A stretch of 44,292 nucleotides of DNA from a virus. Shown here piece by piece: positions 1 to 44,292 of this stretch. Positions within the stretch are counted from its first letter, which is position 1, and every line of letters begins with the position of its first letter. The position numbers and the translations under genes are program-made. The DNA lies in IMG/VR virus record IMGVR_UViG_3300036851_000079, positions 1 to 44,292 of that record. One strand, given 5' to 3'. The notes beneath the pieces were generated by a model. The model was not told the DNA's origin and ran no database searches. It saw nothing but the letters and a program-made list of their open reading frames with translations.

Positions 1-45
1 GCTGCCGCGATCACGGCATACGAACAGGCAATCGGCGCCACATGA
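1..45 (+). CDS. 3' end of small hypothetical protein (complete copy at 43840-44118)
   Basis: Reading from base 1 gives the last 14 residues of the protein encoded complete at 43840-44118, ending in TGA at 43-45. The fragment exists only because the contig ends overlap. The stop overlaps the next start as ATGA at 42-45. No function is recognised. Confidence 0.75.
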   Translation, partial: AAAITAYEQAIGAT

Positions 46-218
46 ATCACGCCACCGCGCAGCGCCAGTCGTACATAGACTGGCGCCTCCTGTCCACGGC
101 TCGATCCGCCGTGGACACATCGCCAAGACCTTTGGGGTGTCGGAGCCCCAAGCCTCCGCCGATATCCAGGCATTCCTTGCCGCCCATCCGGAGGCCGTAC
201 GCTACGACAAATCAGCCA
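1..218. repeat. Left copy of terminal direct repeat (contig overlap)
   Basis: These 218 bases reappear at 44074-44292. The two copies match except for one G, missing after base 92 here and present at 44165-44166. This is what a circular or circularly permuted genome looks like when assembled with overlapping ends. The true circle is then about 44,073-44,074 bp. A genuine short terminal repeat of the virion DNA is the alternative. Confidence 0.9.
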
Positions 219-334
219 AGCGCTATGTCCCCGCCAACAGCCGCTATCGCTCACAGCGGGGCTGGTCGGCGCGGCGGGTGGAGGTGTGGGCCGCAGCAGC
301 GGCGGCCGGGATCGAGTGGGCGTGGCGGGAGTGA
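42..334 (+). CDS. Winged-helix/HTH small DNA-binding protein, frameshifted in this copy
   Basis: The intact reading is seen by joining the right-end copy (ATG at 44115) to this one. It gives about 97 residues whose first 55 fit the N-terminal helix-turn-helix of WYL/DeoR-type regulators: a short helix, then HIAKTFGVSEPQASADI as the recognition HTH, then a wing ending in RYVPA. In this copy one G is missing after base 92, so the frame starting at 42 shifts and the true C-terminus is read in the frame of 137-334. The gene is coupled by ATGA to the protein upstream, is the last gene of the rightward arm, and converges tail to tail with the leftward late genes (stop at 335). The lesion sits in the contig-end repeat and is more likely an assembly or consensus error than a real pseudogene. 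Confidence 0.7.
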
Positions 335-649
335 TCAGATGCTCGGCGGTGGTGCGAAGAAGCACTTGCGCTCCCCAGCCCATTGACATCGCCAATACGC
401 CCCGTCCGGGCTCGGCTGAGCCTCATGAAACGGGACGACCTCTCGCAGGCTCTTGACGAGATATCCGGTCGCCGTGATCGAGATGTCATCGCCTGCAATC
501 TCAAAGCAGTCACGCTGGCCGCAGCAGAGTTCGCCAGCCGCGTTGCGGAAGCCACCGCGGTTGATCCACTCGGCGGGACCGTGGGCAATTGCAGTGGTCC
601 CCAGCACGATCAGGGCGACGAGGATGTAGGCGAGGAACGCGCGCATCAT
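335..649 (-). CDS. Small secreted Cys-containing protein at end of lysis region
   Basis: 104 residues. The first 22 or so form a clean signal peptide (MMRAF, then a hydrophobic core, cleavage near AIAHG). The mature part holds four cysteines, including a CC pair (residues 42-43) and QRDC, consistent with a disulfide-bonded periplasmic protein. It resembles small exported proteins often found in rhizobial phages and prophages. The start overlaps the upstream stop as ATGA (646-649), and it is the last gene of the leftward late transcript. A role in lysis or superinfection exclusion is only inferred from position. Confidence 0.75.
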   Translation of the reverse strand: MMRAFLAYILVALIVLGTTAIAHGPAEWINRGGFRNAAGELCCGQRDCFEIAGDDISITATGYLVKSLREVVPFHEAQPSPDGAYWRCQWAGERKCFFAPPPSI

Positions 650-1020
650 GACTGCACCCGCGGCGGCTGATTATCAATCTTCCCTTCCATGCGCTCGAGC
701 CGGCCCTCAATCTTCTCGCCAAATGACTTGATGTCGGTTTTGATCTCAGCCATCAACGGTCCGAAGGTCTCCTTTTTCACATAATGATCGCGGATATAGA
801 TTTCGACCTCGCTAATCTTCGTTCGCAGTGCGGCAGCCGTCTCACCAAACTGTCGGCTCTGCTGGTCAATGCGTTCGTCGATTTCCTTCCCGGACGCCGC
901 AATCGCTGCCAATAAGTCGGTCTTGACCTGCGCAAACTTCCAGATGCCAGTCCCAAGCAAGACAATGAACTGCAACAGGAATCCGGCGGTTGCAACAATG
1001 GTGCCCACATGATCCCCCAT
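646..1020 (-). CDS. Membrane-anchored coiled-coil protein of the lysis cassette
   Basis: 124 residues from ATG at 1020, preceded by a G-rich Shine-Dalgarno (GGGGGTG). One N-terminal transmembrane helix (about residues 5-27) is followed by a long charged amphipathic helix (DLLAAIAASGKEIDERIDQQ onward) predicted to be coiled coil. This architecture fits an inner-membrane spanin-like or holin-accessory protein. A longer version starting GTG at 1161 would overlap the upstream stop as GTGA, but its extra 47 residues are low-quality, so the ATG at 1020 is preferred. The segment 1021-1157 is then leader sequence with no other gene visible. Confidence 0.7.
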   Translation of the reverse strand: MGDHVGTIVATAGFLLQFIVLLGTGIWKFAQVKTDLLAAIAASGKEIDERIDQQSRQFGETAAALRTKISEVEIYIRDHYVKKETFGPLMAEIKTDIKSFGEKIEGRLERMEGKIDNQPPRVQS

Positions 1021-1157
1021 CGTCACCCCCGGAACCGGGTCGACGACCTCCAGAGAATTGTGATTTGATGCATTACAGCCGTCATGGGGAGCCCTCTCGC
1101 TCTCTGTGGTGGCTAGGGCGTCCACTTGTGAGCCACACTTGTGGGCGCCCGCTGTGA

Positions 1158-1358
1158 TCACTCAGTACGCTCCGCCCGACCCTCTTTGAGACCGGCTGCA
1201 TGGGCTTCTGTTTTGGTTGTTTCTACCAGCTTATCCATCATCGAATTGGTTGCCTTATGCACCTGTTCGATCTTGCGCGCGTTGCGCCATGACAATACGA
1301 AGGCGCCGAATGCAGCAAGCGCTGTGATAATCTGGGCAATTTCGCCGTAGGTCGGCAT
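1158..1358 (-). CDS. Holin-like single-span membrane protein
   Basis: 66 residues: a short N-terminus, one transmembrane segment (about residues 7-24, IITALAAFGAFVLSW), then a basic and acidic amphipathic tail. Size and topology suit class III-type holins or small accessory membrane proteins. ATG at 1358 was chosen because the hydrophobic helix starts directly after it; the longer upstream reading is low-complexity Arg-rich sequence. It lies among four other membrane proteins. The holin call rests on position and topology only. Confidence 0.65.
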   Translation of the reverse strand: MPTYGEIAQIITALAAFGAFVLSWRNARKIEQVHKATNSMMDKLVETTKTEAHAAGLKEGRAERTE

Positions 1359-1362
1359 GGAG

Positions 1363-1584
1363 TCAGCGCAGCGATGCAGGCGACACAGTGCCGTTGAACC
1401 AGGTGCGGAGAACCCAGGTAACCACCGCGGTCGCGCCCTGGATCGTCGCCACGACGGCAACCTGTGTATCGGTGTCGAGGTTAATGCCCTTGAGGGCCAG
1501 AAGCGTTGCAGCCAGGGACACCGCCTGCGTCCAGTTGATCTTCGACGCCCACGCGGTTTTAACGGGCACCAACTCTTTTTCCAT
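1363..1584 (-). CDS. Small membrane protein, putative holin
   Basis: 73 residues with a strong Shine-Dalgarno (AGGAG, about 7 bases upstream of the ATG). Two moderately hydrophobic stretches (about residues 20-34 and 43-62) are separated by a short polar turn, as in two-span phage holins. It is four bases from the next gene. Together with 1158-1358 it makes a candidate holin/antiholin pair, but neither has a diagnostic motif, so the exact role is inference. Confidence 0.7.
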   Translation of the reverse strand: MEKELVPVKTAWASKINWTQAVSLAATLLALKGINLDTDTQVAVVATIQGATAVVTWVLRTWFNGTVSPASLR

Positions 1585-1593
1585 AACGTTCTC

Positions 1594-1680
1594 CTATTCA
1601 CCAAGCATGAAAAACGCGCCGACGAGCCAGATGCCGCCGGCCGCGATGACGACGCACACAACGAATTTCGTCCAGTTCAT
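1594..1680 (-). CDS. 28-residue single-span membrane miniprotein
   Basis: A very short gene: basic/aromatic start MNWTKF, then one transmembrane helix to the end (VVCVVIAAGGIWLVGAFFML). Its ATG overlaps the upstream stop as TGATG (1678-1682), typical of translational reinitiation in this genome. Probably part of the lysis cassette. No family recognised. Confidence 0.55.
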   Translation of the reverse strand: MNWTKFVVCVVIAAGGIWLVGAFFMLGE

Positions 1681-2129
1681 CAATAGCCACATGCGGCTTG
1701 AGCCTTGGCGATCTGGCTGTTCGTGTAGCCGCGATTCCTGGCCTCGCGCTTGACACCCTCCCGCCCGAGGATGGCGATGCCAAAGGCGATCTGTGAGCAC
1801 ATGCCCGGCGGTGGAGGCGTCGGACTGGCGACGGCTGCCGGCCTGCGTTGAGGCTTCGGCTGTACGGTCGGTTTCGCCTTTGGTTTCGGTTTCACAACTG
1901 ACTTTGTCGGCTTGGCAGCAGGCGCCAGCCGTGGCGGCCGTACCGGCGCAGTTATTCTCGGTTTGGGGGCTTGGGTAGCGGGCGGGACCGGAGCCGCGAC
2001 AGGCGGGGCTGGCTGTGGCCACAGCGCGGCCTGTAGCCGCGACCACTCGGCAGACGGTTGGGCCTGCATGGCGACAAGCAGCAGGATCAGCCCCAGGGTG
2101 GCCGGGACTGAGCCTTCGCGCCATGTCAT
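1680..2129 (-). CDS. Pro/Lys-rich periplasm-spanning membrane protein (spanin-like)
   Basis: 149 residues: a signal-anchor helix (about residues 9-22), a long Pro/Ala/Lys-rich linker (about residues 36-108) resembling the stiff TonB spacer, and a small C-terminal domain with two cysteines (residues 111 and 147). A proline-rich rod anchored in the inner membrane could bridge the periplasm as a u-spanin does. Its stop overlaps the start of the 28-residue membrane gene. The spanin idea is inference from architecture and position; a TonB-like or cell-wall-binding role is the alternative. Confidence 0.7.
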   Translation of the reverse strand: MTWREGSVPATLGLILLLVAMQAQPSAEWSRLQAALWPQPAPPVAAPVPPATQAPKPRITAPVRPPRLAPAAKPTKSVVKPKPKAKPTVQPKPQRRPAAVASPTPPPPGMCSQIAFGIAILGREGVKREARNRGYTNSQIAKAQAACGY

Positions 2130-2169
2130 GGGCTAGGCAGACTCAACCAGAAGGGATAGTCTACCTGAC

Positions 2170-2451
2170 ATGCATACACTCTGGCGGCTCGTGATTTTGC
2201 TCGGATTTATCGCGATCTGGCTTGGCGGAATGATCTGGCGGATTGTGTGGCTATTCATCGCCATTCCGCTCGTGGCTTTGCTTGGTTTGCTCTTTGCAAT
2301 CGGTCAGGCCGCTCATTTCCTCAGTTTGATTTCTGAGGATTTTATTTGTTGGCCTCTATGGCCGCGGGTCCGGAAATTAATCGCTCGCGATCTTGATTGT
2401 CAGAAACTTGAGAAACCCGAACAAGACTTTGCAGCGCGGCGATGGCCGTAG
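2170..2451 (+). CDS. Antisense small multispan membrane protein
   Basis: 93 residues on the plus strand inside an otherwise minus-strand late operon. Residues 4-55 are almost continuously hydrophobic and aromatic (two or three spans); the tail is charged. It starts 40 bp from the divergent start at 2129, and its last 110 bp overlap the 3' end of the convergent gene 2342-2689. The Shine-Dalgarno is weak (AGAAGGGA, 13 bases away). Two similar plus-strand membrane ORFs occur at 3565 and 8350. No family recognised. Confidence 0.5.
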   Translation: MHTLWRLVILLGFIAIWLGGMIWRIVWLFIAIPLVALLGLLFAIGQAAHFLSLISEDFICWPLWPRVRKLIARDLDCQKLEKPEQDFAARRWP

Positions 2452-2689
2452 CATTGACCGTATCGTTGACATTCCGCAAGCTCTCGACGGCCACCCCGGT
2501 CTGTCGCTGCATCTGGGAATTTTCAATTAGCAGCATCGGTAGGAATGAAAACGAGCAACCCCAATTGTTCACATCCTGCCCAGTCTGCGGATTTGATCCG
2601 AGAACTTGAATATACAACTGACATTCATGCTTCCGACATGGCCCACGCCAGAACGGACAATCCGCCTTTTTTTTGTTGAACATCATCAA
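2342..2689 (-). CDS. Conserved phage protein with Cys cluster, unknown function
   Basis: 115 residues. The N-terminus carries four Cys/His-containing steps (CPFWRGPCRKHECQLY) ahead of a helical region, matching a small phage protein family usually beginning MFNKKK and placed near tail or lysis genes. A metal site is plausible. The start overlaps the tail-fibre stop as ATGA. Its 3' end overlaps the plus-strand membrane ORF 2170-2451 by 110 bp, but this gene is the better supported of the two. Confidence 0.75.
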   Translation of the reverse strand: MMMFNKKKADCPFWRGPCRKHECQLYIQVLGSNPQTGQDVNNWGCSFSFLPMLLIENSQMQRQTGVAVESLRNVNDTVNATAIAALQSLVRVSQVSDNQDRERLISGPAAIEANK

Positions 2690-3552
2690 TCCTTCGCCGC
2701 GATGATCAAGTCGACATATTGAATGGATGGTGTCACATGCGTATGGCCCGTTCCAGAGCCACCGAGTGGAATCGCCCCACCAAATGTAACCGTTGCATTC
2801 TGCGTTGTCTGACCGCCAGTGCCATCCGATGCCCGGAATTCCGTTGTTTCTCCGACGTTCGTATTACGGCCCGTTACGGCCGCAGTTGCAGTGAGGCTTG
2901 CAAGGCTCAAATTATAACTGGGCAAATTTGCTTGCGAAATTGCCGTACTGCCGCCGGCCGCATTGAACACTGAGGTAAACGCGACCGAGCCGCCGCTCGA
3001 AGCGGCACCGGATACGACACGCAACGCCTTGTCGTTATGGGTCGTCTGCTTGGTCCAGCCCGTAGGAGCAGAGGTCTGCTGGAACAGCATCAGCGTCCCG
3101 GACGGGAACAGCACGTTGGCAGAATACAAATTCTGCATCACGAAGACGCCAAGAGACGCATCGTATTTTGCGGAATAGATGCCGCTGGCAGTCATGCTGG
3201 ACGCAGGCAGCGCCGTTGAACCATCAACCGTCAGGGCCTTGGCGCCGAGTCCGTCCACGTTCAGCGTAGCCGCTGCACCATTCGTCACATGAGGGATGAA
3301 GGACACGACTTGTCCGCCCATCGCCGATAGCGAGGCGAAGACCTGATTTGTCGTGAGCGTGTAAGCCGTCGATGTGCCTGCCGTCGTCAACGAGCCCGCC
3401 ACGTCATCCCGCCACTTCGCGGCAGAGGCCATCAGTGAGCGCGCAGAATCGTTGACCGTCGAGGGCGCTTGGCCCTCTGCCCAATTTACGTTAGGATCAG
3501 CGGTCGCATTGGATGCGGCCGTCTGACTCCAGGTTGATAGACCGCCGCTCAT
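2686..3552 (-). CDS. Tail fibre / tail-collar-like receptor-binding protein
   Basis: 288 residues. The C-terminal half has the layout of phage tail-collar fibres: PSGTLMLFQQTSAPTGWTK (about 151-169), then DKALRVVSG, a Ser/Gly/Thr-rich beta region, and a His-containing GTGHTHV near the end. The N-terminus (STWSQTAASNATADPNVNWAEGQ) resembles virion-attachment segments of rhizobial phage fibres. The start has a GAGG Shine-Dalgarno 8 bases upstream. It is cotranscribed with the gene at 2342. Confidence 0.85.
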   Translation of the reverse strand: MSGGLSTWSQTAASNATADPNVNWAEGQAPSTVNDSARSLMASAAKWRDDVAGSLTTAGTSTAYTLTTNQVFASLSAMGGQVVSFIPHVTNGAAATLNVDGLGAKALTVDGSTALPASSMTASGIYSAKYDASLGVFVMQNLYSANVLFPSGTLMLFQQTSAPTGWTKQTTHNDKALRVVSGAASSGGSVAFTSVFNAAGGSTAISQANLPSYNLSLASLTATAAVTGRNTNVGETTEFRASDGTGGQTTQNATVTFGGAIPLGGSGTGHTHVTPSIQYVDLIIAAKD

Positions 3553-3564
3553 CTAGGGTGCCTC

Positions 3565-3780
3565 ATGTGGTGGAGACTGTTCCAAGCTCTCATTGCGTTC
3601 GGCGTCGTCGCTTCGAATATCCGGTATCAATGGACGCCGAACGGCTATCTCGCCGTCATCGTCGCGATCGGCGCAGCCTTCATCGTCACGGCCGCGCTTA
3701 CTGAATTGAGAGCAGCCCTCGCGAGCCTGCGCTCCCGAGCAAGCCGCCGAGCAAGCCGGAACGCAACAGATTTTGAGTAG
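3565..3780 (+). CDS. Antisense two-span membrane miniprotein
   Basis: 71 residues: two hydrophobic helices (about residues 5-18 and 28-46) and a basic tail (RSRASRRASRN). ATG lies 13 bp from the divergent tail-fibre start and is preceded by AGGGTG at good spacing. The last 83 bp are antisense to the 3' end of 3698-5413. Function unknown; it belongs to a set of plus-strand membrane ORFs inside the late operon. Confidence 0.45.
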   Translation: MWWRLFQALIAFGVVASNIRYQWTPNGYLAVIVAIGAAFIVTAALTELRAALASLRSRASRRASRNATDFE

Positions 3781-5413
3781 CCCCGGGCAAGAGCTGATTG
3801 CCGAGATAGCTTTGAACTGGACCGGACATCAACGCGCGGCCGGCCAATGGAGGGCCGGCGAGAGCCGCCAGCCCACCCATAGCCGCACCCGGAGCGCCAC
3901 CAAAGAACGCGCCGAGCGTTGCCGCCGCTGCTGCAGGAATGCCTTGAGCATAGGCCCGCGGCGCCGTGCCGCTCTGTGGCAGCGACCGCATGACCGCCTC
4001 TCCCGAGCGTGCGAGCTCGGCAAAGTCGCCTTGGCCCCGTGCATAGGCCCGTCTGCCCATTCCCACCGTGGTATTGCGAAGCTGAGACGGGGAGATCAAT
4101 CCTTGGGCTGCGTTCTCCCCCGCACCTGTCGCCGCCCGCTCGATCACGAGCATGTTGCGGTACTGGTTGCGGGCTTGGCGCCACGCCCCGAGGTCCGGCG
4201 ACACAGTGCGGGCCAAGGTACGTTCCATGGCGGCATCCAAGGCCATCCGCATATCCCGGAGCGTATCGGCCACCTCCGGCTGCGCTGCGGCGCCTCGAGC
4301 TGCTCGCTCAATTCTGGACCGAAGGGATTGGTAGACCTCGCCCGGAATGACGCCCCGGTTATTGCCGAGCGCAGTCGCAATCTCGGCCTCGAAATTCTCA
4401 ATGACCGGCGCCCGATTCGGAGGAGAGACTAAGCTGCGATAGTCGCCGATCGCCGTCCGAAGCTCCTGGCCCATCTGAGGATCGGGACGAAGCGTGTTCC
4501 GGGCCGCCAAGGTGTCGAAGTCGTTTCCGATTCGAGTAAAGGCCCGATCGATGACTTCCGGCGTGGCCCGCGGCGCATTCTCGCCCGCCCTACGGAGAGC
4601 CGCAGCCGTAAATTGCTCCGCCGAGCGCGTAGCCGTCGCTGCAGCACGTCCGCCCGAGCCGGGGATATCCCCGAGGGCCTGCTCAAACCATTGCAGGGGC
4701 TTGCTGCCGGTGACCTGGCCCGCCGTCAGGTCCACGCCCTCGTTCCGGAGCGCCTGGACGGCATCCGCGCGGCCGGGAGCCATGGGGAGCGGTGTGATGG
4801 CTCGCCGGCCGGCAGCTAGAGCAAATGGAGCGGCAAAGCCTCCCGCCGCTTGAGCATAGGGCTCCGCCTCCGTTCCTTTCGTCGCCTGCCCCGCCGTCTC
4901 GCTCGTCACCGCAGGCGCGAGCACTTGAGACAACCCACGCCGGACTAGTCCACCTGGACCAGCCAGAAGTCCAGGCAGGAACTCGCCCGCCGTCCGGGCG
5001 TATTCCCCCGCCGTCGTCTTCGGCTTGTAGAATGGCCATGTAAACGATTCTATGGCCCCCTGGATGCCCTGTGAGGTCGGCAGGCCAAAGCGCGGGGATG
5101 GCCCAACGGACTCAAGACCGGGCTCTACAAGCCCGCCAGAACCCACGGGAGCCACAGGGGCTGGTTGCTGTCCCTGACCCGTTACGGCATTGGCGGTCAA
5201 GCCCTGCAGGCTGCCAATATCGCCCGGCAGGCCAGCCAAGCCGATCGCCGCCTTGGCAACGCCGATACCGCCGGATTTGGCCAGATCAAGCGCGCGCTCG
5301 CCCAAGCCCATAGAGGGCTCGGATGAAGATAGTTGCCCGAGGGCCGCAGCAATATCAGCGTCCGTCGCATCGTCCGGAAACTGATGCTGCTTGCCCTCAA
5401 ATTGAACGATCAT
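3698..5413 (-). CDS. Internal virion / DNA-ejection protein
   Basis: 571 residues. It opens with a short module common at the N-terminus of podovirus internal proteins (FEGKQHQFPDDATDADIAAAL, residues 5-25). Gly/Ala-rich amphipathic segments and long Ala/Arg-rich helices follow (about 220-450), with a hydrophobic Gly-rich C-terminus (about 490-571) that could insert into membrane. Size and place, beside two other Gly/Ala-rich virion proteins, suit an ejectosome component of P22 gp16/gp20 or T7 gp15/gp16 type. Start and upstream stop share ATGA. Confidence 0.7.
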   Translation of the reverse strand: MIVQFEGKQHQFPDDATDADIAAALGQLSSSEPSMGLGERALDLAKSGGIGVAKAAIGLAGLPGDIGSLQGLTANAVTGQGQQPAPVAPVGSGGLVEPGLESVGPSPRFGLPTSQGIQGAIESFTWPFYKPKTTAGEYARTAGEFLPGLLAGPGGLVRRGLSQVLAPAVTSETAGQATKGTEAEPYAQAAGGFAAPFALAAGRRAITPLPMAPGRADAVQALRNEGVDLTAGQVTGSKPLQWFEQALGDIPGSGGRAAATATRSAEQFTAAALRRAGENAPRATPEVIDRAFTRIGNDFDTLAARNTLRPDPQMGQELRTAIGDYRSLVSPPNRAPVIENFEAEIATALGNNRGVIPGEVYQSLRSRIERAARGAAAQPEVADTLRDMRMALDAAMERTLARTVSPDLGAWRQARNQYRNMLVIERAATGAGENAAQGLISPSQLRNTTVGMGRRAYARGQGDFAELARSGEAVMRSLPQSGTAPRAYAQGIPAAAAATLGAFFGGAPGAAMGGLAALAGPPLAGRALMSGPVQSYLGNQLLPGATQNLLRSGLLGGLLGSAGSRGLLSIQ

Positions 5414-7011
5414 TGTTGCTGGACCCTGCGGAGCCTGCCATCAGGGCCGCGCTCCCAGTTGACCACGCCAGAAGGCGTTGGCGTAGACGGGGCTGGCGCG
5501 GGAGTGCCGGAGGCCGCCGGCTGCGGGCGCCCCTCTTGCGGCTTATAGAACGTGCCGCCGCGAAGCTCATTTGCTCTTTGCCGATTGAGCTCGAGCCGGC
5601 GATTGGCCATCACAATTGCCCGGTCATAGATTTTCTGCCGAACAGCGTCCGGTTGTGAAGTTGAGCCTTGGATTTCAAGCAGGATTTTGCGCTCGCCTTC
5701 AGTCGGCGCCGCACCAAAAATCGACTTGAGTTGTGAGAGTGCGTTGGATTGGATGAGATTATCGAGATCGGTCGTTGTTTGTCCCGCCCCCGGTCCTGTC
5801 AAGCCGGCAACATAACCGCGCTGCGAGGCAAGTGGTCCCGAGAAAGCGTCCTTACTCAGAGTCTTCGCTTGGTTGAGCGCGGTCAATGCGGCCTCCGCCG
5901 CCATTACGCCCTCGTCGGCCTCGAGGATTGCCTTCTTGTCGGTCGCCGTCAGCGGCTGCTGATCCTCGCGCGGCATCTTCCCGGTGAGGATATAGGAACG
6001 AAACTGCGGGTCATTGGGGTCGAGACCGCGCCCACGAACAGCCGCCTCGCGCTCGGCAATCTGCTCTGTCGTCTTGTCCTTGGCGCCCACAGTTGATGCA
6101 ATATATTTGGGATCAGCCGGGCCTCCGGGAATTGGTACAAGGCCGCCACCTTGAGTGCGAGAAAAGCCGGCGGGGACACCAAGCAAGGGGTCCATTCGCT
6201 TCTGGATATATGATTGTGCCAACTGCGGATTAGCAGCCAACAGCGGCCTCAATGCAGGCTCAATATCCGGCGCGTTCGCAGCGTACTGTTGCAGTGCCGC
6301 CAACCCCTGATTTTTGATATCGGCCTGCTGGCCGCCGACATATCCTTCGAGGCCCCGGCCGATCGACTGTCCGAGGTTGCCACCCTGTAGAGCCCCCGCC
6401 AGATAGCCCAGCCACGCATTCGCCGGGAAGGCGCCGCCGAGTAGACCGCCCCCACCAGACGGAGGGCCGTTGCCGAGAATTCCAGCCATTGTCCTGCCTG
6501 CGGTTGGTTGGGCGTTCGGAGGAATTGCCGTTGGATCGTCGCCGGCCTGTTCAGGAAGCCCGGCAGGACTTCCGGTCGCCGCATAACTCAACGGCCCGGT
6601 GAACCACGACGCCTCTTGGTTTCGCCGATCGACCAAGCCCGGCAGCGTTTTGCCACCGGCCTTGACGTACTGGGAAAACAGGTTACGGGCCGTGTCCCAG
6701 TCGCCAGCACTGACTGCCCTGCCAAGTCCTTTATCCGCCCATCCGGGACCGGCATTGAAGGTGAGGGACGTAAGAGCCGCCCGAGGTCCTTCAGGAAGCC
6801 CAGGGAAGCGTTGATCCACAAGCCCGGCGGCATTCCCTATCTCGTCTCCAAAACGCTGCTCAGCAGTCGCCCTATCAATCACCTCGCCGGGGTGCTTCGC
6901 TCGCGTACCGTAACCGCTGGTGTACTGGGCATAGTCCCATTGGGCGCGCGGATTATAGCCCTCAAACCGCTTGATGGCGTCAAGATATGGCAGATCGAGG
7001 ATGCCGGGCAC
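5410..7011 (-). CDS. Virion-associated protein with N-terminal GH24 lysozyme domain
   Basis: 533 residues. Residues 1-140 are a T4-type lysozyme: Glu17 (RFEGY), Asp26, then YTSGYGT with Thr31, and a downstream FNAGPGW helix typical of GH24 enzymes. The Asp-Thr spacing is one residue shorter than in T4 lysozyme. The remaining 390 residues are Gly/Ala/Gln-rich and helical, like ejection proteins, so the enzyme probably travels in the virion and opens peptidoglycan during DNA entry. No other lysozyme, amidase or peptidase is seen in the genome, so it may also serve lysis. It overlaps the next gene as ATGA. Confidence 0.8.
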   Translation of the reverse strand: MPGILDLPYLDAIKRFEGYNPRAQWDYAQYTSGYGTRAKHPGEVIDRATAEQRFGDEIGNAAGLVDQRFPGLPEGPRAALTSLTFNAGPGWADKGLGRAVSAGDWDTARNLFSQYVKAGGKTLPGLVDRRNQEASWFTGPLSYAATGSPAGLPEQAGDDPTAIPPNAQPTAGRTMAGILGNGPPSGGGGLLGGAFPANAWLGYLAGALQGGNLGQSIGRGLEGYVGGQQADIKNQGLAALQQYAANAPDIEPALRPLLAANPQLAQSYIQKRMDPLLGVPAGFSRTQGGGLVPIPGGPADPKYIASTVGAKDKTTEQIAEREAAVRGRGLDPNDPQFRSYILTGKMPREDQQPLTATDKKAILEADEGVMAAEAALTALNQAKTLSKDAFSGPLASQRGYVAGLTGPGAGQTTTDLDNLIQSNALSQLKSIFGAAPTEGERKILLEIQGSTSQPDAVRQKIYDRAIVMANRRLELNRQRANELRGGTFYKPQEGRPQPAASGTPAPAPSTPTPSGVVNWERGPDGRLRRVQQQ

Positions 7012-7012
7012 A

Positions 7013-7939
7013 TCAGCCTCGATTGGTCAGCCAGTTGAAGCCTTGGCCAAATAGACTGCTTCCTAACCCACCCCCGCTGGTCATAGGAGCAATTGCGAGC
7101 GGCAGCAGAGACAGCGGATTGAACGGAGAACTCGTCTCGCTCGTCTGCGACCCCGTCCCGCTCTGGTTTTGCGTTCCAAACTGCGCCGCCAACGGACCGA
7201 GCAAGCCGAGCTGCTGCGCGATGGAATTCATGGGAATGCCACGCCGCTGCGCCTCTGCGGCGAGCTGCAGTTGCGGGCCATAGAGATTGGCCTGATTGGC
7301 TGCGTCAGCCGCGCCGATGCCGGCCTGCATATTCCCGAGCCGCGTCTGATCGAGACCAGAGAGCGTGCCCGCCGTCGAGGTGCCGGCGCCGAACAGATTG
7401 TTGATGGCATTGAGTTGGTTGGTTCGCTCGTTCTGATACTGCTGGGCATAAATCGGGGCCGTCGCCGATGCGATGCCCCTGCCGAGCTGGCCGGAGAACT
7501 CCCCGGCACCTGACGGATCACGGCCCGAGCCGGCGAACAGGCTCTTGAGCCGGTTGGTGACATCATCGCCGATCGCCCCCGTGGTCTGCGCGAAGAACGG
7601 GTTGGTATTCGGATCGGTGTATTGCCCGGTCGCGGTCGGATTGATCAGACTTTGGTACTGCGAGTAGGCGTCATTGACGATCCCGGTTCGGTCAGGACCG
7701 CCACCGCTCAGCAACGTATTCGCAACACCACCAATGCTGCTGGCGAACGGATTCCCAGCGGCACCTAAAGACGAGATCGAGCCGAGCGCAGACTGCTCTT
7801 GCGATGTCAGCCCCGTTGGCGTGTTGCCGATCTGTGATCCGAGATTGCCGAGCAACCCGCCAAGCCCAAGACCGGGCGTCAACTGCGATTGCTGCTGCTG
7901 ATTGGATTGCGTCGTGCGTTCTTGCGATGTGCCGCCCAT
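7013..7939 (-). CDS. Gly/Gln/Ser-rich internal virion protein
   Basis: 308 residues, low in charge, rich in Gly, Ser, Gln and Asn. A polar repeat-like N-terminus (residues 5-60) is followed by a helical core (about 100-240) and a hydrophobic Gly-rich C-terminus. This composition and the position two genes from the hub/spike block are typical of small podovirus ejection or tail-needle-associated proteins. It is adjacent to the lysozyme-domain protein (1-base gap) and probably cofunctional with it. Exact role unknown. Confidence 0.65.
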   Translation of the reverse strand: MGGTSQERTTQSNQQQQSQLTPGLGLGGLLGNLGSQIGNTPTGLTSQEQSALGSISSLGAAGNPFASSIGGVANTLLSGGGPDRTGIVNDAYSQYQSLINPTATGQYTDPNTNPFFAQTTGAIGDDVTNRLKSLFAGSGRDPSGAGEFSGQLGRGIASATAPIYAQQYQNERTNQLNAINNLFGAGTSTAGTLSGLDQTRLGNMQAGIGAADAANQANLYGPQLQLAAEAQRRGIPMNSIAQQLGLLGPLAAQFGTQNQSGTGSQTSETSSPFNPLSLLPLAIAPMTSGGGLGSSLFGQGFNWLTNRG

Positions 7940-7940
7940 G

Positions 7941-8351
7941 TCAAAGAACTTTCTCTATGACCAAACGTTTCTCATGGTATCCGTCAAGCGCGCGTAGCCA
8001 GCCGCGCCGGCCAATCACACGCACCGCGGAGCATCCCTGGTCCCGCGCCCACTCCTCGATCCCGTTCATGAAGTGCAGCCACCGCTCCATTTGCTTCCCG
8101 CCACAGGCCACCACCTCGCACACCGCATTGCGGAATTCGGTGCTGACGACCTCGATCACAGCCGCCGCCAAGATCGTCTCAGCCCCGTCCCAGGCGACAA
8201 ATAATTTGGCCCGGCCGGATCGAACCGCCTGCTCCACCGGAGCGAATGAGCTGATGCCGCCCTTCTTGATCGCGACATAGATCAACCCGGAGACGCGCGG
8301 CCATATCTGTGGTACAAGATCGAGCGGAATGCAGATAAGTTGGCAGGCCAT
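7941..8351 (-). CDS. GNAT-like conserved podovirus protein
   Basis: 136 residues. The pattern of strands and helices (LFVAWDGAETILAAAVIEVV, then a Cys-rich ACGGKQMERW loop, then GCSAVRVIGRRGW) resembles the GNAT acetyltransferase-like proteins encoded beside tail genes of epsilon15-like podoviruses. The canonical acetyl-CoA loop is not clear (ACGGKQ is the nearest), so enzymatic activity is uncertain. Its start codon shares CATG with a plus-strand miniprotein. Confidence 0.7.
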   Translation of the reverse strand: MACQLICIPLDLVPQIWPRVSGLIYVAIKKGGISSFAPVEQAVRSGRAKLFVAWDGAETILAAAVIEVVSTEFRNAVCEVVACGGKQMERWLHFMNGIEEWARDQGCSAVRVIGRRGWLRALDGYHEKRLVIEKVL

Positions 8352-8496
8352 GGACGGTTGGACAGTTCCTTGGTTCTTGATCCCGATCGGGATTCTTGCG
8401 GCGGTTGTCGCCGCCCATTATTGGTATGAGTATTGGTTTCAGATGACGCCCGAGGAACGCAAGGAAGATCGCGAGCAGCACGAGCCCTGGCACTAG
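8350..8496 (+). CDS. Antisense 48-residue single-span membrane miniprotein
   Basis: A plus-strand gene filling exactly the gap between two minus-strand genes. Its ATG (8350-8352) overlaps the divergent start of 7941-8351 in CATG, and its TAG (8494-8496) overlaps the stop of the convergent gene 8493-9326 in CTAG. The product is a clean membrane protein: WFLIPIGILAAVVAAHYW helix (about residues 8-25), an aromatic YEYWF interface, then a charged tail (MTPEERKEDREQHEPWH). The Shine-Dalgarno is weak. Function unknown. Confidence 0.65.
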   Translation: MDGWTVPWFLIPIGILAAVVAAHYWYEYWFQMTPEERKEDREQHEPWH

Positions 8497-9326
8497 GCGT
8501 AGAAGCTCGCAAACACCACTTTCCACTTAGCGGCCGCTATATCCCGTCCGATATTACTGAAATGCGCACTGTCTTTCCGACCTGCCCCAGTGATGTCGTC
8601 GGTGTCAGCGCCAGCAAAGATCGTCGTCCCATTGACGACAGCCGCCTGTGCCGCTTGTACCGTGGCGTCAATCGTGTCGTTCGCGAACGTGCATTTGCCG
8701 ACAAACCAAGGCCAGTTGACGTTTTGCCCCGGTAGCGCCGCGGCCATCTCGCGAAAGCCTGCCTCCCAGGCGGACTGAGGCAAATTATTCACGCCGTCAG
8801 TCTCTCCCAGGAGGGAGAACACTGCAGGGCAGATGATCGCCCCGTCAGGCGCCGCATTGATCAGATCGCGCTTGCGTCGAATACCTGTGATCAGCCGGTG
8901 GTGGAGACGCCCGCTACTTTTCCAGTCGTTGACCGACGAGCCGCCAACCGGAATGTTGCAGCAGATGAACTTGTCGAAGCTTCCATCCCCAACGCAGAGA
9001 TCGCCGAGCTTGCCGATCATGCTGGCGCCGGGGCCGTCGTCTGTGGCGCCCAAGATCGGATCAGCACATTGCGTCACGACACCATCGAAGGGATTGAGGC
9101 AAAGCACCTTCGTCGGATTGAGAACAGTATAAGGCGTTTCCAGCGAATTGGCGGCGTTCGATTGGCTGACGTTCAAGAGAACGAGCGTCTTCTCTCCCGC
9201 CACGATCGGGGTTTCTACAACCGTTCGTCCCGTCGCATCCCTGAATGTCGGCCACCCACCGATGTCCAACCATTCATTGATCGGATACAAATTGATGGGC
9301 GCACTACCTCCGGCCATCATTGGCAT
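8493..9326 (-). CDS. SGNH-fold carbohydrate esterase / tailspike deacetylase
   Basis: 277 residues with the motifs of SASA/SGNH sugar O-acetylesterases: nucleophile Ser56 in VSQSNAAN (the usual GQSN block), LLGETD at 173-178 matching the third block, and the DxxH pair Asp252/His255 in KDSAHFSN. It probably removes acetyl groups from host surface polysaccharide during adsorption. It follows the spike gene 9326-10402 with a TAATG overlap, which supports joint production as virion components. The Gly before the Gln of block I is replaced by Ser, a mild deviation. Confidence 0.8.
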   Translation of the reverse strand: MPMMAGGSAPINLYPINEWLDIGGWPTFRDATGRTVVETPIVAGEKTLVLLNVSQSNAANSLETPYTVLNPTKVLCLNPFDGVVTQCADPILGATDDGPGASMIGKLGDLCVGDGSFDKFICCNIPVGGSSVNDWKSSGRLHHRLITGIRRKRDLINAAPDGAIICPAVFSLLGETDGVNNLPQSAWEAGFREMAAALPGQNVNWPWFVGKCTFANDTIDATVQAAQAAVVNGTTIFAGADTDDITGAGRKDSAHFSNIGRDIAAAKWKVVFASFYA

Positions 9327-10402
9327 TACACCATGATCTCTGTCACCGAGATGTGAGCGGTCGTTGTGCCGGTGAAGAACACCGCAGTTCCAGGGCTGTT
9401 CGTTTTGTAATAGACCTCGTAAGTCTGCTCAGATGTGGCCATTGGCCAATCGAAAAAGGTGTTAGCAGAGTTCGAAAGAATATAACCGCCGCCCGCGGAA
9501 GCCGATTTTTCCCCACCGACAGGCGTGCCACCACGTTCAACAGTCGCGAAGCTTGACACGCCGGCATCCGTTTGACCCAACATGGCATCATAGGACACCA
9601 GCATGACATTCGCTGCGCTCGTTGGTGTGATTGGTGTAGAAAGTCCGGTTGCGGTGAATGTTGTGTTGGTCGTGGTGATTTGGCCGCTCACGGTATTGGA
9701 GCTGACCTGCACCACATCACCCGGCTTGTAGACGCCCGGGCCTACCAACTGGACAAGACTCAGGTTAGTTGTCGTCCACGTTCCGGCGGTCAAGCCAGAT
9801 ACATTCCACTCCGCATAGGCTAGAATGCGCATCGCCTTCGACGATACGGCGCTTCCTGTGTAGATCACCCCAGCGCTATCCGCCCCGCCCGCCCCGCCCT
9901 CGGCAGTCGAGGAGGCCAAGCCCTCGACCAGCGGATAGAATCTCCCCGATGCGAAACGCTGAATAGCCCCGATGCGAAACGTCCCGCCATCATTGAACCC
10001 AACAATCCAGAGCCGGAACGCCGTCGATGACGTGATGCCAAGCGTTGAGCCTGACGAAATGACCAGGGACGTGGCGGCCGTGATTTCCAGAGCGACAACA
10101 TCGCCGGTCGTTCCCGTCACATTACGAAAGAAGACAGTGACCTTATCGGTCGAGCTGGGATCAGTCCCCGCATTTGTCTTCAAGGCAATCGTGAGCGCGC
10201 TCGCAGCCGCGCTCAGCACGAATTGCCCGTTCGTCATTCCCAGAATGTACCCAAACGCACTTGCAGCATTACTGAACCCGAGAAACGACAGCACAAAAGC
10301 AGAGAGGCCATTGATTCGCTCGGCAACCTGCCGCAGCAGCGCAACAATCCTGGACGTGTTGGTTTCGTTACCAGGAATAAATCCAACCTTGTCAAAGGCC
10401 AT
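9326..10402 (-). CDS. Tail fibre/spike-like structural protein
   Basis: 358 residues, beta-rich with Thr/Ser/Gly repeats and almost no Cys, as in trimeric tail fibres. The N-terminal 60 residues (RIVALLRQVAERINGLSAF) could be a helical virion-binding segment. It lies between the tail-hub protein (TGATG overlap) and the SGNH esterase (TAATG overlap), so a receptor-binding spike or its adaptor is the best guess. No catalytic motif is visible in it. Confidence 0.65.
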   Translation of the reverse strand: MAFDKVGFIPGNETNTSRIVALLRQVAERINGLSAFVLSFLGFSNAASAFGYILGMTNGQFVLSAAASALTIALKTNAGTDPSSTDKVTVFFRNVTGTTGDVVALEITAATSLVISSGSTLGITSSTAFRLWIVGFNDGGTFRIGAIQRFASGRFYPLVEGLASSTAEGGAGGADSAGVIYTGSAVSSKAMRILAYAEWNVSGLTAGTWTTTNLSLVQLVGPGVYKPGDVVQVSSNTVSGQITTTNTTFTATGLSTPITPTSAANVMLVSYDAMLGQTDAGVSSFATVERGGTPVGGEKSASAGGGYILSNSANTFFDWPMATSEQTYEVYYKTNSPGTAVFFTGTTTAHISVTEIMV

Positions 10403-12552
10403 CAGCGCCGGCCCTCGCGCACGAAGTCAGGCTCCACACCCGAGGCGAATGTCCATGTGGCGGCTGCCGGAATACGGACTCGAGCTCTAGCCAGTCTCGT
10501 CGAGACATTCGCCGGACAGCGCCCGCTTGCATCCACGGCCTGTTCGCCGCTGTAGGCTACCGCGCTTTGCATATTCTCCCGCGCGCCAACAGACACGAAA
10601 CAATTCGTGGCATCAGTCAGTGGCCGGGCGCCCCTTACCCGCACGCGCCGCCCATCTATGGCCTGCTCCGAGGTATCGACCGTCGCCTCGAGGTTCGCGC
10701 CCGTGAAGAACCCGAGAGCGTGCGTGCTGTCGAAAAATGCCATCTTGGGAATGGCCGACAGCGCCACATCATCGAGCGAGAACGACAGCGCGTCGATGCT
10801 CGGCGAGATCGTATCCAGGTTTTCCAGTGTCAGGCCGGGCGAGCCGATCGGCGCCATGAACTCGCCGGCTTGGTTGACGATGACGGCGCCCCGCTGCAGG
10901 ACATAATCGTAGATGATGATCTTGTCGAATAGCCCTGTTGTCCCTGCGCCTGACTTGTAGCCAATGTAGATGCGCGATCCTTCCGGATCAGCGGCAGCAA
11001 TGATCAGTTGCAGCGACGCCTTGTCGTAATCGTTGAAGAACGTCCGGTCGAACTTCTCTTTCCCAAACGGCTCCGGATAGCCTGTCCCCGTGATCTGATG
11101 GAAGCCCTGCTGCGACAGAAAGAACACCCGCTCGCCGGTCCGCACGATCGAATACGGCGCCAGCAGTCCCTTGTCCTCCGTGACAACATCAAACTCGAAT
11201 GCCGTCGTCGTATCACCAGGCCGGAACACCATCCGCCGGATACGCGAGTCCTGGAACACAACACCGTATTCCCCACCCGCGACGCCACGGACAATTCCTC
11301 CATTCGGGAAGTCCTGCGAACCCGCAAGACCGCTCGACCATGTCGTGATTCCGCCGAGATCACTCCATTGGATTCGGAACGGATTGGAGGTGTGCCCCGT
11401 AAGCACAAGGAACCGATTGACGACGGCAACGTAGGCGCACTGCGGAGGAGACCCCCCCAGGTCGGCAAAATTCGTGCTGCTGCCAAGCGTGAATGCCTGT
11501 GGAGCGACATTCGGCTGGACCGCAATCACGACGCTGCCGAACTGCGCGAACTGCCAGTGGTGCGTGCTCGGCAACGCCGAATAGGTCGTATTGCTCTTGG
11601 AGACATCCTCCCAATCAAGAGCTGTATTGTTCATCTTCAGCAAACGATTGGACGTGGCCGCGAAGATCGCAACCGTGCCGTCCGTCAACAGCGCCTGGAA
11701 ATAGCCCCGACACGTCCCATTTGCCGGTGCATCATAGGCCCGGCTCGGGGAGTTGAATGCCGCCGTCCACCTCGCGATCCCGACCGAGAGCCGAAACTCA
11801 TCAATCCAGCCGTTCCATGGCGATGTGGTGATTGCGCCAGCCGCGCCAACCGCAAGCACACTCGAGCTGTTGAAGACGGTTCCAGAAAACGAGACATCCC
11901 CTCCTTCCTGGGTCCCATCGATGAACAGCTTGAGCGTATTTCCGGTCCTGACCAGGGCGGCATGATGCCAGCCCGTATTAACGGCATTGGTAAACTGCGT
12001 GGTCCCGGTTACAACGGTATAGTTCGATCCATCCGTCGATACGCTGGCGACGATTACATTGCCGGAGGTGCGGTTCATCGACCACGCACCATCAGTGCTC
12101 ATGCTGTCCATCTGGCCGGCAAGGTTCAACGCCGAACCGCCGGCCGCATTAACTCGAAACCAGAAGTCGATGGTGAAAGTGCCGGAACCCAACGAGAAAT
12201 CGGCATGGTCTGGAGTCGTGACCCAATCGCCCGTCCCGTCAAATAACCCAGAGGCCCCGCCAAACTTGGACTGCGCCGTATCGATCTGCGCATTTCCAGC
12301 CGCAGTCCAGGTATGAGCCGAGCCGCCCGCATTGCTGTCGGTAATGGTTGTGGACGCATCCGTGCCGTCAAAGTGCAGCAGGATTTTCGTGTAAGTGTCA
12401 TTACCGAGCGCAAGCGGCTGCGAGAAGGCACCAAACTGCTTCACGGGCGAGTAGCCGTCACCCCTTGGAACGACATTCTGCGCAAGCTGCGTCGTCTGGC
12501 CCTGGTAGTTGACTAAATCCGGTTGCCATGAGCCGAATCCGAGAATCGGCAT
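10402..12552 (-). CDS. Tail hub / DNA-stabilisation protein with inserted LamG domain
   Basis: 716 residues. The ends match packaged-DNA stabilisation or tail-hub proteins (P22 gp10 type): N-terminus SWQPDLVNYQGQTTQLAQNVVPRGDGY (read as two short motifs), and a beta-propeller-like body from about 290 with IQWSDLGG and RIYIGYKSG. Between about residues 58 and 270 lies a concanavalin/LamG-type jelly roll: LLHFDGT, FDGTGDWVTTPDH, FTIDFWFRV, GWHHAALVRTG, LFIDGTQEG, WNGWIDEFRLS. The insertion likely adds a glycan-binding face to the hub. It overlaps the adaptor gene at 12552. Confidence 0.8.
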   Translation of the reverse strand: MPILGFGSWQPDLVNYQGQTTQLAQNVVPRGDGYSPVKQFGAFSQPLALGNDTYTKILLHFDGTDASTTITDSNAGGSAHTWTAAGNAQIDTAQSKFGGASGLFDGTGDWVTTPDHADFSLGSGTFTIDFWFRVNAAGGSALNLAGQMDSMSTDGAWSMNRTSGNVIVASVSTDGSNYTVVTGTTQFTNAVNTGWHHAALVRTGNTLKLFIDGTQEGGDVSFSGTVFNSSSVLAVGAAGAITTSPWNGWIDEFRLSVGIARWTAAFNSPSRAYDAPANGTCRGYFQALLTDGTVAIFAATSNRLLKMNNTALDWEDVSKSNTTYSALPSTHHWQFAQFGSVVIAVQPNVAPQAFTLGSSTNFADLGGSPPQCAYVAVVNRFLVLTGHTSNPFRIQWSDLGGITTWSSGLAGSQDFPNGGIVRGVAGGEYGVVFQDSRIRRMVFRPGDTTTAFEFDVVTEDKGLLAPYSIVRTGERVFFLSQQGFHQITGTGYPEPFGKEKFDRTFFNDYDKASLQLIIAAADPEGSRIYIGYKSGAGTTGLFDKIIIYDYVLQRGAVIVNQAGEFMAPIGSPGLTLENLDTISPSIDALSFSLDDVALSAIPKMAFFDSTHALGFFTGANLEATVDTSEQAIDGRRVRVRGARPLTDATNCFVSVGARENMQSAVAYSGEQAVDASGRCPANVSTRLARARVRIPAAATWTFASGVEPDFVREGRR

Positions 12553-13157
12553 TACGGCGTCGCCGTCATCAGGCGCATCCCGCCGACGCCCTTGCTCTTG
12601 TTGCTGAGCTTCTGGATTTCTTCGAAGATTTCGTCTCTGCGGCCTTTCCAGATCGGGAACCGCTCGTCATTGATGCCGAACAGCTCAGCCTCGCAGAGCG
12701 TGCCAAACAGATACACATCGGGATGCGCGGTCAGCAGCCAGTTTGTCGGACTGCCGGCCGACAGCGACGGCACCTTGGCGTAATAGTCGAGTTGCAGATT
12801 GGTCGAGCTGACGGGCCGGATCAGAATGCTCGCGCCCTCGATCGTAAACAGCGTCGGGTCGCCGGACGGACTGTCGGGATACCGCGCCTGCAGGTAGGAC
12901 GGCTCTACATACTCCAATTCCCGGACAGGCGATCCCTGCCACGTCACCCGGCGCCACAGCAGATAGTCCGTCGGCAGCGTCGCCGCCCCGCTGGACGGCG
13001 TGAGCAGCGTCGTCGTCTCCTGCTGGCGCGTTCGCAGCTTTCGGTTGGCAGTGGCCTCGAACAGCGCAATGCAATCCGGCAGCCGCGTCGAGAACAGCGT
13101 ATGGTTCAGCCAGCCGTTTGCGGCGTCCTGCAGGTCGGTATAGGTGGCCAGGGCCAT
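12552..13157 (-). CDS. Head-tail adaptor protein
   Basis: 201 residues resembling phage adaptor proteins that form the ring under the portal (P22 gp4/'phage adaptor' type): TYTDLQDAANGWL at the start, ALFEATANRKLRTRQQE helix, LPTDYLLWRRVTW, and a C-terminal VYLFGTLCEAELFGINDE helix followed by RRDEIFEEIQKLSNK. It lies directly upstream of the hub gene with a TAATG-type overlap, the expected order for this virion type. Confidence 0.8.
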   Translation of the reverse strand: MALATYTDLQDAANGWLNHTLFSTRLPDCIALFEATANRKLRTRQQETTTLLTPSSGAATLPTDYLLWRRVTWQGSPVRELEYVEPSYLQARYPDSPSGDPTLFTIEGASILIRPVSSTNLQLDYYAKVPSLSAGSPTNWLLTAHPDVYLFGTLCEAELFGINDERFPIWKGRRDEIFEEIQKLSNKSKGVGGMRLMTATP

Positions 13158-13463
13158 CTATTTTCCCCATCCAACGCGATGCTGCGGCCCATCCGTGCGC
13201 AAAAATGCCCAGTCAGGATCACGCAATTTCTGGGCTACAAGCTCGTCCATTTCCTTGGACAGGAATTTGATATCGCGTCCCCGGTTGCGTTCTTCATCGA
13301 GCCACTTGACGAGAACAACCGGCGGGATGGACGCCACATGCCGGAAATCGCCGGTTTGCGACATGCCGCGCAGTTTCTTGTTGTTCTCAAGCACATCCGA
13401 TACGTCGTCCTCGCTGTAGATTGTGATGTGTTTACGGGGGGAGATTTCTAGCGAACGGCGCAT
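13158..13463 (-). CDS. Small conserved virion-region protein
   Basis: 101 residues starting MRRSLEISPRKHITIYSEDD; helical, strongly charged, with a basic C-terminus (DGPQHRVGWGK). ATG at 13463 overlaps the upstream stop (TGATG); the longer reading upstream is a low-quality extension. Similar short proteins sit between capsid decoration genes and the adaptor in related phages. Function unknown; possibly a head-completion or assembly factor. Confidence 0.65.
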   Translation of the reverse strand: MRRSLEISPRKHITIYSEDDVSDVLENNKKLRGMSQTGDFRHVASIPPVVLVKWLDEERNRGRDIKFLSKEMDELVAQKLRDPDWAFLRTDGPQHRVGWGK

Positions 13464-13765
13464 CAGTCGGTCATTTCGGCGACGTTCAATTGCACTGTCG
13501 TCACGCCGTCCGCTCGCGCAAAGATACGCTCGCCTGGATTGCACTTGATGATTTCGATCCAGTTGTACGGCAGCAGAGCACCGCTGGTGGAATCGACGAC
13601 AGTGCTGTTGTTGTTGTAGAAGATCGTTCCGACACTGCTTGTCGCGTGTGCCAAACGAACGTATCTGGTCTGCGATCCCATCACCGCCGTCGAGAAGGTG
13701 GCCGCAGAACCAACCGCGACCACCTGTGCCGCCAGGATGCGATAGCAATCATGGGGGTTGCCCAT
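13463..13765 (-). CDS. Small beta-rich virion protein
   Basis: 100 residues, beta-strand rich (AATFSTAVMGSQTRYVRLA, GTIFYNNNSTVV, IFARADGVTTVQLNV), with the feel of a capsid cement or head-fibre subunit. It sits between another beta-rich protein (13777-14199) and the adaptor block, and its stop overlaps the next start. The decoration role is inferred from composition and location. Confidence 0.6.
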   Translation of the reverse strand: MGNPHDCYRILAAQVVAVGSAATFSTAVMGSQTRYVRLAHATSSVGTIFYNNNSTVVDSTSGALLPYNWIEIIKCNPGERIFARADGVTTVQLNVAEMTD

Positions 13766-13776
13766 TGTCAGCCTCC

Positions 13777-14199
13777 TTACGCCGGCCGCAGAATCGCGTA
13801 GCAGGTCGTGCCGATAGCTGAGGCATTCCCGCCCGATGTCACGAAGCCCAGCGCGTCGCCGGCCTGGACGTAAACGGGCGTACCAGGAATGGCGGAATAG
13901 ACCGCACCGTGCTCGAGGCTGTGGACTGAGCCGGAGGTCGACGTGACGGAAAACCCGACAGCAGTACTAGCGATCGCCTGCGTGCTGGCGCCGTTGACGC
14001 CGCCGGAATAGAGCACAACGGCCAGGCTCATGACCGTTGCCGCCGCCATCAGAGAGTCTGGCGAATATCCGCACTCGATGATGCGGCTGCGCCGCGGGAT
14101 CACGACGGGCTTGTGCAGGATGCCGGTTGATGCGCCGCCGTTGGAAGCGAACGTCTCGACCTTGTAATCGCCAATGGTGCGAGGAATCGGAAGGGGCAT
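13777..14199 (-). CDS. Beta-rich decoration/head protein
   Basis: 140 residues, Gly/Ser/Ala-rich beta protein (residues 25-140), almost free of charged residues after position 45. It falls between the glycosyltransferases and the adaptor, in the slot where related phages encode capsid decoration or head-fibre proteins. With 13463-13765 it may form one assembly. No diagnostic motif. Confidence 0.6.
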   Translation of the reverse strand: MPLPIPRTIGDYKVETFASNGGASTGILHKPVVIPRRSRIIECGYSPDSLMAAATVMSLAVVLYSGGVNGASTQAIASTAVGFSVTSTSGSVHSLEHGAVYSAIPGTPVYVQAGDALGFVTSGGNASAIGTTCYAILRPA

Positions 14200-14210
14200 G
14201 GGGTCTCTCC

Positions 14211-15080
14211 TTATGCCGCTAGTTTTGCCTGTTCCAGGAAGAGGCCGAGCTTGTGCTCGGCCTTGGCTTTCGCGCGCAGATAGCCCTCATCGGGAGAGCC
14301 TTGCTCGCCGCGCTGCGCCTCGATCGCCGCGGCATTCTCTCGTACCCACTTGTTGATCGCGTAGGACCGCGCCTCAACCGCATGGTAATTGTTGCACAGC
14401 GCCAACTTGAGGCCATGCGAGCCCTCGAAATCCGGCGAGTTGATGATCTGCCGCGCCTTCAACCGGCGCTCCAATGTCATCATGTCGTAATACGTCGTCC
14501 AGAACGCCAAATCCCGCAGCCTCATAGTCTTGTCGGGCCGGAGTTCTGAGACGTTCACGTTGATGTCTACGGGTACATACCGGCAGATCAACCGGGCGAG
14601 GTCATCAGTCTCATGGTCAATGAACCAGAACGGATATTCGTGATTGTAGATGTAGCCGATTTTCTCAACCCACCCCGCCGTGAACGCCTGGAGGCCGGGC
14701 GGGAAACTCCCGTTGATCATCGGCGTGTGGACGCAGCAAATCCCGTCATCAAACACCCGCGCGGCATTGATGATGGCCTGATCGAATGCGGGCGTAATGA
14801 CCGGCGCACAGTCCACGGCCGGCAGATAGACATCCGCCGGGGCTTCCGTCAGCGCACGATCGTACTTCTCGCCGCGGCTATCCTCCCGCGGCCTGACCGA
14901 CACCGTTAGCCGATCGTCCTTTGGTAGGCGCTTCAGGCTGTCCAGGCTTGCGCGGTCGTCCTCGTCCACGGCGAGGAGGATTCTCGTGTCCGCCCGGCTC
15001 ACATTCGGCAGCGTGTCCTTGACCGTTCGCAACAGCAGTTCCGGCCGGTTGCGCGTCGCGATGATCATTGTCAGCTTCAA
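14211..15080 (-). CDS. GT-A family glycosyltransferase
   Basis: 289 residues. The N-terminus is the Rossmann-like start of a GT2 enzyme (TMIIATRNRPELLLRTVKD), followed by ILLAVDEDD and an acidic DHETDDL stretch that may bind the sugar-nucleotide metal. TTG at 15080 is preferred over ATG at 15068 because a perfect AGGAGG lies six bases upstream of it. The gene begins inside the reading frame of the next glycosyltransferase and overlaps it by 203 bp. Located in the capsid block, it may glycosylate a virion protein, or alter the host surface. Confidence 0.75.
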   Translation of the reverse strand: MKLTMIIATRNRPELLLRTVKDTLPNVSRADTRILLAVDEDDRASLDSLKRLPKDDRLTVSVRPREDSRGEKYDRALTEAPADVYLPAVDCAPVITPAFDQAIINAARVFDDGICCVHTPMINGSFPPGLQAFTAGWVEKIGYIYNHEYPFWFIDHETDDLARLICRYVPVDINVNVSELRPDKTMRLRDLAFWTTYYDMMTLERRLKARQIINSPDFEGSHGLKLALCNNYHAVEARSYAINKWVRENAAAIEAQRGEQGSPDEGYLRAKAKAEHKLGLFLEQAKLAA

Positions 15081-15990
15081 GTTTTGCCTCCTGGGCTTTG
15101 AGCCTTTCGGCCTCTTTCACAACGTCGATATCCTCGCCCATGGTCTTGCGGACCAGGATCAGCGGGGGGATGTTCGGGTGCTCGTGATAGAGCTTGCCGA
15201 GCGTTTCGGTTTTCTTGTCCAGCCAGCCACGGACCGTCTTGTGATCCGGCCGATATTCCTTCATGCCGATGTGGCCAAGCTCGATATCGGGATCGAGATA
15301 GACCGTCCCGCCGCAGCCGCGCCAATGTTCGCAGAACAGATAGCCTTCGTCATAGACACCGGTCTGCCGGGCGGCGTTGTCGAAGAACATCCAGGAGCGT
15401 TGGCCCTCCGGATTGTCCCGGTCGCGGAATTCGAGATAAGGCTTTTCCAGCACGATCCGCGAAAGAGCCTTGCGGCTGATCTTCATGAATCCTGGGGTAA
15501 CCGCCTGGACTTGCCAGAGACCGTTCTCCTCGACGATCCCGGTCGGCAACCAACGTAGCGGGAAATCGCCGCCGTCATTTTTGTAGGGATAGGCTGCGCC
15601 AACCACATCGACATTGTGCGAGCATAGCCGCACGAATTCATCGGCGCCCCACACCAGATCGGTGTCGATAAAGACCAAGTCGGTACAGTCAGCCATGCCG
15701 GGATTTTCGAGAAATTGCGACGCAAGGAAGCTGCGTCCCCTCGCAACCATGCTATCGCCCTCGCGATTGACGATGTTGAAGCCCCAGCGCTGCGCTCCAC
15801 ATTGCTGGATCGCCATGAGTATGGACATCATGGTCCGCAGATAGACCTTCCCGTCATAGGACAGGATCGCCAAGCCGATATGCTTGCGCTGCGGCGCCTC
15901 TTCGGACTTTGCCGGGACGAGCTGCGGGGGCAGGTTCCGCTCCACGAATTCTTTCAGTTCGGCCTGCGTCGGAACAAGACTCTCGGTCAT
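14878..15990 (-). CDS. Glycosyltransferase with overlapping basic C-terminal tail
   Basis: 370 residues. The GT-A core shows LAILSYDGKVYLRTMMSI, VARGRSFLASQFL, and a DxD motif in VFIDTDLVWG (about residues 109-118). GYLFCEHW and DIELGHIG fit the acceptor and catalytic region. From about residue 303 the frame overlaps the start of the second glycosyltransferase and encodes a Gly/Pro/Arg-rich tail with an AT-hook-like RRGRGRPRKPG. A GGAG Shine-Dalgarno precedes the ATG, right after a terminator. The core call is firm; whether the 68-residue tail matters is unclear. Confidence 0.75.
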   Translation of the reverse strand: MTESLVPTQAELKEFVERNLPPQLVPAKSEEAPQRKHIGLAILSYDGKVYLRTMMSILMAIQQCGAQRWGFNIVNREGDSMVARGRSFLASQFLENPGMADCTDLVFIDTDLVWGADEFVRLCSHNVDVVGAAYPYKNDGGDFPLRWLPTGIVEENGLWQVQAVTPGFMKISRKALSRIVLEKPYLEFRDRDNPEGQRSWMFFDNAARQTGVYDEGYLFCEHWRGCGGTVYLDPDIELGHIGMKEYRPDHKTVRGWLDKKTETLGKLYHEHPNIPPLILVRKTMGEDIDVVKEAERLKAQEAKLEADNDHRDAQPAGTAVANGQGHAAECEPGGHENPPRRGRGRPRKPGQPEAPTKGRSANGVGQAAGG

Positions 15991-15999
15991 GCCATCTCC

Positions 16000-16031
16000 A
16001 AAAGAAAAAGGGCGCCCTTGTGGAGCGCCCC
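16000..16031 (-). terminator. Rho-independent terminator (leftward)
   Basis: On the minus strand: GGGGCGC, nine-base loop, GCGCCCT, then TTTTCTTTT. A seven-bp GC-rich stem (one G-U pair) with a T-tract, placed after the HNH gene and just before the Shine-Dalgarno of the glycosyltransferase. It would reduce expression of downstream head-tail genes unless antitermination operates. Confidence 0.7.
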
Positions 16032-16053
16032 AGTTGCGTGGGTTGCTACGCTA

Positions 16054-16746
16054 CTAACTTCGCTTGGCTAACTCTGCTAGCATTTCGGCTGTACTGAAGT
16101 TCTCAATCTGAGTTGCCTTGCGTCGATTTTCGCTTTGCTGCTTGAAAGTAGCCCACCGACAGTTATCAGCCCGGTAGGAGCCGTTAACATCGATGCGGTC
16201 GAGCGTCATTCCGAATGGGCGCTCACCAACATCAGCGAAAAATCGCTCGAACGAGCTGCGCCATTCATCACAAACATAAACGCCACGACCACCGTAGTTT
16301 TTATACGACTTATTCTTGGGGTTATGACAGCGCTGAATCATTCCGGCCCAAGTACCGTACATATCCGAATATGTACGGTGTAAGGACTGTTCAGGCGCCG
16401 TTTTCAAACAACCACAAGACCTCCTCCATCCCTTTAAGATACTGCGGTGTAGGGCCTCAATTTTGTTGCCACAATCACAATCACAAAGCCAACGACCGGG
16501 GGCTGTTTCCTCTAAAACTGTGAGGAGACCAACGCGCCGTCCGGTTAAGTCGACCCGCTTTGCATGCGCCACCGCGCGGTTGTAGCAGCCGCACGATCTT
16601 GAAAGCCCACCACGAAGTGTACCGCCGTAGACTTCCTTCTTGACACCGCATTTGCAGACACAGAGCCAATTATTGCCGACGCGCTCCAGAACAGTCCAGC
16701 GGCCAAATACCTTCCCGGCTAAATTGTACTTCAGAGGTCTTCCCAT
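16054..16746 (-). CDS. HNH-like homing endonuclease with tandem zinc-ribbon repeats
   Basis: 230 residues. Two tandem modules (about 12-55 and 70-112) each carry G-x-W/L-TVLE, a CxCxCG or CDCDCG knuckle and a closing SCGC, like the DNA-binding repeats in phage homing endonucleases. The C-terminal nuclease-like part has WAGMIQRCHNPKNKSYKNYG, GRGVYVCDEW, MTLDRIDVNGSY and NCRWATFKQQ, the hallmark of an HNH-related family. It sits as an insertion between the capsid gene and the glycosyltransferases, with less GC than its neighbours, and its ribosome-binding site lies in a hairpin. Confidence 0.8.
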   Translation of the reverse strand: MGRPLKYNLAGKVFGRWTVLERVGNNWLCVCKCGVKKEVYGGTLRGGLSRSCGCYNRAVAHAKRVDLTGRRVGLLTVLEETAPGRWLCDCDCGNKIEALHRSILKGWRRSCGCLKTAPEQSLHRTYSDMYGTWAGMIQRCHNPKNKSYKNYGGRGVYVCDEWRSSFERFFADVGERPFGMTLDRIDVNGSYRADNCRWATFKQQSENRRKATQIENFSTAEMLAELAKRS

Positions 16747-16749
16747 AAT

Positions 16750-16779
16750 AGTACTCCAGATGTTGCCACCTGGAGCACT
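16750..16779 (-). promoter_or_regulatory. Hairpin sequestering the HNH gene ribosome-binding site
   Basis: In the leftward mRNA: AGTGCTCCAG, ten-base loop, CTGGAGTACT, directly before ATTATG of the HNH gene. The ten-bp stem has one mismatch, and the Shine-Dalgarno GGAG is inside its 3' arm, nine bases from ATG. Sequestration of this kind is known for phage T4 homing-endonuclease genes; here it is inferred from the sequence. Confidence 0.6.
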
Positions 16780-16789
16780 ATATCATAGG

Positions 16790-17764
16790 CTAGGCCGATG
16801 TCACGTCGAAACATCCCCCCGAAGCTTTTTCGTTACGCGCGGTCAGGGTATATTCCGCGATAACCTGCCTGCGGTCGCTGTCGCCCGTTTTGGCCAGATC
16901 GACTTCCGCCATGTTGCGCAGCGTTGCCATGGCCCACATATCCATCTGCAACACCAACACGTCACGGGTCCGCATGAAGCGGTTCGGCACGACCTTCATC
17001 CTGCCGAAGTCCGACTCATACGCATCAACGGTAGCGATGATCTTCTTGCCGGTTGTCTCCTCATATGGAGTTGCCCGGCCGGTGAACAGCGAGAACTGCT
17101 GCTTGTTGAAGCCGCCGGCCATGATCACGTCCGGCTTGCCGCCGTTGGTCCAGATGGACTGCAGAACGGTCTTCAGCGACGCCTCGGTGAACGCCTTGCA
17201 TGACTGCAGCGAGGCATCGATGCGAATGACCGTACCGTTGGGGTTGGCCGCCACAGTCGCCGTGTTGTTGGTCTGGTTGGTCCAGATCCACGCCAGGATC
17301 GAGCCAAGCTTGCGGGCGTTGGAAACCGAACCCAGGCTATCGTAGAGGCCCGTGCTCGCAGCCTGGTTCGTCAGCAGGATCGTTTCCATGTCCCGCTTGA
17401 GAGCCAAGCCCTTGAGCAGGGCCTGATAGTCCAGCTCGTCATCACGGCCGGCCGTCTTGACCGCCCGTTGAGTTCCCGACACCCGCGCGACCTTGTCCGA
17501 GATTTGCGTGTAGTTGAACAGACGGGTCGTCGGGGTGGCCGTATCGGTATCGGCGTCGGCGCCTTCCTGCGCCGCATTGGTGCTTGAAGCCGCGTCGAGG
17601 GCTTGAGTTTGCCATTCGTGCTTCACGGCGGCCGACCGTTCCCGCTCGATCCCGGAGAGGAATGGAACCTCCGTGGGGTCGATTCTGTAGATTACGTTCG
17701 ACAAGTCTTCCCGGTTTCCGATCGCCGAGTAGACCGTGAACGTACCAACATCCGTGGTACCCAT
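16790..17764 (-). CDS. Major capsid protein (SU10-like, HK97 fold)
   Basis: 324 residues. The sequence matches the SU10/DUF5309-type capsid proteins: TPTTRLFNYTQISDKVARVSGTQRAV (read as N-arm/E-loop region, about 77-102), RDDELDYQALLKGLALKRDMET, TNGGKPDVIMAGGFNKQQ, and the C-terminal VLVLQMDMWAMATLRNM and GDSDRRQVIAEYTL. It follows the scaffold with a TAATG overlap. It is the shell protein expected at hundreds of copies per virion. Confidence 0.88.
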   Translation of the reverse strand: MGTTDVGTFTVYSAIGNREDLSNVIYRIDPTEVPFLSGIERERSAAVKHEWQTQALDAASSTNAAQEGADADTDTATPTTRLFNYTQISDKVARVSGTQRAVKTAGRDDELDYQALLKGLALKRDMETILLTNQAASTGLYDSLGSVSNARKLGSILAWIWTNQTNNTATVAANPNGTVIRIDASLQSCKAFTEASLKTVLQSIWTNGGKPDVIMAGGFNKQQFSLFTGRATPYEETTGKKIIATVDAYESDFGRMKVVPNRFMRTRDVLVLQMDMWAMATLRNMAEVDLAKTGDSDRRQVIAEYTLTARNEKASGGCFDVTSA

Positions 17765-18867
17765 TAGCTTGCCTTTCTGGCGATCAACGTGCCCTTGATG
17801 GAGCGCAGCTTTGCCGCGACCTCCAACTGTTGGCGAACCGTCAATTTGCCGGAATCGAGTTGACTTTCGAGCTGCTGGACTTGAGCAGCGTTGTCCGCTC
17901 CTGCGGGACGTGAGGTTCCTGGCCGCTGTACGGGAGGAACAGGCTTGGCTTGTGTCGTTTTGGCTTTTGCCTTGGCTTGCGCATCACGCCATAGAGTGGC
18001 ATCCCGGATCAGCAGTTGGACACGATGGTCGCGAAGGGAAACGTCCCCGCCCGACCACGCCTTGCCCAACTCGTCCTCAGTGAAGCCTATAGCCTTCAGC
18101 GTCTCGAGCGACTGGTCCCGGAGTTCCTTCGCAGTCTTGTCGCTGCGCATCTCGGGAGCCTTCTCGGCGAATATCCGATCCTGCTCCTTGGCGAACTCCG
18201 TGAACTTCTGCTGCTTCTCGGTGCCCTGACGTTGCTGGGCGTCCATGATCTGGCGTTGCATGCCGTCCATTTGCTGTAGACGGTTCTGCAACAGCAGGTA
18301 TCGCTGCGGCTCCTCCCGGATGAGGCGATCCACGTCTTGTGGCCCGCGCACATCTGGAAAGTCAGAGAGAAACTGCTGCTTCGCCATTTCAAGGACAACG
18401 GGAAGCGTCGTCTCGTACTTCTGCCTTGCCTGTTCCGCCTCTGCCATCTTGGCCTCATGGGCCTTCCGGGCTTCAGCGGCCTCGTTTTGACTTCGGCGTG
18501 TTTCCGCCTCGCGTTCCTGTTCGCGCTGTGCAACGATTTCTTGCAAAGTGCGGGGCAAGGATTGCCAAGGCTCGTCCACTTCCTTAGTCCAAGACCTCGG
18601 TCGCTCGATGGGCGGCAATTCTGCCGGTTCGGCTTCCTGCGTCTCGCCGGGAGCCTCTTGGGGAGGGGCGGCGTCTTCCGCTTGCGCGGTTGATTCCTGT
18701 GCCGGCGCAGCCTTGTCAGGCGCTGTCACGGCTTCCATTGTCTCTGCTGCCGGCTTCGCGTAACGTGCGCTGGCTAGCGCACGCGCGGCCTCGGACACGC
18801 TCATCTGCGGCTGGCTGGTCGCCGCCGGCTCGGGCAGCGTTGACGGGAGTTCAGTCTGTACGTCCAT
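17764..18867 (-). CDS. Scaffolding protein
   Basis: 367 residues from ATG at 18867, chosen for AAGGGG nine bases upstream; ATG at 18887 and TTG at 18897 are alternatives. Acidic, Pro/Ala/Glu-rich N-terminus (to about 85), then a long charged coiled coil (about 105-240) rich in Gln, Glu and Arg, and a basic helical C-terminus (LTVRQQLEVAAKLRSIKG). This is the classic profile of a scaffold directly upstream of a capsid gene; its C-terminal basic helix would bind the capsid protein. Confidence 0.85.
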   Translation of the reverse strand: MDVQTELPSTLPEPAATSQPQMSVSEAARALASARYAKPAAETMEAVTAPDKAAPAQESTAQAEDAAPPQEAPGETQEAEPAELPPIERPRSWTKEVDEPWQSLPRTLQEIVAQREQEREAETRRSQNEAAEARKAHEAKMAEAEQARQKYETTLPVVLEMAKQQFLSDFPDVRGPQDVDRLIREEPQRYLLLQNRLQQMDGMQRQIMDAQQRQGTEKQQKFTEFAKEQDRIFAEKAPEMRSDKTAKELRDQSLETLKAIGFTEDELGKAWSGGDVSLRDHRVQLLIRDATLWRDAQAKAKAKTTQAKPVPPVQRPGTSRPAGADNAAQVQQLESQLDSGKLTVRQQLEVAAKLRSIKGTLIARKAS

Positions 18868-18869
18868 TT

Positions 18870-19091
18870 TTACTGTTTCCCCTTCCATTCTGCCCAAGAC
18901 TTAATAGGCAGATCGTCTCGTAAGCGTTCATTCATGTCCGAAAAATACTTTTCCAATTGCGGGGTCATCGATAGTCGATGATCGAACCAACCATCTTTCC
19001 GAAATCGAATTGGCACATCATCGGGGATTTTAAACATTCCCCATTCTGCGTTCCAATAATTAACCATTTGAATCGTGTCCTGTACGTCCAT
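18870..19091 (-). CDS. Small hypothetical virion-region protein
   Basis: 73 residues, rich in Trp, Asp and Lys (WNAEWGMFKIPDDVPIRF, DGWFDHRL). It ends two bases before the scaffold start and carries the scaffold's Shine-Dalgarno in its last codons, so the two are translated together. No family recognised. Confidence 0.65.
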   Translation of the reverse strand: MDVQDTIQMVNYWNAEWGMFKIPDDVPIRFRKDGWFDHRLSMTPQLEKYFSDMNERLRDDLPIKSWAEWKGKQ

Positions 19092-19099
19092 ACGATCCT

Positions 19100-19342
19100 C
19101 TATTCAACCGAGATATTCGGTGGCTCGCCGTCACGAACAAGCACCGACCATCGCGTCTTGCACGTCTCACAAAGAAAGCCATAACTCGAAGCTGATGGCT
19201 CTAGCGGCAACTTGGCCCCATCGCGGCCGTAACGGGTTTGCGGACAAGTAAACCCAGCCGACGTGGTGACAATTCGACAATCGGCTTCGGCCTCGCATGT
19301 CTTCGGAAGGACGGCAACCAGCGCAGCCACATCAACGGTCAT
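19100..19342 (-). CDS. Small Cys-containing protein, possible zinc ribbon
   Basis: 80 residues. Cysteines at about 16, 22, 33 and a terminal LCETC pair suggest a metal site or disulfides. It overlaps the upstream gene by four bases (ATGA, 19339-19342). Position between portal and scaffold groups it with four other tiny proteins of unknown assembly role. Confidence 0.6.
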   Translation of the reverse strand: MTVDVAALVAVLPKTCEAEADCRIVTTSAGFTCPQTRYGRDGAKLPLEPSASSYGFLCETCKTRWSVLVRDGEPPNISVE

Positions 19343-19608
19343 TTCTGCCTCTGCTTCATCTCGTCTAGCTGCCGCTGAGCCATCTTGCCGTCATCCAGCC
19401 AGGCATTGAGCTTGCGCCGCACCGACTCAAGCGTGGCCACGCTGTGCCAGAGCATTTCCCGCTGATCCGTGCTTTTCTTCTCAGCCTTCCACTGTTTCAG
19501 ATAGTCGGCCTCGAGTTCGATCATGGCCGACTTGAACAGCTCGTCATTGAGCAGGGCCGCCGCGCGATGGGCGCGGTTGATGCGGCCCGCAAGCTTGTCG
19601 TCACTCAT
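19339..19608 (-). CDS. Small helical phage protein
   Basis: 89 residues from ATG at 19608, which forms ATGA with the stop of the preceding gene; the longer reading upstream merely runs antisense-like through that gene. Entirely helical and charged (AALLNDELFKSAMIELEADYL, VATLESVRRKLNAWLDDG). A small dimeric assembly factor is possible. No family assigned. Confidence 0.7.
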   Translation of the reverse strand: MSDDKLAGRINRAHRAAALLNDELFKSAMIELEADYLKQWKAEKKSTDQREMLWHSVATLESVRRKLNAWLDDGKMAQRQLDEMKQRQK

Positions 19609-19814
19609 TTCCGCACAAGGCGCACGCCCATGGACTTGCGCATCCCGCCCGTATTGCGCGGCAAGCGTCTTGCAGAAATCTCGATCGAGAGACCCGTTAG
19701 ACGAGAGCGGACGAGATGGACGAGCCCGCAATCACAGCACGCAAACAAATGCCCGCGACGCTCTATCCGGAACCATTCATCATTGGCGCGGATCGGATAA
19801 TGCTTTGACCTCAT
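19605..19814 (-). CDS. Conserved small phage protein with CCDC zinc-like knuckle
   Basis: 69 residues. The pattern YPIRANDEWFRIERRGHLFACCDCGLVH (read in two parts) followed by an Arg-rich beta segment recurs in many proteobacterial phages, always as a short protein near structural or replication genes. The CCDC motif may bind zinc. Starts and stops overlap both neighbours as ATGA. Confidence 0.75.
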   Translation of the reverse strand: MRSKHYPIRANDEWFRIERRGHLFACCDCGLVHLVRSRLTGLSIEISARRLPRNTGGMRKSMGVRLVRK

Positions 19815-19987
19815 CCGGCTAGCTTTCCAGTCCTCTCAAGCTCTTTCCGAATCCAGAGAAGCTGTTGGTACCCAGACTCATCCTCTAGCTGCCACACTTC
19901 CCGATCGGTCAACGTCGGCGCCCACTTCTTGATCACATCCCGAATAGTGCAGGTGCCGCAGACATGCTCAACTAAATCAGCCGACAT
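19811..19987 (-). CDS. 58-residue helical protein with CxxC
   Basis: A small gene: begins MSADLVEHVCGTCTIRD, with a CGTC knuckle (Cys10, Cys13), then two charged helices (TDREVWQLEDESGYQQLLWI). It overlaps the portal stop by 11 bp and its own stop overlaps the next start as ATGA, so it fits the operon exactly. Function unknown; a portal- or terminase-associated factor is possible. Confidence 0.7.
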   Translation of the reverse strand: MSADLVEHVCGTCTIRDVIKKWAPTLTDREVWQLEDESGYQQLLWIRKELERTGKLAG

Positions 19988-22229
19988 TGCCGCCGAACCT
20001 CACACCATCCAGCTTCGCGCTGGCCTGCGCATGGCCGATGCTTTCCTTGACTACCGCGTTGAGCCTGATCTCCTGCCGCCGGAGCTCGTGCTCACGCTCC
20101 ATCTGCTCCATCTCAAGAGCGAATTCGCGGTTCATCTGCTCGATCTTCAAGGCCGTTTCGGCTTGGAGTTGGCGCATCTTGGCGGCCGTCTCGGCCTGCA
20201 GCTTCTGCTGCGCCAATTGGACATCAGCAGCGCCGCGTTGCTGGTCAAGCTGGACATCCGCGCCAGCCTTGGCTTTGTCCAACTCGAGTTTCTGCTGCGC
20301 TTGCGCCACCTTCGGGTCGGGCGACGGCTGGATGGGCTGGTCGTCCTGCTCCGGAGGTGTGGCCGGGTTTTTGAAGAACTCGTCAGGGTTCTTGTAACCG
20401 AGGACGTTAGACAGCCGAGACGCCGAATTGTACAGCCGGCGAGGTGTCGTCATGCCAACCGCGACAGCTTCCCTCTGCGCCGCTATGAGCAATTGCAGAC
20501 CCGCAAGCTGCTGAGACTTGTTCCCCGTGCCCAACCCGACGTTGATCGTCATGTCGTTGCGCTTCTTCCAATCACGCGGGTCAACCTGAACCCACTGGTT
20601 ACGGAGCCGGACCGTCTGCGCCTGCGTCCCGTTCTTGCGGATCACGCCATGCAACAGCATGAAAAGGTCCTTGATGCCGGTCTCAGCGAAGATGCGGGCG
20701 ATCAGCTTGACCTTGGCCTGGCTGGCCTCCTCCATCTGGTTGGCAATGGTGGCAACCTGGTTCTGCAACGCCTCGGGGTCGACGCCCTGCCCTTGCCGCG
20801 ACACGCCGGTCCGCCACTCGCGGGTGGCGTCCAGATACTGCAGGGCCGGGAAGATCGAGCCGGTTATGTCGGGAATGACCTGCCACGTGATTGCGCCGGG
20901 CTGATTGGTCCTGATCGGCCGGCCATGACTCATGACCGCCAGATCATCCAGCGTCATATCGCCGGCAAGCGCCTCAGCCACCTCCGGCCGTGGATTGTTG
21001 TGGGCGTACAGATTGTCCAGCATGCCCCTGGTCAGCGCCGTCTTGATGCGCTGGATGTCCATGACCAGGTCGGCGACCGAGCGACCGAAGAACCTGTGCG
21101 TAACAGGGACTGGCGTGATCGCGGCGAATGGCACCATGTCCTCGCGGACGATGACCTCCTCTCCATTCTGACGCAGGATTTCCGCGTCCCCTTCGCCGCC
21201 AGTCACAACCCGATAAAGGGCCGGCTTGTTGTTGCCCTCGTAGTCCATGCGGACGTAGTGCTCTACAATCTTGATCAGCTCGTTGGCCTTGTTCGCGCCG
21301 CCGCCGGCCGAGCCGGTCCTCTCCTCGACGGTGTCGCGGGCCTGCGTCTCGATATTGGTCAGCCCCGTATAGGGTGGGATGGCGTTGATCTGGTCCTGAT
21401 CGTAGCCGTCAGCGATTAATTTGCTGCGCCGCTTTACGACTTCATGGAAACTGTAGCCCGCATCCTTGATGGTCCGGTCGTTACGGCCGATGCCGAATTC
21501 TTCAGGGGCGACGGCCTCGACGCAGGCGCGCTCCCACTTGCGCTTGGTCTCAACGGTTACGTCGTGGGAGGCAATCGGGCTTTGACCCACTCCGTCAGTT
21601 CCGCCAAGTCCTTCTCCGCTGCCATTACCCGTTGCGACAATTTCAGATAGCGTTGCTCCTGCGCCGCGATACGATCCTCCAGCGCCTCCAAGACCTTCTG
21701 GAGTGCCGCTACGTTCTGTATGCTCAACAACCTCCACCTCCGGGTCTGCCACCAGCATCGTATACGATGCTTCGTCCAGGTCGAGGTACGTCTCTCGATC
21801 GACCTCCTCGCCCTTGTCCCACCAGACCTTGACGATTCCGGTCTTACTAAGCAGCGCATCCTTGATCATGGAATACAGCACCATGAAGCCCGGATTCTGC
21901 TGCAGGAACACGTGGCTGATGTAGTCGGTCTCCTGCTCCGCCGCGGCTACGTCCTCCGGCCCGACCGGGTCGAACCGCACCACCTCATCAGAGCCGGCGA
22001 AGATGTCCATCAGTTGCGGCATCAGCCCTTCGATGGTGTCGGACACATCGGTTGATACTGCCGAGCTGCGGCCCTCCGCCGCGGCCATGTCCTCCGTCAT
22101 GTCGCCTTGGTAGTACTTCTGCGCCTTGGCCCGCTCCTCGCTAAGCTGCGACGACGACATTGCAGACAGCGCATCGGCTCGTTCCGCAGTGAGCAGTGCG
22201 CGGACATCGCCAACGGGCATGCGGGGCAT
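19977..22229 (-). CDS. Portal protein
   Basis: 750 residues from ATG at 22229, which overlaps the preceding stop as TAATG; a TTG at 22247 is less likely. Features of P22/SU10-type portals: QKYYQGDMTEDMAAAEGRSS clip/wing start, FLQQNPGFMVLYSMIKDALLSKTGIVKVWW, VKRRSKLIADGYD, RFFGRSVADLVMDIQRIKTALTRGMLDN, IFPALQYLDATREWRTGVS. The C-terminal 110 residues are a Gln/Glu/Ala-rich coiled coil like the P22 portal barrel. A Gly/Thr-rich loop (about 182-225) looks like an insertion. Confidence 0.9.
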   Translation of the reverse strand: MPRMPVGDVRALLTAERADALSAMSSSQLSEERAKAQKYYQGDMTEDMAAAEGRSSAVSTDVSDTIEGLMPQLMDIFAGSDEVVRFDPVGPEDVAAAEQETDYISHVFLQQNPGFMVLYSMIKDALLSKTGIVKVWWDKGEEVDRETYLDLDEASYTMLVADPEVEVVEHTERSGTPEGLGGAGGSYRGAGATLSEIVATGNGSGEGLGGTDGVGQSPIASHDVTVETKRKWERACVEAVAPEEFGIGRNDRTIKDAGYSFHEVVKRRSKLIADGYDQDQINAIPPYTGLTNIETQARDTVEERTGSAGGGANKANELIKIVEHYVRMDYEGNNKPALYRVVTGGEGDAEILRQNGEEVIVREDMVPFAAITPVPVTHRFFGRSVADLVMDIQRIKTALTRGMLDNLYAHNNPRPEVAEALAGDMTLDDLAVMSHGRPIRTNQPGAITWQVIPDITGSIFPALQYLDATREWRTGVSRQGQGVDPEALQNQVATIANQMEEASQAKVKLIARIFAETGIKDLFMLLHGVIRKNGTQAQTVRLRNQWVQVDPRDWKKRNDMTINVGLGTGNKSQQLAGLQLLIAAQREAVAVGMTTPRRLYNSASRLSNVLGYKNPDEFFKNPATPPEQDDQPIQPSPDPKVAQAQQKLELDKAKAGADVQLDQQRGAADVQLAQQKLQAETAAKMRQLQAETALKIEQMNREFALEMEQMEREHELRRQEIRLNAVVKESIGHAQASAKLDGVRFGGNVG

Positions 22230-22411
22230 TAGCTTCGCGGCCACCAAATTTTGATCTTCGGGGAGATCGCCAAATAGAAAAACAGCCCATTATTCCAGCC
22301 CACATGAATGTTCGGGAATGCAGATTCATTAATCGAGAAGCCCGTTCTAAGTCGGAAGTAGGATATGCCGCCACCTTTATGACGACAGATGCCCGTATCC
22401 CTCCAGTTCAC
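22229..22411 (-). CDS. 60-residue hypothetical protein between terminase and portal
   Basis: Aromatic-rich (SYFRLRTGF, NIHVGWNNGLFFYLAISPKIKIWW), with one semi-hydrophobic stretch near the C-terminus. Its start overlaps the upstream stop (ATGA) and its stop overlaps the portal start (TAATG), which supports translation. It is AT-richer than its neighbours and has no recognised family. Confidence 0.55.
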   Translation of the reverse strand: MNWRDTGICRHKGGGISYFRLRTGFSINESAFPNIHVGWNNGLFFYLAISPKIKIWWPRS

Positions 22412-22590
22412 TTTTCCCTCCGCTTCGGCAGCTTGAGAATGCCGCCGCTCATGCCTTTGTGCAGCATCGCCCCGCCCTTGTCGGCCCGATTGTATTCACG
22501 ACTCACCTTGGCGGGTGGACATGACTTGTAGCCGGCACCGTGCGCACATGCGGCCATGAACTTGGCCTGTTTCGGTGTCTTACTCGGCAT
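22408..22590 (-). CDS. Small conserved Cys-containing phage protein
   Basis: 60 residues beginning MPSKTPKQAKFMAACAHG; two cysteines (ACAHGAGYKSCPPAKV) and a Gly/Lys-rich tail ending LPKRREK. The same short protein is widespread in phages next to terminase or portal. ATG at 22590 overlaps the terminase stop as TGATG; the preceding GTG codon at 22593 is less likely. Function not established. Confidence 0.75.
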   Translation of the reverse strand: MPSKTPKQAKFMAACAHGAGYKSCPPAKVSREYNRADKGGAMLHKGMSGGILKLPKRREK

Positions 22591-23879
22591 CACACGATCC
22601 CCAACTGCGGCGTGGCCAGCGGCCGGTTGAACCCGCGCATGTTCACCTTGCGATCGAGCGTCATTGCGAGGTAGCGGAAGGCGTCAGCGGCGTGCGAGGC
22701 CCAGTCATGCACAGGGATCGGCCGCAAAGCCCGCAACTTATCATCGTAGTCTGCCCGATAGAGTTTGAGAGCGTCGATACCACGCGCACACTTGGCCGCG
22801 TCGAACCAGCATTTTGGCAAGAAGACGCGCACAGCGTTGATTCCATCTTCCACCCGATGCATTGGCGCTATGGTGATATTCCTCAGCCCAAGGCTTCCCA
22901 GAACTTCCAGGCGGCTTTTGCCCGTTCCCAGCTCTTTAGCTTGGGCATCGTGGGGGACAATGTGTCCAGCGTACACGTAATTTCTATTTTGGATTTCTCG
23001 AACGTAGTGCCCGAGGTCAGCACCCGAAGCCTCGTAATAGTCAATGAGCCGGACTTCTCGTCCAACGACTTGAGCAAACCAGATAGCCGTGGCGTCACGA
23101 ATACCAAGGTCCCAACTTGTCCATACTTGACTGACTGGCTCATATGGCACCCCTGTTATGCGAGGCGGCTTGTCGGCCTCTGCCTGCGCCATCAGCTTGC
23201 CGTAGTAGGCGCCGATGATCGCGGCCTCGAACGAGCACTCGAACTCCTGTGCGTACTGATCTTCGCTTAAGTCAGCTTTGGCGCTGGCCAACTCGTCAGC
23301 CGAAATAAGTTTCGTATCGCTCGCCTTAAGCATAAGCGAAAACCAATCATTCGGCTCCGCTTGGGCGCGCCGCCACATATCAAAGAAACTATTGCGCCCC
23401 TTGGGGGTGCCGATGAACACCGCCCAGCCCTGCCGGTCGGCGAGGGCGGGTCGGATGATCTCCGACCACACGCGCGGGTCCATGTCGGCGTACTCGTCCA
23501 ACACGATGCCGTCGAGATAGATGCCGCGAAGCGCATCCGCATTATCAGCACCGTACAGCCTGACTTGTCCTCCATTATGATAGTCAGCTCGGAGCTCAGA
23601 TTCGTGGACTGTCGCACCTATCGCTCGTAGCGGCCCCATGGCCGCCGTCAGATAATCCCACGCAACGGCTTTAGCTTGGTTCCGAAATGGGGCCAGATAG
23701 GCGAACCGCGGACGAACTCTCTCGCATCGCAGCGCCCCGTCCTGCAGGTCGTGTATCGAGGCTACGGTCTTGCCTGCCCGGCGATGGCAGACCATGCACG
23801 CAAAGCGTTGCTCACGACGGTGGAACGGTACGAACTGGGGGCGGGCGCGGTATCCACAGTCGATTACGCCGCTCGCCAC
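22590..23879 (-). CDS. terL: Terminase large subunit (TerL)
   Basis: 429 residues. ATPase: Walker A CHRRAGKT (31-38), Walker B GIVLDEY (124-130; catalytic Glu129), coupling motif GTPKG (157-161). RNase H-like nuclease: SWDLGIRDATAIW with Asp257 and a C-terminal HAADAFRY. It translocates DNA into procapsids through the portal. GTG at 23879 gives a start that overlaps the HNH gene by 16 bp; the conserved sequence begins at YRARPQF, so only a few N-terminal residues could have been remodelled by the neighbouring HNH insertion. Confidence 0.92.
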   Translation of the reverse strand: MASGVIDCGYRARPQFVPFHRREQRFACMVCHRRAGKTVASIHDLQDGALRCERVRPRFAYLAPFRNQAKAVAWDYLTAAMGPLRAIGATVHESELRADYHNGGQVRLYGADNADALRGIYLDGIVLDEYADMDPRVWSEIIRPALADRQGWAVFIGTPKGRNSFFDMWRRAQAEPNDWFSLMLKASDTKLISADELASAKADLSEDQYAQEFECSFEAAIIGAYYGKLMAQAEADKPPRITGVPYEPVSQVWTSWDLGIRDATAIWFAQVVGREVRLIDYYEASGADLGHYVREIQNRNYVYAGHIVPHDAQAKELGTGKSRLEVLGSLGLRNITIAPMHRVEDGINAVRVFLPKCWFDAAKCARGIDALKLYRADYDDKLRALRPIPVHDWASHAADAFRYLAMTLDRKVNMRGFNRPLATPQLGIV

Positions 23880-24337
23880 GTTTGACCGATCTTCACTGCA
23901 CTGATTGTTGACGCTGCCACGCCATACCGCTTTGCATATTCAACATTCGATATCTCACCACGCCGAATATCAGCTATCGCTTCCAGCGAGAGCTTAGCTC
24001 TGCCGTGTTTCTGGCCGCGCACCCGATTGGCGCGGCCTCGATTAAACATATCCGCCATATTTTCCGCTGGCGTACCCTGCCGCAAATGATCCGGATTTAT
24101 GCAACATGGGATGTCACAAGAATGCAGAATGAAGGCGCCGTGTGTAATTGGACCAACAAATAACTCGTATGACAGCCGATGTGCCTTCACTGGCGACTTA
24201 GACAGAGATCGAATATTGCATAAGCCATATCCGTTCGGATTGACCGTCCCGGTCCATAGCCAGCAACCAGAATTTGGCTCTGGACTGACCTTCGACATCA
24301 ACCGATCTATCAATTGCTCTCTTGATGGAACACTCAA
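23864..24337 (-). CDS. HNH homing endonuclease between small and large terminase region genes
   Basis: 157 residues from TTG at 24337, chosen because GGAG lies nine bases upstream and TTG overlaps the previous stop as TTGA; ATG at 24298 is the alternative. HNH_3-type core: SGCWLWTGTVNPNGYG, KAHRLSYELFVG, HSCDIPCCINPDHLRQGTPAENMAD. A C-terminal HTH follows (AKLSLEAIADIRRGEISNVEYAKRYGVAASTISAVKIGQTW). Close kin of the enzymes at 33616 and 34524. Free-standing endonuclease genes beside terL are a common homing site. Confidence 0.8.
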   Translation of the reverse strand: MSVPSREQLIDRLMSKVSPEPNSGCWLWTGTVNPNGYGLCNIRSLSKSPVKAHRLSYELFVGPITHGAFILHSCDIPCCINPDHLRQGTPAENMADMFNRGRANRVRGQKHGRAKLSLEAIADIRRGEISNVEYAKRYGVAASTISAVKIGQTWRAA

Positions 24338-24372
24338 TCCTGATCTCCATCCACCTTCCGCGGCACGCCCGT
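24333..24372. repeat. 40-bp direct repeat, copy 1 (C-terminal codons plus TTGA start signal)
   Basis: Identical to 24575-24614, offset 242 bp. On the minus strand it encodes the ending TGVPRKVDGDQD, contains GGAG and closes with GATTGA, where TGA ends one gene and TTG begins the next. Copy 1 serves the junction between the 81-residue gene and the HNH gene. Confidence 0.9.
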
Positions 24373-24579
24373 GCCAGCACGGGGGGCGCCTGTTCGGATT
24401 ACCGGAAGCCAATCACAAGATTCGGACTTGAGCTTCGTCCAGCCATCAGGCGCCCATGTTTGCTGGGACATAGCCAATTCAAACGAACTGAACGCCACAC
24501 CGCTGATTGCCGTCTCGCGCTGGGCCGCGATCTCATCAGCCTTCCGATTGATCGCCTTGAAGTCGAATATCGCGCTCAA
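24334..24579 (-). CDS. 81-residue hypothetical protein between TerS-like gene and HNH gene
   Basis: Starts with TTG at 24579, overlapping the preceding TGA as TTGA; GGAG lies nine bases upstream. The first 45 residues are helical (FDFKAINRKADEIAAQRETA), the middle is Trp-rich (QQTWAPDGWTKLKSESCDWLPV). The last 13 residues are identical to the end of the upstream protein because of the 40-bp duplication. No family recognised; it may be a phage gene carried with the duplication or a remnant of the terminase small-subunit region. Confidence 0.6.
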   Translation of the reverse strand: MSAIFDFKAINRKADEIAAQRETAISGVAFSSFELAMSQQTWAPDGWTKLKSESCDWLPVIRTGAPRAGTGVPRKVDGDQD

Positions 24580-31477: not shown

Positions 31478-31506
31478 TGGTTACCACGGTGGCAACGTCA
31501 TTGCAA
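31478..31506 (-). promoter_or_regulatory. Leftward early promoter (PR-like)
   Basis: Minus strand TTGCAA (31506-31501), 17-base spacer, TAACCA (31483-31478). The operator 31480-31496 covers the spacer and -10 element, so binding would block RNA polymerase. It drives cro and the leftward arm. Confidence 0.65.
31480..31496. promoter_or_regulatory. CI/Cro operator O1
   Basis: GTTACCACGGTGGCAAC: an imperfect 17-bp palindrome of form GTTNCCACNGTGGNAAC. Its reverse complement is nearly identical to the site at 31979-31995. It lies over the leftward promoter. Confidence 0.75.
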
Positions 31507-31513
31507 GGAAAAA

Positions 31514-31530
31514 GTTGCCAATTTGGCTGA
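31514..31530. promoter_or_regulatory. Weaker operator-like site O2
   Basis: GTTGCCAATTTGGCTGA has the GTTGCCA half-site and a degenerate second half (11 of 17 positions match). It is 34 bp from O1, between the divergent genes; a lower-affinity site in the CI/Cro control region is plausible. Confidence 0.45.
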
Positions 31531-31550
31531 CGACAAGCTGTCACACCCGA

Positions 31551-31567
31551 GTTACCGTCTTGGTTAT
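31551..31567. promoter_or_regulatory. Weaker operator-like site O3 at the CI start
   Basis: GTTACCGTCTTGGTTAT shares the GTTACC half-site and TTGG of the operator consensus, 37 bp from O2, and overlaps the CI start codon. It could allow autorepression of the CI-like gene. Confidence 0.4.
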
Positions 31568-31904
31568 GGCAGCACGAATCCGGCCACGCGCCCAAATCCA
31601 TTATTATATTCGGGAACACCGAATAGACCACGATCTTACCCAAGAGCAGCTTGCCGCTCGCCTTGGCGATGGGACGGTCAACAAGGGCACTGTCTCGCGC
31701 TGGGAGGGAGGACAGCGGACGCCTGATCTAGGCACGCTGCTGGCCATCTGTGAGGCGCTGGGCATCACTCTCGCGCAACTCCAGCAATTGCCGCCGCCAA
31801 AGACCAAACCAGCACCGGCTAAACCTCCGAAGCCGACCAAGGCTGAGAAAAAGATGGCTGAGCAGCTCGTGGCTGACTTTCTCGCCAAGCGCCGCGCCTC
31901 TTAA
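31566..31904 (+). CDS. CI-like XRE family repressor
   Basis: 112 residues from ATG at 31566 (the longer upstream reading runs over operators). HTH_XRE at about 24-47 (LTQEQLAARLGDGTVNKGTVSRWEGG), then a Pro/Lys-rich linker and a basic helical C-terminus (KAEKKMAEQLVADFLAKRR). No peptidase domain is present, so it is shorter than lambda CI and would not self-cleave in the SOS response. It is divergent from cro and lacks a Shine-Dalgarno. It should maintain lysogeny via the 17-bp operators. Confidence 0.8.
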   Translation: MAARIRPRAQIHYYIREHRIDHDLTQEQLAARLGDGTVNKGTVSRWEGGQRTPDLGTLLAICEALGITLAQLQQLPPPKTKPAPAKPPKPTKAEKKMAEQLVADFLAKRRAS

Positions 31905-31969
31905 GCCGCTGACATTTCTTTTGATGTGCACTGCACAATAGAAAGTTGCCATTTCGGCATATTTTTTTC

Positions 31970-31997
31970 TTGCATTTGGTTGCCACTGTGGTAACGT
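31970..31997 (+). promoter_or_regulatory. Rightward early promoter (PL-like)
   Basis: TTGCAT (31970-31975), 16-base spacer, TAACGT (31992-31997). Same architecture as the leftward promoter, with an operator over the spacer and -10. It starts the long rightward operon. Confidence 0.65.
31979..31995. promoter_or_regulatory. Operator over rightward promoter
   Basis: GTTGCCACTGTGGTAAC, the near-exact reverse complement of O1. A further half-site GTTGCCA occurs at 31945. CI or Cro binding here would repress the right arm. Confidence 0.75.
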
Positions 31998-32041
31998 CCG
32001 ATCACCAACCCAGATTTGGGAATGCCGAACGAGAAGTAGGC

Positions 32042-32155
32042 GAGAGAGACGAGCGGGGCTTCTCAATAGCCCCGGAGAATGCGTGTTGAGCAGTCCTTGT
32101 GACCGCAAACGAACACACGCCGCTTGGCTGGCGACACGCCCCGCTTCTCTCTCTC
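32042..32155 (+). ncRNA. Structured leader with long-range inverted repeat
   Basis: Outer arms GAGAGAGACGAGCGGGGC (32042-32059) and GCCCCGCTTCTCTCTCTC (32138-32155) pair at 16 of 18 positions. Inside, GCGTGT pairs with ACACGC; the outer arm also competes with a local hairpin CGGGGCT/AGCCCCG (32053-32073). No T-tract follows. It lies between the rightward promoter and the first gene, so it may be a regulatory leader or processed small RNA. Pairing is seen; function is inferred. Confidence 0.4.
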
Positions 32156-32182
32156 GCCCGGCGCCCAAGATGGAGATCGGAC

Positions 32183-32422
32183 ATGACCACATTCAACGTA
32201 ATCCGAGACGGGGCTGACTGGATTGTGGCCGATGCTTCGGTCACCGCGCACTCCTTCGCGATGATTCCGAAATTCCATCAGGCCGTCTTCAGCCGCCGAT
32301 ACGAGGCAGAACGGCAAGCCGAGAAACTGTCCGGCGGCAATCCGATCGAGACGCGGATGGTTGAGACGCCCGATCGGTTCGAGGCGGTCGCCGATACGCT
32401 TTACGGACCAGCATGGGACTGA
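32183..32422 (+). CDS. First gene of rightward operon, hypothetical
   Basis: 79 residues from ATG at 32183 with GGAG nine bases upstream. Alpha/beta, starting MTTFNVIRDGADWIVADASV, ending with an acidic/aromatic tail. It follows the structured leader. No family recognised; early position suggests host takeover or regulation. Confidence 0.65.
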   Translation: MTTFNVIRDGADWIVADASVTAHSFAMIPKFHQAVFSRRYEAERQAEKLSGGNPIETRMVETPDRFEAVADTLYGPAWD

Positions 32423-32424
32423 GC

Positions 32425-32459
32425 TTGCAGGCGCCTGCAACCACGCCGGCCGGGGCGTG
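32425..32459 (+). repeat. 16-bp perfect palindrome followed by GC hairpin
   Basis: TTGCAGGCGCCTGCAA (32425-32440) is a perfect palindrome. It is followed by CACGCC-GGCCGG-GGCGTG (32442-32459). There is no T-tract. A protein-binding site plus mRNA stem or a processing site between the first and second early genes are the likely readings. Confidence 0.55.
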
Positions 32460-32496
32460 CGGCAAAGTACCGGCCCATCAATTCAGGACGACTGAC

Positions 32497-32589
32497 ATGC
32501 CAAACGCATTCATCGAGCTTAGCGCGCTCGCGCTCTTCATGGCCGGGTTTTACGTCGTCGCGGCGGTCCTGACGGGGAGTTGGTCATGA
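32497..32589 (+). CDS. 30-residue membrane miniprotein
   Basis: ATG at 32497 with AGGA eight bases upstream; product MPNAFIELSALALFMAGFYV continues to VVAAVLTGSWS, i.e. one transmembrane helix. Its stop overlaps the next ATG as ATGA (32586-32589). Small membrane peptides at the start of early operons often modify the host envelope; that is inference. Confidence 0.6.
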   Translation: MPNAFIELSALALFMAGFYVVAAVLTGSWS

Positions 32590-32852
32590 ACAAGACGCCC
32601 CAATCACCAAAAAACCTTCGTGTCGAAATGCATCCCTATCCGCATCTGCGAGATGATGATGGCTGTGTCCTAGCGACGGATTACATTTTCGACGAAAAAA
32701 TTGATTTCATCCTTCAAGCCACCGGCGCCGCGCCCGACATGCTGGCCGCTCTCAAAGATGCCGCCGACTACATAGAGCGTGTTCGCGGCGACGACTTTGA
32801 GTTGGTCGTGAAAGCCCGTGCCGCCATTGCCAAAGCTGAGGGTCGGTCATGA
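32586..32852 (+). CDS. Hypothetical early protein
   Basis: 88 residues from ATG at 32586, coupled by ATGA on both sides. N-terminal Pro/His/Asp segment (EMHPYPHLRDDDGC), then APDMLAALKDAADYIERVRG and a helical end. The pattern is common in short phage proteins of unknown role. Confidence 0.65.
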   Translation: MNKTPQSPKNLRVEMHPYPHLRDDDGCVLATDYIFDEKIDFILQATGAAPDMLAALKDAADYIERVRGDDFELVVKARAAIAKAEGRS

Positions 32853-33181
32853 CCAAGCCCATCAGACAAATCCCGATCGGTGCGGCTGCGTCGCGGCTGT
32901 TGCTTCAAGTTCTGGACGGCGCAGTCAAACCATCCCGTATCGACCGCCAGCTCACAGCCGCAAAGGCTGGGACCGCCAACGTCATGCAAGAGGTCGAGAA
33001 GATCAACGCGGCGTGGCGGGCGCTTCCGGAGGAGGAAAAGCAGCGGCGGCTTACTGGACGCCCATTGCCAGACATTGAGTACGACCGCCGGAGGGATTTA
33101 GACGAGCGCGGCATCTCCGCGGCAGAGGCATGGTCAGACGAGCACCCGCTACAGAGCAGCGCCACGAGTCGGAGATACTAA
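32849..33181 (+). CDS. Hypothetical early protein
   Basis: 110 residues, basic and helical (ASRLLLQVLDGAVKPSRIDRQ, VMQEVEKINAAWRALPEEEKQRRL), with an acidic/Trp segment (AAEAWSDEHPL) near the end. ATGA coupling with the upstream gene. No family recognised. Confidence 0.65.
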   Translation: MTKPIRQIPIGAAASRLLLQVLDGAVKPSRIDRQLTAAKAGTANVMQEVEKINAAWRALPEEEKQRRLTGRPLPDIEYDRRRDLDERGISAAEAWSDEHPLQSSATSRRY

Positions 33182-33182
33182 C

Positions 33183-33440
33183 ATGCGCCACGCCTTCGAT
33201 CTCATCGCCTCCCTGCACCAGCGCGTCGGCAATCTGGAATGGATCGCCTCACGCAAGCTGTCTGCGCTGGATCAGGCATTTGGCCGGAACGATCCGTCGC
33301 CGCATCCTGACGACACCGCCGAGCTGCGCTCCATGCTGATGTCCGACGCCTTGGCGCTGCGCAAGCTGGCTGCCGAGATCGATGCGCGGCGGACGGAACT
33401 GGAACGGGATGCGGTTCAATACCTAGCCGCAGCGGAGTGA
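33183..33440 (+). CDS. Coiled-coil early protein
   Basis: 85 residues, nearly all helix: AFDLIASLHQRVGNLEWIASRKLS and a C-terminal LRKLAAEIDARRTELERDA heptad region. GGAG lies ten bases upstream. Function unknown. Confidence 0.6.
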   Translation: MRHAFDLIASLHQRVGNLEWIASRKLSALDQAFGRNDPSPHPDDTAELRSMLMSDALALRKLAAEIDARRTELERDAVQYLAAAE

Positions 33441-33443
33441 GCC

Positions 33444-33614
33444 ATGCCCTTCTCGCGAGAATTTCTAGAGCGCGAACTGGACATTCTGAATGACCGATGG
33501 GCCGGCCGCCTATCGAACGAAGAAGCCCATAAGCTTCTGACTGACTTATGGATGGACGAGTACCAAGCGCGGGCCGTTCTTAGAATGGCAGACGAGTGCG
33601 AGCGGAGCAAGTAA
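33444..33614 (+). CDS. 56-residue helical early protein
   Basis: GGAG six bases before ATG at 33444. Acidic, helical (REFLERELDILNDRWAGRLS, EAHKLLTDLWMDEYQARAVL). It sits between the coiled-coil protein and an HNH gene. No family recognised. Confidence 0.6.
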   Translation: MPFSREFLERELDILNDRWAGRLSNEEAHKLLTDLWMDEYQARAVLRMADECERSK

Positions 33615-33615
33615 C

Positions 33616-34095
33616 GTGCCGAAAGGAGTTTACCATCGCAAGCCATTTCAAGGCACGGTCTTTGACCGGCTAGAGAAAGGCTCGATCCCGGAACCTAATT
33701 CCGGATGTCATATCTGGATTGGTGACGTAACTGTACGTGGTTATGGTCTTTTGCGATGGGAAGGAAAGCGCGTCTATGCGCACCGACTTTCATGGTCTGC
33801 TCATAATCGACAAGCCATCCCGGATGGGATGGCTATTTGCCATCGCTGTGATAACCCGTACTGCGTCAATCCGGGGCATCTCTTTCTCGGCACTCATCAA
33901 GAAAACATGGGAGATGCAGTTACAAAACGACGCTTTCCATTAGGAACTCGACACTGGAATGCAAAATTAACAGAAGACGATATCGCCGATATCAGGAACT
34001 CAACTCGCTACCAATATGAACTAGCTGAAAAATACAATGTCACTCAAGGCTACATAAGTGAACTCAAGTCTGGCAAGAAACGAACCCACACATAG
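33616..34095 (+). CDS. HNH homing endonuclease upstream of SSB-like gene
   Basis: 159 residues, GTG start with GGAG upstream. HNH_3 core: SGCHIWIGDVTVRGYG, VYAHRLSWSAHN, ICHRCDNPYCVNPGHLFLGTHQENMGD; C-terminal HTH (AKLTEDDIADIRNSTRYQYELAEKYNVTQGYISEL). Close relative of 23864-24337 and 34524-35039. AT-richer than neighbours, as expected for a mobile gene. Confidence 0.82.
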   Translation: MPKGVYHRKPFQGTVFDRLEKGSIPEPNSGCHIWIGDVTVRGYGLLRWEGKRVYAHRLSWSAHNRQAIPDGMAICHRCDNPYCVNPGHLFLGTHQENMGDAVTKRRFPLGTRHWNAKLTEDDIADIRNSTRYQYELAEKYNVTQGYISELKSGKKRTHT

Positions 34096-34104
34096 GAGCA
34101 TCAT

Positions 34105-34515
34105 ATGAAACTTTCTGAGGCATTCCCGAGCAACTTCTTGAAGAGTGAAGACCTTCAAGATCGAGATGTAACCGTTGTCATTGCCAGCGCCGAACTGGAA
34201 CAGGTTGGCAACGAGCGCAAGTTAGTCTTGTCCTTTCAAGGCAAGCAGAAGCGTATGATCTGCAACAAAACAAACAGTCAACGAATAAAGTTTCTCTACG
34301 GCGACGAGACCGACGACTGGACCGGCCGGGAGATCATCCTGACTTCCGAATTCGTGGAATTCCAGGGCCGCACCGTCAAAGGCTTGCGCGTCAAGCCGCC
34401 GGTCAAACGCAATGGCAAAGACCCCGGCTATCAGATCAGCAGCGGCCCGAGCGCAACGCCGGTCAGGCAGCAGGCGCCGGCTGATCCTGATCTTGACGAC
34501 CCGATTCCATTTTGA
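34105..34515 (+). CDS. SSB-like single-stranded DNA-binding protein
   Basis: 136 residues. An OB-fold-like beta core (about 20-100: DVTVVIASAELEQVGNERKLVLSF, EIILTSEFVEFQGRTVKGLRV) and a disordered linker lead to the C-terminal acidic tip DLDDPIPF, matching the DDDIPF peptide by which SSB recruits replication proteins. It probably protects phage ssDNA and docks host factors. It is flanked on both sides by HNH genes. Confidence 0.75.
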   Translation: MKLSEAFPSNFLKSEDLQDRDVTVVIASAELEQVGNERKLVLSFQGKQKRMICNKTNSQRIKFLYGDETDDWTGREIILTSEFVEFQGRTVKGLRVKPPVKRNGKDPGYQISSGPSATPVRQQAPADPDLDDPIPF

Positions 34516-34523
34516 GGTCTGTC

Positions 34524-35039
34524 ATGTCCATTAACTGCGACGCGATCAAGATGAAAAAGCCCTATCCAAAAAATAGGAAGCCAAGAAAATATCCGTCGCC
34601 CGCAGAGCGACTGGAAAACGGTTCTATGCCAGTTCCGTTTTCCGGCTGCCATATCTGGCTAGGCCATACCAACAAAAAGGGATATGGCCGTCTTAGCCTC
34701 AATAGGCGGCTTGTCCTTACCCATCGGCTCGCATGGGAGACCTATCGCGGGCCGATCCCTTCCGGCCTCATGGTGCTGCACGAGTGCGATATCCCTTGCT
34801 GCATCAACCCCAATCATCTGTTCCTTGGGACCAACGACGACAACGTGGCGGATAGGGTGAAGAAAGGCCGCGGACAGAATCTGACGGGCGAAAGCAACCC
34901 GAATGCAAAACTATCGTCTGCCGATGTCGCTGTCATTCTCGCGTCATCTCTTAACGGTGCTCAGTTAGCTCACCAATATGGCGTTAGCCGCACATGCATC
35001 AACCTGATGCGTCAGGGGAAGACATGGCAAAGCCGATGA
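34524..35039 (+). CDS. HNH homing endonuclease downstream of SSB-like gene
   Basis: 171 residues from ATG at 34524 (GAGG eight bases upstream); a TTG at 34512 overlapping the SSB stop is an alternative. HNH_3 core: SGCHIWLGHTNKKGYG, LVLTHRLAWETYRG, HECDIPCCINPNHLFLGTNDDNVAD; C-terminal HTH (AKLSSADVAVILASSLNGAQLAHQYGVSRTCINL). Paralogue of the enzymes at 23864 and 33616. Confidence 0.82.
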   Translation: MSINCDAIKMKKPYPKNRKPRKYPSPAERLENGSMPVPFSGCHIWLGHTNKKGYGRLSLNRRLVLTHRLAWETYRGPIPSGLMVLHECDIPCCINPNHLFLGTNDDNVADRVKKGRGQNLTGESNPNAKLSSADVAVILASSLNGAQLAHQYGVSRTCINLMRQGKTWQSR

Positions 35040-35545
35040 CCACCATTCAGGTCGATGTCATCAAGTCTGCTTATCGGCAGAGCAAGGACGGCTTTGTTGT
35101 GTCCTTTGTTATTCACCCGCAGGACAACCACCAAGAGCTGGCGAATGCCGATATCGGATCGCAGTGGCAGTTGACGCTTGTTGAGTTGGACGAACACGGC
35201 AACGCAGAAAGTGAGGTGGTGCCGAACGAACAATCATCCACTGACACGAGGCCCGCGCCTACCCGACCTCAACCCACACAGGCGCGGGCCGCTCGTCCCT
35301 TCACAAGCCTGCCGCTGCCTCAACAAGCGGCGCTGCTCTGTCAGGACCCGATATTCAGGGCGTTCCTCAACGAAGAGGCCCCCGACAATATCGGAACGGT
35401 TGATACCATCGTCGATACCGCGACAGCACTGCGCAAGATTTGCGGAGTCGCATCACGACGCGATCTCAATCCCGAAAATGACGGCGGCCAAACATTTATG
35501 CAATGGCGCGACCGGTTCATCGCATGGAAGTTGGTGGCAGCATGA
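35036..35545 (+). CDS. Conserved early phage protein, unknown
   Basis: 169 residues from ATG at 35036 (ATGA with the HNH stop). Beta-rich N-terminus (TIQVDVIKSAYRQSKDGFVVSFVIHP, WQLTLVELDEHG), a Pro/Ala/Arg linker, and a helical C-terminus (AALLCQDPIFRAFLNEE, GGQTFMQWRDRFIAWKLV). It likely follows SSB in the replication block as an accessory DNA-metabolism factor; no family is named. Confidence 0.65.
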   Translation: MTTIQVDVIKSAYRQSKDGFVVSFVIHPQDNHQELANADIGSQWQLTLVELDEHGNAESEVVPNEQSSTDTRPAPTRPQPTQARAARPFTSLPLPQQAALLCQDPIFRAFLNEEAPDNIGTVDTIVDTATALRKICGVASRRDLNPENDGGQTFMQWRDRFIAWKLVAA

Positions 35546-35763
35546 GCCGGCGATCTATCCCCTTCGAGCGAACAGCAACCCTGCGCCGTCACGAGCTGAC
35601 GCGGCTCGAGACGCAACTACAGGAATGCCTATCACTGTCGGATGTCATCGCGTATCTGTGGCTGATCCATGCGCGAGCACGAGCCACAACAGTATGGCAG
35701 CAAACAGAGGAATGCCGCGCCGCATCGCAGCGACCAATGCGCGGACTGCGCGGCAGGGAATAG
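35542..35763 (+). CDS. Small helical early protein
   Basis: 73 residues from ATG at 35542 (ATGA). Helical, Arg/Leu-rich (ELTRLETQLQECLSLSDVIAY), basic tail. Function unknown. Confidence 0.55.
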   Translation: MSRRSIPFERTATLRRHELTRLETQLQECLSLSDVIAYLWLIHARARATTVWQQTEECRAASQRPMRGLRGRE

Positions 35764-35794
35764 GGCCACTGCTACGGAACATGGAGCGTGAGCA

Positions 35795-35971
35795 ATGACT
35801 TACGATCATTGGAAGACGACAAACCCGGAAGACCAATGGCTCGGCTCCGAGGTCTGCTCATGCTGCGGCGGGCTCGGCTACATCGAGGATGATTGCGAAT
35901 GCGGCGACGACACATGCTGCTGCCTAGAACCGATCCCGCCCATTTGTCTTGAATGCAACGGCGCCGGCTGA
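35795..35971 (+). CDS. 58-residue Cys-rich protein with DnaJ-type knuckles
   Basis: ATG at 35795 with GGAG 11 bases upstream. Cysteine pattern CSCCGGLGYI, CECGDDTCCC, CLECNGAG includes two CxxCxGxG knuckles like the DnaJ zinc-binding domain. A stand-alone zinc-binding domain may stabilise or target another phage or host protein. One of several zinc miniproteins in the right arm. Confidence 0.7.
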   Translation: MTYDHWKTTNPEDQWLGSEVCSCCGGLGYIEDDCECGDDTCCCLEPIPPICLECNGAG

Positions 35972-36000
35972 AACGACTTGTTGGGAGACAGGAGCCTGAG

Positions 36001-36276
36001 ATGGACATCCTCGACCTGGAAATGCAAACGAACGATGCCGAAGCCAAGACCGTGCGCGACTATCTGAAAGCCCTTCTCACGGCCGTCTGGGAGCAGGACG
36101 AATGTTTCAGTGGCAAGCGGCCATTTGGCAACAGTGGATGGAAATACGATCTGTACATCCCGTTAGTGAAGGCTGGCGTCATTTCCGGCAAGCTCGATGC
36201 CGATGGCTATATCGAAGAGTGCGCCGATGGCGAAGCGGACGCGCTGATCGCCAAGGCAATCCAACGGCTCAAATAA
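36001..36276 (+). CDS. Small hypothetical early protein
   Basis: 91 residues from ATG at 36001 (AGGAG nine bases upstream). Helix KTVRDYLKALLTAVWEQDECFSG, then RPFGNSGWKYDLYIPLVKAGVISG and an acidic end. The combination recurs in short phage proteins of unknown role. Confidence 0.65.
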   Translation: MDILDLEMQTNDAEAKTVRDYLKALLTAVWEQDECFSGKRPFGNSGWKYDLYIPLVKAGVISGKLDADGYIEECADGEADALIAKAIQRLK

Positions 36277-36302
36277 GCGCGCCTCATGGGAAGTCAGTGG
36301 CC

Positions 36303-36479
36303 ATGCAAAAGCGGAAGCCAAATCAACCACACAAAGGCTGGAAAGCGGCAGCCAAGAAGAAATGCGAGCAGCGGCCGCGCCGAAAAATGTGTGAGGAATG
36401 CGGCAAAAACCCCGCCGATTTGCCCGGCAGGCTTTGCGTCGGGTGTGACGCCTACCGCGAACACACTGGCGCCATTTGA
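36303..36479 (+). CDS. 58-residue zinc-ribbon protein
   Basis: Lys-rich N-terminus (MQKRKPNQPHKGWKAAAKKK), then CEECGKNPADLPGRLCVGC with a C-x2-C...C-x2-C ribbon (30/33 and 45/48). Likely binds nucleic acid. GGGAAG lies upstream but is not ideal. Confidence 0.6.
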   Translation: MQKRKPNQPHKGWKAAAKKKCEQRPRRKMCEECGKNPADLPGRLCVGCDAYREHTGAI

Positions 36480-36498
36480 TTGAAAAGGAGCGGAATCC

Positions 36499-36948
36499 GT
36501 GAGCGAGCCAGAGACTGTTTCTCTCGATGATCTGTTCGGTGAACACACGCTCGATGGCGTCGACACGCTGTCCGAGCGCGTCCTGCAATGGGGAGGCCAT
36601 TTCGAGGACTGCTCCGTTATCCGCTTCCGGCTCGACGGCATCATCTACACCGCCGTCGAAGACCCCAGCGACGGCTACCGCAGCAGCATGGACAAGCTGT
36701 TCAAGTCGCCCAACGAGAAGATGCTGAACACCTTCCCGGCGACGCGCGTGCTGGCCAAAAAGAAGGACAACGAAACGTATCAGGTGAACGACACGTTACA
36801 GCTCATCGATGTGGTGACTGGCAAAGTTGTCCTGGAGGTCGGTACCGACAACACGGATGACTATTATCCGTATTTCGTTTCAGCCTTTCACCCCGAACAC
36901 TTGGCGATCAACGAGCCACTGTCCAAAGGCAAGGAGGGTGAGCAGTGA
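36499..36948 (+). CDS. Hypothetical early protein, alpha/beta
   Basis: 149 residues, GTG start with AAGGAG upstream. Acidic; internal beta region (CSVIRFRLDGIIYTAVEDPSDGY, TYQVNDTLQLIDVVTGKVVLEVG). Coupled by GTGA to the next gene. No family recognised. Confidence 0.65.
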   Translation: MSEPETVSLDDLFGEHTLDGVDTLSERVLQWGGHFEDCSVIRFRLDGIIYTAVEDPSDGYRSSMDKLFKSPNEKMLNTFPATRVLAKKKDNETYQVNDTLQLIDVVTGKVVLEVGTDNTDDYYPYFVSAFHPEHLAINEPLSKGKEGEQ

Positions 36949-37121
36949 AATATACGCCGGCCAATTGTCCGCACTGCGAATACGACCGTCAGTTTCCCGG
37001 CTTCGAAATGGGCGGCTGGATGCAGCAGGACAACAACGGCCCGATCGTCTCGTGTCCGCTGTGCAACGATGACGGCAGCCATCCGCGTATCGAGCCAATC
37101 TCTTCTGCAAAGGAGCCCTAG
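36945..37121 (+). CDS. 58-residue zinc-ribbon protein
   Basis: GTG at 36945 overlaps the preceding stop (GTGA). CPHCEYDRQF and CPLCNDDGSH form a two-knuckle zinc ribbon. Its TAG (37119-37121) shares CTAG with the stop of the antisense RHH gene, so the two genes meet exactly at their stops. Confidence 0.65.
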   Translation: MKYTPANCPHCEYDRQFPGFEMGGWMQQDNNGPIVSCPLCNDDGSHPRIEPISSAKEP

Positions 37122-37285
37122 CGCATGCGTTCGCGCCGTTTCAACTCCCGCTCGACTGCCGCCCGAAGAAATTCGGCGAGCTTTTCATCGTTCTCCAGCG
37201 CATCCGCAATCCGGTCGAGCGTTCCCGGCGGAAGCCTGGCTATCGCCGTATCCTCATTGATCCTTGGTCGTCCCCGCTGTGCCAT
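37118..37285 (-). CDS. Ribbon-helix-helix repressor (CopG/Arc-like)
   Basis: 55 residues, ATG at 37285 with AGGAG ten bases upstream. AIARLPPGTLDRIADALENDEKLAEFLRAAVERELKRRER has the beta strand plus two helices of RHH proteins, with a basic N-terminal arm (AQRGRPRI). It is a lone minus-strand gene in the right arm, preceded by two copies of a 15-bp repeat that fit its operators. It probably represses itself and the rightward genes from 37378. Confidence 0.75.
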   Translation of the reverse strand: MAQRGRPRINEDTAIARLPPGTLDRIADALENDEKLAEFLRAAVERELKRRERMR

Positions 37286-37301
37286 ATCTGCAACACTCCT
37301 A

Positions 37302-37316
37302 AATAAGTGCTATCAT
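37302..37316. promoter_or_regulatory. RHH operator repeat, copy 1
   Basis: AATAAGTGCTATCAT, matching 14 of 15 bases with the copy at 37336-37350. It lies between the RHH start and the predicted transcription start. Confidence 0.6.
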
Positions 37317-37321
37317 TTATG

Positions 37322-37350
37322 TTGACGGACCAAAGAATAAATGCTATCAT
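37322..37350 (+). promoter_or_regulatory. Rightward promoter in RHH switch
   Basis: TTGACG (37322-37327), 17-base spacer, TATCAT (37345-37350), near-consensus. It directs transcription toward 37378 and onward to the integrase block. The second operator repeat covers its -10 element. Confidence 0.65.
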
Positions 37351-37362
37351 ATATAATGTCAA
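37334..37362 (-). promoter_or_regulatory. Leftward promoter for the RHH gene
   Basis: Minus strand TTGACA (37362-37357), 17-base spacer, TATTCT (37339-37334). Nearly consensus. It overlaps the rightward promoter, so the two compete for polymerase, and both are covered by operator copies. Confidence 0.7.
37336..37350. promoter_or_regulatory. RHH operator repeat, copy 2
   Basis: AATAAATGCTATCAT, 34 bp from copy 1, about three helical turns, suiting cooperative RHH binding on one face. Confidence 0.6.
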
Positions 37363-37377
37363 CCGATGGAGATCACT

Positions 37378-37509
37378 ATGGACAACCGCCCGATGAAAGT
37401 CATCCCCCACCCGCTGCGGAAAGGGTTCTGGACCATCCAGATCGGCAACCGCATCTACGGCGAGTACGACCGCCGTGAGTTGGCCATCGCAGTCATGCTG
37501 ACCCGGTGA
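37378..37509 (+). CDS. 43-residue hypothetical protein
   Basis: ATG at 37378 with ideal GGAG spacing, first gene after the RHH-controlled promoter. Basic, beta-hairpin-like (MKVIPHPLRKGFWTIQIGNR). Function unknown. Confidence 0.6.
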   Translation: MDNRPMKVIPHPLRKGFWTIQIGNRIYGEYDRRELAIAVMLTR

Positions 37510-37513
37510 TGTC

Positions 37514-37678
37514 ATGTCCAAGATCATCGCTTATCATGCCCTCCCCCCGATTCCGACCACCAAGTTCGACTGGTGTGCCTTCTACGACGGCGAGGAGGAG
37601 CGCTGCGAGTACGGCTGGGGCCACACCGAGCAAGAGGCCATCGCCGATCTAGTTGAAAATTGGCCGCGAGAGAATTGA
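37514..37678 (+). CDS. 54-residue hypothetical protein
   Basis: Acidic, aromatic protein (WCAFYDGEEERCEYGWGHTEQEAIADLVENW). The pattern resembles short phage proteins ending in an EAIADL helix. Four bases after the preceding gene. Confidence 0.55.
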   Translation: MSKIIAYHALPPIPTTKFDWCAFYDGEEERCEYGWGHTEQEAIADLVENWPREN

Positions 37679-37679
37679 T

Positions 37680-37886
37680 ATGGCCAGCGTCTTAAAACAC
37701 CACCGCGAACTTCGGTTCACGCCAGAGCAGTGGGACTTTCTGCGGAGACGCACGCGGCCATTTCTTGACTCAATTGGAATAGAGCGTTCGCTGCCATTCC
37801 TGCTGGAGGAAGCTTATCTCCAGGGCATGAAAGACGCCATGCAAGTAGTGGAAGAATGCGACGCCGACTTGGAGCATTACGCATGA
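37680..37886 (+). CDS. 68-residue hypothetical protein
   Basis: ATG at 37680 directly follows the upstream gene. Helical: LKHHRELRFTPEQWDFLRRR then IGIERSLPFLLEEAYLQGMK. No family recognised. Confidence 0.55.
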   Translation: MASVLKHHRELRFTPEQWDFLRRRTRPFLDSIGIERSLPFLLEEAYLQGMKDAMQVVEECDADLEHYA

Positions 37887-38062
37887 GTACGTTGGATAGA
37901 GCATGGCAGGAAATCAATGCGCTCAAAGGGCGCGACATGCCCGGCTGTATGTACAGCAAGGGCGTGAACGATACCGTGGCGAGGGCGCTCAAGATTATCG
38001 AGAACCTCGGAGGCCGCGCGATCATGAGGCCGCTGTCCTCTACAATACGGGGCGAGAAATGA
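37883..38062 (+). CDS. 59-residue hypothetical protein
   Basis: ATG at 37883 overlaps the previous stop (ATGA). Helical with basic C-terminus (MSTLDRAWQEINALKGRDMP, ALKIIENLGGRAIMRPL). Function unknown. Confidence 0.55.
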   Translation: MSTLDRAWQEINALKGRDMPGCMYSKGVNDTVARALKIIENLGGRAIMRPLSSTIRGEK

Positions 38063-38388
38063 TCGCATATCCGGCCTGGATCAAAACGGAATTTGTCTAT
38101 CCGCCAATCCCCGATCGTCGTTTCGATTGGCAAGCGATTGATGACCGTCATTACAGCGGCGATCCACGCGACCCGATCGGCCAAGGGGAAACCGAGCAAG
38201 CCGCGATCGACGACCTTCTCGACCAAATCTGCATGGCCCGTGGTGCCGACGCTGACAACAACAACGGCTGTCGAGCATGCAGCGCTGAGAGCGGCATAGC
38301 GTGCCGAGCGTTGGACGAACCTCCCGTGTGTAATACCTGCGGATGCATTATCGACAATATCAGCGGATGCAACTGCCCTGAATCATAG
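38059..38388 (+). CDS. Cys-rich C-terminus hypothetical protein
   Basis: 109 residues from ATG at 38059 (ATGA). N-terminal KTEFVYPPIPDRRFDWQAI and ETEQAAIDDLLDQI, then a cysteine-rich end (GCRACSAESGIAC, CNTCGCIIDNISGCNC) that could hold two zinc ions. It precedes the xis/int pair. Function unknown. Confidence 0.6.
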   Translation: MIAYPAWIKTEFVYPPIPDRRFDWQAIDDRHYSGDPRDPIGQGETEQAAIDDLLDQICMARGADADNNNGCRACSAESGIACRALDEPPVCNTCGCIIDNISGCNCPES

Positions 38389-38459
38389 GAGGGGCTAATC
38401 GTCCCTCAAACCGTATCATTGCGCGCAGAGCCGCATGCCCCTCCCGGGTCGCCCCAGAA

Positions 38460-38783
38460 ATGACCACTGAACCTGACCTCGAGCGCATCTACCTGACCGA
38501 CACGGAGACGATCCGTCGAATGGTCAAGCTCGGCATCCCCGAGAAGAGGGCGCGCGAGACAATCAAGACATTGGACGAGCACCCCCGCAGCGGCTTCCCG
38601 CCGAAGAACAAATTGTGGGGGAATAGACGGTCGTGGGTTGCAGTTAGGGCTTATCTGGAAACATCGTTTGGAGATAAAATGGTGGACGGCGCGGCTAGGC
38701 TCGCTACCGAACACCGGGACCGCACCCGGCCGCCGCGTCCTCACCTCACTGCGGTGCCTCGCGGAGGGCATGACGATGACTGA
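38460..38783 (+). CDS. Excisionase-like DNA-binding protein
   Basis: 107 residues. The first 55 residues look like a small winged-helix/Xis fold (YLTDTETIRRMVKLGIPEKRARETI, then FPPKNKLWGNRRSWVAV), with an Arg/Pro-rich tail. It directly precedes and overlaps the integrase gene, the usual place for xis. No close family is claimed. Confidence 0.6.
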   Translation: MTTEPDLERIYLTDTETIRRMVKLGIPEKRARETIKTLDEHPRSGFPPKNKLWGNRRSWVAVRAYLETSFGDKMVDGAARLATEHRDRTRPPRPHLTAVPRGGHDDD

Positions 38784-40032
38784 CGAACTGAAGCCACCGC
38801 GCCTTGAGGGCGCGCCCGGTCTCGTGTGGCGTAAGCGTAAAGCTGGCTGGGCCGCTGTATGGCAGCCTCGCACTGATCTCGTGAACCGCGGCTACTCGCA
38901 CAAAAACGCAGAGGGTCAAGATCGGCAATCCGAGGTTATTGCCATCGTTGATGGCGAACTGAGCGACGCAGTGAAGGGGTTCATTATCGAGACCTGCAAG
39001 CGCTGGCAAGGCCATATGCTGGCCTGGTCCCACGATGGTGTGCCTGTCCAACTTCAATTCGACGGCACGCTCCGCAGTCTCATTAATTGCTATCAAACCG
39101 ACCCCGACAGCGGATATGGCAAAATTCGCTATCGTACCCGGCTCAACTACAATTCCATGCTGCGCCGCCTTGAACGCCAGTGCGGCGACGAACTCATTGC
39201 CAATCTCCGCACCCGGACAATTATTCGCTGGTATGAGGACTGGTGCAAGATCGGCGTCGCTACAGCCCATAGCCTTGTCGATATGATGAGGACCCTTCTC
39301 GGATTTGGTGGGTCAATCCTCGAAAATGAGGAATGCGCGCGGCTAAAGGGACTTCTGCACAATATGAACTTCAAGATGAGCAAGCCACGGGAGAAAATTC
39401 TCACGGCCAAACACGTCATTGCCATCCGGGCCAAGGCCCACGAGATGGGGCTTCCATCGATCGCGCTGGCGCAGGCGTTTCAATTCGAATGCACCCTTCG
39501 CCAAAAGGACGTCATCGGCGAGTGGATTCCGATCGAGGAGCCCGGTGCATCCGATGTGATCAACCACCGCACCGGCAAGAAGTGGATGCGTGGCCTGCGA
39601 TGGCAGGAGATCGACCAAGCATTGGTGCTGCGGCACACAACCAGCAAGCGCCAGAAGGATATCGAGGTTGCCCTCCGTCTCGCCCCAATGGTCATGGAGG
39701 AGCTGGAGAAGATCGGCCTCGACAAGCTGCCGGCGAGCGGGCCGATCGTCATCAGCGAGCGCACGCTGCGGCCCTATCGAGCCCGTCAGTTCATTGAGCG
39801 TTGGCGGAAGGTCGCCAGAGCAGCCGGCGTGCCCGATGACATCTTCAACATGGACAGCCGAGCTGGCGCAATCACTGAGGCAACCGACAGCGGCGCCGCG
39901 CTCGAGGACGTACGGCACGCAGCAACTCATAGTGATGTGGCGATGACCCAACGGTATTCCCGAGCGCAGGCGCAGAAGACCGCAACCGTCATGGACCTTC
40001 GAGTGAAGCACCGGAACAAGAAGGAAACATAA
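38776..40032 (+). CDS. int: Tyrosine recombinase integrase
   Basis: 418 residues; ATG at 38776 has GGAGG eight bases upstream. Catalytic pattern of tyrosine recombinases: Arg242 (ECTLRQKD), Lys291 (TTSKRQKD), Arg362 (MDSRAGAITEA), His385 and Tyr394 (HSDVAMTQRYSR). The His of the usual HxxR box is replaced (MDSR), as also seen in related rhizobial phage integrases I recall. An N-terminal SAM-like/arm-binding region spans about 90-200. It inserts the phage at a bacterial att site. Confidence 0.9.
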   Translation: MTDELKPPRLEGAPGLVWRKRKAGWAAVWQPRTDLVNRGYSHKNAEGQDRQSEVIAIVDGELSDAVKGFIIETCKRWQGHMLAWSHDGVPVQLQFDGTLRSLINCYQTDPDSGYGKIRYRTRLNYNSMLRRLERQCGDELIANLRTRTIIRWYEDWCKIGVATAHSLVDMMRTLLGFGGSILENEECARLKGLLHNMNFKMSKPREKILTAKHVIAIRAKAHEMGLPSIALAQAFQFECTLRQKDVIGEWIPIEEPGASDVINHRTGKKWMRGLRWQEIDQALVLRHTTSKRQKDIEVALRLAPMVMEELEKIGLDKLPASGPIVISERTLRPYRARQFIERWRKVARAAGVPDDIFNMDSRAGAITEATDSGAALEDVRHAATHSDVAMTQRYSRAQAQKTATVMDLRVKHRNKKET

Positions 40033-40060
40033 CGCGCCCGGGCACGGAACGCGAACAAGA

Positions 40061-40196
40061 TGACTGACTAGTGACTGACTCGTCGAAAATGCTGAAAAAA
40101 AGATAGAGATTTCAAAGGCAAAATTACCGGCTCCTGTAGCCGCAACAGGATACACAGGAGTTAAGTCTTTGAAATATCAAGCGGCGAGTCAGTCAC
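40061..40196 (+). other. attP: Candidate attP: nested inverted repeats downstream of int
   Basis: Three nested inverted pairs surround one centre: GTGACTGACTCGTCG/CGGCGAGTCAGTCAC (40071-40085, 40182-40196), ATTTCAAAG/CTTTGAAAT (40109-40117, 40167-40175), CTCCTGT/ACAGGAG (40131-40137, 40154-40160). GACTGACT also repeats directly at 40062 and 40072. This looks like integrase arm and core sites, or a long RNA stem. The core CTCCTGTAGCCGCAACA slightly resembles a tRNA 3' end. No gene is visible here. Confidence 0.5.
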
Positions 40197-40256
40197 GGTT
40201 TTGGTGATTATAGAACGCCGCGGCACTGAGCGGCATAGGGCTCAAAGGAGGCGGGA

Positions 40257-40430
40257 ATGAACAAGAGACCAAAGACCACCCGACTATGGGCAGTCACCTA
40301 TCGTGGCCGGATTGTCGTCAACAAGGAAAATCACCTTCGACCCATGCTGATCTTCGATCGCAAATGGCGCGCAGAGAATGCGGTATGGAGGCCGGGCGAA
40401 AAGGTCGTCGAAGTGCGTGTAAGTCAGTAG
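40257..40430 (+). CDS. 57-residue hypothetical protein
   Basis: ATG at 40257 with a GGAGG Shine-Dalgarno. Basic beta protein (RLWAVTYRGRIVVNKENHLR, KWRAENAVWRPGEKVVEVRV). Similar WRAxxxVWRPGE proteins are short and uncharacterised. Confidence 0.55.
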   Translation: MNKRPKTTRLWAVTYRGRIVVNKENHLRPMLIFDRKWRAENAVWRPGEKVVEVRVSQ

Positions 40431-40459
40431 AGCCACACAGCGTCGAACAGGAGCGAGAG

Positions 40460-40669
40460 ATGACCGAGAGGTTTTTCGCAGCCACCCGCCAAGTAACCGG
40501 CGATCCGATGCGGCATCTTGCCTACATCATCGATCGGTCAACCGGGAAGCCAGTCTGCACTTGCCAGCACCGTCATGTCTCACGGCTGCGTCACGGCGGC
40601 AAAAATGGCGCGTTCTATGCAATGCGCTGTGCGGAACGCATGCTTCGGAAGCTAGCAACCCATCAGTAG
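40460..40669 (+). CDS. 69-residue hypothetical protein with CTC motif
   Basis: ATG at 40460 with AGGAG 9 bases upstream. Polar with VCTCQHRHVSRLRHGGKNGAF and a helix at the end. Possible nucleic-acid contact by its basic centre. Unknown function. Confidence 0.55.
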   Translation: MTERFFAATRQVTGDPMRHLAYIIDRSTGKPVCTCQHRHVSRLRHGGKNGAFYAMRCAERMLRKLATHQ

Positions 40670-40680
40670 GAAGAAGCACG

Positions 40681-40842
40681 ATGCCAAGCGAATTGGATAG
40701 GGAGATCGCCGCGAAGCAGACCCACTGCTATACGTGCGGCAAGAAATTCGTAGGGATGAAATACGAGTGCCCAATCTGCGGCGAGTGGCAGTGCTCCGAG
40801 GCGTGCCGATCAAAGCACATCGAAACGATGGAAAGTATCTGA
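40681..40842 (+). CDS. 53-residue zinc-finger protein
   Basis: ATG at 40681. CYTCGKKFVGMKYECPICGEWQCSEACRSKH contains three knuckles (CYTC, CPIC, CSEAC...H) suggesting two zinc ions, as in small MYND/HIT-like ribbons. Function unknown. Confidence 0.6.
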   Translation: MPSELDREIAAKQTHCYTCGKKFVGMKYECPICGEWQCSEACRSKHIETMESI

Positions 40843-40873
40843 GGCGCCATTCATCACACACGGAGCGGCAGAG

Positions 40874-41164
40874 ATGTCCATGCCAGGCCAATCCCACGAT
40901 CCGAACGACGCGCGACACAATCGCCTGCTGAATATCCCGGTCGGTGACGGCGCGATGATGTCGATGCCGTTCAACTATTGGCTCTGGCGCCTGCGCTATG
41001 CCAAGGACATGACCCCGCCGAACATCTGCGACGATCGGATGCTCGCTGCAAGCGCGCTAGAGAGCTATCGCTATCTAGTGATGGAGTGCAACAAGGAGGA
41101 AGCATGGCGTCGGATCAAGATCATGCGCCAAGCTGTCCGGGATACTCCAGAGCCGGATGCTTGA
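40874..41164 (+). CDS. Hypothetical early protein
   Basis: 96 residues. N-terminus polar (PGQSHDPNDARHNRLLN), then helices (NYWLWRLRYAKDMTPP, SALESYRYLVMECNKEEAWRRIKIM). No family recognised. Confidence 0.6.
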   Translation: MSMPGQSHDPNDARHNRLLNIPVGDGAMMSMPFNYWLWRLRYAKDMTPPNICDDRMLAASALESYRYLVMECNKEEAWRRIKIMRQAVRDTPEPDA

Positions 41165-41195
41165 AGCGTCTCATATCAAACATGAGACTTGAGCG

Positions 41196-41372
41196 ATGAC
41201 CGAACGAGAGAAATTGCAACGCCAGATCGCTTCGATTCTGGATCATCCATTTGTTTTCATGGGCGGTCCGTCGCAGCAGAATATGCACAAGGCCGAGCGG
41301 ATCATCCAGCACTTAGCGAAATCGAAGATGCTGCTCACTGCTCTTGCTGATGAAGAGGACCACTCTCGATGA
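41196..41372 (+). CDS. 58-residue helical protein
   Basis: ATG at 41196. KLQRQIASILDHPFVFMGG then AERIIQHLAKSKMLLTALADEE. Coupled by ATGA to the next gene. Function unknown. Confidence 0.55.
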   Translation: MTEREKLQRQIASILDHPFVFMGGPSQQNMHKAERIIQHLAKSKMLLTALADEEDHSR

Positions 41373-41545
41373 CAAAGAAGCGGAAGAAGCCATGGCCTGG
41401 CGGCCCGCGAGGAATTGCGCGAGGCTATGCGCCTGCCGTCAACGGAAGCTTGGCGCTCACATTTCCCTTCGCCCGAGGCAGCGCCAAAGCCGCCCGAGAT
41501 GCCATCGTAATGGCGATGAATGAGGCGGGATGCCACGACACTTAG
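41369..41545 (+). CDS. 58-residue basic protein
   Basis: ATG at 41369 (ATGA). Lys/Arg/Gly-rich start (MTKKRKKPWPGGPRGIARGY), then a helical ARGSAKAARDAIVMAMNEAG. Nucleic-acid binding is plausible. The 74 bp after it hold no clear gene. Confidence 0.5.
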   Translation: MTKKRKKPWPGGPRGIARGYAPAVNGSLALTFPFARGSAKAARDAIVMAMNEAGCHDT

Positions 41546-41619
41546 CGCAAGCTGTATCGGCATGGCTGGCGGATTGTCCCCGTGGTCATTAGGGCAACTC
41601 ACGGCGAGAAGGACTCACG

Positions 41620-41922
41620 ATGACAATACAGCTAGATATTCCAGTCAGCCTGTTCGCCGCCGTCCGCGACGGCGACCTCACTATATCGGAGGCCGCGCGA
41701 CAAGTAGGTATGAAGAAGCACGGTTTTGCTCGCCGATTTCACTCATTTCGTATGGAACAGATACGCATGAGAACGGCACGAGCGCTTCGTGCTTGTGCTG
41801 CATGGCGATCCTTTTGCCGGTCAATCGGATTTTCCGGATCCGAGGCTGATGACCTGGAACGTCTATGGTGGCGATGGCACGATGAAAATGGGAATCTTCT
41901 CACGTCACCCCGCTTACGGTGA
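41620..41922 (+). CDS. HTH-containing small protein
   Basis: 100 residues, GAAGGA ahead of ATG. A helix-turn-helix is visible in DGDLTISEAARQVGMKKHGFARRFHSF (about 18-44); the C-terminal half is basic and aromatic. A late-acting regulator of the right arm is possible. Confidence 0.6.
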   Translation: MTIQLDIPVSLFAAVRDGDLTISEAARQVGMKKHGFARRFHSFRMEQIRMRTARALRACAAWRSFCRSIGFSGSEADDLERLWWRWHDENGNLLTSPRLR

Positions 41923-41936
41923 GCAAGGAGCGGGAG

Positions 41937-42155
41937 ATGGCGGACGATAACGCGCGCTGGCGGATGCCAGAAGATGCCAACGAGCGGCGCATGTTTGACG
42001 ACATTACCAAGACGCTTGGCGGGCGCCCTCTCCGCGTTGTTGCCAACGCCCTGTCGATCATGAGCCGGACGGCACCGCAGGAAGGCAGCTATGCCAAACA
42101 GCTTGCGATCTACGCGAACGAATGTTTGAAGGCAGACGAAGCCGCCGTTACCTGA
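41937..42155 (+). CDS. 72-residue hypothetical protein
   Basis: ATG at 41937 with AAGGAG ten bases upstream; GTG at 41919 overlapping the previous stop (GTGA) is the alternative. Helical with RMPEDANERRMFDDITKTLGG. No family recognised. Confidence 0.55.
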   Translation: MADDNARWRMPEDANERRMFDDITKTLGGRPLRVVANALSIMSRTAPQEGSYAKQLAIYANECLKADEAAVT

Positions 42156-42157
42156 AC

Positions 42158-42610
42158 ATGGGCCAGAGCATGACCGATATTCTCCTTGGACAACTCGTCG
42201 TTTGTGCCAACTGTGCTCGGGACTCGGCCGACGAGTTCACCTATCTCAACACCGCCGCCAGACAGATGATGCGCGATGCTGCCGACGAGATCGACGCGCT
42301 CACGACCGCGCTCGACAACGAGCGGGCGGCACACCAGGTCGCCTGCCAGATGCGGGATGAGCGGGAGGTAGAGATTGGGCGGCTGCGGGCGATCCGCGAC
42401 GGATGCGAGCGAATGTTGCAAGAACGCAAAGCCGAGGTCGAGCGGCTGCGCGAGGAACTAGACCTTGCTTATCGAGAAATAAAGGCCATGCGAGTTGCGC
42501 GCACGCTTGATGAGCAGAAAGAGGCTTGGAGCCAAGAGCGATGTCGGGCCGTCGATCGGTCCAACATCCCCGCAACGTGTGACTGGCCACGCTGCGGTGG
42601 CGCCCGGTAA
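42158..42610 (+). CDS. Coiled-coil hypothetical protein
   Basis: 150 residues from ATG at 42158 (or 42170). The middle (about 50-125) is a continuous charged coiled coil (ALTTALDNERAAHQVA, ERMLQERKAEVERLREELD), and the end has a CxWxRC pattern. Function unknown; possibly an oligomeric scaffold. Confidence 0.6.
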   Translation: MGQSMTDILLGQLVVCANCARDSADEFTYLNTAARQMMRDAADEIDALTTALDNERAAHQVACQMRDEREVEIGRLRAIRDGCERMLQERKAEVERLREELDLAYREIKAMRVARTLDEQKEAWSQERCRAVDRSNIPATCDWPRCGGAR

Positions 42611-42625
42611 GCGAAGAGTGGCCCC

Positions 42626-42826
42626 ATGCAGATTGAAATTCTTGCAAAGATTATTGGAGACCTGCCCGTAGCTGACAGCACGCTTCGAACTATCTTGCAG
42701 GCATGGTTTGAACCCGATTTCCCGTCGCAGGACGAGACAATCTATGCTGATGAGGCTGCGGAGGAGGTTCTGGACAATATCGCAAAGACTGTCGCAGCTT
42801 ATGGGCAAGAAGGAGCCGGAGAATAA
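42626..42826 (+). CDS. 66-residue acidic protein
   Basis: ATG at 42626 with a modest purine-rich Shine-Dalgarno. Acidic alpha protein (EILAKIIGDLPVADSTLRTIL, DEAAEEVLDNIAKTVAAYG). A DNA-mimic role is possible but unsupported by fold evidence. Confidence 0.55.
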   Translation: MQIEILAKIIGDLPVADSTLRTILQAWFEPDFPSQDETIYADEAAEEVLDNIAKTVAAYGQEGAGE

Positions 42827-42829
42827 ACC

Positions 42830-43342
42830 GTGTCTGGGGCACAACAGAGGAAGCGAAGACGGGACAACCTATGGCGCGAACAAAAAGGATTGTGCCATTG
42901 GTGCAGTCAGCCAATGCTGCACTGGAATGACTTGCGGGCCGACGCCGGAAAGTTGCAGAAACACGGGGCTAGGGTGAATGCACTGGGATATCTACAGCTT
43001 TCGCAAATGCCACCTACACTCGCAACAATCGATCATCTTCGCGATCGGCTGCACCCCGATCGAAACGTCGAAACAAAAAATCAGGAACAGCGATGGGTGC
43101 TGGCCTGCTGGAAATGCAATAATGATCGCGGGCAGCAGCGAGTGGCTGAGCAGCCGATTGAAGAACTTTGGCGCCGCTCAGGTCGAACCGCCAAGCCCAT
43201 TGTTGATGAAGAGGAGCCGCGCTCGTGGAAACGCTGGTTGATGAGATCGACAAGTGGAGCTCGGTTCACCGAGCGGAGCCGGCCGAGTCCGACGCCGAGG
43301 ATCATCAGCAATTCGTTGATCGGAAGCGACGGCAACGCATGA
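42830..43342 (+). CDS. HNH endonuclease, distinct type
   Basis: 170 residues, GTG start with GGAG upstream. Zinc-type HNH: CHWCSQPM (23-26), ATIDHLRDRLHPDR with catalytic DH, WVLACWKCNNDRGQQR with the second CxxC and the N/R pair. Different from the three HNH_3 enzymes. The last 40 residues, Arg/Ser-rich, overlap the next gene. It could nick host or phage DNA, or be a mobile gene. Confidence 0.8.
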   Translation: MSGAQQRKRRRDNLWREQKGLCHWCSQPMLHWNDLRADAGKLQKHGARVNALGYLQLSQMPPTLATIDHLRDRLHPDRNVETKNQEQRWVLACWKCNNDRGQQRVAEQPIEELWRRSGRTAKPIVDEEEPRSWKRWLMRSTSGARFTERSRPSPTPRIISNSLIGSDGNA

Positions 43343-43563
43343 ATGCAATCGACAATCTGTCACCGGAGCTGCGCTCGCTCGTCCACAGCTACGGGTATGC
43401 TGTCGTCCATATGCTGCTAGGACTAGGCGTCACCAAGCCGCGACACATCCGGCATGTCGTCGAGACGATTTTGGACGAGTTCAGCCCGACGCGTGGATCG
43501 TATTCCCAGCAGGGTATTCGTACAGAAGTCGATAAGGCCAATGTCAAGAGAAACGGCGCATGA
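43225..43563 (+). CDS. Hypothetical protein overlapping HNH C-terminus
   Basis: 112 residues from GTG at 43225 (GAGGAG upstream); ATG at 43339, which overlaps the HNH stop as ATGA, would give 74 residues. The core RSLVHSYGYAVVHMLLGLGVTKPRHIRHVVETILDEFS is a well-formed helical domain. The overlap of up to 118 bp with the HNH frame is unresolved. Function unknown. Confidence 0.6.
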   Translation: METLVDEIDKWSSVHRAEPAESDAEDHQQFVDRKRRQRMNAIDNLSPELRSLVHSYGYAVVHMLLGLGVTKPRHIRHVVETILDEFSPTRGSYSQQGIRTEVDKANVKRNGA

Positions 43564-43567
43564 GATT

Positions 43568-43700
43568 GCGCGGAATATTCCGCGCTCCGGGCGGGGTAGG
43601 CCCTTTCGTCAAAGCCCCGGGGCGTACCCCGGAGGGATACTCGGTAGGGGCTGAAAGACGAATAGCCCGGGTATCTTCAACTGAGGCGCATGATGCCTAA
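43568..43700. ncRNA. GC-rich structured non-coding segment
   Basis: Begins with the perfect palindrome GCGCGGAATATTCCGCGC (43568-43585). Then CTCCGGG (43585-43591) can pair with CCCGGAG (43628-43634), in competition with the hairpin CCGGGG-CGTA-CCCCGG (43617-43632); TTCGTC and GACGAA, and AGCCCC and GGGGCT, add further pairs. No ORF is convincing. A structured RNA or a regulatory site; not a known class to me. Confidence 0.45.
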
Positions 43701-43756
43701 CATGTTGCCCACCGGCCACAGCCCGGCGCGGCGTGAAAATAACTCCGCTTGATGGG

Positions 43757-43784
43757 TTGACTTTCTATCCCCATCTGCTATTGT
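43757..43784 (+). promoter_or_regulatory. Promoter upstream of the last rightward genes
   Basis: TTGACT (43757-43762), 16-base spacer, TATTGT (43779-43784). Good -35, fair -10, positioned 56 bases before the ATG at 43840. It would drive the two final genes across the contig seam. Confidence 0.55.
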
Positions 43785-43839
43785 CAGTATTGTTCAGATA
43801 GCGTGCGCCTCGACGCTTTTCAGGGGCGGAGTGACGAAG

Positions 43840-44118
43840 ATGGCAAATCACCCAAATCGCGCCCTAGGACGCAATTGGATGTGCGAGCGCATCCACGGCG
43901 ACGGACATCGACTTTACCAGCATGACGTGACGAGCGATTGGGCCGTGCAATATCCTGATGGCCGGGTCGAGTACTTCCGCGCCGCCAACCCCCCGGCTCC
44001 CGCATGGATCGAAAATTCTGCAGCGCGAAGCGTGGCGCTCGCCGAGCACGAGCGCGCCTACTATGCACACCGCGCTGCCGCGATCACGGCATACGAACAG
44101 GCAATCGGCGCCACATGA
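43840..44118 (+). CDS. 92-residue hypothetical protein at the seam
   Basis: ATG at 43840 chosen for GGAG at ideal spacing. Alpha/beta with WMCERIHGDGHRLYQHDV, a WAVQYPDGRVEYF hairpin and a C-terminal amphipathic helix (AARSVALAEHERAYYAHRAAAI). It ends in the repeated region and overlaps the HTH gene as ATGA. No family recognised. Confidence 0.65.
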   Translation: MANHPNRALGRNWMCERIHGDGHRLYQHDVTSDWAVQYPDGRVEYFRAANPPAPAWIENSAARSVALAEHERAYYAHRAAAITAYEQAIGAT

Positions 44119-44292
44119 ATCACGCCACCGCGCAGCGCCAGTCGTACATAGACTGGCGCCTCCTGGTCCACGGCTCGATCCGCCGTGGACACATCGCCAA
44201 GACCTTTGGGGTGTCGGAGCCCCAAGCCTCCGCCGATATCCAGGCATTCCTTGCCGCCCATCCGGAGGCCGTACGCTACGACAAATCAGCCA
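44074..44292. repeat. Right copy of terminal direct repeat
   Basis: 219 bases identical to 1-218 apart from one extra G at 44165-44166. This copy keeps the HTH gene in frame. Confidence 0.9.
44115..44292 (+). CDS. Winged-helix/HTH protein, 5' part (continues at window start)
   Basis: ATG at 44115 overlaps the upstream stop as ATGA. The in-frame sequence reads MNHATAQRQSYIDWRLLVHG onward, with the HTH RRGHIAKTFGVSEPQASAD and a wing, and runs off the window end. Continuing at base 219 of the window completes a protein of about 97 residues ending at 334. Confidence 0.75.
   Translation, partial: MNHATAQRQSYIDWRLLVHGSIRRGHIAKTFGVSEPQASADIQAFLAAHPEAVRYDKSA

What the first reader, a model, noticed from the sequence alone, without database searches (positions are those of the whole stretch)
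8350..8496. Antisense membrane miniprotein sharing start (CATG) and stop (CTAG) with its two neighbours
A 48-residue single-span protein fills exactly the gap between two late genes. Its ATG overlaps a divergent ATG and its TAG overlaps a convergent TAG. The encoded peptide is a clean transmembrane helix with aromatic borders and a charged tail, not a random shadow. Such perfect packing suggests a deliberately antisense gene or one evolved in the gap.
Basis: seen in the sequence. Interest (0 to 1): 0.7.

Follow-up and report, generated by a model that had tools for sequence, protein, structure and literature searches.

The report
Antisense membrane miniprotein in late operon
A temperate bacterial virus carries, backwards between two of its late genes, a tiny gene for a 48-residue membrane protein that looks genuinely protein-coding; no relative of this one was found, but the same virus and dozens of its relatives carry other conserved, mostly unannotated backward membrane mini-genes a few kilobases away, which suggests a recurring way of hiding genes that may be used while the virus lies dormant.

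Summary
The packing alone is cheap (32 of 93 called genes start CATG, 7 end CTAG). But codon usage and hydrophobicity are not chance: in dinucleotide shuffles each is reached in 0.17% of open frames, both together in 0 of 4,085. The peptide has no homologue in any collection searched, and relatives have no homologous gap, so conservation cannot be tested on it. Following the pattern, I found two conserved antisense membrane-miniprotein families in related phages: F1 (47-95 aa, several members with the same CATG start and 4-nt stop overlap) and F2 (56-82 aa, two helices), one member of which is in this window at 3565-3780(+). Of 51 hits, 49 lie antisense to their neighbours; pN/pS is about 0.4; neither family is in Pfam, PHROGs, NCBIfam or PADLOC. 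They occupy the slot of antisense sieA in P22. Best reading: the 48-mer is a real, lineage-specific antisense accessory gene, probably prophage-expressed at the inner membrane, possibly for superinfection exclusion; expression and function are inferred.

The parts
8350..8496 (+). 48-aa antisense single-span membrane miniprotein ORF
   Evidence: coding score and TM against shuffles; AlphaFold2 helix
8349..8352 (.). CATG shared by the two divergent start codons
   Evidence: read from sequence
8493..8496 (.). CTAG shared by the two convergent stop codons
   Evidence: read from sequence
7941..8351 (-). conserved 136-aa GNAT-like late gene (relatives are annotated 'acetyltransferase' or hypothetical)
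8493..9326 (-). SASA/SGNH-type acetylesterase cargo gene
   Evidence: Pfam SASA, weak; relatives annotated as acetylesterase in Rhizobium phages
9326..10402 (-). 358-aa protein with N-terminus related to the ~104-aa gene that abuts the GNAT-like gene in relatives
   Evidence: blastp E 9e-5 with the L053 protein over residues 6-71
10402..12552 (-). nozzle/stabilisation-type virion protein with an inserted LamG lectin domain
   Evidence: phrog_3287 and Laminin_G_3
3565..3780 (+). second antisense membrane miniprotein (71 aa, two helices), member of conserved family F2; overlaps the 3' end of gene 3698-5413 by 83 nt

Best explanation
ORF 8350-8496(+) is a genuine, lineage-specific protein-coding gene for a single-span inner-membrane miniprotein. 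It is placed antisense between two late genes of a temperate short-tailed phage, next to an inserted acetylesterase cargo gene. Being antisense, it is cut off from the late transcript and is most likely expressed from the prophage (inferred). It is one of several unrelated antisense membrane miniproteins that these phages keep in their late operons: this phage also has an F2 member at 3565-3780, and relatives have F1 or F2. The most likely job is that of a prophage-expressed accessory protein acting at the inner membrane, for example blocking DNA entry of related superinfecting phages as antisense sieA of P22 does. Shown: geometry, coding signal, predicted TM helix, temperate phage, recurrence of conserved antisense membrane miniproteins in the group. 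Inferred: expression in lysogens, membrane insertion, exclusion function.
For: Coding score 0.15 per codon, in the range of real genes (0.18 +/- 0.12), with negative means for all wrong frames; robust to training set; independent gene call; hydrophobicity and codon score each reached in 0.17% of open shuffles, jointly 0 of 4,085. Two conserved antisense families in related phages: F1 (pN/pS 0.2-0.58) and F2 (median pN/pS 0.40); 49 of 51 profile hits antisense; F1 members with the same CATG start and 4-nt stop overlap. Integrase and repressor-like genes. In P22 antisense sieA lies directly after ejection gene 16, and SieA blocks DNA injection at the inner membrane (PMC10883804).
Against: No homologue of the 48-mer in viral contigs, species genomes, phage records or 50 related records, so selection on it is untested. 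It sits in a different slot from F1, F2 and sieA and is not related to them in sequence. No sigma-70-like promoter found. No expression data. F1 and F2 themselves have no tested function.
Confidence: 0.45

Rival explanations
1. Non-coding spacer left at the junction of the inserted acetylesterase gene; the open frame, helix and packing are accidental.
For: No homologues; the gap exists only in this lineage; open frame and shared palindromes are cheap; no promoter.
Against: Codon score and hydrophobicity each p about 0.002 given an open frame, jointly 0 of 4,085; none of 148 unassigned ORFs of 40-60 aa in the window combines both at this level of hydrophobicity.
Confidence: 0.22
2. A real antisense membrane miniprotein with a lysis-related or antiholin-like job rather than exclusion.
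For: Single-span small protein; family F1 lies next to lysozyme genes in relatives.
Against: Antisense to the late transcript, so not co-expressed with it; a separate cluster of small membrane-protein genes at 335-2129 on the sense strand is a better lysis region; the 48-mer itself is not next to a lysozyme gene.
Confidence: 0.13
3. A real antisense accessory gene with some other lysogen function, unrelated to exclusion or lysis.
For: Temperate phage; orphan peptide; position next to a cargo gene.
Against: No positive evidence for any particular function.
Confidence: 0.1
4. The gap acts as an RNA element of the late transcript (hairpins for termination or processing), and the frame is a by-product of the palindromes.
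For: Perfect palindrome 8380-8393 and stem 8398-8403/8409-8414; terminator-like matches at 8400-8415 (+) and 8469-8483 (-).
Against: Folding is not better than shuffles (z -1.1 on -, +0.3 on +); no T-run follows the main hairpins on the minus strand; no Rfam match in the gap.
Confidence: 0.1

Closest known systems
Family F1, antisense miniproteins of related phages (defined here, L133-L143)
   Same: 47-57 aa in most members, one predicted TM helix, antisense between two late genes; several members share CATG at the start and 4 nt at the stop.
   Different: Different slot (after the last ejection gene), different sequence, TM helix C-terminal instead of N-terminal.
Family F2 (defined here), including window 3565-3780
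   Same: Antisense membrane miniprotein in the late operon; present in this very phage.
   Different: Two helices, conserved WTPNG motif, other slot, longer overlap with the upstream gene.
SieA of Salmonella phage P22 (phrog_7745)
   Same: Antisense membrane-protein gene in the late region of a temperate short-tailed phage; its slot (after ejection gene 16) is that of F1 and F2.
   Different: 164 aa, no sequence similarity to F2; the 48-mer is in another slot. SieA has own promoter and proven function; none shown here.
HK97 gp15 moron
   Same: Superinfection exclusion protein of a temperate phage, predicted to be an inner-membrane protein (as cited in PMC10883804).
   Different: From a long-tailed phage; not compared by sequence here.

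Membership tests
P22 SieA | sequence similarity to SieA (phrog_7745) | tested here: not met
   48-mer: no PHROG match up to E 10, while P22 SieA itself matches at 9e-109. F2 profile against SieA: hhalign probability 0.4%
P22 SieA | antisense gene directly after the last ejection-protein gene | tested here: not met
   48-mer lies between the acetylesterase and GNAT-like genes; the window's F2 ORF 3565-3780 does meet it
P22 SieA | inner-membrane location | tested here: inconclusive
   one TM helix predicted; location not measured
P22 SieA | expressed from the prophage and blocks DNA injection of related phages | not testable with these tools
   needs lysogen transcriptomics and plating tests
F1 (this report) | sequence similarity to the F1 profile (KPREPIFGPGLPGALA...) | tested here: not met
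   hhalign probability 2.6%, 20 columns of TM helix only
F1 (this report) | antisense, packed between two sense late genes with CATG start and 4-nt stop overlap | tested here: met
F2 (this report) | sequence similarity to the F2 profile (ASNIHWQWTPNGYLA...) | tested here: not met
   48-mer: hhalign probability 11%, 16 columns of helix only. Window ORF 3565-3780 does meet it
HK97 gp15 | sequence similarity | not tested
   no gp15 sequence was compared directly; no PHROG or Pfam family above threshold matches the 48-mer

The most novel reading that the evidence does not exclude
Short-tailed temperate phages of this group maintain a class of pocket-sized antisense membrane proteins, several unrelated families (F1, F2, the 48-mer), packed to the base between late genes and expressed only from the prophage to block superinfection; they are mostly missing from annotation.
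Probability: 0.3. Interest if true: 0.75.

Novelty: new variant of a known kind. Interest (0 to 1): 0.55.

Why it matters
Antisense small genes are usually dismissed as shadows. Here two conserved families under purifying selection show that antisense membrane miniproteins are a regular part of the late operon of these phages, and they are absent from the family libraries searched. They are candidates for minimal superinfection-exclusion proteins, and one (F2) lies unannotated in a phage of the culturable Bradyrhizobium elkanii USDA 76, so the idea is directly testable.

Tried and rejected
Homologue searches for the 48-mer: the only hit, in the record of L012, is a 71-aa hydrophobic protein on its own record's gene strand and looks like a chance TM match. 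Genome-contig scan with the nozzle protein: nothing. Viral scan with the acetylesterase: nothing. RNA-element reading: folding not better than shuffles. Promoter scan: none. Homology of the 48-mer to F1 or F2 and of F2 to SieA: not supported. Shine-Dalgarno signal: weak and not decisive for the antisense genes. First assumption that the packing itself is strong evidence: rejected after counting CATG and CTAG in called genes. Literature searches for antisense small membrane genes in phage late operons gave nothing on point.

Full report
What is there. The window is a 44,292-base virus record. Its left half is a minus-strand late operon: terminase, portal, major head protein, nozzle/stabilisation protein, ejection proteins. 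It also carries an integrase and a repressor-like regulator, so it is probably temperate. Gene order and protein matches place it with Bradyrhizobium phage ppBeUSDA76-2 and similar phages; that it is short-tailed is inferred from these genes. The ORF 8350-8496(+) is exactly as described, including the shared CATG and CTAG.

Is it more than chance? The packing alone is not impressive: 32 of 93 called genes start with CATG and 7 end with CTAG. A 47-codon open frame arises in 20% of dinucleotide shuffles of the gap. What is unusual is the content. Given an open frame, a helix as hydrophobic as this occurs in 0.17% of shuffles, a codon score as good in 0.17%, both in none of 4,085. The codon score is 0.15 per codon against 0.18 +/- 0.12 for real genes and negative means for all wrong frames; it holds with models trained on late genes or on early genes alone. 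A codon-based caller selects the ORF. AlphaFold2 gives a confident helix at 10-30. I put the probability that it is a real gene at about 0.7.

Why conservation cannot be tested directly. No homologue was found in viral contigs, species genomes, phage records or 50 related records; the two contig scans reach close relatives only. In 82 of 98 loci with the GNAT-like gene (some are overlapping pieces of one contig) the gene upstream abuts or overlaps it, usually a ~104-aa protein, and in five more the abutting gene had only been missed by the caller. In the window the corresponding place holds a 358-aa protein with a related N-terminus, then an acetylesterase gene, then the gap. Acetylesterase genes occur elsewhere in related phages, for example upstream of the nozzle gene in L083 and L090. 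So acetylesterase plus gap is best read as a lineage-specific insertion, and relatives have no homologous gap.

The pattern beyond this gap. Calling genes in the relatives turned up other antisense membrane miniproteins. A 49-aa one in L122, with a CATG start and a CTAG stop shared in the same way, led to family F1: 11 loci, mostly 47-57 aa, KPREPIFGPG motif and a C-terminal TM helix, between the last ejection gene and, in most, a lysozyme-like gene. The window itself has, in the corresponding slot, a 71-aa antisense ORF at 3565-3780 that belongs to a second family, F2 (14 further loci; WTPNG motif, two helices). A profile survey gave 51 hits, 49 of them antisense to their neighbours. In the two exceptions, L147 and L148, no late protein of this phage matches nearby; the neighbouring large ORF looks, by eye, like an integrase. 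F1 pairs show pN/pS of 0.20-0.58, F2 a median of 0.40, both with third-position excess. Tested members are absent from Pfam, PHROGs, NCBIfam and PADLOC, and F2 is unannotated in ppBeUSDA76-2. In a survey of antisense ORFs packed between sense genes, all those as hydrophobic as the 48-mer are F1 members or the 48-mer itself.

How it probably works. In P22 the slot after ejection gene 16 holds antisense sieA, whose inner-membrane product blocks DNA injection by P22-like phages; escape mutations map to the ejection proteins gp16 and gp20 (PMC10883804). F1 and F2 sit in this slot, so prophage-expressed exclusion is the leading idea for them. For the 48-mer it is a weaker analogy, since it sits 4.5 kb away, between other genes. 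Expression and function are inferred; no promoter was recognised. No sequence similarity was found between the 48-mer and F1 or F2, or between F2 and SieA, so none is filed as a member of another's family.

Verdict. The 48-mer is probably a real, orphan, antisense membrane-miniprotein gene, and it belongs to a recurring architecture for which two conserved families are described here.

Noticed in passing
window 3565-3780 (+): A second antisense membrane miniprotein ORF (71 aa, two helices), member of a conserved, unannotated family (F2) found in 14 further viral loci and in Bradyrhizobium phage ppBeUSDA76-2.
   Followed up: yes
L133-L143, L007, L008, L072, L076, L087, L122: Conserved antisense single-span miniprotein family F1 (motif KPREPIFGPG) between the last ejection gene and the following gene, packed by shared start and stop bases; no match in the family libraries.
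   Followed up: yes
L147 around 5998-6177 and L148 around 6010-6255: F2 copies that are not antisense to late genes; they lie near a large ORF that looks by eye like an integrase, which would fit a prophage-expressed role.
   Followed up: partly
L040 8196-8459 (-), L039 8205-8534 (-): Microcystis phages have annotated antisense genes in the corresponding slot: an 87-aa hydrophobic protein and a 109-aa protein with a signal-peptide-like N-terminus.
   Followed up: partly
window 10402-12552 (-); L010, L018, L026: The nozzle/stabilisation protein has a LamG-type lectin domain inserted near its N-terminus; some related loci carry tandem copies of this domain.
   Followed up: no
window 5410-7011 (-): Lysozyme domain fused to the N-terminus of an ejection-type protein, whereas relatives have a separate lysozyme gene further downstream.
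   Followed up: no
window 38688-38754 (+): int-alpA RNA (RF02996, just above its gathering score) overlapping the region directly upstream of the integrase gene 38770-40032.
   Followed up: no
window 335-2129 (-): Cluster of small membrane-protein genes including a 32-aa hydrophobic peptide (1594-1692), probably the lysis region, mostly without family matches.
   Followed up: no
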